The translations under genes and the position numbers were made by a program. The notes below the pieces were generated by a model. The model saw only the letters and a program-made list of their open reading frames with translations. It was not told where the DNA came from and made no database searches. From Deroplatys truncata (taxonomy: Eukaryota > Arthropoda > Insecta > Mantodea > Mantidae), in the NCBI GenBank assembly GCA_030765065.1, contig CM060989.1, positions 62,138,001-62,202,000 of the forward strand: 64,000 nucleotides of DNA, in the 5' to 3' direction. Positions within the stretch are counted from its first letter, which is position 1. Each line of letters opens with the position of its first letter. Shown piece by piece: positions 1-64,000 of the stretch.

Positions 1-209
1 TCATCCATTTCACCAACATTTCGTTTCATCTACTTCCTTCATCCCATACCAGGCATCGGGCTGATCACCCATCCTGGATGCTCTGTCTGATCCATGAGTG
101 TCTGCTCCTCGACGGGCCTCTGACCCCAGGCACCCGCTTGTAAGTCCTGGGGGGTGTAAGTCCTACATAAGAGGAGGGTAAACAGATAATGAATGAATGA
201 ATGAATGAA
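1..209 (+). repeat. tRNA-type SINE, 3' part, cut by window edge
   Basis: This stretch is a reverse-complement match to 61942-62326, where the full element shows a tRNA-like head. Only the 3' body and the tail are present here. The tail is a short tetranucleotide run (GAAT)n at about 188-209, which is the 3' end of this SINE family. The 5' tRNA-like part lies outside the window. It probably sits in a THOC1 intron downstream of exon 9. Confidence 0.75.
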
Positions 210-249
210 TATTTTGTAACAGAAAGCAATTTACCAAATGTGCAGTATT

Positions 250-1028
250 ACTTTCTCTACTACGTATAGTAAGTAGGGGAAGTATTGTATTCCACCCAAA
301 ATTTCGATACCGAGATTTCACCGGAAATACATGTTTTGAGACTCACTGAATCCAAAAAAAAGCATTTTTGGAAACATGTCCGTGTGTGTGTCTGTCTGTG
401 TGTCTGTGAACAGCATAACTCAAAAACGAAGAGTCGGATAAACACCAAACTTGGTATTTAGGTTCAGTATCTTCCAGAGATGCGACACGAAGGTTTTCAA
501 GAAAATCCCCCCACCCCAGACTACCCTTTACATGGAACATTTTTCGAAAATTTTAATTTTCTCAAAAACGGCTCTAACAATTTTGATTAAAATATCATAT
601 GTTTAAGATATTGTCATGACAAATAAAATGTATATCTCGAATTTTCTGGGAATGTCTCCAAAAATATTCTTCGTTATGAACGACTTTTTCATAACTGGTA
701 AACCATAAGAGATAGACAAAATTTTACTACACGAAAAATGTAGATCGCATTAAAATACACAATTTATGTCATATACATTTCTTTTGTTGAGTGAACCGTT
801 TGCGAGATATTGCTTGTTATTCCCTTAAATTTTCCAATACTTATACTTTTTCTCAAATTCGTTATTCAAAACCTACCATATTCCCCTTGCATCTACAAGA
901 AAATTATCAATAAGATTGACATCTCGATATCTCCATTAACATGAAGCATATGGAGAATAAGCGTTTGTAAAAATAGTTTGTACAAGAGTAGAGAAAGTCA
1001 TGTGAGTGTAACACATCAGATTTTTTTT
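250..1028 (+). repeat. Dispersed repeat A, near-complete copy
   Basis: One of about ten copies of a 0.8-0.9 kb repeat in this window. It starts ACTTTCTCTACTACGTATAG and ends AGTAGAGAAAGTCATGTGAG followed by a short CATCAGATTTTTT tail, so the two ends share a 12-bp inverted repeat (ACTTTCTCTACT). A GT-rich microsatellite sits at a fixed internal position (about 380-410). This copy lacks about 80 bp present in other copies near 870. No credible protein is encoded; the short ORFs in it are chance. The transposon class is not known to me: the short inverted ends and insertion next to T or A runs fit a non-autonomous DNA element. Confidence 0.85.
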
Positions 1029-1030
1029 CA

Positions 1031-1941
1031 CTAAGGGTATTAATCCTTAATTACTGTAATGGTTAAATATTTTAATATGTAAATGGGAAATGTGATTGTG
1101 GATACCAAGTTGAACTTTTATTTCTATTTGAAATATACTTGGGCAACATTTGCGAAGAGAAATTGTTTGAGTAAAAGCTTATTAACGCTCAGTGTTTTGA
1201 TGGTACCATTTGTAGTTATTCCTCGTAAATATCCTGGGTTACATATAGAAGATTCCACTCCTCTAGGGCAGTTAACAGAACAAGCAAGAATTAGGAGATA
1301 AATGTTAAAGTGTTCAAATACAACGGTAGTGTTCACATGCTCACTGACTGACTACTCGTCTAAAGGTCTTATGTTAGAACCTAAAAGCTGCTACATGATG
1401 GTGCAAAAGAAATGCTTCAGTGTTGAGACAGAAGTTCTTTATTTCCATTGCTAGAGAAGCAATAATGTTGTCACATTACCATAGCAACCTTCCCAAACAT
1501 TTCTTTTTTGAAGAGTTGAGCTGGTGTAGCCTCCCCTTCCCTCGGGAGAGAGGTCTGAGCTTGCCTTCGAAGTCAAGATACAAAAGAAGAGGAAGTTGAT
1601 AACTTCAACATCTGCACTACCTAGACTAAACATTTCAGTTTTATTGTTGTATTAAATGCTCCATTTAAAGCAAAGTAAGAAATGGTACAAACAGGAAATA
1701 TAAGGTGAAAAACTCTTCACCTACTTTACCTGGCCTGCCGCCTCTGTATTTGGAAGCCTTTCTGTAGCTTACCACAATATATTTAGCTGCATGTCATAAA
1801 TACAACACACCAGTCACACAAAAAGTGAGGTATGTTACATATTGCACAATGATGCCTTTGGTTAATAAAATACACATTTCAATCATCTTTTGTAAGCCAA
1901 ATCCTACAATCTATTGCAGTGCATGTTCAGTGCTAGTTTAC
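1031..1941. other. Unannotated intergenic or intronic stretch
   Basis: I see no convincing gene, RNA or repeat here. Short ORFs at 1083-1301 (+) and 1451-1633 (-) have no recognisable motif and no splice context that I trust. The next THOC1 exon after 3329 would be expected on the minus strand beyond or within this interval, but I could not identify it. Confidence 0.4.
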
Positions 1942-1943
1942 TA

Positions 1944-3260
1944 CAGGGTGATTTATGAAGAACTTACACATTTATTTCTTTAATTGTTTCAAAACGAGTT
2001 ATGCTAGCAACAACTTATTATACCTGAAATGCAGAGGAATTTTGTGAGATTATTTACCTCTATAGCAAATGTTGAAAATGTCCTCCATCCTGCATAAGGC
2101 ACAACTTAACACGTCGTTCCATGTTACTGGCCACTTGTTGGAGCACTCTGTTGTCTATAGCTTGAATCTCCTGTGTAATGTTGTGCTTCAGATTGTCCAA
2201 TGTCTGGGGACGTGTAGCATAAACCCTGTCTTTTAAATAACCCCATAGAAAGAAGTCCGGCGATGTCAAGTCCGGAGATCTCGGTTGAAAATTATCTGGT
2301 CATCAAAGAAACTTGCAATTAGTGCCATGGATTCATTTGATGTATGGCATGTAGTGCTGTCGTGCTGGAAATATCCTTGACTCGGCTCTACATCATCTAG
2401 CTGCTCAGCAAACTCCATGAAAATCCGTACTCTGCAGTGTTCACATTGTTTTAAAAAAAAATTGGTCCCACTATTCTCTGTGCAGATATTGCGCACCAAA
2501 CTCCAATTTCAACCGGGTGCTTCATGAATAACATGTGGATTTTGACTGGCCCAATAGCATGAGTTATTTGAGTTCACATAGCCGGATAAATGGAACCATG
2601 CTTCATCTGTGAACCATATGATAGACAACATGGCAGGATTTTGCTCAATGAATGCCTGAAACCAATGACAATAATTCAGTCGTTTATCCTTATCTGGTTC
2701 CTGTAACTGATGGACAACCGTAATCCTATACGGCTTTAGGCCTGCAATTTTCACAGCTCTCTGACACATTGAGTAGCTGCACCCTGTCTCCTGCGACAAA
2801 CGTGTTAATGAGTTTTTGGGTGACTGATCCAGTCGTGCTCTTACATCAACAACAACTGTGGTAACCTAGCTGAACAAGTTTTGCCTTTATCACTCACCAG
2901 AGATCCAGTTGTTTCCAATTTGTTTACCAGTGCTAGTATTGTGTTTCTTTGGGGAGGATTCCGAACACCAAATTCACTCTGGTATGCCCTTTGAGTAGCT
3001 GTAATTGAATTCATAATCCAGTACTGCTTTACAAGGAAGAGTCATTCATTTAATTTTCATGTTGACTAGAACAAAATCTCAAATACAGTTGCCGACAGTA
3101 AAACTAATAATTACGAATAAAACATGAACATCTGTGCATCTAGTGACAGGCAATCGAAACTCCAGAACATTCTGCTTAATTTGGTGCTAAAATTGGGGCA
3201 CTGAGTGAATTTCGAACAGAATAATTAAAGAAATGTGTCAGCTCTTCATAAATTACCGTG
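1944..3260 (-). mobile_element. mariner/Tc1-superfamily DNA transposon (degenerate)
   Basis: Terminal inverted repeats are visible. The left end begins CAGGGTGATTTATGAAGAAC at 1944. The reverse complement of the right end is CACGGTAATTTATGAAGAGC, matching 17 of 20 bases. Both ends are flanked by a TA dinucleotide (1942-1943 and 3261-3262), the TSD of this superfamily. Length is 1317 bp, normal for a mariner-like element. It encodes a broken transposase on the minus strand. Confidence 0.9.
2060..3015 (-). pseudogene. mariner-like transposase pseudogene
   Basis: Reading from 3015 down, an N-terminal helix-turn-helix resembling the DUF4817 type is followed by the catalytic core. The first catalytic Asp lies in FTDEAWFHLSGYVNS (about 2600), the second in YFQHDSTTCHTS (about 2350), and the C-terminal block SPDFFLWGYLKDRVY is near 2245. 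At least one frameshift (near 2265) and a stop in the N-terminal part (near 2840) make it non-functional. The family cuts and pastes DNA at TA sites. Confidence 0.88.
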
Positions 3261-3328
3261 TATAAACAGAGCAGAATTACACGATTGCTTTATTTCTGCT
3301 TTAAAATAAAATACCAGCAACTACTTAC

Positions 3329-3525
3329 TGTCCCAGTATAAATTTGCCATTCTGAGTAGCATCCTTCATCTGATCACCCAGACTTTTCTTTGGTCTACGG
3401 GGTCGAGGCAAAGATTTACGCTTCTCTCCAACTTCCTCTGCAGCATCTTCTGCACCAGCTTGATATGTCGGCTTCTGGAATTCTGGGCAACCATCATTCT
3501 TCCAGGAGTTCCAATGCTCTTCTCT
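3329..3525 (-). CDS. THOC1: THOC1 exon 9
   Basis: This exon covers about residues 372-436 and starts in phase 0 after a TTTCCAG acceptor. It encodes REEHWNSWKNDGCPEFQKP, a hallmark THOC1 motif (WNSWKNEGCP in vertebrates), then a basic stretch (KRKSLPRPRRPKKS) that resembles a nuclear-localisation signal. It ends with two nucleotides of a split codon before a GTAAGT donor at 3323-3328. Exon 10 was not found to the left. Confidence 0.93.
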
Positions 3526-3929
3526 CTGGAAAGTCAAATTGTTTTTATTAAAGCATACATATCAATTCTGCCCTGGGATTCATGGCAAAGTCTTTTTAAT
3601 GCAGTGTTGCTAGGACATTAAAGCCATTTGAATGTCTGTTTACAGGTTTAAAACCAGACATTTTGAAGCTAATAACTATTCAGTTACCTATAAACAAGTA
3701 TAAAATGTGAGAAGATTTACCAGAAAAAATCCAAATGTTTGCTTGTAAATCTCAAATTCATCATGAAACCACCAGAGGCACTACATATGCCATTAAGAAG
3801 AAACTTCTTGGGTGTAGGTAATGTCATATAACCCTTCTTTAGAAGTGTAATAGTAGTGTTTAACATTCATTCTTACCACATCCATCAACACAAGCAATGG
3901 ACACCAATGAAATGATAAACTGGGAAGGA

Positions 3930-4056
3930 GATTCTCCGGGCCCAAGTTTAAAGTACTTCCACAGCATTTGTCAGTTATCAGGACTGAAGAAAAGCCTGAA
4001 AAAATCCTCAGTCAGAGAGGACAGCCAAGGCGGGATTTGAACCACGTACTAATATT
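3930..4056 (-). repeat. tRNA-derived SINE fragment
   Basis: On the minus strand the sequence holds a pol III B-box-like motif (GTGGTTCAAATCCCGCC, near 4030-4050), followed by a body related to the SINE at 19640-19800. There is no clear A box or tail. It lies inside THOC1 intron 8. Confidence 0.5.
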
Positions 4057-4384
4057 ATAAGGAGAGAAAATGTTGTGTGTGCACACGCACATGCATCTGT
4101 TTGCAGGGTAATCTCGAAAACCACTGAACTAATTTTTATAATTTTTTTACCATTGGAAAGCCCTATTCATTCTGCTGGACATGGTCTATAAAACATCAGC
4201 TAATCATAATTCATAATTACTAAAAGACTAAAAGGTTTTACAAAGCCTATGTACTAGAATATGAACATGCTGGAACTATAAAAGAACATACTTGTGGAAG
4301 AGGCTTTGATTTTTTTGTTGAAAGCCCAGGACAGAAAATAGTTGTTACTCCGCAGAAAACCATATAAAATAAGACAAATGTTGT

Positions 4385-6740
4385 TGTTGATCTAATGTGC
4401 AGGATTTTGATCCATCAATTTTTCCCTAGCTAGCCAATATAAATTGTGTATCTTCCCATCTGGTACAGCTTTCCTCAATTCTAGTAGATGTTCTCCATTT
4501 AAAATCTTGTCAGCATTGCAAATCTTACATGCTTTGTCATTCATAAAACCAAACCTATGTAGATGTTCTGCCAGACAGCCATGTCTAGTGGCCAATCCGA
4601 AGTGAGCAACGGCTTCTTTCCTTGGGACATTTTTACTTTCTCTACTACGTATAGTAAGTAGGGGAAGTATTGCATTCCACCCAAAAATTAGATACCGAGA
4701 TTTCACCGGAAATATATGTTTTGAGGCCTCCAAGCATTTTGGAAATATGTCCGTGTGTGTGTGTGTGTGTGTCTGTGAACAACATAACTTAGAAGCGAAC
4801 AGTCGGATAAACACCAAACTTGGTATTTAGGTTCAGTATCTTCTAGAGATGCGACACGAAGCTTTTCAAGAAAATCCCCCCACCACAGATTACCCTTTAC
4901 ATGGAACATTTTTCGAAAATTTGAATTTTCTCAAAAATGGCTCTAACGATTTTGATTAAAATATCATATGTTTAAGATATTTTCATGACAAATGATCTGT
5001 ATATCTTGAATTTTCTGGGAATGTCTGCAAAAGTATTCTTCATTGTGAACGACTTTTGCATAACTGGTAAACCATAAGAGATAGACAAAATTTTACTACA
5101 CAAAAAATGTAGATCGCATTAAAATACACAATTTATGTCATATACATTTTTTTTGTTAAGTGAACCATTTTCGAGATATTGCTTGTTATCCCCTTAAATT
5201 TTCCAATACTTATACTTTTTCTCAAATTCGTTATTCATTCTTTTTTTTTGTCCTGGTAATGCAAAGAGAATGGAATACTCCACATAGCAACCAGCTCTTA
5301 AAATATTTGACTGTCGCTTAAAGGCTACCAGTTCCCCTTGCATCTACAAGAAAATTATCAATAAGATTAACATCTCGATATCTCAATTAACATGAAGCAT
5401 ATGGAGAATAAGCATTTGTAAAAATAGTTTGTACAACAGTAGAGAAAGTCATACCCTTTTTGGCCAGAAAGTCTGCTGTCTCATTACCATTCATTCCCAC
5501 ATGTGCTGGTATCCACAGTAATATTATCTGTTGAAATTTTGTTTGGAGTAATCTATAATAAAATCTTACATCCTTAATATTATAAGATTCATCTGGACTT
5601 TCATATTGTTCTATTGCTTGAATGGCAGAAACTGAGTCTGTGAGAACTACTACTTTATTTTCTTTTATATCAGTCCTGTTGTATTTCTAATGCTCATTGT
5701 ATTGCAGCAACTTCACCATCAAAACTTGTGGATTGTCTAGGCAATGTAAAATAATGTGAAAATTATTTACAGTATATATCACCTTCCACATTATTCTTCA
5801 ATTTATCTCCAGAACCATGTGTATAAATTCTAAGCCACTCTGTTTCGGGGAATTGATTATGTAGATGTTCAAGTGTAGCAATTCTGCATACTTCTGGTGA
5901 GTCTTCTTGTTTATTTAGTTGTTCTGTCAGCTATTTATTTGTTACTATCTTAATAAAATCCATTGGATTAGTTCTAGCAGAATGAGGAGCGCATTTTTTT
6001 GATAAATTTAGATAATTATAATTCTTCTCTAAAAAGGATTTGTTTGTAATCTGTGTTTTTAGCTAGTATTCTCTAGGTAGTTGTTGAAACCATTGATGTT
6101 TGCTTGGGTTTGTTTTTAATTTTACATATAATTGTGCAGCTTATATTTCAATGTTGGCTTTCATTGGGTTATTATTTGTTCCAGCAAGAATTGCACTAAC
6201 TGGCATTGTTTTCACTGCTCCTGTTATCAATCTTAAACACTGATTTTAACATTTCTCAATCATATTAATTTTATCATCGGCTGCAGTTAATATTAATTCA
6301 CATCCATGTTTTAATACTGGTTTTATGTAGCTGTTGTATGTTTTATTTAAAACTGCTATTGACTGCCCCATTTAGATCCAGCTAATCTCTTCAATATGTT
6401 AGTTCCTCTTATAGCCTTTTTCGTGATATTTTGTATATGGGCTTTCATTTTTAATTTTCTATCTAGTGCAATTCGTAGATATTTAATTTCTTCAGCATAT
6501 TCTATTTGTTTCCCATTGATTTCAAGTCAGACAAATGTGCATTATTTCATTCCAAGCAATACTGTACTAGTGATCACAAATCAGCAACTAATAAAACAGA
6601 AGACACAGCAAAACAAAAGAGAATCAAGTCCACTTATAATGGTGCAATATGCATATCATACTGTCAAAATATTTTAATAACCTCACCTAAGAAAATTTTG
6701 CTTTATTTTCTTTGAATATGGTAACCAAGTTTGTTAGCAG
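4385..6740 (-). pseudogene. Non-LTR retrotransposon (LINE) remnant: RT C-terminus, RNase H, zinc knuckle
   Basis: Reading leftward from 6740, one finds the post-catalytic RT region (EEIKYLRIALDRKLKMKAHI, then ILKRLAGSKWG and YIKPVLKHGCELI near 6280-6480). An RNase H domain follows (LTDSVSAIQAIEQYES and LLWIPAHVGMNGNETADFLA, 5460-5660). Last is a C-terminal Cys cluster and YWLAREKLM near 4390-4560. This order fits Jockey/I-type LINEs with RNase H. It has frameshifts and stops and is split by a repeat A copy at 4635-5453. The catalytic RT motifs upstream are missing. Confidence 0.85.
4635..5453 (+). repeat. Dispersed repeat A nested in a LINE
   Basis: This copy runs from ACTTTCTCTACTACGTATAG to GTAGAGAAAGTCAT and interrupts the LINE reading between its RNase H domain and its C-terminal Cys cluster. 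It is therefore younger than the LINE. Its GT-repeat block is at 4750-4775. The 3' tail after GTCAT seen in other copies is missing. Confidence 0.85.
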
Positions 6741-6750
6741 GGTTTAAAAA

Positions 6751-7022
6751 TTAAATTGACTTTTATTATGGACGCTCTTTAACTGCATCCCATTCTATAT
6801 TGGACGTGAAAGACCGGAAATTTTACTCAGAGGCCTCTTTATCAGGCTTGAGGTTCTTTTATGTGCCGTAAATCTATGACGCGGGACCACTAACTTTACT
6901 TCCTTTCTGAAGGAAGCCATGCTAAGGATTTTTACGCCTGAAAAATTCTTAGCCCTCCACCAGTTTTGAAACCGCAACCTCGGAAACTAGAGGCTAGCAT
7001 GGTAACCACTGCACCATGGAAG
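6751..7022 (-). repeat. tRNA-type SINE C copy 1
   Basis: One of five copies in this window. On the minus strand it begins with a tRNA-like head (ATGGTGCAGTGGTTACCATG, A-box like) and a B-box-like GGTTTCAAAA. It continues through a body with GAAGCCATGCTAAGGATTTT (written on the plus strand) and ends in a TTAAAGAGCGTCCATAA-like tail. It is non-coding. Confidence 0.75.
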
Positions 7023-7164
7023 ATGACGTTAGCTGGGTTTGCTAAACAGTAATCCTTATATAAAATTCATATAAATTGCAAATTTTTTAGTTTTCATTAT
7101 TACTTTTCCCATTTATGACATTCAACTCCTTGGATCCCTGCATAAACACACTAAGGAGATTTCA

Positions 7165-7560
7165 GTGTATGAAGGCGAATTGATAAGTCCATGACTTTCT
7201 AAAGAAAATAACATTTCTTTCCAAAAAATCAACTTTATTTCTCAACATAGTCTCCTTTCAATTCAATACACACTGCCCAAAGTTTCTCCAATTTTTTTAA
7301 CACTTCCAAAAAAACATGGTTTTTCAAATTCTACAAATTATGAGCTTGTTTCTGCCATGATGTTTTCACTGAACATGAATTTCTTTCTACCAAGCCAATT
7401 TTTCAGGTTTACAAAGAGGAAGAAGTCGCTCTAGAGAATATGGTGGGTGAGGTAGCCATTCATAGCCCAATTCCACAGATTTTGCATGTGTTTCTGCTTG
7501 TCACAAACCCAAGAACACATTCTTACGCCAACGTAAATAGTTTGTTAATAAATGTATTGG
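7165..7560 (-). pseudogene. mariner-like element 3' fragment with transposase C-terminus
   Basis: The minus strand near 7440-7490 reads ELGYEWLPHPPYSLE, the conserved block just before the last catalytic Asp of mariner transposases. To its left is the typical mariner 3' non-coding end with an inverted-repeat-like AATTGATAAGTCCATGACTT near 7178. Only the last quarter of the element is present and it is frameshifted. Confidence 0.7.
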
Positions 7561-7927
7561 TATCATGAAATATTAGGGCAGGAAAGGTAGAACTGCACAT
7601 TTTATTATGGTTATCATAAGAACTCATTGCTAAAGGTAATGGATATATACTAACTGTTAAGAGATTACAAAATATGATTTTTGCCTGCTATTGCGCTAAT
7701 GCCGAGAGCACCTTGCTTGTTAATACCAACTGTTTGCATGACTGCCACTCTCTTACATGTACGAGAAATGCAGCAATGAATTCCCAGAGGTGCTATCTGA
7801 GAACCAAATAAACACTTTGTGTAACACAGGATATATGATAAGTGAACAGTCATTCATAATACACAATCACACGTGTGCTCATCTCAGGTCAAATCTTGTG
7901 ATTTAGTCAGTTGGTATTTGATTTCAC
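7561..7927. other. Unannotated intron stretch
   Basis: This is part of THOC1 intron 8. I see no coding or repeat structure that I can name. The minus ORF at 7665-7853 has no motif. Confidence 0.4.
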
Positions 7928-8325
7928 ATGGCAGAGGAAGGTCCGTGTAGTGCGAATAAACTGTTCAAACACAAAAAAGGGAAACAGTTAAAAAGTGGCG
8001 AAAGACAAACAGTACTTCATATATTCAACTCACTATTAGAAAAATACCTGACACTTGCATTAGTGCATATTACAAAACTAATATCCGATTTTACAGGCAT
8101 TTTAATGAGAAGTGTAGCCAAAGCACGTAGGGAGTATAAACAAACATAACAGAACATAGAAGAGGAGTATAAAATGTGGGAACTTGTTTTGTGTGCGACA
8201 GTGCTGTGGAATTGCGGATAAGCTTGTCGTTATTTTGGAGAGTAGTTCTGATTCTGATATGGCAGCTGAGTCAACTTCGGAGGTTTCGGATTTGGGTGTT
8301 GCACTTTTGCTCAAGGATTGTGATT
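7928..8325 (+). pseudogene. Internally deleted transposase: N-terminal helix-turn-helix plus acidic tail
   Basis: An ORF at 7928-8149 (73 aa) begins MAEEGPCSANKLFKHKKGKQ and contains KSGERQTVLHIFNSLLEKY followed by a second helical stretch ending RSVAKARREY. This resembles the N-terminal DNA-binding domain seen in arthropod IS630/Tc1-type transposases. In another frame, 8205-8325 gives an acidic serine-rich end (ESSSDSDMAAESTSEVSDLG then a stop), similar in style to the C-termini of the same proteins. The DDE catalytic core between them is absent. Family assignment is from memory. Confidence 0.5.
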
Positions 8326-8559
8326 AATGTAAGTAAAATGTTCATTTCTGCATACCTATAAAATAGATTGTTACTTCACGTTACATTTTGAACTATGATT
8401 CTCATGCAGGGCGCCTTTTTATAGGTTGAAACAATGTTCAACAAGCACGTGAGAGGGGAACAAGCAACCATTAGGGGCAGGGATTGCGAACTACTTTTGC
8501 ACAGATAATACAAAGAGTTTGTTTACAGTGAGAGGCACTCTGGTTTGGAATGGACAGTA

Positions 8560-9171
8560 GAGTTCCATTCCTGGAAGCTGGACACCCTGGTGTGCAATGT
8601 GAACTGGTTAAGCAAAACTATTGTAACTATATTCACGGCACTGACCTCTTTACTGACGACTCATGAACCGTTGAAGAAACAGATAAAACCAGTTACGTAG
8701 GATGCACTTTCATAGTTTATACCTGCAGTGATCATGACACAGAAATGTTCAGCAAAGGAATTCGTCTAGCTCCTACCTGTTCCATTTTTCAAGCAGGAAT
8801 GTTTGCTTTAGATCAAGCTATATGATGGAGTATTGAAAATGAACTTAATGCATGTGTTCAGTGATTCAAATGCCTTTCTCCTAGCCATTCAAGACAAATA
8901 CAACAACAATCCTCTGGTAAATACAATTAGAAAGAGCATTATTCAAAATATCAAACATGTTTGCCTATAGTGAGTTGTTGGAATGTTGGAAACGAGAGAG
9001 CCGATCAGATTGCAACACCTTCTGCCAAATCCAACCTGGAATTCGGTTATTCTTTATGTCCAAATACATATTTAAAACATTTGCTAAACAAAGAAATGGT
9101 AGAAAAGTAGAACAACCTCTGGTTAAGCACTAGAATGCTTGGTGCACTAGAGTTGAAATAATGTTGGAGAA
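8560..9171 (+). pseudogene. LINE remnant with RNase H domain and 3' end
   Basis: Three-frame reading gives broken RNase H motifs in order: FTDDS (near 8650, for the catalytic YTDGS-type motif), CSIFQAGMFALDQAI (near 8790), and CWNVGNERADQIATPS (near 8980, the WVPSHVGIxGNERAD block). Several stops and frameshifts interrupt it. It ends directly at an (AAAT)n run at 9172, the usual LINE 3' tail. It lies in intron 8 of THOC1 in the antisense orientation. Confidence 0.75.
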
Positions 9172-9246
<75 letters not shown>

Positions 9247-9247
9247 A
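9172..9247. repeat. (AAAT)n microsatellite, LINE 3' tail
   Basis: About 19 uninterrupted AAAT units directly abut the 3' end of the LINE remnant at 8560-9171, so this is most likely an expanded LINE tail. The long minus ORF rich in LFIY over this interval is an artefact of the repeat. Confidence 0.9.
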
Positions 9248-9339
9248 GGAGGAGGAAGAGGAAGAAGAACTTGGTCTAGCAATAAAAGAGCTGATGTAAT
9301 GATATTAATTTGTTTACAATAACAACAGAATGGTATATA

Positions 9340-10505
9340 CAGTAGAATCTTGGTAGCATGTTTTACCATGTATTACGTTGAACTATAAAAGTTCCAGCAC
9401 CAAATGTAATAAATAACGTTTGTTTAGTGTGTTTTCTCGCTCCTGCTTATTATGTTCGAAGTTTGACGTCCACATTCGCTGTTTTGGTCAGTTAGTCCGT
9501 CAAGTGGGAGTAGGTGCTTAACATGTTTGAAGTTTGATGTCCTCTTCACTACTTTGGTCAATCCTTGATCACAGGGTGGCGACCGGCAGCCAATGACATG
9601 CATGTACGTACATATTTGTGTGGCGCGATTTGTGTGTGTGGAATAGTTTCTACTGTTGAGTGTTGACCAAATATATGCAGATTATATTTTAGCTTTTTAT
9701 TTGCAATAGAGATAAAGGAAGTGCGGCAAATAACCAACACTGAAAAACTGAAAATCATTGAAGAAGTAGATCGCAATCCAAATATGAAACATGTAGATAT
9801 AGCGCGGCAGTTATACATTTCCCCATCAACCTTAAACACAATTGTTAGCAAACTTAAACTGGTTGAAACTGCTTTTTAAGAAGGAAAGAATGCTAAAACA
9901 AAACTTTCCTCTTGGAAAATAGGATCGGAAAAGGATCGGATCAAAATTTGTTACATGGAAACACCTACCGTATTCACATCGCATTGAACACCCCAAAGAT
10001 ACTATGTTTACTCTACTCATAACACGGTTCACGCCCATCATTTTATTTTTTTAGCAGAAATTGCTATCACATGTGTAATAAAACACACAACAAAGCCACT
10101 TTTATTGCTTCTATAATTTGCAATCTATTCTTCTCAAAAACATTCACTAGCCTCAAAACCTGCTTAAATTACACAGACAAACAAACTAACATATGTTTAA
10201 CAGGTTTGGCAACATAAATCCAAGTTGACCAAGATAAAAGCTTCAATTATTATTTTTATTCTCAGACTTTGTGTATCCAAATTGGTCTCAATACATATTA
10301 AATTCAATATGGAAACATGGATCATACTCAGTATGGAATTGGACTCAAATCAATTTCAATTCTCCATGGACACATAGTAATTATTAGATTTTATTACATA
10401 ATTATGTTCTTAAATTGCAGATTTTGTATTTTCGTTAACACATTTTCCTGTCTATGACGTCCAAATCCTTGGGTCTCTATAAAAACGTAATAACCAGATT
10501 CTGCT
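9340..10505 (+). mobile_element. Tigger/pogo-like DNA transposon remnant 1
   Basis: The left end reads CAGTAGAATCTTGGTAGCAT after a TA, matching the ends of the copies at 32758 and 38105. The degenerate right end lies near 10500. On the plus strand 9715-9930 encodes a CENP-B-type helix-turn-helix (EKLKIIEEVDRNPNMKHVD, then ARQLYISPSTLNTIVSKL), the DNA-binding domain of Tigger/pogo transposases. Stops follow, and the DDE domain is not recognisable. It is non-autonomous. Confidence 0.8.
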
Positions 10506-10645
10506 TTATTACGTATGCGGAATCAAGAAAAACTGGCTAGTTCATTCTGAATGAGTGATTCTGAAGAAAGCATCTCTTTAGATATTGAAGTAGCAGCTTT
10601 GACAATTGCTGCATAGCTTTTGCCAATTAAATCAAGGGTAAAGTA

Positions 10646-11519
10646 TGAGGCAGTATTTTTAACACTTAAATGATTTCAGTCTAATTGTATAATATATAAA
10701 TTCAATAACAGCCCGCCTTAAAGCAATATGTGTAGGTAACAATATATAAAAAATGTATATTATAATCATTGTATATGTTTATATTATTGTATCCATGTGT
10801 AATAATGTTATGTGAATATATTATGTAATTTAATAATGTAGGAGCTGTGAGAAATAGGTCAAAAGTTGCTAACAATGAGGTAACAATGAGGTAACCTTGA
10901 GGCAATAATGAGTTTGAGAGTTTAATAATGTTACTTGTGATTCTTGGAAGCAATAATGTAATTTTTTAAACAGTTTAAAAATAGCCAATCAACAACCAGA
11001 AAAAGCTTTAGTTAAATGAAGGTATTCTATTGGATTAGGAATAGCCAATCAGAGACTTGAAATACAGAAATTTACAAGTTTGGGCGGTTGAAATCAATTC
11101 AGTTGGTTGCAGACAGCGTTACTAACCAGATGCAAAAAGTGTCCTCAAGAAATTTAATATGTATTTGTGTGAGACGAAAATAGTTTTACGTGTTAAAAAG
11201 TGCAAGTAATTAATTAAAGAATCTCACAGCTCTCTATATCAGTGAAGTGTTATTTAAATCGTATCAAGCATTAATAAAAGGAGCGAAGTAAAATTATAAT
11301 CTGTGTAAGCCTACATTCTTAGTCGCACCACAACCCTGCCAAGACATCCATGTCTCTAACAATAATACTGAGTAGCCAAGGCAAATATAAATATATAATA
11401 TTTAAAGAAACAGTTAAATTACAAAGTTCATATTTTTTTAAACTTAGGGCGAAGGCTACCGGAAAGCGGGTATATTTTGAGCTTTTATCACATTTCATCT
11501 CTGTGAGCATCTTATTCTA
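10646..11519 (+). mobile_element. Solo LTR, family 2, copy 1
   Basis: It starts TGAGGCAGTATTTTTAACAC, shared by six copies in the window, and ends near TTATTCTA at 11519. The 4-bp AGTA flanks both sides (10642-10645 and 11520-11523), as for a Ty3/gypsy-type insertion. It has an AATAAA signal near 11271. Its 3' part holds a degenerate GGGCGAAGGCTACCGGAAAG unit (11447-11466), related to the PBS-like arrays of the longer copies. No internal retrotransposon sequence is present. Confidence 0.8.
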
Positions 11520-11664
11520 AGTATGTAAGTAGATTAATAACTACTATGGTGATATGCCGATAGATAAGTTATTAAAGTGTCATGAATAAAAGTCTATGTT
11601 CACCAAATACCATCCCAGAAAGCACAACTTAATCTCTTCCCTAAGAATAAGCTTAAGGACATAC

Positions 11665-11794
11665 CTTAAGGATATGCTTCACCGTCTGAACAAAAACTGC
11701 TCCATCTGGTGGGGTTTCCTCCAGCAGCTTATACACCATGTCTGTAGTTTCTCTTACCCACTCTCCTTGTTCAGGTTTGAGCTCATGGGTTTCT
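11665..11794 (-). CDS. THOC1: THOC1 exon 8
   Basis: This exon covers about residues 328-371. It follows a TTATGTTTATAG acceptor, completes a split Ser codon from exon 7, and encodes ETHELKPEQGEWVRETTDMV and YKLLEETPPDGAVFVQTVKH. The block matches the THOC1 family's W(I/V)xxTTxxVYxLLxENPPDG region. It ends in phase 0 before GTATGT. Confidence 0.95.
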
Positions 11795-11972
11795 CTATAA
11801 ACATAAAATATATTAACAATTACTTGTTTGAAAACTGAAAAATACATAAAAAACAGAACTTTATACTTAAATAGCTTCCATATATATCATGAAAAATCCC
11901 TAAATGGAACATTTCAGATTGCTATTTGGTAATATTCCACAAAGGTATAAAATTACAATTTACAGAATATTA

Positions 11973-12944
11973 CGTTGATATTGTAATGAAAAGAAGCTAG
12001 AAACAGTGATGTGTATTGAATTTATTTAAAGGTGAGTCGGAATTGTTACACTAACATCACTTAAGTTTACTCACTTAATATGTTTCGGGAAACGGTTGTT
12101 CCCATCCTCAGAAGCTAATCCGACTGGCCCGTGTTGTTGGTGTTTCCGTTTTTTGGACTGGATACTGTGGTGGCATCTTGTGGTGGAGAAATGTACTTCC
12201 AGGGAGGATTTGGTGGCGGCAAATCAAAATTCATTAGATGTGTGTTGTGTTTTAGAATGGTGATCTTCTCCCATGCATCTAATTCGGCTGCAAATTTGGC
12301 TGGTTTGACTAATGTAATATTGGGTTTGATGTTGTGATTAGTGATCCAAAAATGGTGTGAAACTGCAGATTTGTCCATTTGTTTGTATTTGATACATCTC
12401 ATGTGCTCCTTTAGCCTAGTTTCTAGGTTTCTTTTTGTCTTACCTATGTATACTTTATTGCTTTTTTGTCTTGCTGGAATCTATAAAATCAATTGTTCAG
12501 ATTGCAATAAAGTATACATAGGTAAGACAAAAAGAAACCTAGAAACTAGGCTAAAGGAGCACATGAGATGTATCAAATACAAACAAATGGACAAATCTGC
12601 AGTTTCACACCATTTTTGGATCACTAATCACAACATCAAACCCAATATTACATTAGTCAAACCAGCCAAATTTGCAGCCGAATTAGATGCATGGGAGAAG
12701 ATCACCATTCTAAAACACAACACACATCTAATGAATTTTGATTTGCCGCCACCAAATCCTCTCTGGAAGTACATTTCTCCACCACAAGATGCCACCACAG
12801 TATCCAGTCCAAAAAACGGAAACACCAACAACACGGGCCAGTCGGATTAGCTTCTGAGGATGGGAACAACCGTTTCCCGAAACATGTTAAGTGAGTAAAC
12901 TTAAGTGATGTTAGTGTAACAATTCCGACTCACCTTTAAATAAA
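11973..12944. mobile_element. Palindromic Penelope-like element (PLE) copy
   Basis: Two 443-bp arms, 12019-12461 and 12504-12946, are near-perfect reverse complements separated by a 42-bp spacer. Each arm is the 3' end of a PLE, coding for the GIY-YIG endonuclease C-terminus. A 13-bp direct repeat, TTACAGAATATTA, flanks the element (11960-11972 and 12945-12957), so the palindrome arrived as one insertion. The plus-strand arm encodes AGIYKINCSDCNKVYIGKTK and then FWITNHNIKPNI. This copy keeps the YIG tyrosine that is Asn at 28.9 kb. A hammerhead-like motif occurs in both arms (12076-12118 and 12851-12893). Confidence 0.9.
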
Positions 12945-13167
12945 TTACAGAATATTATTTATTTCACACTGTTACACCTTACAAATTTTAAATTCTTGTG
13001 CAGAGAAAAAGCTTATAATTAGGGATGGATCTTGAACCGTCGATACCTCAATACTCTCGATACTTGGTAGTATTGAAGTATGTCTAACACTTTTAGATAA
13101 ACCTTAACACTTTTTTGACACTTAAATTTTTGTTGTGTTTAATTTTATGCTAGATAAGGACTGAAAT

Positions 13168-13457
13168 TGAAATTGAGTTTTATTTATGGACGCTCTTTAA
13201 CTACTATGGTTCTTAGCATCCCATTCTATACTGGGCGTGAAAGACCAGAAATTTTGCTCAGAGGCCTTTTTTGTATCAGGCTTGATGTTCTTTTACATGC
13301 CATAAATCTATGACACGAGACCACCAGCTTTACTTCCCCTCCAAAGGAAGCCATGCTAAGGAATTTTATGCCTGAAAAAAATTCATCATCCTCCACTGGG
13401 ATTGAACCCGCAACCTCGGGAACCAGAGGCAGCATGGCACCACTAAACCACGGAGGA
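13168..13457 (-). repeat. tRNA-type SINE C copy 2
   Basis: It has the same structure as the copy at 6751-7022. The B box (minus strand, GGGTTCAATCCCAG) is near 13390 and a tRNA-like head is at 13400-13457. The tail end, toward 13168, carries the AATTGAGTTTTATTTATGGA terminus (plus-strand reading). It is in THOC1 intron 7. Confidence 0.75.
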
Positions 13458-13804
13458 CAACTGGAAAGTGAAGAGATGGTATAACAGCTTTATCCCATAT
13501 ATACAACCTAGGGTTAAAGTACGGGAGAGCTAGTTTACAGATGCACTAGATTTTTAAAATTTTGAAATACAAGTTATATTTGTAGTGTTGTATTAAAGAA
13601 AGATGGAAATAAATCTACATGTATTTCTATTTCTAAATGAAGTACATGCATTTAAAATTAACTTCTTAATGAAGTAATTTAAAATCAAAGTTCAGCATAG
13701 ATTTTATCTTTCATAAACCACATTTCCAAAATTGTGCATCATAAAAATATGACCAAAATAAACTGCAAACCATTAAAAATAACACCAAAAACTATAAAAA
13801 AAAA

Positions 13805-14032
13805 ATTTCTGATGTGTTACATTCACATGACTTTCCCTGCCCTCTATCATTTTTAGTAGACATACAAATCATTCTTATAAACGTTTATTTTTCTGTCTAC
13901 TTCATTTTAATCCATATAAACCTTTCCAGAAATAGCTAAATAGCTATTTTGTTATAGATAATAGTGATAGGCAAATGTTTTAAAAACTAGAAGCTATATA
14001 ATGGCCTTAAAATGCCTGTTCTTTGAGCACTA
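13805..14032 (-). repeat. Old repeat A, left part, split by the LTR element
   Basis: The sequence TTTCTGATGTGTTACATTCA through CTTTGAGCAC is a diverged repeat A in minus orientation. It resumes at 18154 after the LTR retrotransposon. The uninterrupted relative at 34027-34270 shows the empty site and supports a 4-bp TSD for the LTR element. Confidence 0.7.
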
Positions 14033-15009
14033 TGATGCAGTAATTTGTATCACAAATTACTTAAATGTAAATAATGATTGTAATATGAATATGCATTTTT
14101 ATGTGACATTGATTTGAGATGTTTGTTGAATGTAATTATTGTTGAGAAGTAAGTTTATACGACCTTACTGAAACTGTCAATAATAGCGCGCAATAATGCA
14201 GCGAGGGGGGGGGGAGCTGTTTATCATTATTGGAAACGAGGAAGTTGCGTAATGTTTGCGCGTTTTTCCATTTAGAACCTTCTGGAATATTTCCCTAGAG
14301 CATATGTATTCATAATTTTCATTGGATATTAAAATAGACGCTAATGTTGGCGCGTTTTATTAGCCAATAGTAACTCAGGTATAATCTTTAGGCATATCGG
14401 AGTGTATGGGTATAAAAGCAGTAGGTTGGAGGTAAAGTCAGTCTAGTTCATCAAAATTCTTTGTATACTACACGTCGCATTCCCGTCAGTTCGTCGAAAG
14501 TATTAGTACGGCATACATCGGATATAGATTCACAAGTTACGCGCAGCAGAATTATGAAAGATCTAAAGTATGGTAAAGTTAATTATACAAAAGATTGAAG
14601 TACGTGGATTAAAAGAATTATCAGTAAGAAGTTGTTATAACAGTTTCAGTTTGGCGAGTGTTAAGATCAATGTATAAATGTGATAGTTAACGTGTTCGAC
14701 AATAAAAGTATAAAACAAATTTCTTCATCAGTGTTCTTTTTGGATAAAAGATTCCTTTCCGTTTACACAACCCTGATCAAGAGATATGTTCGACCGAGAA
14801 ATAATAGCTAGCCGAGGACAGTAAACCAAAATTAATTAAGATAACAATATCGTTCTTTCAAACGAACACAAACACTGCTGCAAATTGCTAACACCAGATG
14901 GAGCTACAAACTGAACAAATGAATGACGTCACAAGATGGCTTCAACGCGTGAAGTAAACACACATACACAAACATCACAAGTAATAACATTATAAAAAGT
15001 ACCGTTACA
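14033..15009 (+). repeat. 5' LTR of family 1 element
   Basis: It starts TGATGCAGTAATTTGTATCA and ends CCGTTACA, immediately before the PBS. A TATA box (TATAAAAG, 14411-14418) precedes a probable initiator around TCAGTCTAG (14438), and AATAAA occurs at 14701-14706, giving a U3-R-U5 order. The 3' part holds two PBS-like fossils: AAATTGCTAACACCAGATGG starting at 14882 and GATGGCTTCAACGCGTGAAG at 14935. Confidence 0.93.
14411..14418 (+). promoter_or_regulatory. TATA box of 5' LTR
   Basis: TATAAAAG is preceded by GTATGGG and followed about 30 bp downstream by TCAGTCTAG, an arthropod-type initiator candidate. The same sequence recurs at 17551-17558 in the 3' LTR. Confidence 0.75.
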
Positions 15010-15012
15010 AAT

Positions 15013-15030
15013 TGGCGCCCAGCGTGGGGC
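15013..15030 (+). other. Primer-binding site (tRNA-Lys type)
   Basis: TGGCGCCCAGCGTGGGGC lies 3 nt after the 5' LTR. It is one base different from the PBS TGGCGCCCAACGTGGGGC, complementary to the 3' end of tRNA-Lys1,2, which primes minus-strand DNA synthesis in many retroelements. Confidence 0.9.
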
Positions 15031-15035
15031 AAAGT

Positions 15036-15106
15036 GACCAGGAAAGGGGCAAAGTAACCAGGAAAGTAGCAGAATTAACCAGGAAAGTAGCAGAATTAAC
15101 CAGGAT
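15036..15106 (+). repeat. 21-bp tandem repeats in the leader
   Basis: About three and a half units of roughly AAAGTAGCAGAATTAACCAGG follow the PBS; the first units have a GGGGCAAAGT variant that resembles the end of the PBS itself. They lie in the untranslated leader, where packaging signals usually reside. Function is not shown. Confidence 0.8.
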
Positions 15107-15129
15107 GTGGAATGAATGGAGCAGTGAAT

Positions 15130-15335
15130 TGATCTACAAGACGCAGATTCCAGAAACAACAAAAGGGACGACAGACTACGCGGATGATTGGACATCGTAA
15201 TTCCGAGATTACAAGGCAACAGGGGAATTCAACTACAAAAACATCGAGAAGACGCAGATTCCAGAAACAACTATAGGAACGACAGACTACGCGGATGAGT
15301 GGACACAAAAACATCGAGACAACGCAGATTCATCA
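15130..15335 (+). repeat. Direct repeats (about 60 bp) in the leader
   Basis: The block around GACGCAGATTCCAGAAACAA to GACTACGCGGATGA occurs at 15139-15187 and again at 15250-15298, and a third partial unit (AACGCAGATTC) is at 15320. These two or three diverged units sit between the PBS and the gag ORF and contain no long ORF. Confidence 0.75.
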
Positions 15336-15472
15336 TAATACAACGCAGAAGCAACATATAACCTAGGAGAGAGGGGCAGAAGCTGGACATCAAAGCAACA
15401 TCAGCAGATACCATCAGAAAGGTTAGAAACGTGTGATTTTTATTCTAAAAAAAAAAAGTGTAAAACTTTTAA

Positions 15473-16423
15473 ATGTACCTTAGGAGCGGTAGGATAAAGA
15501 AAACAATGGCTACTAATAATATTGAAGAAACAATGATGGAGGGGGATAGTGTAACAGTTAGCTGTAATTCAATACAGGTTATAGAAAATAGCTCAAACAA
15601 TGTAGAATTTGAGGGAGAAAATGTTAGTGCAGAAAGTAAGAATAGAATAGCAGGAAATATTAATTTTGATGCTAGTATGATGATGGAAATGCTGAGAAAT
15701 TTTAGAGATCAATTAAGGGAAGATATGCAAAAGAATTTTGAGAGATTAGAAAAGAAATTAGATCAAATGAGTGAAGATATTGGTAGGAGTAATGAGATAT
15801 TAGAGCAAAAAGTAGATCAAAGCAGGGAAGAAATTGAAAAGAAAGTTACGAAGCTGGATAGTAGTATGCCAAAAATGAGTGATGAAAAGGAAATAATAGC
15901 AAGTGAGATAGGAGAAGTTTCAAAGAAAATGTCAGATATGAGCAGGGAAATAGGTAACAAAGAAAGTGAGGTTAATACTAAAAATGAACATGTTGATGTA
16001 GAATGTACAGAGTCAGGTAGTAGAATGAGTAACATTTCAAATGAGATAAGAGAAATGAAAGAGGTTATGAATGTAGATGTGAATCAGGCGCAAGTTAATT
16101 TCAGAGGGGAGATATCAGAAATACAGAAGGAGTCAGTAATGCAAAGAAATAAATTGTACCAAGATGTTCAAAATGAAAACTCCAATCCAGTACAGTTTAT
16201 TACAGATTTGTCAGAGTACTTTCAAATTAAAGAGATAGCAGAAGAATTGAGAATAACAGTTGTTAAAAGATGTGTAATTCAGGAAACTTTAGATTGTTTT
16301 CAAATGTTATCATGGGACGAAATTTCATATGAATACAAGAGGCGATTCATGAACAAAATTTTGAAGGTTAGGAAATGGCTACGAGTAATGTTTAGCCACA
16401 CACAATTTGATCCAGGAGGGTAA
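15473..16423 (+). CDS. Gag-like structural protein of LTR element
   Basis: A 316-codon intact ORF starts MYLRSGRIKK, a basic start seen in arthropod gypsy-type Gag. Residues about 70-220 are a long heptad-rich coiled coil with many E/K/M/S. Residues about 238-300 (PVQFITDLSEYFQI, then ITVVKRCVIQETLDCFQML) resemble the Gag capsid region of Ty3/gypsy elements. No CCHC zinc knuckle is visible, and the ORF ends soon after the capsid-like part, so Gag looks C-terminally truncated. It has no pol partner downstream. Function would be packaging of element RNA. The stop at 16421-16423 is followed by AT-rich non-coding DNA. Confidence 0.75.
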   Translation: MYLRSGRIKKTMATNNIEETMMEGDSVTVSCNSIQVIENSSNNVEFEGENVSAESKNRIAGNINFDASMMMEMLRNFRDQLREDMQKNFERLEKKLDQMSEDIGRSNEILEQKVDQSREEIEKKVTKLDSSMPKMSDEKEIIASEIGEVSKKMSDMSREIGNKESEVNTKNEHVDVECTESGSRMSNISNEIREMKEVMNVDVNQAQVNFRGEISEIQKESVMQRNKLYQDVQNENSNPVQFITDLSEYFQIKEIAEELRITVVKRCVIQETLDCFQMLSWDEISYEYKRRFMNKILKVRKWLRVMFSHTQFDPGG

Positions 16424-17173
16424 ATAGCAATGAGATGTGAAGTAAATGCTGGATAGTTAAAGATGACTTGCAGAGAAATGTATTGGAACGTAAGAGGGTT
16501 AATTATTTATATGTCATTTGAAAAGAGAAATAAATTATAAAAAAAAAAAGAGAAATGTTTATTTAAAAAAAAAAAATTAAATTTTTAGTAACTATAACAG
16601 TATTTGAGATTAAGAACGTAAAGATTGAAACTTAATATGATATTAAAGTAAAAGTACGTAAATACAATTCCAAGAGTATTGTTAAAATAAAGTACAAAAT
16701 AACAAAAATGGGTAAAAATAATAATAAATAAAAAAAAAACAAATATTTATGTAGCAAACAGAAAATGTGAAACAGTGTCCAGATTTTAGAGATGTAAATA
16801 TATTTGTGTAAAGGGTGAATATTTTTGGTAAATATGTTTAATAATTACACAAAATTCTTGAATTGATAAATTTTTGTTAACAATATAAGAAAGTAAACCA
16901 TTTTTTGTAACAGTAATTAAATAATTCAGGGTACAGTATTTGCTATAAAAAAAAAATTGTAATGTCAGATTAAAGTCTAAACACATTAAACCAGAGCCAG
17001 TAAGTAGTGGCGAGATAAAAAAAAAAAAAAAAACATATGTCGTGTGTTAAATGCGTGTGATGTGTTAAGTGAAAGTGATAGCGTGTGTTCCAAGATTTAG
17101 GAGACTAAAAACCCAATTATAAAATTTCCAAACAAGTTGTAAATATTTATAATTATGTTTCTAGTGGGGCATA
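16424..17173 (+). other. AT-rich non-coding tail of the LTR element
   Basis: About 750 bp, very AT-rich, with several poly-A runs and no ORF on either strand that looks real. This is where pol would be in a full-length element. A short G-rich stretch, AGTGGGGC (17163-17170), just before the 3' LTR could serve as the polypurine tract. Confidence 0.7.
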
Positions 17174-18149
17174 TGATGCAGTAATTTGTATCACAAATTA
17201 CTTAAATGTAAATAATGATTGTAATATGAATATGCATTTTTATGTGACATTGATTTGAGATGTTTGTTGAATGTAATTATTGTTGAGAAGTAAGTTTATA
17301 CGACCTTACTGAAACTGTCAATAATAGCGCGCAATAATGCAGCGAGGGGGGGTGAGCTGCTTATCATTATTGGAAATGAGGAAGTTGCGTAATGTTGGCG
17401 CGTTTTTCCGTTTAGAACCTTCTGGAATATTTCCCTAGAGCATATGTATTCATAATTTTCATTGGATATTAAAATAGACGCTAATGTTGGCGCGTTTTAT
17501 TAGCCAATAGTAACTCAGGTATAATCTTTAGGCATATCGGAGTGTATGGGTATAAAAGCAGTTGGTTGGAGGTAAAGTCAGTCTAGTTCATCAAAATTCT
17601 TTGTATACTACACGTCGCATTCCCGTCAGTTCGTCGAAAGTATTAGTACGGCATACATCGGATATAGATTCACAAGTTACGCGCAGCAGAATTATGAAAG
17701 ATCTAAAGTATGGTAAAGTTAATTATACAAAAGATTGAAGTACGTGGATTAAAAGAATTATCAGTAAGAAGTTGTTATAACAGTTTCAGTTTGGCGAGTG
17801 TTAAGATCAATGTATAAATGTGATAGTTAACGTGTTCGACAATAAAAGTATAAAACAAATTTCTTCATCAGTGTTCTTTTTGGATAAAAGATTCCTTTCC
17901 GTTTACACAACCCTGATCAAGAGATATGTTCGACCGAGAAATAATAGCTAGCCGAGGACAGTAAACCAAAATTAATTAAGATAACAATATCGTTCTTTCA
18001 AACGAACACAAACACTGCTGCAAATTGCTAACACCAGATGGAGCTACAAACTGAACAAATGAATGACGTCACAAGATGGCTTCAACGCGTGAAGTAAACA
18101 CACATACACAAACATCACAAGTAATAACATTATAAAAAGTACCGTTACA
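17174..18149 (+). repeat. 3' LTR of family 1 element
   Basis: Nearly identical to 14033-15009. Visible differences include the G-run length near 17345, GAAATGAGG for GAAACGAGG, and AGCAGTTGG for AGCAGTAGG. TATAAAAG is at 17551 and AATAAA at 17841. It ends CCGTTACA and is followed by the ACAA flank. Confidence 0.93.
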
Positions 18150-18153
18150 ACAA

Positions 18154-18567
18154 TCACGAGAAACAACTAAATATCAGACTTTGTGTGTGTTTAAAGAGAC
18201 TTACAGTTTAGTGTAGTATGTTTTCATCTCTAACATTTAACCGCTACACAAGATTATACAAAATTCCTTCCGAATGAAGTGGAAAGTGGACTTCACAGGC
18301 TATTTCCAGAAATTTGAAGATGTACATTTTATTTGTCATGTAAATATCTTTAATATGCAGTATTTTAATCAAAATTGTTAGTCATTGTTTAGAAAATCAA
18401 ACATTTTGAAAAATGTTCCATCTAAAGGGTAGTTTGGGTGGGGGAATTTTTCTAAAATCTTTATGTTTCATCTTTAGAAGGTACTGAACCTATAGAAAGT
18501 TTAGTATTTATCATTCTTGTTCGTTTTTGAGTTATGCTGTTCAGAGAAACATACACAAACCTTCTTT
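18154..18567 (-). repeat. Old repeat A, right part
   Basis: This continues the diverged repeat interrupted at 14032. It carries GAATGAAGTGGAAAGTGGAC, the repeat's ATGTTCCATCTAAAGG block, and ends near GAGTTATGCTGTTCAGAGAA, just before a younger plus-strand copy. Confidence 0.7.
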
Positions 18568-19592
18568 ACTTTCTCTACTACGTATAGTAGGTAGGGGAAG
18601 TATTGTATTCCACTCAAAAATTCGATACCGAGATGTCACCGGAAATACATGTTTTGAGACCTCCTGAATCCAAAAAAAGCATTTTTGGAAACATGTCCGT
18701 GTGTGTGTCTGTGTGTGTGTGTGTGTGTGTGTCTGTGTGTGTGTGTGTCTGTGTGTGTGTGTGTCTGTGAACAGCATAACTCAAAAACTAACAGTCGGAT
18801 AAACACCAAACTTGGTATTTACGTTCAGTATCTTCCAGAGATGCGACACGAAGGTTTTCAAGAAAATCCCCCCACCCCAGACTACCCTTTACATGGAACA
18901 TTTTTCGAAAATTTTAATTTTCTCAAAAATGGCTCTAACGATTTTGATGAAAATATCATATGTTTAAGATAATGTCATGAGAAATGAAATGTATATCTCG
19001 AAATTTCTGGGAATGTCTTCAAAAGTATTCTTCATTGTGAACGACTTTTGCATAACTGGTAAACCATAAGAGATAGACAAAATTTTACTACACAAAAAAT
19101 GTAGATCTCGTTAAAATACACAACTTATATCATATACATTTTTTTTGTTGAGTGAACCGTTTTCGAGATATTGCTTGTTATTTCCTTAAATTTTCCAATA
19201 CTTATACTTTTTCTCAAATTCGTTATTCATTTTTTTATGTCCTGGACATGCAAAGAGAATGGAATTCGCCACATAGCAACCAGCGTTAAAATATTTGACT
19301 ATCGCTTAAAAGCTACCATATTCCCCTTGCATCTACAAGAAAATTACAAATAAGATTGACATCTCGATATCTCGATTAATATGAAGCATATGGAGAATAG
19401 GCGTTTGTAAAATTAGATTGTACAAGAGTAGAGAAAGTCATGTGAGTGTAACACATCAGATTTTTTAAAAATGTTTTCTTTGGATTCAGGGGGCTTTAAA
19501 ACATGTATTTCTAGTGAAATCTTGATATCATATTTTTGGGTGGAATGCAATACCTTCTCTACCATGTACATGGTAGAGAAAGTAATAACTCT
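18568..19592 (+). repeat. Repeat A complete copy plus inverted end fragment
   Basis: A full copy runs 18568-19466 with a large GT/CTGT microsatellite block at 18695-18770. It is followed at once (about 19470-19592) by the start of another copy in the opposite orientation (TTGGATTCAGGGGGC to GTAGAGAAAGTAA). The two ORFs on opposite strands across the microsatellite are artefacts. Confidence 0.85.
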
Positions 19593-19639
19593 CTTATCTG
19601 CTAAAAACTAAAACAAAATTTTCCTGTCCCTAGTAATTA

Positions 19640-19800
19640 ATAATTGCTCTTCCACACAAGCCTTGTGTAGGGCAAGGTTGGAAAAGTAGAATCAGATGAC
19701 TGAAAAATTCAATGCTATAGCCAGGATTTGAACCACGGTTCTTCTGGTTTCCGTCCAGTTGCTCTATCCAAGTGAACTACCATGGCAACATGCCAATATA
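19640..19800 (-). repeat. tRNA-derived SINE
   Basis: The minus strand has a tRNA-like head. An A-box-like segment, TAGTTCACTTGGATAGAG, is near 19765-19785, and a B box, GTGGTTCAAATCCTGG, is near 19725. The body CATTGAATTTTTCAGT follows. The same body motif forms the arms of the hairpin at 38449-38530. Confidence 0.75.
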
Positions 19801-19939
19801 CATAAAATTCCACAAATGGCTTGCATTTTCCCCAGTAAACCACAAGATCTCAAATTATTTGAGACGACATGCTCCAATGATGTTTAACCAACTACTAGGT
19901 CAATAAACAGTAATTAATTGTTCTTCCACGCAAGCCCTA

Positions 19940-20977
19940 TACCCCTGCCACTGTATCTTTGCACTTGACAGTTCGTGTGGCTTCGCGTAAGGTTGGCTAC
20001 ATTGTGGTTGCGACGTTGCCAGAGTGGCTAGTAAACAACAACAGCTGATTGTTCTCCTTTCTATAGTGTCTAAGCCGCATACAAAAAGTGTACGTAAGTA
20101 GCGAACGTCAATGAATAATAACTATTTCATATTATTATTGTTAATTGAAAATAAGCGATATAAGCAGCTTTGGTATCGTCGGATACTCCTTTCTATGATA
20201 ATAGGCATAAATGTGTCTACGTATGGCGTCTAATTGGAAAGCATCAAGATTTGTGACTGGATGAGGCTGCTTTCTTTTCTTCCCTGGAGCTGATAGAAAT
20301 ACCTGTTGCGTTCCAGATGGTTCAGGAATTTTGTCCTCTTTCTCTTGGAGTTTCACTCCCTTGTGAATAACAGTTCTCGTGCTTAGTCCAAGAGCTGCTG
20401 CAGTTCGTTGTACGGCTTTATCAGCAGGAATAGAGGGATTGCCATGAAGCTTCACGTACTCCTTTTCCTGTTCAAAGAATACCCGGGTTCTCCTTAATAG
20501 TTCCAATGCCTGATTATTAAGTGGCACACCTCGGCGCAAACGATTTTCACTTCGTGAATCATCACTCGGCGATCGGCATTGTTTTTTAGACATTGTCACA
20601 CTTAAGTTTTGTTTAAATAAATATGAATGAAATATATATAAATAGATAAATATAAATAAATGTATATGTATAAATGCACAATAACAAAACTATCAAACAA
20701 TAACCACAAATATAAATAACAATGAACAATATGTAACTTGCAAAGAACAACTCGACGCTCATGCTAGAGATTCACAAACTGAAGCACGTGGTTGGGAATA
20801 GTTACATCCGGCAACAGAGCCGATTCTAGATCCGGTTCCGCTTTGTCATCGACCATCCGGAATGCTGCCTTGTGATTGGCTTAGGAAGTCAAACGGTTGA
20901 AGCTTTTCATCTGTTTTTTCGCGAGTGTACCAACTTAAACGCTAGCTGTCAAGTGCAACGTTACAGCGGCGGGGGTA
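19940..20977 (-). mobile_element. DNA transposon with only a DNA-binding ORF
   Basis: The ends are 35-bp inverted repeats (CTATACCCCTGCCACTGTAT on the left; its partner reads CTATACCCCCGCCGCTGTAA), covering 19937-19971 and 20946-20980, with a TA flanking each side. The 1038-bp body carries a single intact minus-strand ORF, which is a helix-turn-helix domain without a catalytic core. It resembles an IS630/Tc1/mariner-superfamily element that lost its catalytic half. Confidence 0.85.
20141..20599 (-). CDS. Stand-alone transposase DNA-binding domain (152 aa)
   Basis: The ORF is intact from ATG at 20599. Residues 1-25 are Ser/Arg-rich. Residues 28-85 (NNQALELLRRTRVFFEQEKE to TAAALGLSTRTVIHKGVKLQ) form a homeodomain-like helix-turn-helix, and residues 108-117 (GKKRKQPHPV) are basic. 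Residues 122-150 (DAFQLDAIRRHIYAYYHRKE then YPTIPKLL) match a conserved linker in arthropod IS630-type transposases. The DDE domain that should follow is missing: the ORF ends LISLIFN and meets the terminal region about 160 bp later. Such a protein could bind transposon ends without cutting. Expression is not known. Confidence 0.65.
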   Translation of the reverse strand: MTMSKKQCRSPSDDSRSENRLRRGVPLNNQALELLRRTRVFFEQEKEYVKLHGNPSIPADKAVQRTAAALGLSTRTVIHKGVKLQEKEDKIPEPSGTQQVFLSAPGKKRKQPHPVTNLDAFQLDAIRRHIYAYYHRKEYPTIPKLLISLIFN

Positions 20978-21059
20978 TAGTTATCACTCATTGAACTGTA
21001 CGTTTCTAAGTTGGTTTTATTAATTTCTATCATACAATACAATCACATTCATACATCCA

Positions 21060-21185
21060 AACTCTGCAGAGAAAATCATTCTAATTAAAGGAAACTTCTC
21101 TCACCCCAGTCAGGAATAGAACCTTGGACCTCTGGGCTGAGTAAAGCCAAAATGCTAACCCCTCGACCACAGAGGTAGTCCAGGG
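21060..21185 (-). repeat. tRNA-derived SINE head
   Basis: The minus strand reads GTGGTCGAGGGGTTAGCATT (A-box type, near 21150-21170) and GGTTCTATTCCTGAC (B-box type, near 21105-21120). Only about 125 bp is recognisable. It lies 113 bp downstream of THOC1 exon 7 in intron 7. Confidence 0.6.
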
Positions 21186-21297
21186 CAATCTCCCTGCTGC
21201 ATCTGCACTTATCAACAAAGTCAGTGCACAACAAATCTTATGCATATAACACATAAATAAAAGCCTTATGTATGAAAAAGAGCTTGAGCATACTCAC

Positions 21298-21539
21298 GAT
21301 TTAAACTTAACAGGAGAGTTAAGGTATTGGAAAAGTATCAAAAACTGCAACAACACGTAACGTCGGAAATTAGCATCGCTGAGCTGAAGTTCCAAAAGCT
21401 TCTGGTTGGTAAGGAACTTAGCAAAGTAATGTTGCTGTGTCTGCTGTATGTGTTTATCATGATACTGAATCTTCTGACCCTTTCCCTGAGGATCGTCCAG
21501 TTTGAAGCTCTTGAATGCCAACAACACATTGGATGCATG
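21298..21539 (-). CDS. THOC1: THOC1 exon 7
   Basis: This exon covers about residues 248-327. It follows a TTTAATGTTTCAG acceptor in phase 0 and encodes HASNVLLAFKSFKLDD, HYFAKFLTNQKLLELQLSDA and NFRRYVLLQFLILFQYLNSP, the most conserved core of the THOC1 family. It ends with a split codon before GTGAGT at 21292-21297. Confidence 0.97.
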
Positions 21540-21846
21540 CTGAAACATTAAACCGTGTTTTTATTGTATGTGATATACAAGGTAACATTCATCCACTTTA
21601 GTGGACATATTATTGACTGATTTATGATACTGACTTTTTACACAGAAGCTTATGCCTATGGTAGAAGCTATATGAAGCTAAATTTCAATAAAATCAAATG
21701 TGTTATTAAATTCCTCTTAACAATTGTAGTACAGTCCCAATTATTTTATTTACACGGGTTGTGGCCTGGTCGAATGACCAGGAAGGTTGGATGACATGGG
21801 AGGTAACAAATATGACCTTTTTTTTAGTAATTATTGAGTTGATTGT

Positions 21847-22745
21847 TGAGACAGTATTTTTAACACTTCAATGATTTCAGCCTAATTATATAATATAAAA
21901 TATAATAACAGCCTGCCTTAAAGCAATATGTGTATAATATAATATATAAAATGTATGTAACAGTCATTGTATTATGTTTATATATTGTGTACATGTATAA
22001 TAATGTTATGTGAATGTATTACGTAATTTAATAATGTAGGAGCTGTGAGAATAGAAGCTGAAAGTTGCTAACAATGAGGTAACCTTGAGACAACAATAAA
22101 TTAGAAAGTTTAATAATGCTACTAGTAATTCTTGGAACAATAATGTAATATTTAAAACAGTTTATAAATAGCCAATCAAAAACTAGAAAAAGCTTAAGCT
22201 AAATAAAAGTTTTCTATTGGAGTAAAATTAGCCAATAGATGAAATTTGCAAATTCAGGCGGTAGAAGGCAGTCGCTAGAAGATAGTGTACCCAACTGGAT
22301 GCTAGAAGGCAACATTCCTGAGCAGTTCACTCGGTATGTATTCAGTGTGAGACATATAAAATTCATTATGGCGAGAATATTATAAAGTTTATGTGTTAAA
22401 AAGTGCAAGTAATTAATAAATAATCTCACGGGTCTCTATATAAGTGAAGTGTTATTTAATCGTGTGAAGGATTAATAAAAGGAGTGAAGTAAAAGTTATG
22501 ATTTGTGTAAGCCTACATTCTTTAGCCGCATCACCCCCTGATAAGTGATACATGTTTCTGCAAATTAATACTGATGCAGCCGAGGCAAACATACATATAT
22601 ATAATATTTAAAGAAATATTAAAATACAAAGTTGATTTTTTTAAAACGTGGGGGCAAAGGCCACCGGAAAGTAAACTTGAGGTGAAGGCCACCGGAAACT
22701 TTGTACCAAATGTGGGGCAAATAATGTAAAAATACAACTACTTCA
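21847..22745 (+). mobile_element. Solo LTR, family 2, copy 2
   Basis: It starts TGAGACAGTATTTTTAACAC and ends CTACTTCA. TTGT flanks it on both sides (21843-21846, 22746-22749). The 3' third has two GGGGCAAAGGCCACCGGAAA-type units (22671-22700) and a further ATGTGGGGCAAATAATG unit (22709-22726), both PBS-like in part. Its right flank is the tail of a PLE, so it inserted beside or into that element. Confidence 0.85.
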
Positions 22746-22749
22746 TTGT

Positions 22750-23467
22750 AACACTACATCACTTACTTGTAAAATAGATGTTTCAGGAGTTAATTGCTCC
22801 CATCCTCAATTCCTTGTCAACTGCCTGCATCATTTGTCCTAGCTGTTAGCTTGATCTCTGGTGGCAGTTGGAAGAACTTCTTCAAAAGTAAGTCTCCTGG
22901 CGGGATTCCAAAATTATAAATGCAGTTTCTGTTTTTCCAAATATAAATGTTTTCCCAAATTGTAGAAATGTTTTCCTGAAATAATTTTTTAGTATTTTAG
23001 GGTTTCTGTTTATGGTGTGTTTGTCTCTCCAAAAATGCCAAGCTACTGATTTTTCTTCCTGTTTTTCCTTTATGTAACTAGTGTTCTTTTGCTCTTGTTT
23101 TTATGTTTCTTTTGGTTTTCCCAATGTAGATTTTTTCACAGTCGTTGCAATTGATCTGGTATATTCCTGGTTTGTTCTCTTGTGGGATGTCATCTTTTAA
23201 TTTGGAGTTTAATAAGTTCTTAATGTTGTAATTGTTTTTTGGGGGCCAAAGAAATGTGCTGTTTGAAGATTCTCTGAAATTTGTAGAAAGCTGTTGGGTG
23301 TATATGAATTTTTTAAAGATCTTTTATTTTTCAGCAGGGGTGAGTGTGGTAACTTCTTTTATTCTCTGCTCTGTTTATTTTCTTATGTATTATTTCTGGC
23401 CTGAATCTATTTTCTACAGCTATGTGCAATTTGTTTTCGCTATTTTACAAGTAAGTGATGTAGTGTT
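22750..23467 (-). mobile_element. PLE fragment: GIY-YIG end with inverted tail
   Basis: The minus strand over 23080-23200 reads PGIYQINCNDCEKIYIGKTK, the GIY-YIG nuclease motif of a PLE, followed leftward by its C-terminal end. The 3' tail on the minus strand (GATGTAGTGTTACAA, 22746-22760) reappears on the plus strand at 23441-23467 (TTTTACAAGTAAGTGATGTA), so the copy is flanked by inverted tails. It is frameshifted and 5'-truncated, with the RT missing. Confidence 0.75.
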
Positions 23468-23479
23468 CCAATGAATGAA

Positions 23480-23836
23480 ATAATTTAAAATAAAGAGAGT
23501 TGAAGGTTGTTACATTACATCACTAAAATGTTCTTACTTGAACGCGTTTCGGGAGACGGTTTGCTCCCATCGTCAGCATGTTTTCAACTGATTTTGCCGG
23601 TTATTGTCTGGGGAATGTGTGTGGCTAGTGGTGTTCTCTGGTGCTGGGCTGATGAACCTCCAAAGGCTGCTGGGTGGCGGCAGTTCGAAATTCATTATGC
23701 GATTCCTGTGTTTGACGATATGTATTTTTTCCCAGACGTCCAATTCATTGCTGCTGTTGATCGGTTTTAAGAGTTTTATGTTTGGAGTGATATCATGGTT
23801 TGAAGACAACCTTCAACTCTCTTTATTTTAAATTAT
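23480..23836 (-). mobile_element. Short PLE 3'-end copy with 31-bp inverted ends
   Basis: Perfect 31-bp inverted repeats lie at 23480-23510 and 23806-23836 (core AAATAAAGAGAGTTGAAGGT). Inside, the minus strand encodes 78 residues of the PLE C-terminus (NHDITPNIKLLKPINSS, then ELDVWEKIHIVKHRNRIMNF), homologous to the 12.7- and 30.3-kb copies. The hammerhead-like motif is at 23536-23578 on the minus strand. Confidence 0.8.
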
Positions 23837-24313
23837 GACACATCACTGTGTCATGTGGCCAGTTCCATCTAATAATGGCCCGGCAAGCGGCAGTGTACAA
23901 TCATTTGTTTAATTTCAGAAGTATGAATGCTGCTTACTCATGTATGCTCAACAATTTGCAATTTTTGCGCCTTTTTTTTTTTCTGCCAACCAGGTCAGAT
24001 GGCCGGGACCATACTGTAACACACTGAAGCCCAAGCCTGAATTGGGCTCAGGCCACGTGAAATGTTCATGTGGCCTACACCTGAGTAGAGCTCAGGGATG
24101 TATTTCTTACAACTGCAATGCATTTTCACGGCTACAACTTGGGTTTGGGCTATGCGATGATGGTCAGGTATATTTTTTTTCTTTGAGTTGTCCAATCTTT
24201 AATGCCATCTGTTGCCATTTTGATAAATGTATTGGAAAACTAAGAGAGCTATCCTTGCTATTTTCCTAGAGGGTGACAAATAGTTGTGCTACATTTGGTA
24301 TAAAAACATCAAT

Positions 24314-24653
24314 ATGCAGCGGTTTCCTCTATTCCTTCGAAATGAGTTTTTCAAGTTTTCAGATCATGAATATGCTCCAGACAATGCTGGTAAGTTATGG
24401 TAAGTAAACTTTTTCAATGGGAGTAATGTTCTTTTCATCACACAGAAGCTGCAATATCTATTATAGTTTACGTTGTTTTGTTTTTTTAGATGCTGATAGC
24501 GACAAATACAGGGGAGATGATAGAAATGCTGATTTAGCTGAACCAGGTGATGACACGCCCACCCACATGAATCCTGTTCAACCCAGGACTTCTAAAGCAA
24601 TATCTCTTAGACCTCCAGCAAAGAAAAGGTGTAGTGACAAACATTTTGTGTAA
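24314..24653 (+). CDS. Possible two-exon small ORF, unknown
   Basis: A possible first exon 24314-24391 (MQRFPLFLRNEFFKFSDHEY, ending in phase 1) is followed by GTAAGT. A pyrimidine-rich TTTTTTTAG acceptor at 24489 joins it in frame to 24490-24653 (ADSDKYRGDDRNADLAEPGD, ending with a stop at 24651-24653). The predicted 80-aa product is acidic and disordered, with a basic KKR end. TATAAAAA lies at 24299, too close to serve this ATG. I do not recognise it; it may be an N-terminal fragment of a transposase. It is antisense to THOC1 within intron 6. Confidence 0.25.
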
Positions 24654-24957
24654 GACACTGCATTAGGCTGGTTGTTCCTTTACAACAGTTTACAGAAATG
24701 ATGAGGTAATTATGATGTTAAATTCCTTTATGTAGATTCTTTTAAGCCTTTATAGCCTGGTGTAACATATTCATTACATTTCGTAAATTTTTAGGGTTTA
24801 GTATTTTTAATCAGCTACTTTTTCAAATTTCATATTATACTAACCTTCAACAATAAAATTAGGCTATTTATAGCTGTTTTATGTTGTAAAAATATTAATA
24901 TTTTTGCAATAAAACTGTAGTGGTTTTTTTTAAATAATATAGAGCAAAATCCATGCA

Positions 24958-25060
24958 ACTGCAGTCAAATGTAACCCTGTCAGCATCCAAGCATGCCATT
25001 ACACCAGTTATTTTACTTGGGCCCTCCCCGTCCTTCACCATAAGCACATTTGACTGCAGT
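24958..25060. repeat. 15-bp inverted repeat with 73-bp loop
   Basis: ACTGCAGTCAAATGT at 24958-24972 is matched exactly by its reverse complement at 25046-25060. It could be a small MITE or the ends of an eroded DNA transposon. No ORF or TSD could be assigned. Confidence 0.6.
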
Positions 25061-25444
25061 CGCTGGTACTCGAACTTGTGACATTTGTCTTTGAATGGAT
25101 GGCCAGCCCACTTTGTATCGCACTAATGATCACGACTATTCGAGTCGCTTGAGCTGGAGTGCCGGTGATAGGGATATAAAAGTCAGTTTGGGAATTATAG
25201 GAAAAGCGACATGTAGCAAAATAATTCCGGCCACAGAGGGTTAAAATCACGTTTAGATGAATTTCATAAATTTCCAATAAAATGTATACACTGAAGTTAA
25301 GCATATTTTCTTATTTTTGAGGTATCCTTGAAAATCACCCAATCACAATATAGTGATATATTTTAACATATTTCCTTAATATAATGGAAAAAAGACCATT
25401 CCAAACAGGTCCAAAAAGCTTAGGTTTGTTGGCTCTTCAATTGA

Positions 25445-26146
25445 AAAAATCTGATGTGTTACATTCACATGACTTTCTCTACTCTTGTACAATCTAATTT
25501 TACAAACACCTGTTCTCCACATGCTTCATGTTAATCGAGATATCGAGATGTCAATCTTATTGGTAATATTCATGTAGATGCAAGGGGAATATGGTAGCTT
25601 TTAAGCGATAGTCAAATATTTTAACGCTGGTTGCTATGTGGCGCATTCCATTCTCTTTGCATGTCCAGGACATAAAAAAAATGAATAACGAATTTGAGAA
25701 AAAGTATAAGTATTGGAAAATTTAAGGAAATAACAAGCAATATCTCGAAAACGGTTCACTCAACAAAAGAAATGTATATGATATAAGTTGTGTATTTTAA
25801 CGCGATCTACATTTTTTGTGTAGTAACATTTTGTCTATCTCTTATGGTTTACCAGTTATGCAAAAGTCGTTCACAATGAAGAATACTTTTGGAGACATTC
25901 CCAGAAAATTCGAGATATACATTTCATTTCTCATGACATTATCTTAAACATATGATATTTTCATCAAAATCGTTAGAGCCATTTTTGAGAAAATAAAAAT
26001 TTTCGAAAAATCTTCCATGTAAAGGGTAGTCTGGGGTGGGGGGATTTTCTTGAAAACCTTCGTGTCGCATCTCTGGAAGATACTGAACCTAAATACCAAG
26101 TTTGGTGCTTATCCGACTGTTCGTTTTTGAGTTATGCTGTTCACAG

Positions 26147-26178
<32 letters not shown>

Positions 26179-26332
26179 ACACACAGACACACACACACAC
26201 GGACATGTTTCCAAAAATGCTTTTTTTGGATTCAGGAGGTCTCAAAACATGTATTTCTGGTGAAATCTCGGTATCGAATTTTTGGGTGGAATGCAATACT
26301 TCCCCTACTTACTATACGTAGTAGAGAAAGTA
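25445..26332 (-). repeat. Repeat A complete copy
   Basis: It runs AAAAATCTGATGTGTTACAT to GTAGAGAAAGTAA on the plus strand, so it is in minus orientation. A CA microsatellite block is at 26148-26200. AAAAA occurs at both edges, which may be a short A-run duplication. It is intact in length and one of the youngest-looking copies. Confidence 0.85.
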
Positions 26333-26699
26333 AAAATGCCTGGGACTCAAAAACTTAAGGTGATTGCAGAAATAATTATGTATTTTTAAGTCTCACTAAA
26401 TAACATTTAAGTCAGATACAAATTTCTTTTGCGCCAACAGAGTTCAGCCAGTAATTAGATAAATATGGACTACAGTAACAGTTTTTATAGGAATGGGACG
26501 AGAGAAACTAACATCTCCAGAAAAAAATATTATTTTAGTTTATTACTTGGGTAAGATAATGCAATTTCAGCAGAAAAATATTTGATTGAGAATAAGCGCT
26601 TTATTGGTGGCCTAGATATGGAAATTGCTGATGCAGAATTTTGTACCTTTGTCTAATTTTTACTGTCACTTCACTAAATTCTCACTATCACTTCACTAA

Positions 26700-27080
26700 T
26701 GTGATTTACCATATTTTATGGCCTATAAGACACTTTTTTCTTTGAGAAACTGCCTCCAAAATTCAGTGCGTCTTATACTTGAAACTGATATTAAAATGTC
26801 CAGTATTTGATTTAAAATTCCCACCAGTCCTACAAATAGCTATATATTTGCTGCCACGGGAAACCAATCGCTACCTGGCAACAGTAGCAGCGCACTGATG
26901 CAACGAACAAGAGTTGCAGGGATTCACAACAGTGTTATCTCTGTCTCCTTCCCACCTCGCCATCATAAGCCATGTACACTGCCTAGTCTACAATGTATCA
27001 TTATAGTCTGCGGTGCCAGTGAACTTGAACTGAAAGTGATTAATGTTATGAGTAACAATACAATATTTTTGCAGCATAAT
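26700..27080. repeat. Possible DNA-transposon end remnant
   Basis: ATGGCCTATAAGACACTTTT and CAGTGCGTCTTATACTTGAA (26710-26800) resemble a motif common at the ends of some arthropod DNA transposons. No partner end or transposase could be found. The short ORF at 26898-27083 has no motif. Confidence 0.3.
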
Positions 27081-27475
27081 TAATGTTCTCGGTGGCAGTA
27101 AAGATCATTTTACATATGAAGAAGAGGTGATGTCATTTGATTCAGCAGTTGTAAACAGACAGTCAAAGTGTACTGGTACCTCTCAAACCTATCCTACCAG
27201 ATACGCTTCAAACAGGGGTGAATAACTCTGTAATTATGCTTCGGAAGATGGTGGTTGCTTGAAAAAAATGTTCCCCTCTACGAGATCTATTGTTCCTCAG
27301 AGCTGTTGCAGAGGTCCTGAAACATCCTGTACATACCTTATATAAAGATTAGGCCTAAAAATTACTTTTTTTTCATGACATACCCCACTAATAAAGCCTT
27401 AATTTATAACTGTTATCCTTTAATTGCCAAGAAGATTAGGAATGCAAGATAAAAGAAGCATTACTCCTTACTTAC

Positions 27476-27581
27476 TGCTGAGAAAGTTTTCCAGTGGACT
27501 TTATTATAGCACTGATTGGGATTGCGGAAGAAATCCTGAAGAGCCCAAAATTTACAGTAAAGGTTGTAATCAATCTTGATT
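27476..27581 (-). CDS. THOC1: THOC1 exon 6
   Basis: This exon covers about residues 212-247. After a TTTTTCACAG acceptor it completes a Lys codon and reads IKIDYNLYCKFWALQDFFRN then PNQCYNKVHWKTFSA, matching the family's DYNLYRKFWSLQDYFRNP region. It ends in phase 0 before GTAAGT. Confidence 0.96.
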
Positions 27582-28061
27582 CTGTGAAAAAGAAGGAAAA
27601 AGTTCTATACTCTTTATTATATAATTTGATCCATATAAACCTGAACACTTACAAAGATTCATAATTTTCTCTGGAAAAAAATAAACACATGAAATTGGTT
27701 TTATGATTTCAGTGGCTCTGGGAGAATCAATTGTTGCCTTATGATTATTATGTCTATTAGTAAAGGATGGTTCACAATAACCTGAAAAGTGAAACGAGAA
27801 CGGGAAGCAAAATGAATACACTTTGGTTCACAATAGCCTTGTAATGAGAATGGTAATGCCATACTGATATGAGGGCGATACTGAACATTTTTAGAATGCC
27901 ATGTTTCTAAAAACAAATTAAATTTGTTTATATTTAACAACTACCTTCTAATGCCGTATATATTGTAATGAAAAGAAGCTAGAAACAGTGATGTGTATTG
28001 AATTTATTTAAAGGTGAGTCGGAATTGTTACACTAACATCACTTAAGTTTACTCACTTAAC

Positions 28062-28986
28062 ATGTTTCGGGAAACGGTTGTTCCCATCCTCAGAAGGTTA
28101 ATAGAAGACCTCATACAACTTACCAATTTATGCATTGCACAAAATTGTTTTAGTTTCAATAAGAAGTTCTATCAACAACCAACTGGTCTAACCATGGGCA
28201 ATCCACTTTCACCCTTCTTGGCAGATTTATTTATGAGCTACTTAGAAACACACATAACAACTTCCTTTCCATACATGTTTAAAGTTTGGCACAGATATGT
28301 TGACGACATCTTCGCTGTTGTCCCTAATAGGTTCATACAAGACTCCTTAGCCTTACTAAACCTACAGAACCAATCAATAAAATTCACCATAGAAATAGAA
28401 AAAGAAGGCATGCTACCATTTTTAGACCTAAAAATCATCAGAGAACAAAAGAACCTAACCTTTGGCATATACAGGAAGCCAACACACTCTACTAATTACA
28501 TAAAAAATAAAGAGTTTCAATCCAACCACACACAAACATGCAGTACTAAACAGCCTAACACATAGACTGGTATATACCCCCTTAAATAAAAAAGAATACC
28601 AGTTAGAATACCAGCATATAGTAGACACAGCAATACATAATGGGTACAACAAAGCAACTATTGACAAAAAAATTGCAAAATTCAAACGACAGATGCACAT
28701 CAGAAACACAACAAATCTCAGCCAGCAAGATAAAGAGCTAAAGTTCAAGAAATTCACATACCACCCAGGAACATTTCACAAATTTAAGAAGATTTTCATG
28801 AAACATAACATCAGCCTAGCTCCACAGAACAAATTTAACATAGAGAAATTACTTTGTAACAAGTTAAAAGACCCCATTCCACAAGACAAAAAAGCTGGAA
28901 TCTATAAAATCAATTGTTCAGATTGCAATAAAGTAAACATAGGTAAGACAAAAAGAAACCTAGAAACTAGGCTAAAGGAGCACATG
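28062..28986 (+). pseudogene. PLE reverse transcriptase and linker (5'-truncated, frameshifted)
   Basis: The readable part starts inside RT, in the region after the missing N-terminal motifs. FYQQPTGLTMGNPLSPFLAD is the PLE substrate-binding block, HRYVDDIFAVV holds the YVDD active site, and PFLDLKIIREQ follows. The frame is broken near 28550. In the next frame, KKIAKFKRQMHIRNTTNLSQ leads to the GIY-YIG start (AGIYKINCSDCNKVNIGKTK). The YIG motif reads NIG here, so a key tyrosine is replaced. The segment ends at LKEHM where the LTR begins. Confidence 0.85.
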
Positions 28987-29964
28987 TATGATACGGTAAT
29001 TTGTATCACAAATTACTCAAATGTAAATAATTATTTTAATATGAATATGTATTTTTATATAACATTGACTTCAGAGGTTTAATAATTGTAATTATTATTG
29101 GTAAATAATAATATATGGCTTTACTGAAACTGTTAACAATAACGCAGGAATGCAGCGGTGGAGTGAGTTGTTTATCGTTACCGGGAACCAGGAAGTTACG
29201 TAATGTTTCGCGCCTTTTCGGTAAAAAAAGCTTCCAGAATGTTCTCTAAAAGAAATATGTATTAGTGGTTTTCATTGGGTATTAAAATAGACGCTAATGT
29301 TGGCGCGTTTTATTAGCCAATAGTAATTCATTTATAATCCTTAGGCGTATCTTGAGGTAAGCGCATAAATAGCCAGGCTCGAAGTCGGTCGCCCCGCAGT
29401 TCAACAAGATTCTCAGTACACTACACGTCGACCCCCAGTTCAACAGAATTCTCAGTACTATACACGTCGTCTCTCAATTCATTCATTTCGTCAAGTTACG
29501 CGCAGCAGAATTACGAGAGTAATTATAAAGTATCATACAGTTAAATACACAAAGTTGAAGTATGCGAGTTAAAAGTGATAAGCAGTTATTACAAACAGTT
29601 TCAGTATGGCGATTATCTAATAAATCTGTGAAAGTGTTCGTGAACGTGTTCTGCAATAAAGATTATAAAACCAATTTCTTCGTCAATATCATTTCTAGAC
29701 AAAAGATTCCTTTCCGATTCACACCCTGCAAGAGAAACATATTCGACCACAAACAGCTAGCCGGTGGACATTTAAAACTGATACAAATTGCTACGCCAGA
29801 GGGAGCTACAAACAGAACAAATGACCCAACCAACGTATGACGTCACAAGAATGGCTTCCACAAACACTGAGGTAAACAAACATGGTAACTAATACCGTCG
29901 CAAATTGGCTCCACAACGTGGAACTAAAATTAATGTTAAACAAATACAACATTAATACCGTCGC
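28987..29964 (+). mobile_element. Family 1 LTR inserted in the PLE, with captured PBS
   Basis: It begins TATGATACGGTAATTTGTAT and aligns with the 14-kb LTR throughout (TTGGCGCGTTTTATTAGCCA near 29298, AATAAA at 29657). An LTR-type end ACCGTCGCA occurs at 29893-29901, directly followed by a PBS-like TTGGCTCCACAACGTGG. A second ACCGTCGCA then closes the insert at 29957-29965. So the LTR is extended by about 65 bp containing a PBS. No internal genes are present. Confidence 0.85.
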
Positions 29965-30433
29965 ACATAACATCAGCCTAGCTCCACAGAACAAATTTAA
30001 CATAGAGAAATTACTTTGTAACAAGTTAAAAGACCCCATTCCACAAGACAAAAAAGCTGGAATCTATAAAATCAATTGTTCAGATTGCAATAAAGTAAAC
30101 ATAGGTAAGACAAAAAGAAACCTAGAAACTAGGCTAAAGGAGCACATGAGATGTATCAAATACAAACAAATGGACAAATCTGCAGTTTCACACCATTTTT
30201 GGATCACTAATCACAACATCAAACCCAATATTACATTAGTCAAACCAGCCAAATTTGCAGCTGAATTAGATGCATGGGAGAAGATCACCATTCTAAAACA
30301 CAACACAAATCTAATGAATTTTGATTTGCCGCCACCAAATCCTCTCTGGAAGTACATTTCTCCACCACAAGATGCCACCACAGGATCCAGTCCAAAAAAC
30401 GGAAACACCAACAACACGGGCCAGTCGAATTAA
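29965..30433 (+). pseudogene. PLE GIY-YIG endonuclease and C-terminus
   Basis: Open from 29882 (joined by chance to LTR sequence) to the stop at 30431-30433. The PLE part starts HNISLAPQNKFNIEKLLCNK. GIY-YIG motif residues are AGIYKINC, NIGKT (Tyr to Asn) and the conserved Arg in ETRLKEH. Then follow SAVSHHFWITNHNI and a Pro-rich end (NFDLPPPNPLWKYISPPQD). The first 184 bp duplicate 28803-28986 exactly. Confidence 0.85.
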
Positions 30434-30540
30434 CCTTCTGAGGATGGGAACAACTGTTTCCCGAAACATGTTAAGTGAGTAAACTTAAGTGATGTTAGTG
30501 TAACAATTCCGACTCACCTTTAAATAAATACCTTCTAATG

Positions 30541-31469
30541 TTTTGCAAGTTGATTGCCGTGTAGTTTGTATGACTTGCTGTAATAGTTTGTTGATTATCA
30601 TCATTTAAAGATCTTGTTTCACCTAAAAATGAATTTAACTAGAGAACATTTCTGGGCTATGTTTTTTTATGATTTTAAATTGTCATTAATGCCTAAACAA
30701 TGTACAGAATAGCTTTGAAATGCATTTGGCAAAGAAGCCCATCTAAGGCAACAATTTATAATTCATACAGCAAATTCAAAAGAAATCAGTTTTTTCTCAA
30801 TGAGAATTTCATGAAGGATGCCCAAGAACTGCTGTTACTGATGAAAATCTTGCCACTGTTTGAGGACATCTTATGATTATTAAAACTAATTATTTCTGGG
30901 CTTAATGACCGTGGTCTGGAGGTCATGTCATTATTACCTGACGACCACCACTCTGTCAAGCAATACTTTGATCAGGTACTACCTACCCCCCTCCCACCTC
31001 TCCTACAATTTGAAATTGCAATGGCAGTTCAGTCACAGAGTACATGTGAACAATATCATATGTGTTCTCTAAGTGTGTGATGAAACGTCAGGTAATAAGG
31101 ATATTTAAGGATTGATTTCATCAAATGCGACAATGTGTTGATGTTAAATGGGAATATTTTGAAAAACAATCAAATCAATTTAATTTTTTTAAAACTAATC
31201 CCTGTTTGATTTTCTAAAAGTTTTCAGTGTTACCCTCATAGAAAAGTGGAACGTCAATTTTGCTCATTGCAATGGTGTTTGTTTGTAATTGACAAATGAT
31301 ATTTTTTCACCTGCTTCCAATTAAAGTTATAATACACATGCCTTTCTTTAACAGTTTATTAACAAACTATATATAAGCATTAAAGTTACATCTTACAGTT
31401 GCATGTGAGTAAACTGTAAACAAAAAATTTTAACTTTTGAAAATGTATATGGCTTGAATGACTTTGGGA
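30541..31469. other. Unannotated part of intron 5
   Basis: AT-rich, and I see no coding potential or recognisable repeat. Some poly-T stretches and short chance ORFs only. Confidence 0.4.
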
Positions 31470-32456
31470 ACTTCTATGGTGCTCTTCCTTTATACTCTGG
31501 CCACAAAATGGCAACTCACGCACTGGCCACTGCAGCTTGTACTCCTGCTAAAATAGTTATAATATCCCCGTAACCGCCTCACTTTCTCATAGTTACAATT
31601 ACAATGATGATAATTGCATACCTTAACATAAAATATATTGGAAATATTGTCCTTTTCTTTTCGCATATTTCTGGCATCTTTTCAGGAAGTTTTCTTTCAC
31701 ATTGGAGGATTCAATATTGAAATTGAGTGAATTTTTCACCTGATGTTTTCTTTTAGTTCTTTCAATGTCTGGGGTTTGTTGCATACATCGTATTTTTCAT
31801 ATGATCAGAGTTGGCTAAATTTGTGTCATTAGATTTTGTGAGACCATGGAGTATATTACCTAAGTTTAATATTCTTCGTTAACAAAGCATGGTTCCATTT
31901 ATATGGCTATGTTTTGTCACAAAATAACAGATATTGGAGCACAGAGAAACCAGATTTTACACCCAAGATTCCCTTGCATGATGTGAAGATTGCTGTGTGT
32001 GGTGTGCAGTATATGCATACAGAATAGTACGACCTATTTTGTTTTTAAACAAACAATAAATCCAGAGGGGTACACCATTTTTTGAACAACTGACCAACGT
32101 TGAATGTCAGTCTGGATTTTTCCAACAAGACTTCACTACCGGGCACACAACTGATGAGCCATTAAATTTAGTTTAGGAAACTTTTGAAGATAGTGTAATT
32201 AGTAAAGAATTATGGCTCTTGCAATCCTCTGATTTAATGTGATTTTTATTTATTGGGGAGCTTATGGATAGAGGTCATTTCCAATATCTCTTATAAGGTA
32301 TGAGCTTATTATCGTTATAATTGTAACTGTAAATATGAGAACGTGAGGCAGTTGTGAGAATATTGTAACTGTTTTTACAGGAGTCTGACTGTGGTGGCTG
32401 ACGTGTGAGCTACCATGCAGTGGCCACAGTATGAAGGTAAAGTGCACTCTAAGAAG
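31470..32456 (+). mobile_element. mariner/Tc1-type element with long inverted ends
   Basis: The ends pair over roughly 150-170 bp: the left half (31470-31640) contains ATAATATCCCCGTAACCGCC and TTACAATTACAATGATGATA, and the right half (32280-32456) carries their diverged complements. The plus strand at 31888-32300 reads mariner-like transposase remnants (HGSIYMAMFCHKI region, then YWSTEKPDFTPKIPLHD and FFQQDFTTGHTTDEPLN) with stops and a deleted C-terminal catalytic part. A second copy is at 62487-64000. The right end stops about 32 bp from the THOC1 exon 5 splice donor. Confidence 0.75.
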
Positions 32457-32488
32457 CACTCAAATTTCCAAATCTGAATTATACTTAC

Positions 32489-32618
32489 TTGGTATCTGGT
32501 TTAGACTCCTCCTCCAACAATTCTTCTTTATCTGCTAAAATGTCCTTGAGATCATTTGAGCCCTCAACGCCAAACTCCGTCAGATTGTCAAGATTAAATT
32601 CACTGACAATGTTTAGGC
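32489..32618 (-). CDS. THOC1: THOC1 exon 5
   Basis: This exon covers about residues 169-211. After a TTAATTTTAG acceptor it completes a Gly codon and encodes LNIVSEFNLDNLTEFGVEGS followed by an acidic stretch (LADKEELLEEESKPDTK), matching the variable acidic linker of THOC1. Split-codon phases agree with exons 4 and 6. The donor is GTAAGT. Confidence 0.88.
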
Positions 32619-32757
32619 CTAAAATTAAGCTTCCAGTTATTTATTTACTTCAATAATACTAAGCTATTAACACAACCTACAAATAACAATAACAAAATCA
32701 ATAATCACTATTATAATTACTAATCGGCAACAGTAAGAGCAAAACCACAATCAAATA

Positions 32758-33893
32758 CAGTAGAATCTCGTTAGCACATTTTTGCAGGGACCTAAGGATT
32801 TGGACGTCATAGGCGGGAAAACGTGTTAACGAAAATGCAAAATCTGCAATTTAAAAACACAGTTATGTAATAAAAATCTAATAATTACTACATCTCCATG
32901 GGCAATTTAAATCGATTTTGAGTACAATTTCATACCGAATACGATCCGCGTTTCCATGTTAAATTCAATATGTTTAAATGGATTTGGATACACAAAGCCT
33001 GAGAATAAATAATTCAAGCTTTTATTTTGGTCAACTTGGATTTTTTAGGTTATGAATGTTTTTGAGCAATAAATTGCGAATTGTGGAAGTAGTAGCTTTG
33101 CTATGATTTTTTTTTACACATGTGATAACAGTTTCCGCTAAAAAAGAAAACAAAATTATGAGTGTGCATCATGCTACGAGTACAATAGACGATAGTATCT
33201 TTGGCGTATACAATACGATTTGAATACAGTAGGTGTTTCCATGCAACAAATTTCGTTCCAATCCTATTTTCCAAGAGGAAAGTTTTGTTTTAGCATCTTT
33301 CCCTTCTTTAAAAGCAGTTTCAATCAATTCAGGTTTGCTAACAATTGTGTCTAAGGTTGACGGAGAAATGTTTAACTTCCACACTACATCAACATGTTTT
33401 ATATTTGGACTGTGATCTATTTCAAGGATTTTCAGTTTTTCACTGTTGGTTATTTACTACACTTTCTTTTCTTTCTTTTTTTTCATTGCAAATGAAAAGT
33501 TAAAATACAATCTACGTACCTATGTTTGATCATCACTCAACATTAGAAACTATCGTTAGCGTTCACCATGCCCAGAAATCGTGTCACACAAATATTTACA
33601 TACATGCATGTGATTGGCTGCCGATATCCACCCCGTGACCAAGGATTGACCAAAGTAGCAAATGAGGACGTCAAACTATGAACGTGTTAAACGCCTACTC
33701 TCACTGGACAGATCAAGGATTGGCCAAAACAGCGAATGAGGACATCAAACTTCAAGCGTAGTAAGCGGGACCGGGAAAACGCACTAAGCAAATGTTATTT
33801 ATTATATTTGGTGATTTGGTACCGGGACTTTTATAATTCAACGTAATACACAGGAAAACGTGTTAATGAGGAACATGTAACGAGATTCCACTG
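32758..33893 (-). mobile_element. Tigger/pogo-like DNA transposon 2
   Basis: The ends CAGTAGAATCTCGTTAGCAC (left) and the complement of ACGAGATTCCACTG (right) are inverted repeats, each flanked by TA (32756-32757, 33894-33895). The minus strand at 33169-33410 has the CENP-B-like helix-turn-helix remnant (LNISPSTLDTIVSKPELIET). No catalytic domain remains in the 1136 bp. It lies 138 bp from THOC1 exon 5. Confidence 0.88.
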
Positions 33894-34026
33894 TAGTTAA
33901 TCATTAAATGAATTTTTGGTACACCAATAGCATGTTTTGATTGCTCACAGGGTTGTTCAGGTGATACTAGGCATTGTCAAAAGAAGACCAGCATTGGGTA
34001 TATTAAATATTCATTCACAGATAAAA

Positions 34027-34518
34027 AACAATTTGATGTGTTACATTCATATGATTTTCTCTACCCTCTATTGCTTATTAGTGACTATACAAATTATTCT
34101 TATGATAGTTTATTTTTCTATCTACTTCATTGGAATTGAGATAAACCTTCACAGAAATAGCTACATTACACATTTTGTTAGGATACAAAGAGAACAATAG
34201 TCAAATATTTAAGAACTGGGTGCTATATGCTGGCCCTAAAATTCCATACTGTTTACATGCTATCATGAGAAACAACTGAAAAGTGACAGGACTTAAAGGA
34301 ATGACAAATATTGAAAAAAAATCGAACCATTAATAATGGTTATCTCAGAAATGGCAAAAAAAGGTATTTGAAATAAATTGTGTGTTTTAAAGAGATGCCC
34401 ATTTTTGGTGTAGTAACTTTTCGTCTATCACTTAATGTTTACTAGTGCAAGATTCTGCAATATTCCTTCCAAAAGAAAAGGACTTGACAGACTATTGCCA
34501 GAAAATTCAAGATATACA
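34027..34518 (-). repeat. Old repeat A, first part, ending at an LTR insertion
   Basis: This diverged minus-orientation copy starts TTTGATGTGTTACATTCATA and runs to CAAGATATACATT. The last ~290 bp (34228-34518) are duplicated after the LTR fragment at 35291-35583. Confidence 0.8.
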
Positions 34519-35290
34519 TTTGATGCAGTAATTTGTATCATAAATTATTTAAATGTAAAGAGTGATTATAGTATGAATATGCATTTTTGTGTAACATTGA
34601 TTTGAGATGTTTGTTGATTGTAATTATTGTTGGGAAGTAAGTTTATACTGCCTTACTGAAACTGACAATAATAGCGTGCAATAATGCAGCAAGGGGGTGA
34701 GCTGTTTATCATTATTGGAGACGAGGAAGTTACGTAATGTTGGCGCGTTTTATTAGCCAATCGCAGCTCAGTTATAATCTTTAGGCGTATCGGTGTGTAG
34801 TAGTATAAATAGAGGCTAGGTTAGAGGTAAAGTCCTTCGGTCCGTCAGTTCATCAAAAATCTTTGTACACTACACGTCGTATTCAGCCCGTCAGTTCATC
34901 GAAAATATTTGTAAAGTACACGTCGCCTTCAGTCAGTCAGTTCGTCGAAAGTATTTGTACGGCACACATCGGATATCAATTTGCAGGTTACGCGTAACAG
35001 AGTTATAAAAAAATCTCAAGTATTATAAAGTTAATTATACAAAAAGTTGAAGTACGCGAATTAAGATTGATCAGTAATGAAGTTATTATAACAGTTTCAG
35101 TTTGGCGAGTGTCAAGATCAATGTGTAAATGTGAGTAAATGTGTTCGACAATAAAAGTGTAAAACAAATTCTTTCATCAGTGTTATTTTTGGATAAGAGA
35201 CTCCCTTCCGTTTACACAACCTGTATAAAGAGAAGTGCTTGACCAAAAGATCATAGCTAGCCGGAGGACAGTGAACAAAAATTAAATAAA
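34519..35290 (+). mobile_element. Family 1 LTR, 3'-truncated
   Basis: It starts TGATGCAGTAATTTGTATCA and aligns with the 14-kb LTR to GAGGACAGTGAACAAAAATT, stopping about 170 bp short of the LTR end. Internal parts of the LTR are tandemly varied: the CATCAAAA/TTTGTACACTACACGTCG block is present as three diverged units (34850-34970), against two in the 14-kb copy. It is bounded by a long direct duplication of the host repeat rather than a 4-bp TSD. Confidence 0.85.
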
Positions 35291-35870
35291 ATGCTGGCCC
35301 TAAAATTCCATACTGTTTACATGCTATCATGAGAAACAACTGAAAAGTGACAGGACGTAAAGGAATGACAAATATTGAAAAAAAATCGAACCATTAATAA
35401 TGGTTATCTCAGAAATGGCAAAAAAAAGTATTTGAAATAAATTGTGTGTTTTAAAGAGATGCCCATTTTTGGTGTAGTAACTTTTAATCTATCACTTAAT
35501 GTTTACCAGTGCAAGATTCTGCAATATTCCTTCCAAAAGAAAAGGACTTAACAGACTATTGCCAGAAAATTCAAGATATACATTTTATCTGTCTGTAAAT
35601 ATCTTTAATAGGTGGTATTTTAATCAAAATCATTAAGAGCCATTTTTAGACAATCAAAAGCTTTGAAAAATGTTCCAAGTAAAGGGCAGTTTGGGATCTT
35701 CTTGAAAACCTTTGTGTCACGTTTTTGGAAGATATTGAACTTATTTACCAAGTTTGGTATTTATTTGACATTTAATTTTTTGAGTTACGCTGTTCACAGA
35801 CAAATACATGGAACCTTTTTCTAAATTTTTTTTTTATGGAATGCAATGTTACAGAAAAAAAAACAAAAAG
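35291..35870 (-). repeat. Old repeat A, second part, beginning with the duplicated segment
   Basis: It starts ATGCTGGCCCTAAAATTCCA as at 34228, repeats about 290 bp with a few substitutions (for example ACGTAAAGG for ACTTAAAGG), then continues into the rest of repeat A (CATTTTATCTGTCTGTAAAT). A low-complexity A/CA run ends it near 35895. Confidence 0.8.
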
Positions 35871-35949
35871 AAAAAAAAAACACACACACACACAATCTCA
35901 CAATAATGCACTCTTGCTATTGTGAGAGGTAATTTTGTTGCCAAATGCT

Positions 35950-36179
35950 CAAGTTTTTGTAGTATATCCTCTTGTTAAAACTGTATGCTACTGCATGTTT
36001 TTTGTTGTGGACTGATCCAATAAAACCAAATTTATTTGCAATATCATGATTGCTTTTCTGGAAGGAGGCAATTGATCAGGGAACTGCACATGAAATTCTG
36101 CACAAACAGGATGAGGTGATTCGTAATTGTGGTAACATTTACACACAAAAATGCGCTGCCCTGGAGTCAACTGTTCCAT
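35950..36179 (-). pseudogene. mariner-like transposase N-terminal fragment
   Basis: The minus strand reads MEQLTPGQRIFVCKCYHNYE and then VCAEFHVQFPDQLPPSRKAI, the DUF4817-type N-terminal helix-turn-helix of a mariner-superfamily transposase. Only about 60 residues remain before the sequence degenerates. A different mariner derivative (36325-37098) lies just upstream of its start. Confidence 0.7.
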
Positions 36180-36324
36180 TCTGGTAAAGCACTATTTCAA
36201 AGCAACATTCCAAGACAGGAGGCGACACTTGTATGGGAAAGAATGGGGATCACTGCTCCCAGCCGCTGAGAAACAAAACTGCGCATGCAACAGTTTTTAA
36301 ATGAATGCTCTTTATATACATATA

Positions 36325-37098
36325 CAGGGAGAGCCAAAAAACTACGAACTGCCTGTGCAGTGTTTTTATTGTCCACGTCCTTGGTGCTTGTTCCCATCTG
36401 CCACTATCATAGAAAGGCGCAGATGAAACCATACAACATTTTTAAAACTACTTTTAAAGGCTTTACTTACCACTTTATGAAAGGAGAAGCTGAAACTGGC
36501 CACTGTCATTGTCCATACATTTTTGACACCTCTTTAGGAAACTATCCATCACTTGCCAATTTTTTTTGAGTCAAGAGTTAAAGCCTGTACATATGTGAAT
36601 AAAATTCTGCTCCCTTTTTTTAGAGAATTAATAGCCAGGGAGCGTGATTTTGACTTTTTTCAACAAGACACTGCAACAGCTTATACTCCAATATTTTGAT
36701 GAGAAAAATTGAAAGTGTGTTTGAGGACAGAATTATTACTACAGATTTGTGGCCCCCTCAGTCGCCTGACCTAATCCCCTACGATTTCTATCTCTGGGGT
36801 AACCTAAAACAAAGTATACAAGACAAACCCACACACCCTGGAAGAATTAAAACAAAATATCTGCCAGGAAATTGCCAGCATTTCTCAACGTGAACTACGG
36901 CGAGTGATGGATAGTTTCCCAAAGAGGTGCCAAAAATGTATGGTGGCCAGTTTCAGCATCTCCTTTCATAAAGTAGTTTTAAAAATGTTGTATGGTTTCA
37001 TACACGCCTTTCTATGATAACAGCAGACAGCAGGAGTGCTGAGGATGCAGACAGGAAAAACATCGCGCAGCCGGTTTGTAGTTTTTTGGCTCACCCCG
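36325..37098 (+). mobile_element. Fold-back mariner derivative
   Basis: Terminal repeats CAGGGAGAGCCAAAAAACTA and the complement of TAGTTTTTTGGCTCACCCCG are flanked by TA. The inverted homology extends far beyond the ends: about 36370-36560 pairs with about 36893-37030 (both contain GATGGATAGTTTCC or its complement, and CATACAACATTTTTAAAACT or its complement). Between the arms is a transposase C-terminal fragment (36696-36893: WPPQSPDLIPYDFYLWGNLK, last catalytic Asp present). It is non-autonomous. Confidence 0.85.
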
Positions 37099-37621
37099 TA
37101 TAACTTAATATAACTTTCAGCACATAGATCGTTTTTGAACCCCGTGTCTTAGTGTATTTTTTCAAAATCAACATAAATTCGGACATGATCACTTACAACA
37201 TTGGTTATAAGGCGCATGAATAAATGTATGGAGGTTGCAATATACGAGAGGTTACTAAAGTAAAACCTTGACATTTTTCCACCACTATGGGATAAGTCGC
37301 TAGAATCTGGTGATATTCGGGTTGCTAGGTTCCATTCATAACTGGCAACTGCTCCATAAACACGCAATATGTATTGGGAAGGTAATTATATTGTATTTGT
37401 TACGTTGGCACTCTGTTTTTATATTTGCACACCGACCATATAGTCTCTAACTGATGTACTGATTAAAATATTAATAATAATTATATTACTATTTATATTA
37501 GATTAGTTATAATACTTCTGTAGAAGTAAGGTACATAAATACTGAATTTATATTCCTATAACTTTAAAATGCTTTCTTATAAATCATTTGCTGTGCATAG
37601 TAGTGACATTTTAGGTTTAAA

Positions 37622-37834
37622 TTAATCTGAGTTTTATTTATGGACGCCCTTTAACTGCTGTGGTCCTTAGCGTCCCATTCTATAGTGGGCGTGAAAGACC
37701 GGTAATTTTGCTCAGAGGCTTCTTTATCAGGCTTGAGGTTCTTTTACGTACAATAAATCTATGATAGGGAACACCAGCTTTACTTCCGTTCCAAAGGAAG
37801 CCATGCTAACGATTTTTATGACCAAAAAATTTTA
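37622..37834 (-). repeat. tRNA-type SINE C copy 3 (5'-truncated)
   Basis: It matches copies 1 and 2 from the tail (GAGTTTTATTTATGGACGCC on the plus strand) to GAAGCCATGCTAACGATTTT and then stops, so the tRNA-like head is absent. Confidence 0.7.
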
Positions 37835-38104
37835 ATGTGCTTTTCTTTTTTATTCTAATAATGATAAATCTTATTGGTAACCAATAATATACTACACTGG
37901 CCACAGACTAACCTTGAGATTAAAAACAAACCACATTGACAGAAGGTTAGTGTGCATAACTGGAGTATATACTGCTATCACTGGAGTAAAATTTGAAAAA
38001 TTATCATTCTAACAGTGCTTTAAACCCCTTATTATCCTTAAAGTACAAAATAGAATTGTTTTATGAAATCATTTTAATGTGGAACACATTTTGTTTTATA
38101 TGTA

Positions 38105-38967
38105 TAGTAGAATCCCATTAGTGCATTTTTGCAGGGACCTGAGGATTTGGACATCATAGACAGGAAAAACATGTTAACGAAAATACAAAATCTGCAATTT
38201 AAGAACATATTATGTAATAAAATCTAATAATTACTACATTTCCATGTTAAACTCAATACGTATTGAGAATTTGAGATTGATTTGGATACACAAAGTCCGA
38301 GAATAAACAATTCAAGCTTTTATATTGGTCAACTTGGATTTACATTGGCAAACATGTTAAACATATGTTAGTTTTACTTTATTATTATTAGATACATAAT
38401 TAATTGAAATTAATTATACTTTTTACAACCTTAGCCAGTCTTGGCAAGTTATTAATAGAGTCAACTGAAAAATTCAATGTGTTCAAATCCCAGCTGTGAC
38501 ATTGAATTTTTCAGTTGACTCTATTAATAATAAGTTAGTTTGTTTCCCTATATAATTTAAGCAGGTTTTGAGGTTAGTAAATGTTTTTGAGAAGAATAAA
38601 TTGTGAATTATGGAAGTGGTTTTTCTGTGTGTTTTATTACGCATTTGATAATTTCCACTAAAAAAAATAAAATGACGAGTGTGCATCGTGTTACAAGTAC
38701 AGTAGAAGGTAATATCTTTGTCGTGACCAAGAATTGACCAAGTAGCAAACTTCGAACGTGTTAAGCGCTACACCCACTGGACCGACCAAGGGCTGGCCAA
38801 AACAGTGAATGAGGACGTCAAACTTCGAACATAGTATGCAGGATTGAAAAATGTACTAAACAAACACTATTTATTACATTTGGTGCTTTTGGTATCGGAA
38901 CTTTTATAATTCAATGTAATACATGGGAAAACATGTTAACGAGGAACGTGCTAACGAGACTCCATTG
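38105..38967 (-). mobile_element. Tigger/pogo-like non-autonomous transposon 3
   Basis: The ends TAGTAGAATCCCATTAGTGC and GCTAACGAGACTCCATTG are inverted, with TA on each side. It is colinear with 32758-33893 but has lost the ORF. A foreign 82-bp hairpin derived from a SINE lies within (38449-38530). Confidence 0.82.
38449..38530. repeat. Perfect 32-bp hairpin with a B-box-like loop
   Basis: Arms 38449-38480 and 38499-38530 are exact reverse complements (core CAACTGAAAAATTCAATG). The 18-nt loop GTTCAAATCCCAGCTGTG is a pol III B-box-like (T-arm) sequence. The right arm plus loop matches the SINE body at 19640-19800, so the left arm is an inverted copy of SINE sequence. Confidence 0.9.
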
Positions 38968-39129
38968 TATTTGAAATATTCAATAAACTATGAAATAAAT
39001 AACTACAGTGTTCCATTTAAATTAATATCAAATTAAAGAGAATTATTACAGCGCAGAAAAACAAAACTCTCAGTTTGACATCAGTAATTTTCTTATTTCC
39101 AAACCAATTTTAAATAGTTTTTGTTACAA

Positions 39130-39215
39130 TGTATGAATGAAGAATGGAGATCAACTGGCCAGTCGACCTACAACTGATGATGGAAACGAAGGCTTCTGAA
39201 ACATGTGCTGTATAA
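39130..39215 (+). repeat. PLE-like 3' tail with hammerhead-like motif
   Basis: CTGATGATGGAAACGAAGGC followed by TTCTGAAACATGTGC matches the arrangement at the PLE ends in this window (CTGANGA, stem, GAAAC, ATGT). No PLE protein sequence precedes it, so it is a solo remnant. Confidence 0.5.
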
Positions 39216-39584
39216 TAACAGGGTAAGAGAAGCAAAGGTGTCCTAAATTTGACTTCTAATGCTCAAGTATTTAACCTCGCCTTCACTGTTAAAAAGTTTC
39301 TAAATAAATAATTACTTATAATTTCCTCAAATAGGGAGTCTAACTTACTTTTTTCTTGTGGTCATGCAAAGAGCATGAATTTCAAAGCCATCACACAGTG
39401 ACACACTCTTTAAAAATCTGATTCGCTTTACCTACTGTATCCTACAACAAAATGCATAAAAGTGATTTGAAATTTAATCTGGATAGCAAGAAGTAATTAG
39501 AATAATAATCTTTTCTAAGAATCGTTTGTAGAAGAATGAATAGAGAAAGTCATGTGAACATAACACATCGGTGTGGGATTTTTA

Positions 39585-39860
39585 CCTACCATACTAGCCT
39601 CTAGTTCCCAAGGTCGCGGGTTCAAACCCGGCGGAGGGCAATGGACTTTTTCAGGTGTAAAAATCCTTAGCATGGCTTCCTTCGGAAGGGAAGTAAAGCC
39701 AGTGGTCCTGTGTCGTACATTTACTGCACATAAAAGAACCTCAAGTCTGATAAAGAGGCCTCTGAGCAAAATTATCGGTCTTTCACGCCCAATATAGAAT
39801 GGGACGCTAAGGACCATAGTAGTTAAAGAGCATCCATAAATAAAACTCAATTCAATTTAA
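39585..39860 (+). repeat. tRNA-type SINE C copy 4 (plus strand)
   Basis: This is the clearest copy. A tRNA-like head with the B box GGGTTCAAACCCGG (39618-39631) is followed by the family body and the tail TTAAAGAGCATCCATAAATA with AACTCAATT. Translation of the body gives only chance ORFs. Confidence 0.8.
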
Positions 39861-39874
39861 TTTGTGGGATTTTT

Positions 39875-40038
39875 ACTTTCTCTACTACATATAGTAAATA
39901 GGGGAAGTACTGCATTCCTCCAGAAATACATGTTTTCAGCACCCTGAATCCAAATAAAGTATTTTTGAAAACATGTCTGTGAACAGCATAACTCAAAAAG
40001 AAAAGTTAGATAAATACCAAACTTGGTATTTAAGTTTA
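39875..40038 (+). repeat. Old repeat A, left part, split by a LINE
   Basis: It runs ACTTTCTCTACTACATATAG to ACCAAACTTGGTATTTAAGT and stops where the LINE starts. The repeat resumes at 42411. It is more diverged than the young copies and lacks the GT block. Confidence 0.8.
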
Positions 40039-40071
40039 GTCATTAACTATAATTATCTATTTAGATTCTAA

Positions 40072-42121
40072 ATCTATTGCACTTTATTCTGCCAAAATAG
40101 TTATATTAATGTATTCAGTATTCATTTTAATGCATGTTGCCATACTAAAACTAAAGTTGTACATAAGAACAAAAACTCAAAAGTTAAACTAGATTCTGAA
40201 ACCATTAAGCTCAGAAATAAAATGAAGCAGTATTATGAATTACATAAATCAACAGCAAATGAACATTACAAAAATTTGTACAAACAGACAAAAAAGCATT
40301 ATTTGGTAACTCTTAATGATCTTAAAGCTTCTGTGTATAGAAGCAAAATAAACAATTCAGGGAACATTGGTAAAACAACATGGGGTATAGTTAACGATGC
40401 TAGAAAAAATAATCCCAACACTAAAGATCTGGAATTGAACATAAATGGCTCAGTACAAAAAGGCCCTATTCAATTATGTGAATATATAAGTGATTTTTTT
40501 CTGAATTTTTGCGGTACAATCAAGTTACCAAATTCCTGTAACCAATTTTAACTCTAAAACAATATATCCATCTGTTTTTATTAATCCTGTGACTACAACT
40601 GAAATTATTTGTATCATAAATAAGTTACCAAACAAAACCACTAGTGGTTGGGATGAAATTAATTCCCTAACTCTAAAACAGTGTAAACATGTTCTTGCAA
40701 GCCCTCTTGAGTATCTTATTAATTACTCTATTTTGAGAGGAGAGTTTCCGGAATGTCTTAAAATATCAATAGTCACTCCCGTGCATAAAAAAGGTGATAC
40801 TAAGGACATCAATAACTTCAGGCCAATTACATTAACATCTGAATTAGCCAAAATTTTTGAAAGCGTTATATTACGTCTGATTCATTTCTTAGAAAAACAT
40901 AATGTCATTACTAATTCACAACATGGTTTCAGGAAACATTATTCTACTATTTCAGCAATAATGGAGTGCACGAGTAATATAGTCAAACACCTAGAAAATA
41001 AAGAAAAAACTGCAACACTATTTTTTGACCTTACCAAAGCATTTGATTGTGTAGATCATACTATTTTATTGACCAAGCTGGAAGCATTTGGGATTAGGGG
41101 TCTAACTAGAGATCTAATTTGCTCGTATCTTATTGGCAGAAAGCAGGCTACTCAAATATATCATAAACAAGGAAACTTAACAACCAAAACTACTTCCAAA
41201 TTTAAAACTGTAAAATATGGAGTACCTCAAGGCTCAGTATTAGGTCCCCTTTTATTTATTCTCTATGTGAATGACATTCCTACCACAGACAATAGTAAAG
41301 TTATTTCATATGCCGATGACACAACTACTGTATGTTGGGATATTTCAACTGAGAAACTACTTAACACAATGACAAGAAACATCAACTCGCTTTTTAAATT
41401 TTTTAGGGAAAATAATTTAAAATGTAATATGTCGAAGACCAAACTAATCCAATTTAATCTAAGGAATTCTAACAATACGCATAATACTCTTCAACTACCA
41501 AATTATAATATAGTTAGCACAAATGTACATAAATTTCTGGGAATCATAATTGACCAAAAATTAACATGGTCAGAACACATTCAGCATATTTGTGGTAAAA
41601 TTAGCAAGTCATTGTATTTACTTAGGTATTTCTCAAATATTCTTCAAGAAAGAGAATTAAAAATGATATACTATGGGGTCATCCTTCCTCATTTAATGTA
41701 TGGGATAGAAATCTGGGGGTGTTGTACAAAAGCAAACATTGAAAGACTACTGAAATTACAGAAGAAGGCAATCAGAATAATATATCACTTAAATCATAGG
41801 GATTCGTGCAGAACATTTTTTAAAGATAAACAAATTCTTACAGTAATTTCATTATATGTTTATAAAGTAATAATATATGCATTACAAAAAGATAATTTGA
41901 GAAACAATGATATTCATCACTACAATACACAACATAACAGTGATTTCTTCAGACAGGGTTTTAGAATTGCAGTTAGTTACAAGGATCCTAAAGTAATGGG
42001 ACAATTCCTATATAATAAGCTGCCAGATTTTGTAAAGCAACCTAATACAGCACATAGTTTTAAGACTAGGCTTAAGAGTTACCTAATAAATAAGGCTGTC
42101 TATACCATGGACGAATTGTAG
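40072..42121 (+). pseudogene. LINE reverse transcriptase, one frameshift
   Basis: The first part, open from 40072 to 40551, is the linker before RT (LRNKMKQYYELHKSTANEHY). A frameshift near 40505 moves the reading to the frame of 40509-42121. RT motifs in order: NNFRPITLTSELAKIFE, FFDLTKAFDCVDH (first catalytic Asp), YGVPQGSVLGPLLFILYVND, and SYADDTTTV (catalytic DD), then a thumb ending GIEIWGCC and the C-terminal KLPDFVKQP. The 510-codon main ORF is intact, which suggests a fairly young copy. Function is target-primed reverse transcription. Confidence 0.92.
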
Positions 42122-42221
42122 TATGTAAGTTTGAATAAATTGTATTATAAACCTGTAATTACATAATAAGTAACCATTTGACAATGTCAGAAACTGTATT
42201 TCAGTCTATTGACAATAAATG

Positions 42222-42225
<4 letters not shown>

Positions 42226-42308
<83 letters not shown>
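42226..42308. repeat. (ATT)n microsatellite, LINE tail
   Basis: About 28 units. The poly-Ile ORFs on both strands across this run are artefacts. Confidence 0.95.
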
Positions 42309-42309
<1 letters not shown>

Positions 42310-42410
42310 AAATTCTTTCCTACAAAATTATTTTTAATATTTGGTCCTTGTTGCTCAAACGATTTCTTATGAAGTAAGATTGGTATTAATTTTATTATCT
42401 TTTGTTTTTT

Positions 42411-42991
42411 TATCTTCCAAGCATGCGACATGAAGATTTTCAAGAAACTCCCCCACCCCAACTAACCTTTATATGAAACATTTTTTTAAAATTTTAATTT
42501 TCTAGAAATGGCTAACGATTTTGATTAAAATACCATATATGAAAGATATTTACATGACAAGTAAAATGTGTATTTTGAATTTTCTGGAAATAGCCTAGGA
42601 AGTCCTCTTCATTCGGAAGGAATTTTGTATAATCTTGTATAACTTGTAAACGTTAAGTGATAGACAAAAACACACCACACAAAAATGTAGATGTGTTTAA
42701 AATGCACAATATACTTAAAATAAAGTTTTTTTTTTTTCCATTATTAAAAGTTTGAATTGCTCAATACCTGTCATTCTTTTAAAGCCCCATCAATTTTCAG
42801 TTGTTTCTTAAACATTTGACTATCGCTGTTTTTTTTGTATGTGTAAACGTGTAATGGAGCTATTTTTGCAATGGTTTATTTGGATTAAATGTAGTGGAAG
42901 AAAAATAAGCTCTAGTAAGAATAGTTTGTATACCCACTAATAAAGATAGAGGGTAGAGAAAGTCATGTGAACGTATCACCTCATATTTTTT
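42411..42991 (+). repeat. Old repeat A, right part
   Basis: It resumes the repeat interrupted at 40038 (ATCTTCCAAGCATGCGACAT onward) and ends GTAGAGAAAGTCATGTGAAC with a CATATTTTTT tail. Confidence 0.8.
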
Positions 42992-43092
42992 TGTCATATT
43001 TCAACACTTCAAAGTCAAAAATGGATGTTATCTTTTGCATTTATTAGCAAATTGTATGTTATTAAATGTTCTGCCATAGTACATACACATAC

Positions 43093-43188
43093 CTGATCTT
43101 TCAGAGAATGGAAAGAACTTGGCCAAGAAAAGAAGAATCCTCCCACAGAATACAGTATTTTGTGATCTGGACAATCGCCTCAGTAAGT
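43093..43188 (-). CDS. THOC1: THOC1 exon 4
   Basis: This exon covers about residues 137-168. After a TTTAATTTCAG acceptor it completes an Asp codon and encodes [20 protein letters not shown] then [11 protein letters not shown], almost identical to the vertebrate THOC1 block. It ends with one nucleotide of a Gly codon before GTATGT. Confidence 0.97.
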
Positions 43189-43568
43189 CTGAAATTAAAG
43201 AAATTAAAATACACAAAAAGAAACTTAGACAAATTAGAAGCACAAAAGGGCTATTGATAAACTTCGCTAGTTTCTCCATCTAAGTAATTATAACTGCTAA
43301 AACTTTGTGTAAACTGTAGTGGACACATTCTATCAAGGTGTTCACATTGTATGCCAACTCTCACACCTTGAATTGGTGATCACTGAGTTGGGCCTTGTGA
43401 AATTTTGTCAATCCTAGGTTTTTGGGATATCCTGAGTGCTCATCATCTTGAATGGACGTACAGTCACATTTTTAACAGTCAAAAATGAAGGGGAAGAGCC
43501 GTTTAATGTTAAATTTAACTCCTCTTGTATTTCTGTTGGGGCTAAACCCTTCAAAACAAGCTCATATT

Positions 43569-44409
43569 ACTTTCTCTACTACATATAGTAAGTAGGGGAA
43601 GTATTGTATTCCACCCAAAAATTCGATACCGAGATTTCAACGGAAATATATGTTTTGAGACCCCCTGGATCCAAAAAAAGCATTTTTGGAAACATGTCCG
43701 TGTGTGTGTCTGTCTGTGAACAGCATTAACTCAGAAACGAACAGTCGGATAAACACCAAACTTGGTATTTAGGTTCAGTATCTTCCAGAGATGCGACACG
43801 AAGGTTTTCAAGAAAATCCTCCCACCCCGGAATACCTTTTACATGGAACATTTTTCGAAAATTTTAGTTTTCTCAAAAATGGCTCTAACGATTTTGATTA
43901 AAACATCATATGTTTACGATATTTTCATGACAAATAAAATGTATATCTTGAATTTTCTGGGAATGTCTCCAAAAGTATTCTTCATTGTGAACAACTTTTG
44001 CTTAACTGGTAAACCATAAGAGATAGACAAAATTTTACTACACAAAAAATTTAGATCGCGTTAAAATACACAATTTATGCCATATACATTTTTTTTTGTT
44101 GAGTGAACCATTTTCGAGATATTGCTTGTTATTCCCTTAAATTTTCCAATGCTTATGCTTTTTCTCAAATCCGTTATTCAATGTTTTTTATCCTGGTAAT
44201 GCAAAGAAAATGGAATACTCCACATAGCAACCAGCTCTTAAAATATTTGACTATCGCTTAAAGCCTACCAATTCCCCTTGCACCTACAAGAAAATTAGCA
44301 ATAAGATTAACATCTCGATTAACATGAAGCATATGGAGAATAAGCGTTTGTAAAAATAGTTTGTAGAAGAGTAGAGAAAGCCATGTGAGTGTAACACATC
44401 AGATTTTTT
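43569..44409 (+). repeat. Repeat A complete copy
   Basis: It has intact ends (ACTTTCTCTACTACATATAG; GTAGAGAAAGCCATGTGAGT then CAGATTTTTT). The internal GT block is short (43700-43718). It is in intron 3. Confidence 0.85.
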
Positions 44410-44960
44410 ACATGATTGTCACAAACAAGTCGCTACACTTACACACCTGAAACTTTTGCAAGTGCCATCTAAAGATAATATGAAACAACTATCATAGTAA
44501 TTTGGACATCTTTACATCTCTGAGATAGGCTGAGAACTTTTAGAATGCCTCTCATACATACAAGGTTTCATTTAACCCCTTTGCCATTATGGACGAAACA
44601 TAAAGATGCCCTTCTCTGTTATGGACAGAATGGTTCCGTGCACCAATTAGAGCTATGTTAATTTAAACAAAACGTTCTGCAGTTAACTTGTGAGCAATAC
44701 CATATATTATATTCTTAGTGCAATAACTCAGCTGTAAAGAAATTTTATCCCTGTTGGTATAAGTTTCATGCAAGTTTATGACTTACATGCATATGAGCAT
44801 TTTTTGCTCCTACTGATTATATTGCAGTCTACTTATTCTAATATATTGCAAGATAAAATTCATTAGAAAAGAAGAGATAAGCAATGTACCCCCAGTGATG
44901 TCCCACTGTGTACACAATGTGCTTTTAAGTGTATCACAGAGGTCCTTACGAAGCCTTAAT
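44410..44960. other. Unannotated part of intron 3
   Basis: I see no ORF, RNA or known repeat. Sequence complexity is normal. Confidence 0.4.
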
Positions 44961-44964
44961 TTGT

Positions 44965-45280
44965 CAGGCACGACAACCACGACATCAACCCCAAAATCAG
45001 ACTCCTGAAATGCACCACCAATCCAGCAGAACTAAAAGTTTAAGAAAACATACATAATCAAAGCATGAAAACAGTAATGAACTTTGATATCCCGCACTCA
45101 ACAATCTTAAGCAGCTTGATCATGGACACACCAGATGACACAACTTCCACACCACCTACATTTATGGATCCAAATTCCTGGCATGCTCAGTTGGATAAAA
45201 GCTGAAGATGAAAGCAAGTGGTGATTTCAAAACATGTTTGATTAATTTCAAGTAAGTGAAGCTTTAGTGTGTACATCAAC
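44965..45280 (+). pseudogene. Eroded PLE C-terminus and tail
   Basis: In one frame, NHDINPKIRLLKCTTNPAEL then MKTVMNFDIPHS is homologous to the PLE C-terminus at 30.3 kb, with an internal stop. It is followed by a tail with GCTGAAGATGAAAGCAAGTG and ATTTCAAAACATGTTTG (45200-45245), the eroded ribozyme-like end. Confidence 0.7.
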
Positions 45281-45694
45281 TCAAGATTCAATTAAATTAC
45301 TAGAGTATTGTTAAAGAAACACTTGACTTGAATAACCAACTCAATGTCCATAAACATGCCTCATATTAGTACCTACATACCATAAGATTATTCCTTTTTG
45401 GGTTAACCACTGTTTTGGTTTATTCACAGTAGCATTCCCCTCCATTACCACAGATAACCATGAGTGTACTGCATTATATTTTATTTTTGCACCAAAGTTC
45501 AATGAAGCATTGCCTTAATGGTAAGAAAGCATGGGCAAGTAACTTGTAATGTTGGCAGTTTGACCAAATTTTGAGGGAGGTAAAGCACCCGCCAATCCAA
45601 TGGCTGGAATAATGTTAATCATGAGAAATATGGAAGGTCACACTGGTAGAGGGTGGGGCTAGATTTGTCAGTACAAATATAAGCAGCTGTGTTG

Positions 45695-47551
45695 TGAGGC
45701 AATATTTTAATACCTGAATAATTTCAATTGTATTTTATAATAAGTAAATTCAATAACAGCCCGCCTTGAAACAATATGTATGTAATAATTATTTAAATTG
45801 TATGTAACAGTCATTGCAAATGCTTATTACTTTCTCTACTACGTATAGTAAGTAGGGGAAGTATTGCATTCCACCCAAAAATTCGATACCGAGATTTCAC
45901 CGGAAATACATGTTTTGAAACATGTCCGTGTGTGTGTCTGTGTGTGCGTCTGTGAACAGCATAACTCAAAAACGAACAGTCGGATAAACACCAAACTTGG
46001 TATTTAGTTTCAGTATCTTCCAGAGATGCGACACAAAGGTTTTCAAGAAAATCCCCCCACCCCAGACTACCCTTTACATGGAACATTTTTCGAAAATTTT
46101 AATTTTCTCAAAAATGGCTCTAACGATTTTGATGAAAATATCATATGTTTAAGATAATGTAATGAGAAATGAAATGTATATCTCGAATTTTCTGGGAATG
46201 TCTCCAAAAGTATTCTTCATTGTGAACGACTTTTGCATAACTGGTAAACCATAAGAGATAGACAAAATTTCACTACACAAAAAATGTAGATCGCGTTAAA
46301 ATACACAACTTATGTCATATACATTTCTTTTGTTGAGTGAACCGTTTTCAAGATATTGCTTGTTATTTCCTTAAATTTTCCAATACTTATACTTTTTCTC
46401 AAATTCGTTATTCATTTTTTTATGTCCTGGACATGCAAAGAGAATGGAATGCGCCACATAGCAACCAGCGTTAAAATATTTGACTATCGCTTAAAAGCTA
46501 CCATATTCCCCTTGCATCTACAAGAAAATTACCAATATGATTGACATCTCGATATCTCGATTAACATGAAGCATATGGAGAATAGGCATTTGTAAAAATA
46601 GATTGTACAAGAGTAGAGAAAGTCATGTGAGTGTAACACATCAGATTTTTTTTATTGTAAACATGTTTTAATAATTTTATGTAAATATATTACATACTCT
46701 AATAATGCAAGAGCTGTGAGAATAATAAGTTTTAAGTTGCTAACAATGAGGTAATAATGAGGTAACCTTGTAGCAATAATGAGTTTGAGAGTTTGAATGT
46801 TACTAGTCATGATTACAGCAACGATAATGTAAATTCAGTAACAGTTTAAAATTAGCCAATCAATAGCAAAGAAAAGCTTTAAGTAAAATGCAGATATTCT
46901 ATTGGACTAGAATTAGCTAATCAGAGACTTGAAATACCGAAGCTTACGGGTTTAATGGTTGAGATAATGTTCAGTTGCTGGCAAACCTTGGTAGTGACCA
47001 GATGGAAGATGTGTTCTCTACAGAAATATTACTTGTGAATCATACAATATGTATACGCGCTAAGTGAAAGTATTAAAGAATCTCACAGCTCTTAAAAGTG
47101 TAGTGCTATATTTAAAATGTGCAAAGGATAAAATAAAAGAAGTGATTTTTAAAAACTTAAAATTATGTGTATGTCCACAATTATTGTCGTACCGCACCTT
47201 GCCTTAGAGATACATGACTCTACAAACATTACTGAAGCAGCCAAGGCAAATTCAAACATAAATAATATATAGAAGCAGTTTTAATAACAAAGTTAAATAT
47301 TATAGTATAAAATCAGCTTCTCATATGTAGCAGCATATTGCGTAACAACAGTAATTATTACGTAATCAACAACTTCAAACCGACGCCCAAAGCGTGTTGC
47401 ATACTTCTTAAGCAAAGTAACTCCAAGAACAAAACTAATTCAAATTGGCTTCCAATGCATGAAGCTTAATAAATTACATAAACAAACCACCTTCTCAAGT
47501 TGGCTCCCAAACGTGGGGCAGTTAAACCAAAGCAACTATTTATCTATCTCA
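45695..47551 (+). mobile_element. Solo LTR, family 2, copy 3, with nested repeat A and PBS-like array
   Basis: GTTG flanks both sides (45691-45694 and 47552-47555). It starts TGAGGCAATATTTTAATACC and ends TATCTATCTCA. A repeat A copy (45829-46652) interrupts it. The 3' part holds three PBS-like units: CGACGCCCAAAGCGTGTTGC (47381-47400), TGGCTTCCAATGCATGAAGC (47446-47465) and TGGCTCCCAAACGTGGGGC (47501-47519), the last being closest to a real PBS. Confidence 0.85.
45829..46652 (+). repeat. Repeat A nested in a solo LTR
   Basis: Complete ends are present, with only a short GT block (45925-45955). The uninterrupted LTR copy at 56870-56900 gives the empty site (GCTTATATTATTGTAAAC), showing insertion into a TA/TT-rich target. 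Confidence 0.88.
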
Positions 47552-47639
47552 GTTGTACGTCACTTTTTAAGCTCACCAGTATACATGCAATCACTGTATT
47601 TGCATAAACAACATAATTTCCTATATAATGTATCAGGTC

Positions 47640-47722
47640 TTAGAGCTGCATGGGCTCAGACTTGAATTCCAATGCCGGTACAGGAAATCGAACCCAAGTC
47701 CCTTTACACTGCAGGCAGCATG

Positions 47723-47812
<90 letters not shown>
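47640..47812 (-). repeat. tRNA-like fragment and (AAT)n microsatellite
   Basis: The minus strand at 47650-47725 reads TGGGTTCGATTTCCTGTACC, a B-box-like motif of a tRNA-derived SINE. It abuts about 29 AAT units (47725-47812). Long Asn or Leu ORFs across the run are artefacts. Confidence 0.6.
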
Positions 47813-47813
<1 letters not shown>

Positions 47814-48062
47814 GTAACTTTATTTAACATCCACATCATTTGACGACCAGGGCTGGCACATGCTGTTTTGGCATATGAATCATACGACAAGCTCAGCTCG
47901 CAATGCTGCATTGCTCTACATAACTACATGTAGTTTTGGTTCCTTCTCACAAATGTCATTTGTATATGTTTCGAATGAAGTGCTCACATGTGATGTTTGT
48001 AATTCCCGCAGTATGACCTCACCAAATAGTTTTATTCTTCCTGCACTCGCATTAGTAGCCAT

Positions 48063-48480
48063 CATGGCCACAAAACGAATCTATGTGGATGACAAGGAGG
48101 GTTTGAGAAAACTGATACAAAGCGTATTAGTGAAGGTGGTGATTTTTCTGAATATGAAACAGAGACTGCAGAAAGTTCTAGTGAAAGTGATAATGAATCT
48201 AGTGCAGAAACCAGTGAGGAAACTAATTATGAAACCAATGATGACGCGCCAGGGCCCTTCGAAACACATTCGTATTATGATGCAGAAAAAACAATGTGAC
48301 TAAAACTGACAAAAACCCCTTTTACGGCAAATATGGCGTTTGTAAAGACTTACTGAACAAGCATGCATCACAGACGCCATCTGCACTTTCAAATTTTTTG
48401 GAATACATGAAATACATGACAAAATGTGTTACAAAACTAATGCTATGCAACAAGACAGTTAAATAATTCAACAAAAAGAT
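48063..48480 (+). pseudogene. Unknown broken ORF with acidic segment
   Basis: It starts MATKRIYVDDKEGLRK, then appears frameshifted into an acidic Ser/Glu-rich stretch (SEYETETAESSSESDNESSA) and on to PFYGKYGVCKDLLNKHASQT with stops. The acidic N-terminal style recalls piggyBac-type transposases, but no diagnostic motif is present. I do not recognise it. Confidence 0.3.
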
Positions 48481-48545
48481 TTTGAAATACAACAAAAAAT
48501 AGTCTAACACTATGTTAAATGAAATTAGGGCCTATATTGTTATTT

Positions 48546-49560
48546 TGAGGCAGTATTTTTAACACTTAAATAATTTCAGTCTAATTATATAATATATAAA
48601 CTCAATAACAGCCCGCCTTAAAGCAATATGTGTTTGTAACAATATATAAGGAGTGTATATTACAGTCATTGTATATGTATATATTATTGTATCCATGTGT
48701 AATAATGTTATGTGAATGTATTACGTAATTTAATAATGTAGGAGCTGTGAGAATAATAGGTTAAACCTTGTTAACCATGAGGTAACCTTGAGGCAATAAT
48801 GAGTTTAAGAGTTTAATAATGTTACTTGTGATTCTTGGAAGCAATAATGTAATTTTAGTGACAGTTTATAAAATAGCCAATCAACAACCAAAAAAAGCTT
48901 TAGTTAAATGAAGGTATTCTATTGGACTAGGATTAGCCAATCAGAGACTTGAAATACAGAACTCTACAAAATTAAGGCGGTGGAAAACAGTTCAGTTGCC
49001 TGCAGACAGTAATTGTAACCGGATGCATGATGCATCCTCGAGAGATTTTATACGTATTTTGAGTGAGACAAAAATAGTTTACGTGTTAAAAGTGCAAGTA
49101 TTTAATAAAAACATCTCACAGCTCTCTCTTTATATCAGTGAAGTGTTATTTAAATCGTGTCATGCATTAAAAAAAGGAGTGAAGTCAAATTATAATCTGT
49201 ATAAGCCTACATTCTTAGTCGTACCAAAACCCTGCCAAGAGAAACGTGTCTCTAACAAATACTGACGCAGCCGAGGCAAACATAAATATATAATATTTAA
49301 AGAAACAGTAATTTTATTTTTTAAACTTGGGGCAAAAGCCACCTGAAAATACATTTGGGGCGAAGTCTACCAGAAACTGTTTACCATATGTGCCATTACA
49401 ACTAATGCAAGTTCAGCTCCCTAACAGTTGAAATATAATACGACTCCTTCAATACAAACTACTTCAAATTGACGCTCAAAGCGTGTTGCTAACAACGTAA
49501 AAGAAAACAACTTCTTCAAATTGGCTTTCCATACGTGGAGCTAAATAAATATCTTCTTCA
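48546..49560 (+). mobile_element. Solo LTR, family 2, copy 4, abutting a THOC1 splice donor
   Basis: It starts TGAGGCAGTATTTTTAACAC and ends AATATCTTCTTCA. GTTA follows (49561-49564) and GTTA plus three T precedes (48539-48545), so the 4-bp TSD is inexact on the left. PBS-like units are TGACGCTCAAAGCGTGTTGC (49470-49489) and TGGCTTTCCATACGTGGAGC (49522-49541). Its 3' end is only 33 bp from the GTAGGT donor of THOC1 exon 3. Confidence 0.82.
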
Positions 49561-49599
49561 GTTATAAGCTATGACCCATGGTAATTATACAGTACCTAC

Positions 49600-49898
49600 C
49601 ATTGCACATTCTCAAGAGGTTGTTCTTGCAAGCACTGAAAAATAATTCTTCTCTCCATATGTTTACCCCATTCTCAACAAATGCAAAGAGTGATTCACAT
49701 TTATCAAGAGTCAATGCATCGAAAATATCCCCAAGGAGCATCACAGGCATGGTAGGAGTGCACATGTCTTGGCGACATGCTTCAATGCAAAATGACACAT
49801 ATGTTTCATATGTGACTACACTGTTGCATGGCTCAGATAAGAGCATTAGCAAGTAGTCCCGAAGAACTTGGTCCAGTGCACTACGTTTGTCAGCATCA
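49600..49898 (-). CDS. THOC1: THOC1 exon 3
   Basis: The longest exon here, about residues 37-136. After TTTGTTTGCAG it completes an Asn codon and encodes DADKRSALDQVLRDYLLMLL, MPVMLLGDIFDALTLDKCES, LFAFVENGVNIWREELFFSA and CKNNLLRMCN. These match the N-terminal helical region of THOC1. The exon ends with one nucleotide before GTAGGT. Confidence 0.95.
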
Positions 49899-50137
49899 CT
49901 GCAAACAAAAAATGTAAGTCTTAGTTTTAATCTGAAAAATTAAAAATCAAAAAGAGGTTAAAATTCACTGAACAAAAAAAGCAGAAGATAAATGTAGCAC
50001 TGTAGGTTTGTTTGTTTGTTCATTTAGTCCCACTGAGCAATGCTCAGGGACATTGAACACATCATACAATTATGAAATATGCAGCATAACTAATAAACAT
50101 ACCCAGCAACAAGACATTGTTTAACCAATAACATTCC

Positions 50138-50309
50138 TTCGGAAGGGAATAAAGTCGGTGGTCCCGTGTCGTAGATTTACGGCACGTAAAAGAACCTCAA
50201 GCCTGATAAAGAGGCCTCTGAGCAAAATTATCAGTGTTTCATGCCCAATATAGAATGGGACGTTAAGGACCATAGTAGTTAAAGAGCGTCCATAAATAAA
50301 AACTCAATT
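50138..50309 (+). repeat. tRNA-type SINE C copy 5 (5'-truncated)
   Basis: It starts CCTTCGGAAGGGAATAAAGT and runs to the family tail TTAAAGAGCGTCCATAAATA then AAAACTCAATT. The tRNA-like head is absent. It is in intron 2. Confidence 0.75.
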
Positions 50310-50529
50310 TCCAACACCAAGAACATTTCTCCCTCTCCTCTCTCTCCCCACACCATGCATTATTTAAGAAATGAAAATTTGCAAACCATTACCATTCCAA
50401 GAGTAAACTTATCAACATGCATTACAGTAGGACAATAACTAATAAGTGTAAGTCACCATCATATGCCATCTGCCCTATGTATTGAATATTTATATGTTGC
50501 ATGACAAATTAAAAAATTGCTCCATAGTA

Positions 50530-51040
50530 TATGGAGAGTGAATATATAAGAAAGACTTTAACTCTTAAAGATGTTATGTTGATCAAGCTTGCCTAATAGT
50601 TTTAAGTAGCATGGAAGGTTATTATAAATTGTTACTGAAGAATAGTAACATCCTTTTTGGAACATTTTAAGCTATTTGCTGGTCTATGCAAATCGCCTGC
50701 TTGCCTTGTATTGTGGTCATGCACAGCAAGGTTTGTTGTGAAGTTATAATTATCTGTAAGGTAGCTCAAGAGAGTATATGCGTACATATTCACCAGTGAG
50801 AGAAAGAATTTTTGGGTTTTGAGCAAGGGTTTACAGGAATGACGGGACTCAACACCACAGATAATACACATGGCCTTTTTTGTAATATAAATACTTGCTT
50901 GCTATGTACTGAATTACCCCAGAACATTATTCCATATCACAACAGGGAGTGAAAGTAGGCAAAATATACTGTGCTTAAGACATTTTGGTGGAGCAAATGT
51001 TTTAAGTTTCTCAAGGCAAAGGAAGCCAAGCTGAGTTTTG
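50530..51040 (-). pseudogene. LINE RT C-terminal remnant
   Basis: The minus strand reads KKAMCIICGVESRHSCKPLL, then FLSLVNMYAYTLLSYL, and HDHNTRQAGDLHRPANSLKC, the characteristic thumb-to-C-terminus order of CR1/Jockey-type LINE RTs (QKKAIRII..R.SCRPLF, HxHNTR). It is isolated and frameshifted. Confidence 0.75.
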
Positions 51041-52367
51041 GCAGCATGATTTTTGTTTTCTCTCCAGTTGAGCTATTTGAAGCCCAAGAAATTTTATATG
51101 AGATACCTTATTTATGGTGTAATTGTTGCACCTGAAGGATATTCCAGATTTTAACATCATTTCAACGTATTTTCATAAGAAAACTGTTAAAAACATTATT
51201 ATTTTATTATTTATGTAACATGGAGTCTAGTATGGAGGTTATAACAGTTCAGTATGCTACATAAAGCCTATAATATGCAGTGAAACTTGGGTAATTCAAA
51301 AGCTTTTAATTCAAACTTTTCCTTTGTCATCTTGAATCTATGTAGGAGTGCATAAATATTGTCTTTTATTCAAGCATAATTTTGTTTAACTTGAAAAAAT
51401 AATCTCCAGAATGACACCAAGTTATGGAATGTGGCAGGGCAGGAGTCTATGACAATGGGCAAACTCCTAATTCTAAATCTGAAATGTTATACAATTAGCA
51501 CTTTTTCTGATTTCAAGAAGTGAGAAACATGACAATGGACTACCTCAAGGAGAACAGTGTACCGTGCTCCGGTCAAAATTTGTAGAATCAGCAACTACAG
51601 TGATAGAAGAGCTTGATTACCACTCACATTCCAATATATCAACAAGTCTTTCTCATCTCTTAGAAAACGCTCTTGTGCCTGCTATATACATGATGTATTC
51701 ACAGTGAACCTAAGTTAGAATGACTCATGACACCGTTAGGACTATCAATGTGTACTTTTGTTACTATTGTACAGCATTTCTTCAAATTACTGTATAATAT
51801 ACTCTGCTGACTTCAGAATACATGTTACATAGATTACCTAACAGTTTTTAAATTAACATCCTTTAATAATTCAAATATTTTCTTAGGCCCATCATATTCG
51901 AATTACACAAGTTTCACTGTATATAGTATAAACTTGATACATGACTTAGTGATTTAACATTTTACATGCAGTCAAAACAGAAGCAAAGCATTGGGCAAGT
52001 ACAGCATTTAATCATCATTTTACCTCCTGCTTTGGACAACATAATATACGAGTATGATTGCATGACCTCCTTAAGAATAGGTAATTAGAGCTATTAATGT
52101 GCTAAACTATATTACTAATACTTGGGCTTAATTTTTGGAGTTGTATGTCTGTTGATGATGGCAAGTTTAAAATGTTGCACCAGAAAAATAATATATTTGA
52201 CTGCTTAAAAGAAATTAAAATAACACAGAGCTAGGAAATAAGCCCTGGGATAGGTTATAAATGAATTTCAAACGGTGAAGTTAACTCGCAGATCATAAAC
52301 GGGACATAGGTAACATTTATATTTATTGTAATGACATTACTTATAATAAATAATTAATGCTACTCAC
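51041..52367. other. Unannotated part of intron 2
   Basis: I see no supported ORF, RNA gene or repeat related to the families above. AT-rich. Confidence 0.4.
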
Positions 52368-52441
52368 TTGACTTTGTAGGAGTCATATTTCTTCTTTAAA
52401 ATGTTGTAACTATTTCCCTCAAACGCCAATTTCACTGATGC
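52368..52441 (-). CDS. THOC1: THOC1 exon 2
   Basis: Phase 0 after a TACTTTTCAG acceptor. It encodes ASVKLAFEGNSYNILKKKYD SYKV split over the family's N-terminal helix, and ends with two nucleotides of a codon before GTGAGT at 52362-52367. The reading continues exactly into exon 3. Confidence 0.82.
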
Positions 52442-52525
52442 CTGAAAAGTAAATTAGAAAGCTTTATTTCAAAGAAATAGGTTATATCATTAGTTGGTTT
52501 ACATCACTTTTAGCCGATTGCTTAC

Positions 52526-52561
52526 CAAAAACTCCGACCGCATAATTTCAAAGGAACCCAT
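52526..52561 (-). CDS. THOC1: THOC1 exon 1 (start codon)
   Basis: ATG at 52561 is followed by 11 codons (MGSFEIMRSEFL) and a GTAAGC donor; the 84-bp intron then leads to exon 2 in frame. The start is chosen because there is no other in-frame ATG nearby and the region upstream is AT-rich with stops. Short N-terminal exons vary between species, so this is less certain than later exons. Confidence 0.68.
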
Positions 52562-52760
52562 TTTTATATAGCTTTCATATATTTAACTAATAATTACTTA
52601 TATTTGCTTAATTATCGCCAATTTTTATTCTATTCTTGTTTACGAATTCCACTTTTCCACCATTTGTTTATTTACAGCATAGCCAAGCAGGGTTGCCAAC
52701 AATGACGAACTATTTACCGCTAATTACATCTGAAATCGGACCAAAATCCCCTAAATAATT
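52562..52760 (-). promoter_or_regulatory. Putative THOC1 5' UTR and promoter region
   Basis: About 200 bp immediately upstream of the inferred start and free of repeats. There is no clear TATA at the expected distance. It is assigned by position only. Confidence 0.35.
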
Positions 52761-53083
52761 TTTCCAACTAAATGTTTACATTGCTAACTTTGTGTCTTCT
52801 TGGTGGGGAGGGGTCCAGAACCATTTTATAAATTACAACACTTTAATGGTACACGTTTCGATTGCAAATCTTTCAATGTCGAAATCAGATGCATAAAATT
52901 CGCGTCAGTAACCATAACTATAATGTTCATAAAAGTGTCCTCCACTGTGTTTGTGGTACATTTTAGATAAGCTCTATTTATTTATGAGCAAACATTCGCT
53001 CCCAAATTTTGAACTTAATTATCTAATTTTCAATCAAAGTTACTTTTCGTGGAAGTAGTAGGAATTAATTATGCATTTGCGTA
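52761..53083. other. Unannotated upstream flank
   Basis: No ORF or recognised repeat. It separates the THOC1 promoter region from the repeat A cluster. Confidence 0.4.
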
Positions 53084-54627
53084 GGACCTACATATTTTGA
53101 GGCCCCCTAATCTAAAAGAAAGCATTTTTAAAACAGCTATGTGCATGTGTGTGCACAGGAGCGTCATTTCAGTTTCTGCTTGGGGGGGGGCAAGATTGCC
53201 TGAAGGAGTGTCCGAATTTTCATGTGAATTTTAACGACACATTTAGCCTAGGAGAAAGTTATCCTTTATTTCTTAATGTGAAATATTTTTATTCAAAGTA
53301 CAGTTTTCGTATTCTTTTCTTTCGGTAGAGGAATAATAACCAGTAGTCTAGTTATTTCTCATAACTTTGTAGGCCGAAATAATGCCCCTGTATGTGTATG
53401 AGGGAGAGCAGCATAACTCCAAAACGAAAAGTTGGATAAATACCAAACTTGGTATCTAAGTTCAGCATCTTCCAAAGATAGGATACGATTTTCAAGAAAA
53501 TTCCCACCCTAAACCACGCTTTGAATGGAAACATTTTTCGAAATTTTTAATTTTCTCAAAAGTGACTAACGATTTGGCTTAAAATGCCATATGCCTATTT
53601 AAGATATTTACATCACAAAATGTATAGGTATCTTAAATTTTCTGGTAACAACAACCTTTTGTCTTTCTCTTATCGTTTACCCGTTATGCAAGATTATACA
53701 AAATTCCTTCTGAATAAAGCGGACATGTTTCCAAAAATGCTTTTTTTGGATTCAGGAGGTCTCAAAACATGTATTTCCGGCGAAATCTCGGTATCGAATT
53801 TTGGGTGGAATGCAATACTTCCCCTACTTACTCTACGTAGTAGAGAAGTAGAGAAAGTAAAAAAGCATTTTTGGAAACATGTCCGTGTGTGTGTGTGTGT
53901 GTGTGTGTCTGTGTGTGTGTGTGTGTGTCTGTGAACAGCATAACTCAAAAACGAACAGTCGAATAAGCACCAAACTTGGTATTTAGGTTCAGTATCTTCC
54001 AGAGATGCGACACGAAGGTTTTCAAGAAAATCCCCCCACTCCAGACTACCCTTTACATGGAAAATTTTTCGAAAATTTTAATTTTCTCAAAAATGGCTCT
54101 AACGATTTTGTATAAATATCATATGTTTAATATATTTTCATGACATCTGAAATGTATATCTCCAATTTTCTGGGAATGTCTCCAAAAGTATTCTTCATTG
54201 TGAACGCCTTTTGCATAACTGGTAAACCATAAAAGATAGACAAAATTTTAGTACATAAAAAATGTAGATCGCGTTAAAATACACAACTTATGTCATATAC
54301 ATTTCTTTTGTTGAGTGAACCGTTTTCGAGATATTGCTTGTTATTTCCTTAAATGTTCCAATACTTATACTTTTTCTCAAATACGTTATTCATTTTTTTA
54401 TGTCCTGACATGCAAAGAGAATGGAATGCGCCACATAGCAACCAGCGTTAAAATATTTGACTATCGCTTAAAAGCTACCATATTCCCCTTGCATCTACAA
54501 GAAAATTACCAATAAGATTGACATCTCGATATCTCGATTAACATGAAGCATATGGAGAATAGGCGTTTGTAAAATTAGATTGTACAAGAGTAGAGAAAGT
54601 CATGTGAGTGTAACACATCAGATTTTT
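53084..54627. repeat. Cluster of three repeat A pieces, two head-to-head
   Basis: An old plus-strand copy (about 53084-53718) runs into a minus-strand start fragment (about 53719-53855). That meets a young plus-strand copy lacking its first ~110 bp (about 53861-54627) at GTAGAGAAGTAGAGAAAGTA. A large GT block is at 53883-53930. The junction makes a local inverted repeat of the GGAAACATGTCCG region. Confidence 0.82.
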
Positions 54628-56741
54628 TAAAATGCTGTTGCTATTCACTTGTTCTTTACAGTGTTGTGGAATTTAAAGCCACATTAGTAGGTATATCTTG
54701 AATTATCCAATATTTTGGCTGCACAAACGTTAAGTAATGTGTTCATTTTGATTAATCAATAGCATTGTCAAACTAACAGCACCTAGTCAATGTGTGTGTG
54801 AACATTCTGATTAATCGGCAGCATTTTTATATTAACAGTACCTGGTCAGTATGTTACAAATATGTTTATTAATTAGTAATAGTATCAATAGGTATATCTG
54901 TGAAATCTGCTATAGTGAGCAACACTGTGTGTCACAGTATAACTATTAGATATTATGAATATTACTATTGATTAATCAGTAACACTGCTCCCGTACTTAC
55001 CGTAGTCTACACATTTTATGTGCACAACTGTGATTGATCAGCAACACCGTGTTGAGATAATTTTGTTATTACTTCTTTATTAATAAGTAGTTTTTATTCA
55101 CATTTCACAATAATTACATTTAACAATATAATAAATTCTACTCAATCGGAATAGACTGCTCTTACAGGACCCTATATACTAAACACCCTGTTATTTGTGC
55201 CAGCTTGATGCTATCCCTATCTTACACTCTTATATTTGTTTCATACTTCTAAATCTATAGATATTCTTTCCTAAGCAGTTCTGTCGTATCTTCTTTGTTC
55301 TTGTTCTTGACTATTATTTCAGTCCTTTTGTATTATTAAACCTTATTTGTCTTAATTTTTCACTATTTTCTCTTGCCTTCCCTAAATATTTACCACGTTT
55401 TCAGAAACATTCCCCTATGTATTTCAAAACCAGAATACCTTACTACTTGTTTCAAACTACTTCTAACGTTGTGTTTTCCTGAAATTCTATTAAACAGTGT
55501 CGATGTCTATGCTTCCATATAACCTGCAAAATTCCTTATTTGCTTTCAGTCCATTTAGCCATAATGTCCTTATTCTTTCACATGTTAATCCTTCCCTTTC
55601 AGTTTTATATCAGATATCAACATATTTTTCTTGACCCAGTCCCTCCTTAAAACTTCTTTAAAAGTTTAGTACTGATTTCCTGTTTTCAAAATTATCGATC
55701 CTTAGTTTCACTTTGTTCCTGTTTATTACTTTAAAAATCTGCACTAAAGTTTATATAATTGATTTACCGCTGTTAAAGACCATATGATGCTTGAGAACTA
55801 CAGAAAGTGTAACGACATATTGTATACTAGTTGGTGCAACAAGGCCGTAGGCCGAGTTATCCAATCCTACGAGCAAAATAAAGCCACTTTTAATACATGT
55901 GGTATTTACTATTTTTAGAGAGCACTCGCATTTATGAAATATCGATAATATTATATCGATTCCTAAAACTAAGAGAAATCACGTTTAGAACGAGATCAAC
56001 GCACGCGTATAGCAAGATTCCTGAAACACGAGAAACTACATTAAAAACGAGATCAACTCTCATGTGCAGCGAGATGGCAGATGTTTTGATGTTTTTTTGA
56101 TTCGCTAGCAGTCATTTTCAGTGAAGTTATTTTCAGTGTGTTTTTCCTTACACCAGGCAATGAAGAGATTAAATGCTATATCATATAGCATTCTGGATTT
56201 TTAGGGTAAGTAGTTCTAATGTTATACTTTCTACTCTTCTGTAATTTCACCTGGCTCTCCCATTTCAGCTTCTTCTGAATTCATAATTACCGCCATTTAA
56301 TCTTTATGTAGGTTATACTAGATAAAAGAATAACATTTTAGATCAAAGTAAGCACAAGGTATCGATTAACTCTGGAACGAATTGCGATAAATTGAGGTAT
56401 AACGATTTGTATCGTAAACAGGTAATGCGATGCCATGAGTAATTAATCATGTAAAAAGACATAATGAAAAGTAAAACCTAATCAAAGTCGAATTGTTAAA
56501 CATCTGCAAATACAAAGGGCAAATGCCATGTGATTGGACTTGAAACCAAAGTTGGTCACATTGGAGTGATATAAAATGTTTATGGCACTAGCGCGATAAT
56601 GTAAAGCTTTTAGTTCGTGTGCACTATGTTAAAAGTTCTGCTTTTAGGCCATACTGTCTAAAAAAATATTTTTCTGTGCTTTTATAAAACAAAATGCTAA
56701 ACAATACATCTTCATGGTGTGGGGATAGCGTGTCTGCTTCA
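54628..56741. other. Unannotated upstream region
   Basis: About 2.1 kb without a convincing gene. 54720-55030 contains loosely repeated GATTAATCAGTAAC-like phrases (GATTAATCAATAGC, GATTAATCGGCAGC, GATTAATCAGTAAC, GATTGATCAGCAAC), an irregular ~80-bp periodic repeat. 55900-56100 is an ORF without motifs. Confidence 0.5.
54745..55050. repeat. Irregular tandem-like repeat around GATTAATCAGYAAC
   Basis: Four to five diverged units contain a GATTAATC phrase followed by AGCA or GTAAC and TGTG-rich spacers (near 54748, 54809, 54868, 54968, 55031). The units are too diverged to define a period exactly. Confidence 0.45.
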
Positions 56742-56745
56742 CATT

Positions 56746-57851
56746 TCAGACAGTATTTTTAACACTTAAATGACTTCAGTCTAATTATATAATATGTAAA
56801 TTCAGTAACAGTCCGCCTTGAAGCAATATGTAGGTATGTAATAATTTGTAAAATGTATGTAACAGTCATTGAATATGCTTATATTATTGTAAACATGTTC
56901 AATTATGTTATGTGAATGCATTACGTAATTTAATAATGTAGGAGCTGTGAGAATAATAAGTTAAACGTTGCTAACAATGAGGTAACATTGAGGTAACCTT
57001 GAGGCAATAATGAGTTTGAGAGTTTAAATGCTACTAGTCATTATTAGAGCAGCAATAATGTAAATTTTGAGACAGTTTAAAAATAGCCAATCAACAGCCA
57101 GAAAAGGCTTTAGTTAAATGCAGGTGTTCTATTGGAGTAGGATTAGCCAATCAGAGACTTGAAATACAGAGATTTACAGGTTTAGACGGTTGAAATCTAT
57201 TCAGTTGCCTGCAGACAGTGATAGTAACCGGATGCAAATGCGTCATCTAGAGAAATATAATACGTATTCGTGTGAGACGAAAAATAATTATACGTGTTAA
57301 AAAGAGCAAGTAATAAATAAAAGAATCTAACAGCTCTCTATATCAGTGAAGTGCTATTTAATTTGTGTCAAGGATTAATAAAAAGGAGTGAATTAAAACT
57401 TAAAAGCTGCTAAGCCTACATTCTTGTCGCATCACGCCCTGCCAAGATATTCATGTCTCTAAAATAATACTAACGCAGCCGAGGCAAACATAAATATTAA
57501 ATATTTAAAGAAACAGTTTAATTACAAAGTTAATATCTTTTTTTAAAACTTGGGGCAAAGGCCATCTAAAAATACATTTGGGGCAAAGGTCACCTGAAAG
57601 TACATTTGGGGCGAAGGCTACCGGAAACTACTATAAGTGCGGTTGCAACTACTACAAGTTCGAATCCCCAACAGTTGAAATATAATACATCATCTTCAAA
57701 CTGACTTTCCATACGTAGCAGCAACAAACATTTTCTCAGATTGACGCCCAAAGCATGGTGCAAATAACGTAAAGAAAAAATAACCTTCTTCAAATTGGCT
57801 TCCATACGTGGAGCTAAATAAATAAACAACTCCAACAAAACTTTTTCCTCA
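56746..57851 (+). mobile_element. Solo LTR, family 2, copy 5, with PBS-like array
   Basis: CATT flanks both sides (56742-56745 and 57852-57855). It starts TCAGACAGTATTTTTAACAC and ends TTTTTCCTCA. The 3' part contains three GGGGC(A/G)AAGG units (57552-57622) and PBS-like TGACTTTCCATACGTAGCAGC (57702-57722), TGACGCCCAAAGCATGGTGC (57742-57761) and TGGCTTCCATACGTGGAGC (57796-57814). Confidence 0.87.
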
Positions 57852-57855
57852 CATT

Positions 57856-58365
57856 CAAGAGATCCAAAGTTCTAATCTCGATTAAAGTAAATTACTCGGA
57901 TAAGGTTTTTTCTAAGGTTTTCCCTTATCCTAAACAGATAAATGTCGGGCAACTTAAGTTCTCTGGATCACAAGCTCATTTGTGTATCATTTCATCCATT
58001 TTATTCATCATCCAAAATGATCTACCCGATTAAAGCAAGTTAAACAAAAAAGCCAAAGAAAGGCCACTAAAAATCATATTTCTTGTAATGAGTACTGAAA
58101 ATGTTTCTCCACACATTTTTGTGCTGTTTCTAATAATTGCACCTACATAGAATATCTTAGATATAACTAACTCTTAATAATATGACAGTGAATCACTTCC
58201 GTTCTTTTTCATACCTTACACTGGGTTCTGTTGAAGTAGTTGCTATGAAACATACATATGATGAGTTGATGTAAATTGATTCTTTTACTCTCCAGTGTTG
58301 GCATTATCTTGCAGGTAAATTCTTCAGGTTATGAGTAGGACATTAAATCTTGTAAGGTCTATGCA
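57856..58365. other. Unannotated upstream flank
   Basis: No ORF, RNA or known repeat recognised. Confidence 0.4.
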
Positions 58366-59169
58366 AAAAAATCTGGTGTTACACTCACATGACTTTCTCT
58401 ACTCTTGTGCTCTTGTACTTGCAAGGGCAATATAGAAATACAGTAGCCTTTAAGCACATACATATCTCTTAATAGCTGGTTGCTAGGTGCAGCACCATTC
58501 CCTTTGCCACAGATTAATACTCTTTGCATATCCAAGACAAAAAAATGAATAACGAATTCCCATTTGAGAAAATAAGTATTGAAAAATTTAAGGGAATAAC
58601 AAGCAATATCTCGAAAATGATTCTCTCAACAAAATATGTATATGACATAAATTGTGTATTTTAAAGCGGTCTACATTTTTTGTGTATTAAAATTTTGTCT
58701 ATGTCTTATGGTTTACCAGTTATGCAAAAGTCGTTCACAATGAAGAATACTTTTGGAGAAATTCCCAGAAAATTCAAGATATACATTTTATTTGTCATGA
58801 AAATATCTTAAACATACGATATTTTAATCAAAATCGTTAGAGCCATTTTTGAGAAAATTAAAATTTTCGAAAAATGTTCCATGTAAAGGGTAATCTGGGG
58901 TGGGGGGATTTTCTTGAAAACCTTCGTGTCGCATCTCTGGAAGATACTGAACCTAAATACCAAGTTTGGTGTTTATCCGACTGTTCGTTTCTGAGTTATG
59001 CTGTTCATAGACACACGGACAGACACACAGACACACACGGACATGTTTCCAAAAATGCTTTTTCTGGATTCAGGGGGCCTGAAAACGTGTATTTCCGGTG
59101 AAATCTCGGTATCGAATTTTTGGGTGGAACACAATACTTCCCCTACTTACTATACGTAGTAGAGAAAGA
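58366..59169 (-). repeat. Repeat A copy
   Basis: It runs from AAAAATCTGGTGTTACACTC to CTATACGTAGTAGAGAAAG in minus orientation. The CA block (59010-59042) is interrupted by ACGG and ACAG. Confidence 0.85.
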
Positions 59170-59189
59170 AAATATATTAGAATATGAAA

Positions 59190-60880
59190 AATCATGTTGT
59201 ATATTTACATGACTTTCTCTACCCTCTGCCGCTTATTAATGGGTATACAAACTGTTGTTACTAAAGCTTATTTTTCTATTTCATTTTGATCCAAATAAGC
59301 CTTTGCAGAAATAGCTACATTACACATATCATTAATGTACAAAGGGAATAGCTAGAGTCAAATGTTTAAAAATCTGATGTGTTACACTCACATGACTTTC
59401 TCTACTCTTGTACAAACTATTTTTACAAACGTTTATTCCCCATATGCTTCATGTTACTCGAGATATCGAGATGTCAATCTTATTGCTAATTTTCTTGTAG
59501 ATGCAAGGGGAACATGGTAGGTTATAAGCGATAGTCAAATCTTTTAAGCGCTGGTTGCTATGTGGCGCATTCTATTCTGTTTGCATATCCAGGACATAAA
59601 AAACTGAATAACGAATTTGAGAAAAAGTGTCTTGGAAAATTTAAGGAAATAACAAGCAATATCTCGAAAATGGTTCACTCAACTAAAAAAATGTATATGA
59701 CATAAATTGTGTATTTTAACGCGATCTACATTTTTTGTGTAGTAAAGTTTTGTCTATCTCTTATGGTTTACCAGTTATGCAAAAGTCGTTCACAATAAAG
59801 AATATTTTTGGAGACATTTCCAGGAAATTCAAGATATACATTTTATTTGCAATAAAAATATCTTAAACATATGATAGTTTAATCATAATCGTTAGAGCCA
59901 TTTTTGAGAAAATTAAAATTTTCAAAAAATCTTCCATGTAAAGGGTACTCTGGGGTGAGGGGATTTTCTTGAAAACCTTCGTGTCGCATCCTTGGAAGAT
60001 ACTGAACCTAAATACCAAGTTTGGTGTTTATCTGACTGTTCGTTTCTGAGTTATGCTGTTCACAGACACACACACAGACAGACACACAGACACACACACG
60101 GACATGTTTCCAAAAATGCTTTTTTTGGATTCAGGGGGTCTCAAAACATGTATTTCCGGTGAAATCTCGGTATCGAAATTTTGGGTGGAATACAATACTT
60201 CCCCTACTTACTTTACGTAGTAGAGAAAGTAAAAAGTGGACGCTATATGTTGGCCTTAAAATTCCATAATATTTCCATAACATCGTGAGCAACAATCGAA
60301 TGCTGACAGGACTTTAATGACCAAGTAATGAACAATTCGAAACTTTAATAGCGGATATCTCAAAAATGGCTTATGTCACAAAAAACTTACTTAATTTAAG
60401 TTGTGTGTTTTAAAGAGATCTACATTTTTTGTGTAGTACATTTTCGTCTATCACTTAACGTTTACCAGCAATACAAGATTATAGAAAATTCCTTCCGAAT
60501 GAATAGGACTTCAAAGGCTATTCCAAGAAAGTTCAAGATTTACATTTTACTCGTCATGTAAATATTACATTTGCCATTTTAATAAAAATCGTTAGAGCCA
60601 CCTTTTAGAAAATACATTTCGAAAAATATTCAATGTAAAGGGTAGTTTGGGCTAGGGGAATTTCTTGAAAATCTGCGTGTCGCATCTTTGGAAGATACTG
60701 AACCTAAATGCCAAGTTTGGTATTTATCGAAACATTTCGTTTTTGAGTTATGCTGTACACACACATGGATCATTTTCTAAAAATTCCTTTTTTGGGCTCA
60801 GGGGGCTTCAAAACATATATTTCCGTGAAATCCCGACATCTATTTTTTGTGGAATACAATACTTTTCCTACTTAAGTAGA
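59190..60880 (-). repeat. Young repeat A nested in an older repeat A
   Basis: The older copy occupies 59190-59365 and 60236-60880. A younger complete copy (about 59368-60231) is inserted between, flanked on both sides by TAAAAA (59362-59367 and 60231-60236). The empty site is recognisable in the 34.2-kb relative (AATATTTAAGAACTGGGTGC). This is the best view of the repeat's TSD. Confidence 0.85.
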
Positions 60881-61941
60881 GAACCTCTGTTCGCGCGCCG
60901 GCCGCCTCGCTCCTTCTACAGCGATAGAGGTATATCCCTCCAACCGCTTCATGTTCTCAGGCAGTATTTTTAACACTTAAGTAAATAATTTCAGTCTAAT
61001 TATATAATACATAAATTCATAACAGGCCGCCTTAAAGCAATATGTGTATGTAACAATATATAAGGAGTGTATATTACAGTCATTGTATATATTTATATTA
61101 TTGTATCCACGTGTAATAATGTTATGTGAACGTATTACGTAATTTAATAATGTAGTAACTGTGAGAATAATAAATTAAACGTTGCTAACAATGAGGTAAC
61201 AATGAGGTAACCTTGAGGCAATAATGAGTGAGGGTTTAATAATGTTACTTGTGATTATTGGAGCAACAATAATGTAATTTTAGTGACAATTTATAAAATA
61301 GCCAATCAACAACCAGAAAAAGCTTTAGTTAAATGAAGGTATTCTATTGGACTAGGATTAACCAATCAGAAAAAAAATGGAGCGAAATTTACAAATTCAG
61401 AAGTCAGTTGCTTGTAGACAGTGTTCCTAACCGGACGCGAGAACCCGTCCTCGAGAATTTAATACGTATTCAGTGTGAGACAAAAAATAGCTTGTGTTAA
61501 AAAAGTGCAAGTAATTCATAAAAGAATCTCACAGCCCTCTATCACTGAAGTGTTATTTAAATCGTGTCAAGCATTAATAAAAGGAGTGAAGTAAAATTAT
61601 AATCTGTGTAAGCATACATTCTTAGTGCACCACAACCCTGCCAAGACATCCATGTCTAAAATAAATACTGGCGCAGCCGAGGCAAACATAAATATTAAAT
61701 ATTTAAAGAAACAGTCAAATTACAAAGTTAATACTTTTAAATTTTTTTGACGAAGGCTACCGGGTACCATACGTGCGGTTGCAACTACTTCAAGTTCGGC
61801 TCCCCAACAGTTGAAATATAATACAACTCCTTCAATACAATCTACTTCAAATTGATGCCCAAAGCCTGGTGCAAATAACGTAAAGATACTATCTACATCA
61901 AATTGCTTCCATACGTGGCGCAAATAACAATACAACAAAAC

Positions 61942-62326
61942 ATTCATTCATTCATTCATTATCTGTTTACCCTCCTCTTATGTAGGACTTACACCCCCCA
62001 GGACTTACAGGCGGGTGCCTGGGGTCAGAGGCCCGTTGAGGAGCAGACACTCATGGATCAGATAGAACATCCAGGATGGGTGATCAGCCCGATGCCTGGT
62101 ATGGGATGGAGGAAGTAGATGAATCGAAATGTTGGTGAAATGAATGAAAGGAAAGGTGATGATGGAGCAGTTGGTGGAATGAATGGCGGGGGAAACCGGA
62201 GAACCCGGAGAAAACCCGCCCAGACGCCGCTTCGTCCACCACAAATCCCACATGCAGGTCCCTGGTATTGAACCCAGGCCGCCTCGGTGGGAGGCGAGCG
62301 GTCTAACCACTCGGCCGCGGCGCCGC
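61942..62326 (-). repeat. tRNA-type SINE, full length
   Basis: A 14-bp TSD, CAATACAACAAAAC, flanks it (61928-61941 and 62327-62340). On the minus strand the 5' end is strongly tRNA-like: GCGGCCGAGTGGTTAGACCG (A box) and CTGGGTTCAATACCAGGGAC (B box), with a Ser/Leu-like A-box sequence. The tail is (ATTC/GAAT)n at 61942-61960. It is the intact counterpart of the fragment at 1-209. Confidence 0.92.
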
Positions 62327-62353
62327 CAATACAACAAAACAACTTCTTCAAAT

Positions 62354-62464
62354 TGGCGCCCAAAACGTGGGGCTAATAAAAATACTTCTTCAAATTGGCG
62401 CCCAACGTGGGGCAAATAACAATACAACAAAACAGCTTCTTCAAATTGGCGCCCAACGTGGGGC
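62354..62464 (+). repeat. Tandem PBS array inside an LTR
   Basis: Three units: TGGCGCCCAAAACGTGGGGC (62354-62373), TGGCGCCCAACGTGGGGC (62396-62413) and the same 18-mer again (62447-62464). Each is preceded by CTTCTTCAAAT and followed by (A/T)AATAA. The spacing is 42 and 51 bp. They precede the LTR's 3' terminal CA, so they lie inside the LTR and not after it. Confidence 0.92.
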
Positions 62465-62486
62465 TAATAAATATCTCCTTCAGTTC

Positions 62487-64000
62487 TCATGGTTTCAGTT
62501 ACAAGTACAACGATAATATAAGCACATACCTTATCATAAGAGATGCTGGAAATGTTGTCCTTCTCTATCCATCTTCTGCCATCCTCTCAAGAAATGTTCA
62601 TTCACACTCGACAGTTCAATATATGAAATTGAGTGAATTTCTCTCCTGATGTTTTCTTTAATTCTTCCAATGTATGTTTTTTTTTTTGCTTACACCTCAT
62701 TTTTCATATGCTCATTAGTAGAGTTATTATGTGTAATTAATTGTATTTACGAAATGGTACAATAATTGATCCACGCTTAATATTCTTCTCTGGCGAAGCA
62801 TTTCAAGGCTATATGGCTAGTTTTATCGCAAAATAACACATATTGGAGCACAGAGAAATTCGATTTTCCACACGAGATTCTCTTGCATGACGCGAAAACT
62901 GGTGTACAGTAAATGCATTCAGAATAATAGGACCTATATGTTCTGAAATGCAGAGACTTACAAGAATGACTTACACCATTTATTTCCAACTACCGCGCAA
63001 ACAGCGGATGAGTCATTAAATTTAATTCAGGAAATGTTTGACAATAATGTAATTATAGTTCAGATACTTAGGAAAAACTCTTGGGAAGGGTAACTAACCT
63101 GGCCATGTATTCCCCCTCTCTAACTGCCTTGGATGGGCATGGCTCTGAGTCGCTGCTTAAGCAGCGCACGCCTAAATTCACATAGCCCGTGTTTCATTTT
63201 ACTCTCACAAAAGCGTTTATCACTTAATCACATCACTGTTGTAACTATCCAACTGTAAAGGCAGAACTAAAGACACAATATCATTGCAACAAAAATGTTG
63301 TGTTTGTAGATTGCTGTGACAGGCCACGCATAGCGCAAGGTGCAGCGGGTGTGAAAACAAATGTTTGCATATAACTAGCGATAGCATTTGGCATAAATGA
63401 GGTATTATCATGGGATATCTTCCAAAAGCTAATTCATATATTTAGGGTGTTTCATAGTCTTCTCTCCCCCATCTGTCTCTTCAAGGAAAAAAGTTCCTCG
63501 CTGATTTGTTTTCATAATACAAATTAAAAAATATTCATCTCAATCTGTGCTCTTTAACATACCTCTTACAGAACTGTAATTAGCATTTTAATTTTTGAGT
63601 TATCTCGGTGTAAACGAAACCCATTAAATTTTTCTACACTATAAAATTGCTGTGTTCACAACACCGAGGGATTTCACTAAGTTATGCTCACGACCCTCAC
63701 GTTTTTTATTTAACTGCATGTGATTTGTATCTATTGTAATAAGATGTGAGCAACAAACCCCATACATTGTAAGAACTAAAAGAAAAGATGCGGCGAGGAA
63801 TTCGCTCAATCGGATGTTTAATTCTCCAATGTGAATTAAAATTCCCTAAGATGACAGAAACATGCGGATATAGGTGAACATTTCCAACATCTCTTGTGAT
63901 AAGGTATGTGTTTGTTATAATTGTAGCTTAACTCTGAGAACGTGAAGCAGTTGCGGGGATATTATAACTGTTTTGGCGGGAGTTCGAGCTGTGGCGGCCA
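62487..64000 (+). mobile_element. mariner/Tc1-type element copy 2, interrupted, running off the window
   Basis: The left part matches 31570-32170 (CATACCTTATCATAAGAGAT, then a TGAAATTGAGTGAATTTCTC block, and the transposase remnant YWSTEKFDF near 62835). The right end pairs with the left as in the first copy (63880-64000, GGAGTTCGAGCTGTGGCGGC at the very end). About 800 bp (63066-63868) between them is not present in the first copy. Confidence 0.68.
63066..63868. other. Unidentified insertion within the mariner copy
   Basis: Base composition is less AT-rich. No ORF with motifs. AGGGTGTTTCATAGTCTTCT near 63445 looks like a transposon end but no partner was found. Confidence 0.4.

Follow-up and report, generated by a model that had tools for sequence, protein, structure and literature searches.

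The ends of long terminal repeats (LTRs) are treated as fixed landmarks in finding, dating, and classifying LTR elements. According to Voronin and Pathak, reverse transcription reportedly can start from either copy in retroviral vectors that carry two primer-binding sites (PBSs). Such vectors are artificial and hold two copies, whereas the PBS arrays described here are natural, with up to 8 copies in full-length elements and 31 in a solo LTR. The non-autonomous TRIM and LARD elements resemble one of the elements treated below in its shortness and its single larger open reading frame (ORF); to our knowledge, PBS arrays at the border between U5 and leader are not part of their definitions. A published insect LTR likewise possesses tandem units, which, to judge from the title, are repeats of R rather than of an LTR terminus with a PBS. 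A literature search based on titles and abstract openings, with thin coverage of subscription papers, returned no description of PBS arrays across an LTR border. In HIV and SIV, proviruses inherit the PBS either from the tRNA or from the RNA, in a 50:50 ratio (PMC4549124). The likeness to the present case lies in this double source of the progeny PBS; in the cited portion of that source, one PBS and no moving LTR end are described, whereas arrays of PBSs are found here.

The window analysed here, that is, the whole stretch of 64,000 nucleotides (34% GC, A+T-rich), carries a solo LTR of a family designated family 2, the 3′ part of which contains a series of PBS-like units. The features of this LTR and its array are as follows.

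60957..62482, forward strand: family-2 solo LTR carrying the PBS array, split by a SINE (placed by homology to other window copies and by the target site duplication (TSD) GTTC)
60953..60956, no strand: TSD GTTC, 5′ copy
62483..62486, no strand: TSD GTTC, 3′ copy
61785..61813, forward strand: innermost PBS-like unit, type Z, core TTCGGCTCCCCAACAG, weak (10 edits from the module)
61842..61872, forward strand: unit A, PBS-like TGATGCCCAAAGCCTGGTGC (7 edits; type A is present at other loci too)
61893..61921, forward strand: unit B, PBS-like TGCTTCCATACGTGGCGC (7 edits; type B is present at other loci too)
61943..62327, reverse strand: antisense tRNA-like SINE within the array (TSD AATACAACAAAACA at 61929-61942 and 62328-62341)
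62343..62373, forward strand: unit with PBS TGGCGCCCAAAACGTGGGGC, the PBS at 62354 (2 edits)
62385..62413, forward strand: unit with exact PBS TGGCGCCCAACGTGGGGC, the PBS at 62396 (0 edits)
62436..62464, forward strand: unit with exact PBS TGGCGCCCAACGTGGGGC, the PBS at 62447, last before the LTR end (0 edits)

The first-pass annotation had set the LTR end at 62482 by the TSD GTTC and had noticed three PBS motifs (62354, 62396, and 62447) in front of that end; both observations were confirmed, with the LTR start at 60957. The exact PBS TGGCGCCCAACGTGGGGC is taken by us to be the complement of tRNA-Lys(CTT). This 18-mer, with at most 3 mismatches allowed, occurs at 3 places in the window (62396, 62447, and 15013), whereas 100 shuffles gave 0.00 on average; the copy at 62354 falls outside these matches owing to a 2-base insertion. 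The 6 units of the array follow one order, namely LTR terminus, AAT (AG in the innermost), PBS or PBS-like sequence, and short spacer, and the earlier statement that each unit is preceded by the LTR's own terminus holds for most of them. A scan with a 29-base module of terminus, AAT, and PBS at a loose cut-off of 11 edits detected the 6 units in the LTR tail and none in the LTR body (60957-61699). Since shuffled tails reach up to 4 matches at this cut-off (mean 0.98), the innermost unit at 61785 is weak when taken alone. Of the diverged inner versions reported earlier, those in the units at 61842 and 61893 stand and the innermost is weak; the SINE had been overlooked. This SINE sits in the middle of the array with a 14-bp TSD, and the gap between the inner and outer units is therefore explained by a later insertion. 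A genome search with the SINE gave 7,819 first-look candidates, 40 of which were scored, and most of the matches listed cover 61943-62327. One further locus (L002/L010, C15:63473278-63473819) holds a copy of the window SINE together with the adjoining array, LTR end, and flank at 98% identity, followed by a piece of another SINE head, and looks like a SINE transduction of the 60957-62482 locus.

The type Z unit is also listed in loci L014, L018, L020, L025, L027, L029, L030, and L034. Duplication of A or B was considered as the origin of the outer units (62343-62464) and rejected, since the outer units lack differences that A and B have in common with other copies. The LTR at 60957-62482 differs by 30 private substitutions (7%) across 430 comparable sites, and, among 40 scored of 5,859 candidates, the match closest to its first 344 bases, itself aside, reaches 93% identity. 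The divergence of the LTR bodies indicates that the family-2 copies are old. Five related copies in the window have the LTR start in common; the end is present in four of them, with an exact 4-bp TSD in three of the four, and the copy at 10646 is truncated on the 3′ side. The four copies with both ends are as follows.

21847..22745, forward strand: family-2 solo LTR, TSD TTGT, with at most one degenerate PBS-like unit (11 edits)
45695..47551, forward strand: family-2 solo LTR, TSD GTTG, with an insertion at 45827-46650 and three units (9, 9, and 4 edits)
48546..49560, forward strand: family-2 LTR with two units and no exact 4-bp TSD; GTTAT is present close to either end, with an offset of 2 bases at the 5′ end
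56746..57851, forward strand: family-2 solo LTR, TSD CATT, with three units (10, 8, and 4 edits)

The array was also used as a query against the genome (4.29 Gb, 818 contigs), which yielded 1,751 first-look candidates; 40 of them were scored, and 30 loci were extracted. The related LTR copies sampled in this way contain 2 to 31 units each. In 22 scored loci, the TSD beyond the array is exact in 15 (including L009, which is the LTR at 60957-62482), has one mismatch in 4, and has two or three in 3; this scoring left out L026, the start of which was misplaced, and 7 of the 30 loci that lack an LTR start. These exact TSDs support the earlier placement of the array inside the LTR. Two of the 15 exact-TSD loci end in TTTA or TTCG and not in TTCA, the family-2 LTR having TG..CA ends. 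The largest array, with 31 units of a 49-bp period, lies inside an LTR with the TSD TTGT (L038). PBS units in front of the LTR end are thus a feature that recurs genome-wide. No full-length family-2 element with an internal region was recognised among the 30 loci obtained with the array, and none was seen among the 40 scored of 5,859 candidates, the latter judged from the match list. None of the loci L009-L038 was taken as the 5′ LTR of such an element, because no sequence starting at the LTR end is common to their downstream flanks, short spacers of the array and the pair L009/L010 (a locus with its retroposed duplicate) excepted; ORFs of at least 90 aa are present in these flanks. In the collection viral_contigs, 0 matches to exact and gapped PBS patterns were obtained. 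At about 420-760 of L012, a family-1-like LTR tail with four PBS-like units is apparently nested in a family-2 LTR bearing an array of its own.

Full-length elements are available in a second family, family 1, which is also represented in the window by the following features.

14033..15009, forward strand: 5′ LTR of the full-length family-1 element (99.28% identity between its two LTRs)
15013..15030, forward strand: PBS TGGCGCCCAGCGTGGGGC adjoining the 5′ LTR, one base off the exact complement, with CA, AAT, and TGGCGCCCAGCGTGGGGC together at 15008-15030
17174..18149, forward strand: 3′ LTR of the family-1 element, 99.28% identical to the 5′ LTR and ending before the PBS position
28990..29965, forward strand: family-1 solo LTR running beyond the homologous PBS position, with a PBS-like unit at 29906-29924 and a second terminus copy TAATACCGTCGCA; a 184-bp flanking repeat, in place of a short TSD, defines its ends

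The element at 14033-18149 is 4.1 kb long with TG..CA ends, contains one ORF of at least 150 aa between its LTRs, and is flanked by ACTA and ACAA, with one mismatch; for family 1, the TSD was scored at this window element alone. The ORF, of 316 aa, matched no Pfam family above its cut-off and is labelled a putative gag by its position. The LTR bodies of families 1 and 2 have no meaningful similarity, and the unit plan is common to both. A PBS-like stretch inside the family-1 LTRs of the window (14937 in the 5′ LTR) was rejected as a unit and left uncounted, its 7 edits also being reached at other places as background. Copies of a sequence of about 21 bases (GGGGCAAAGTRACCAGGAAA, with variants) are repeated in tandem at 15026-15105 in the leader of the element, starting within the 3′ end of the PBS. 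Two family-1-like LTRs of the window, at 28803-30148 and 34227-35588, have long flanking direct repeats (184 bp, 100%, and 298 bp, 97.7%) compared to the usual 4-6 bp; the second LTR looks truncated on the 3′ side.

A genome search with the 316-aa ORF gave 26,199 first-look candidates, 126 of which were scored, and 30 loci; within 5 edits, the 5′ regions of these loci show between 1 and 8 PBS-like units, apart from L057, which has none. The elements first compared were 34 in number (26 loci with 3′ LTR ends, 7 further elements with both ends, and the window element). An LTR pair of at least 95% identity was found in 28 of these, L040, L044, L046, L053, L056, and L061 lacking one, and the border between LTR and leader could be placed in 25 of the 28. 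The border was not readable in L043 (tandem) or in L068 and L097 (longer 3′ LTR), and L041 was kept despite its longer 3′ LTR. With L113, added from four later elements, the sample comprises 26 of 38 elements; the later elements L109/L110 were left out, as were L111/L112 and L115/L116, for which the border is unreadable in the 5′ pieces, and L047, L057, and L066 are unpaired.

In each of the 26 elements, the shared LTR sequence ends in front of a PBS unit, the unit in question differing among elements. The distance from the LTR stop to the PBS unit is 0-4 bases in 19 of 25 elements and 8-21 bases in the other 6, in which the last LTR bases differ. Across the 26 elements, 0-3 units lie inside the LTR and 0-6 are left in the leader beyond the border unit. 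The border is located before unit 2 of 8 in L054, unit 2 of 5 in L051, unit 4 of 5 in L063, and unit 3 of 5 in L065. Among the 81 units of these elements, CA is found five bases before the PBS in 71 and AAT just before the PBS in 74. The first-pass annotation had asked whether full-length elements carry the array in both LTRs and a further PBS immediately after the 5′ LTR. In family 1, this arrangement is present in L045, L049, L055, L058, L063, L064, L067, L101, and L113 among others, which have 1 to 3 units in both LTRs, and is absent in L059, L060, L099, L103, L105, and the window element, in which no counted unit lies inside the LTR. In three elements (L041, L068, and L097), the 3′ LTR exceeds the 5′ LTR by one or two units. 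Furthermore, the last 6-8 LTR bases before AAT and PBS are highly variable among the units of L039-L068, at times even between the two LTRs of one element.

Among border units, 10 of 26 carry the exact complement TGGCGCCCAACGTGGGGC; the corresponding counts are 0 of 27 for units within LTRs and 2 of 28 for leader units. The difference between the border and elsewhere (10/26 vs 2/55) corresponds to a Fisher p of 1.2e-4 and a within-element permutation p of 2.7e-4, values that overstate independence because units in an element and elements in a family are kin. Two PBS-like matches, in L052 and L099, were judged to be chance and removed by hand from the unit counts. In all 12 elements that possess an exact or one-mismatch copy, the border lies at the first of these. 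The border unit is neither exact nor one-mismatch in the other 14 of 26, being of GA, TA, TCa, TCt, or other types, most with 1-2 extra bases. When the last unit before the leader is the border unit (12 elements), it is exact in 5, one-mismatch in 1, and GA-type in 6; when it is not, it is exact in 1 and GA-like in 12 of 13 elements, or 13 of 14 with L113. This comparison of exact copies in last units alone is not significant (Fisher p 0.073). The exact PBS at the border precedes several kinds of spacer (S1, S2, S3, S4, and other), which off the border mostly carry other PBS types; exact PBSs in leaders are confined to one S2 unit and one S3 unit. Taken together, many elements have units to either side of the border, the border is variable in position, and the exact complement is enriched at it.

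We consider it likely that the PBS copy primed by the tRNA sets the end of U5 and that this copy is overwritten with tRNA sequence, LTRs thereby growing or shrinking by whole units. The array would then be a run of alternative PBSs, which can span the border between U5 and leader, with a typical unit consisting of the LTR terminus (..CA), AAT, the PBS, and a leader portion of some 10 to 130 bases. Every cycle of reverse transcription would start with the tRNA priming at one unit, where U5 would end; units upstream of the primed one would pass into both LTRs, and those downstream would stay in the leader. As the plus strand copies the tRNA, the used PBS would be rewritten to the exact complement in about half of the descendants, and bypassed units would retain old or mutated versions. 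Because the primed unit would set the end of U5, the 3′ end of the LTR could move outward or inward by whole units: the border would shift outward when a good PBS is lost and be drawn back by a good one upstream. Any unit could serve for integration, since the units carry their own LTR terminus. Exact PBSs within an LTR (those at 62396 and 62447, for instance) would be the primer sites of earlier cycles. The probable sources of new units are tandem duplication and a template switch out of the leader back onto the LTR end, and units may be shuffled among copies. The extra units in the 3′ LTRs of L041, L068, and L097 are not given by this simple model; a misaligned second strand transfer, at times pairing the wrong PBS copies, would produce such a longer 3′ LTR. 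The order of events, rewriting as the cause of the exact copies, the origin of units, and the movement of the border between copies are what we infer from comparisons of sequences. For family 2, including 60957-62482, which is known from solo LTRs alone, the same mechanism would apply by analogy to the full-length elements of family 1. The first-pass annotation had suggested priming from a downstream PBS copy, and this remains the best account of the place of the array in the LTR.

The exact complement at a moving border could also result from selection for efficient priming or from recombination between units, instead of rewriting, which we regard as rather unlikely. Selection would yield an identical enrichment, and variants with inserted bases may prime poorly. 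However, the exact PBS stands before several spacer kinds, and point mutation would need several changes each time. As for recombination, a 187-base stretch is present twice in L054 with 186 identical bases, one copy following the exact border PBS and the other a leader PBS of the TA type. Because the alignment of the pair begins only within the PBS and the parts upstream differ, the two PBS types could be explained by a recombination breakpoint, and rewriting fits as well.

Rewriting at the primed unit is also to be compared with stepwise outward absorption, in which each event adds the current PBS and some leader to the LTR end, resulting in an age gradient along the array, as proposed in the first-pass annotation. 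From the inside to the outside, the PBS edits in the LTR at 60957-62482 are 8, 6, 5, 2, 0, and 0, and those in L011 are 4, 3, and 0, in agreement with such a gradient. In 28 copies, drawn with the 60957-62482 array as query and hence not a neutral sample (L010 and L038 left out), the mean within-copy correlation between position and PBS edits is −0.32 with type Z (permutation p 0.0035) and −0.19 without it (permutation p 0.051). The outermost unit is the joint best PBS match in 12 of the 28 copies when type Z is omitted, and exact units occur in mid-array in L032 (6, 0, 3, 3) and L036 (2, 0, 4). The age gradient is a weak tendency and no rule; the claim of oldest units inside and newest outside is valid for the copy in which it was made, but not in general. 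Moreover, spare PBS units are already present in the leaders of many full-length elements, the border lies before different units, and the arrays look internally expanded or shuffled, which together make a steady outward absorption improbable.

Internal change of the arrays is suggested in family 2, in which unit types recur among copies in differing orders, A, B, and a third unit being a frequent one. The runs comprise the 31 similar 49-bp units of L038, four B-like units in L018, four similar units in L029, and an alternating run in L028, and these four arrays look expanded or shuffled internally. Such runs would be expected from ordinary tandem-repeat expansion of U5 by slippage or unequal exchange, with the PBS as a mere passenger. 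As the whole explanation, this is very doubtful, since it does not account for a border in front of a PBS unit, for units on either side of it, or for the position of the exact complement there; as an additional process it is probable. An unremoved primer copy, by which 18 tRNA-derived bases stay at the LTR end, would place PBS-like sequence there, as at retroviral circle junctions, but is hardly credible because the units also hold leader sequence and a fresh LTR terminus.

If the choice of primer site sets the LTR end, LTR length would differ by whole units within a family, annotated PBS positions could mislead, and arrays may reveal the primer sites of past cycles from sequence alone. How an element alters its U5 while keeping the integrase end would become testable, because the units bring their own copy of that end. 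A bolder proposal, to which we would give just under an even chance, is that such an LTR has no fixed 3′ end, the end being picked in each cycle by which of the tandem PBS units the tRNA primes. Use would overwrite the unit with tRNA sequence, the array would become a partial written record of past priming, and redundant units may be kept as insurance against the loss or silencing of any one PBS.

Family-1 sequences appear in addition to be arranged in series at two places in the genome (L043 and L047). The family-1 ORF is listed seven times at a spacing of about 3,076 bp on C11 (C11:72738216-72757388) and twice on C14 (C14:71527311-71531464). These runs are probably tandem chains of alternating LTR and internal region.
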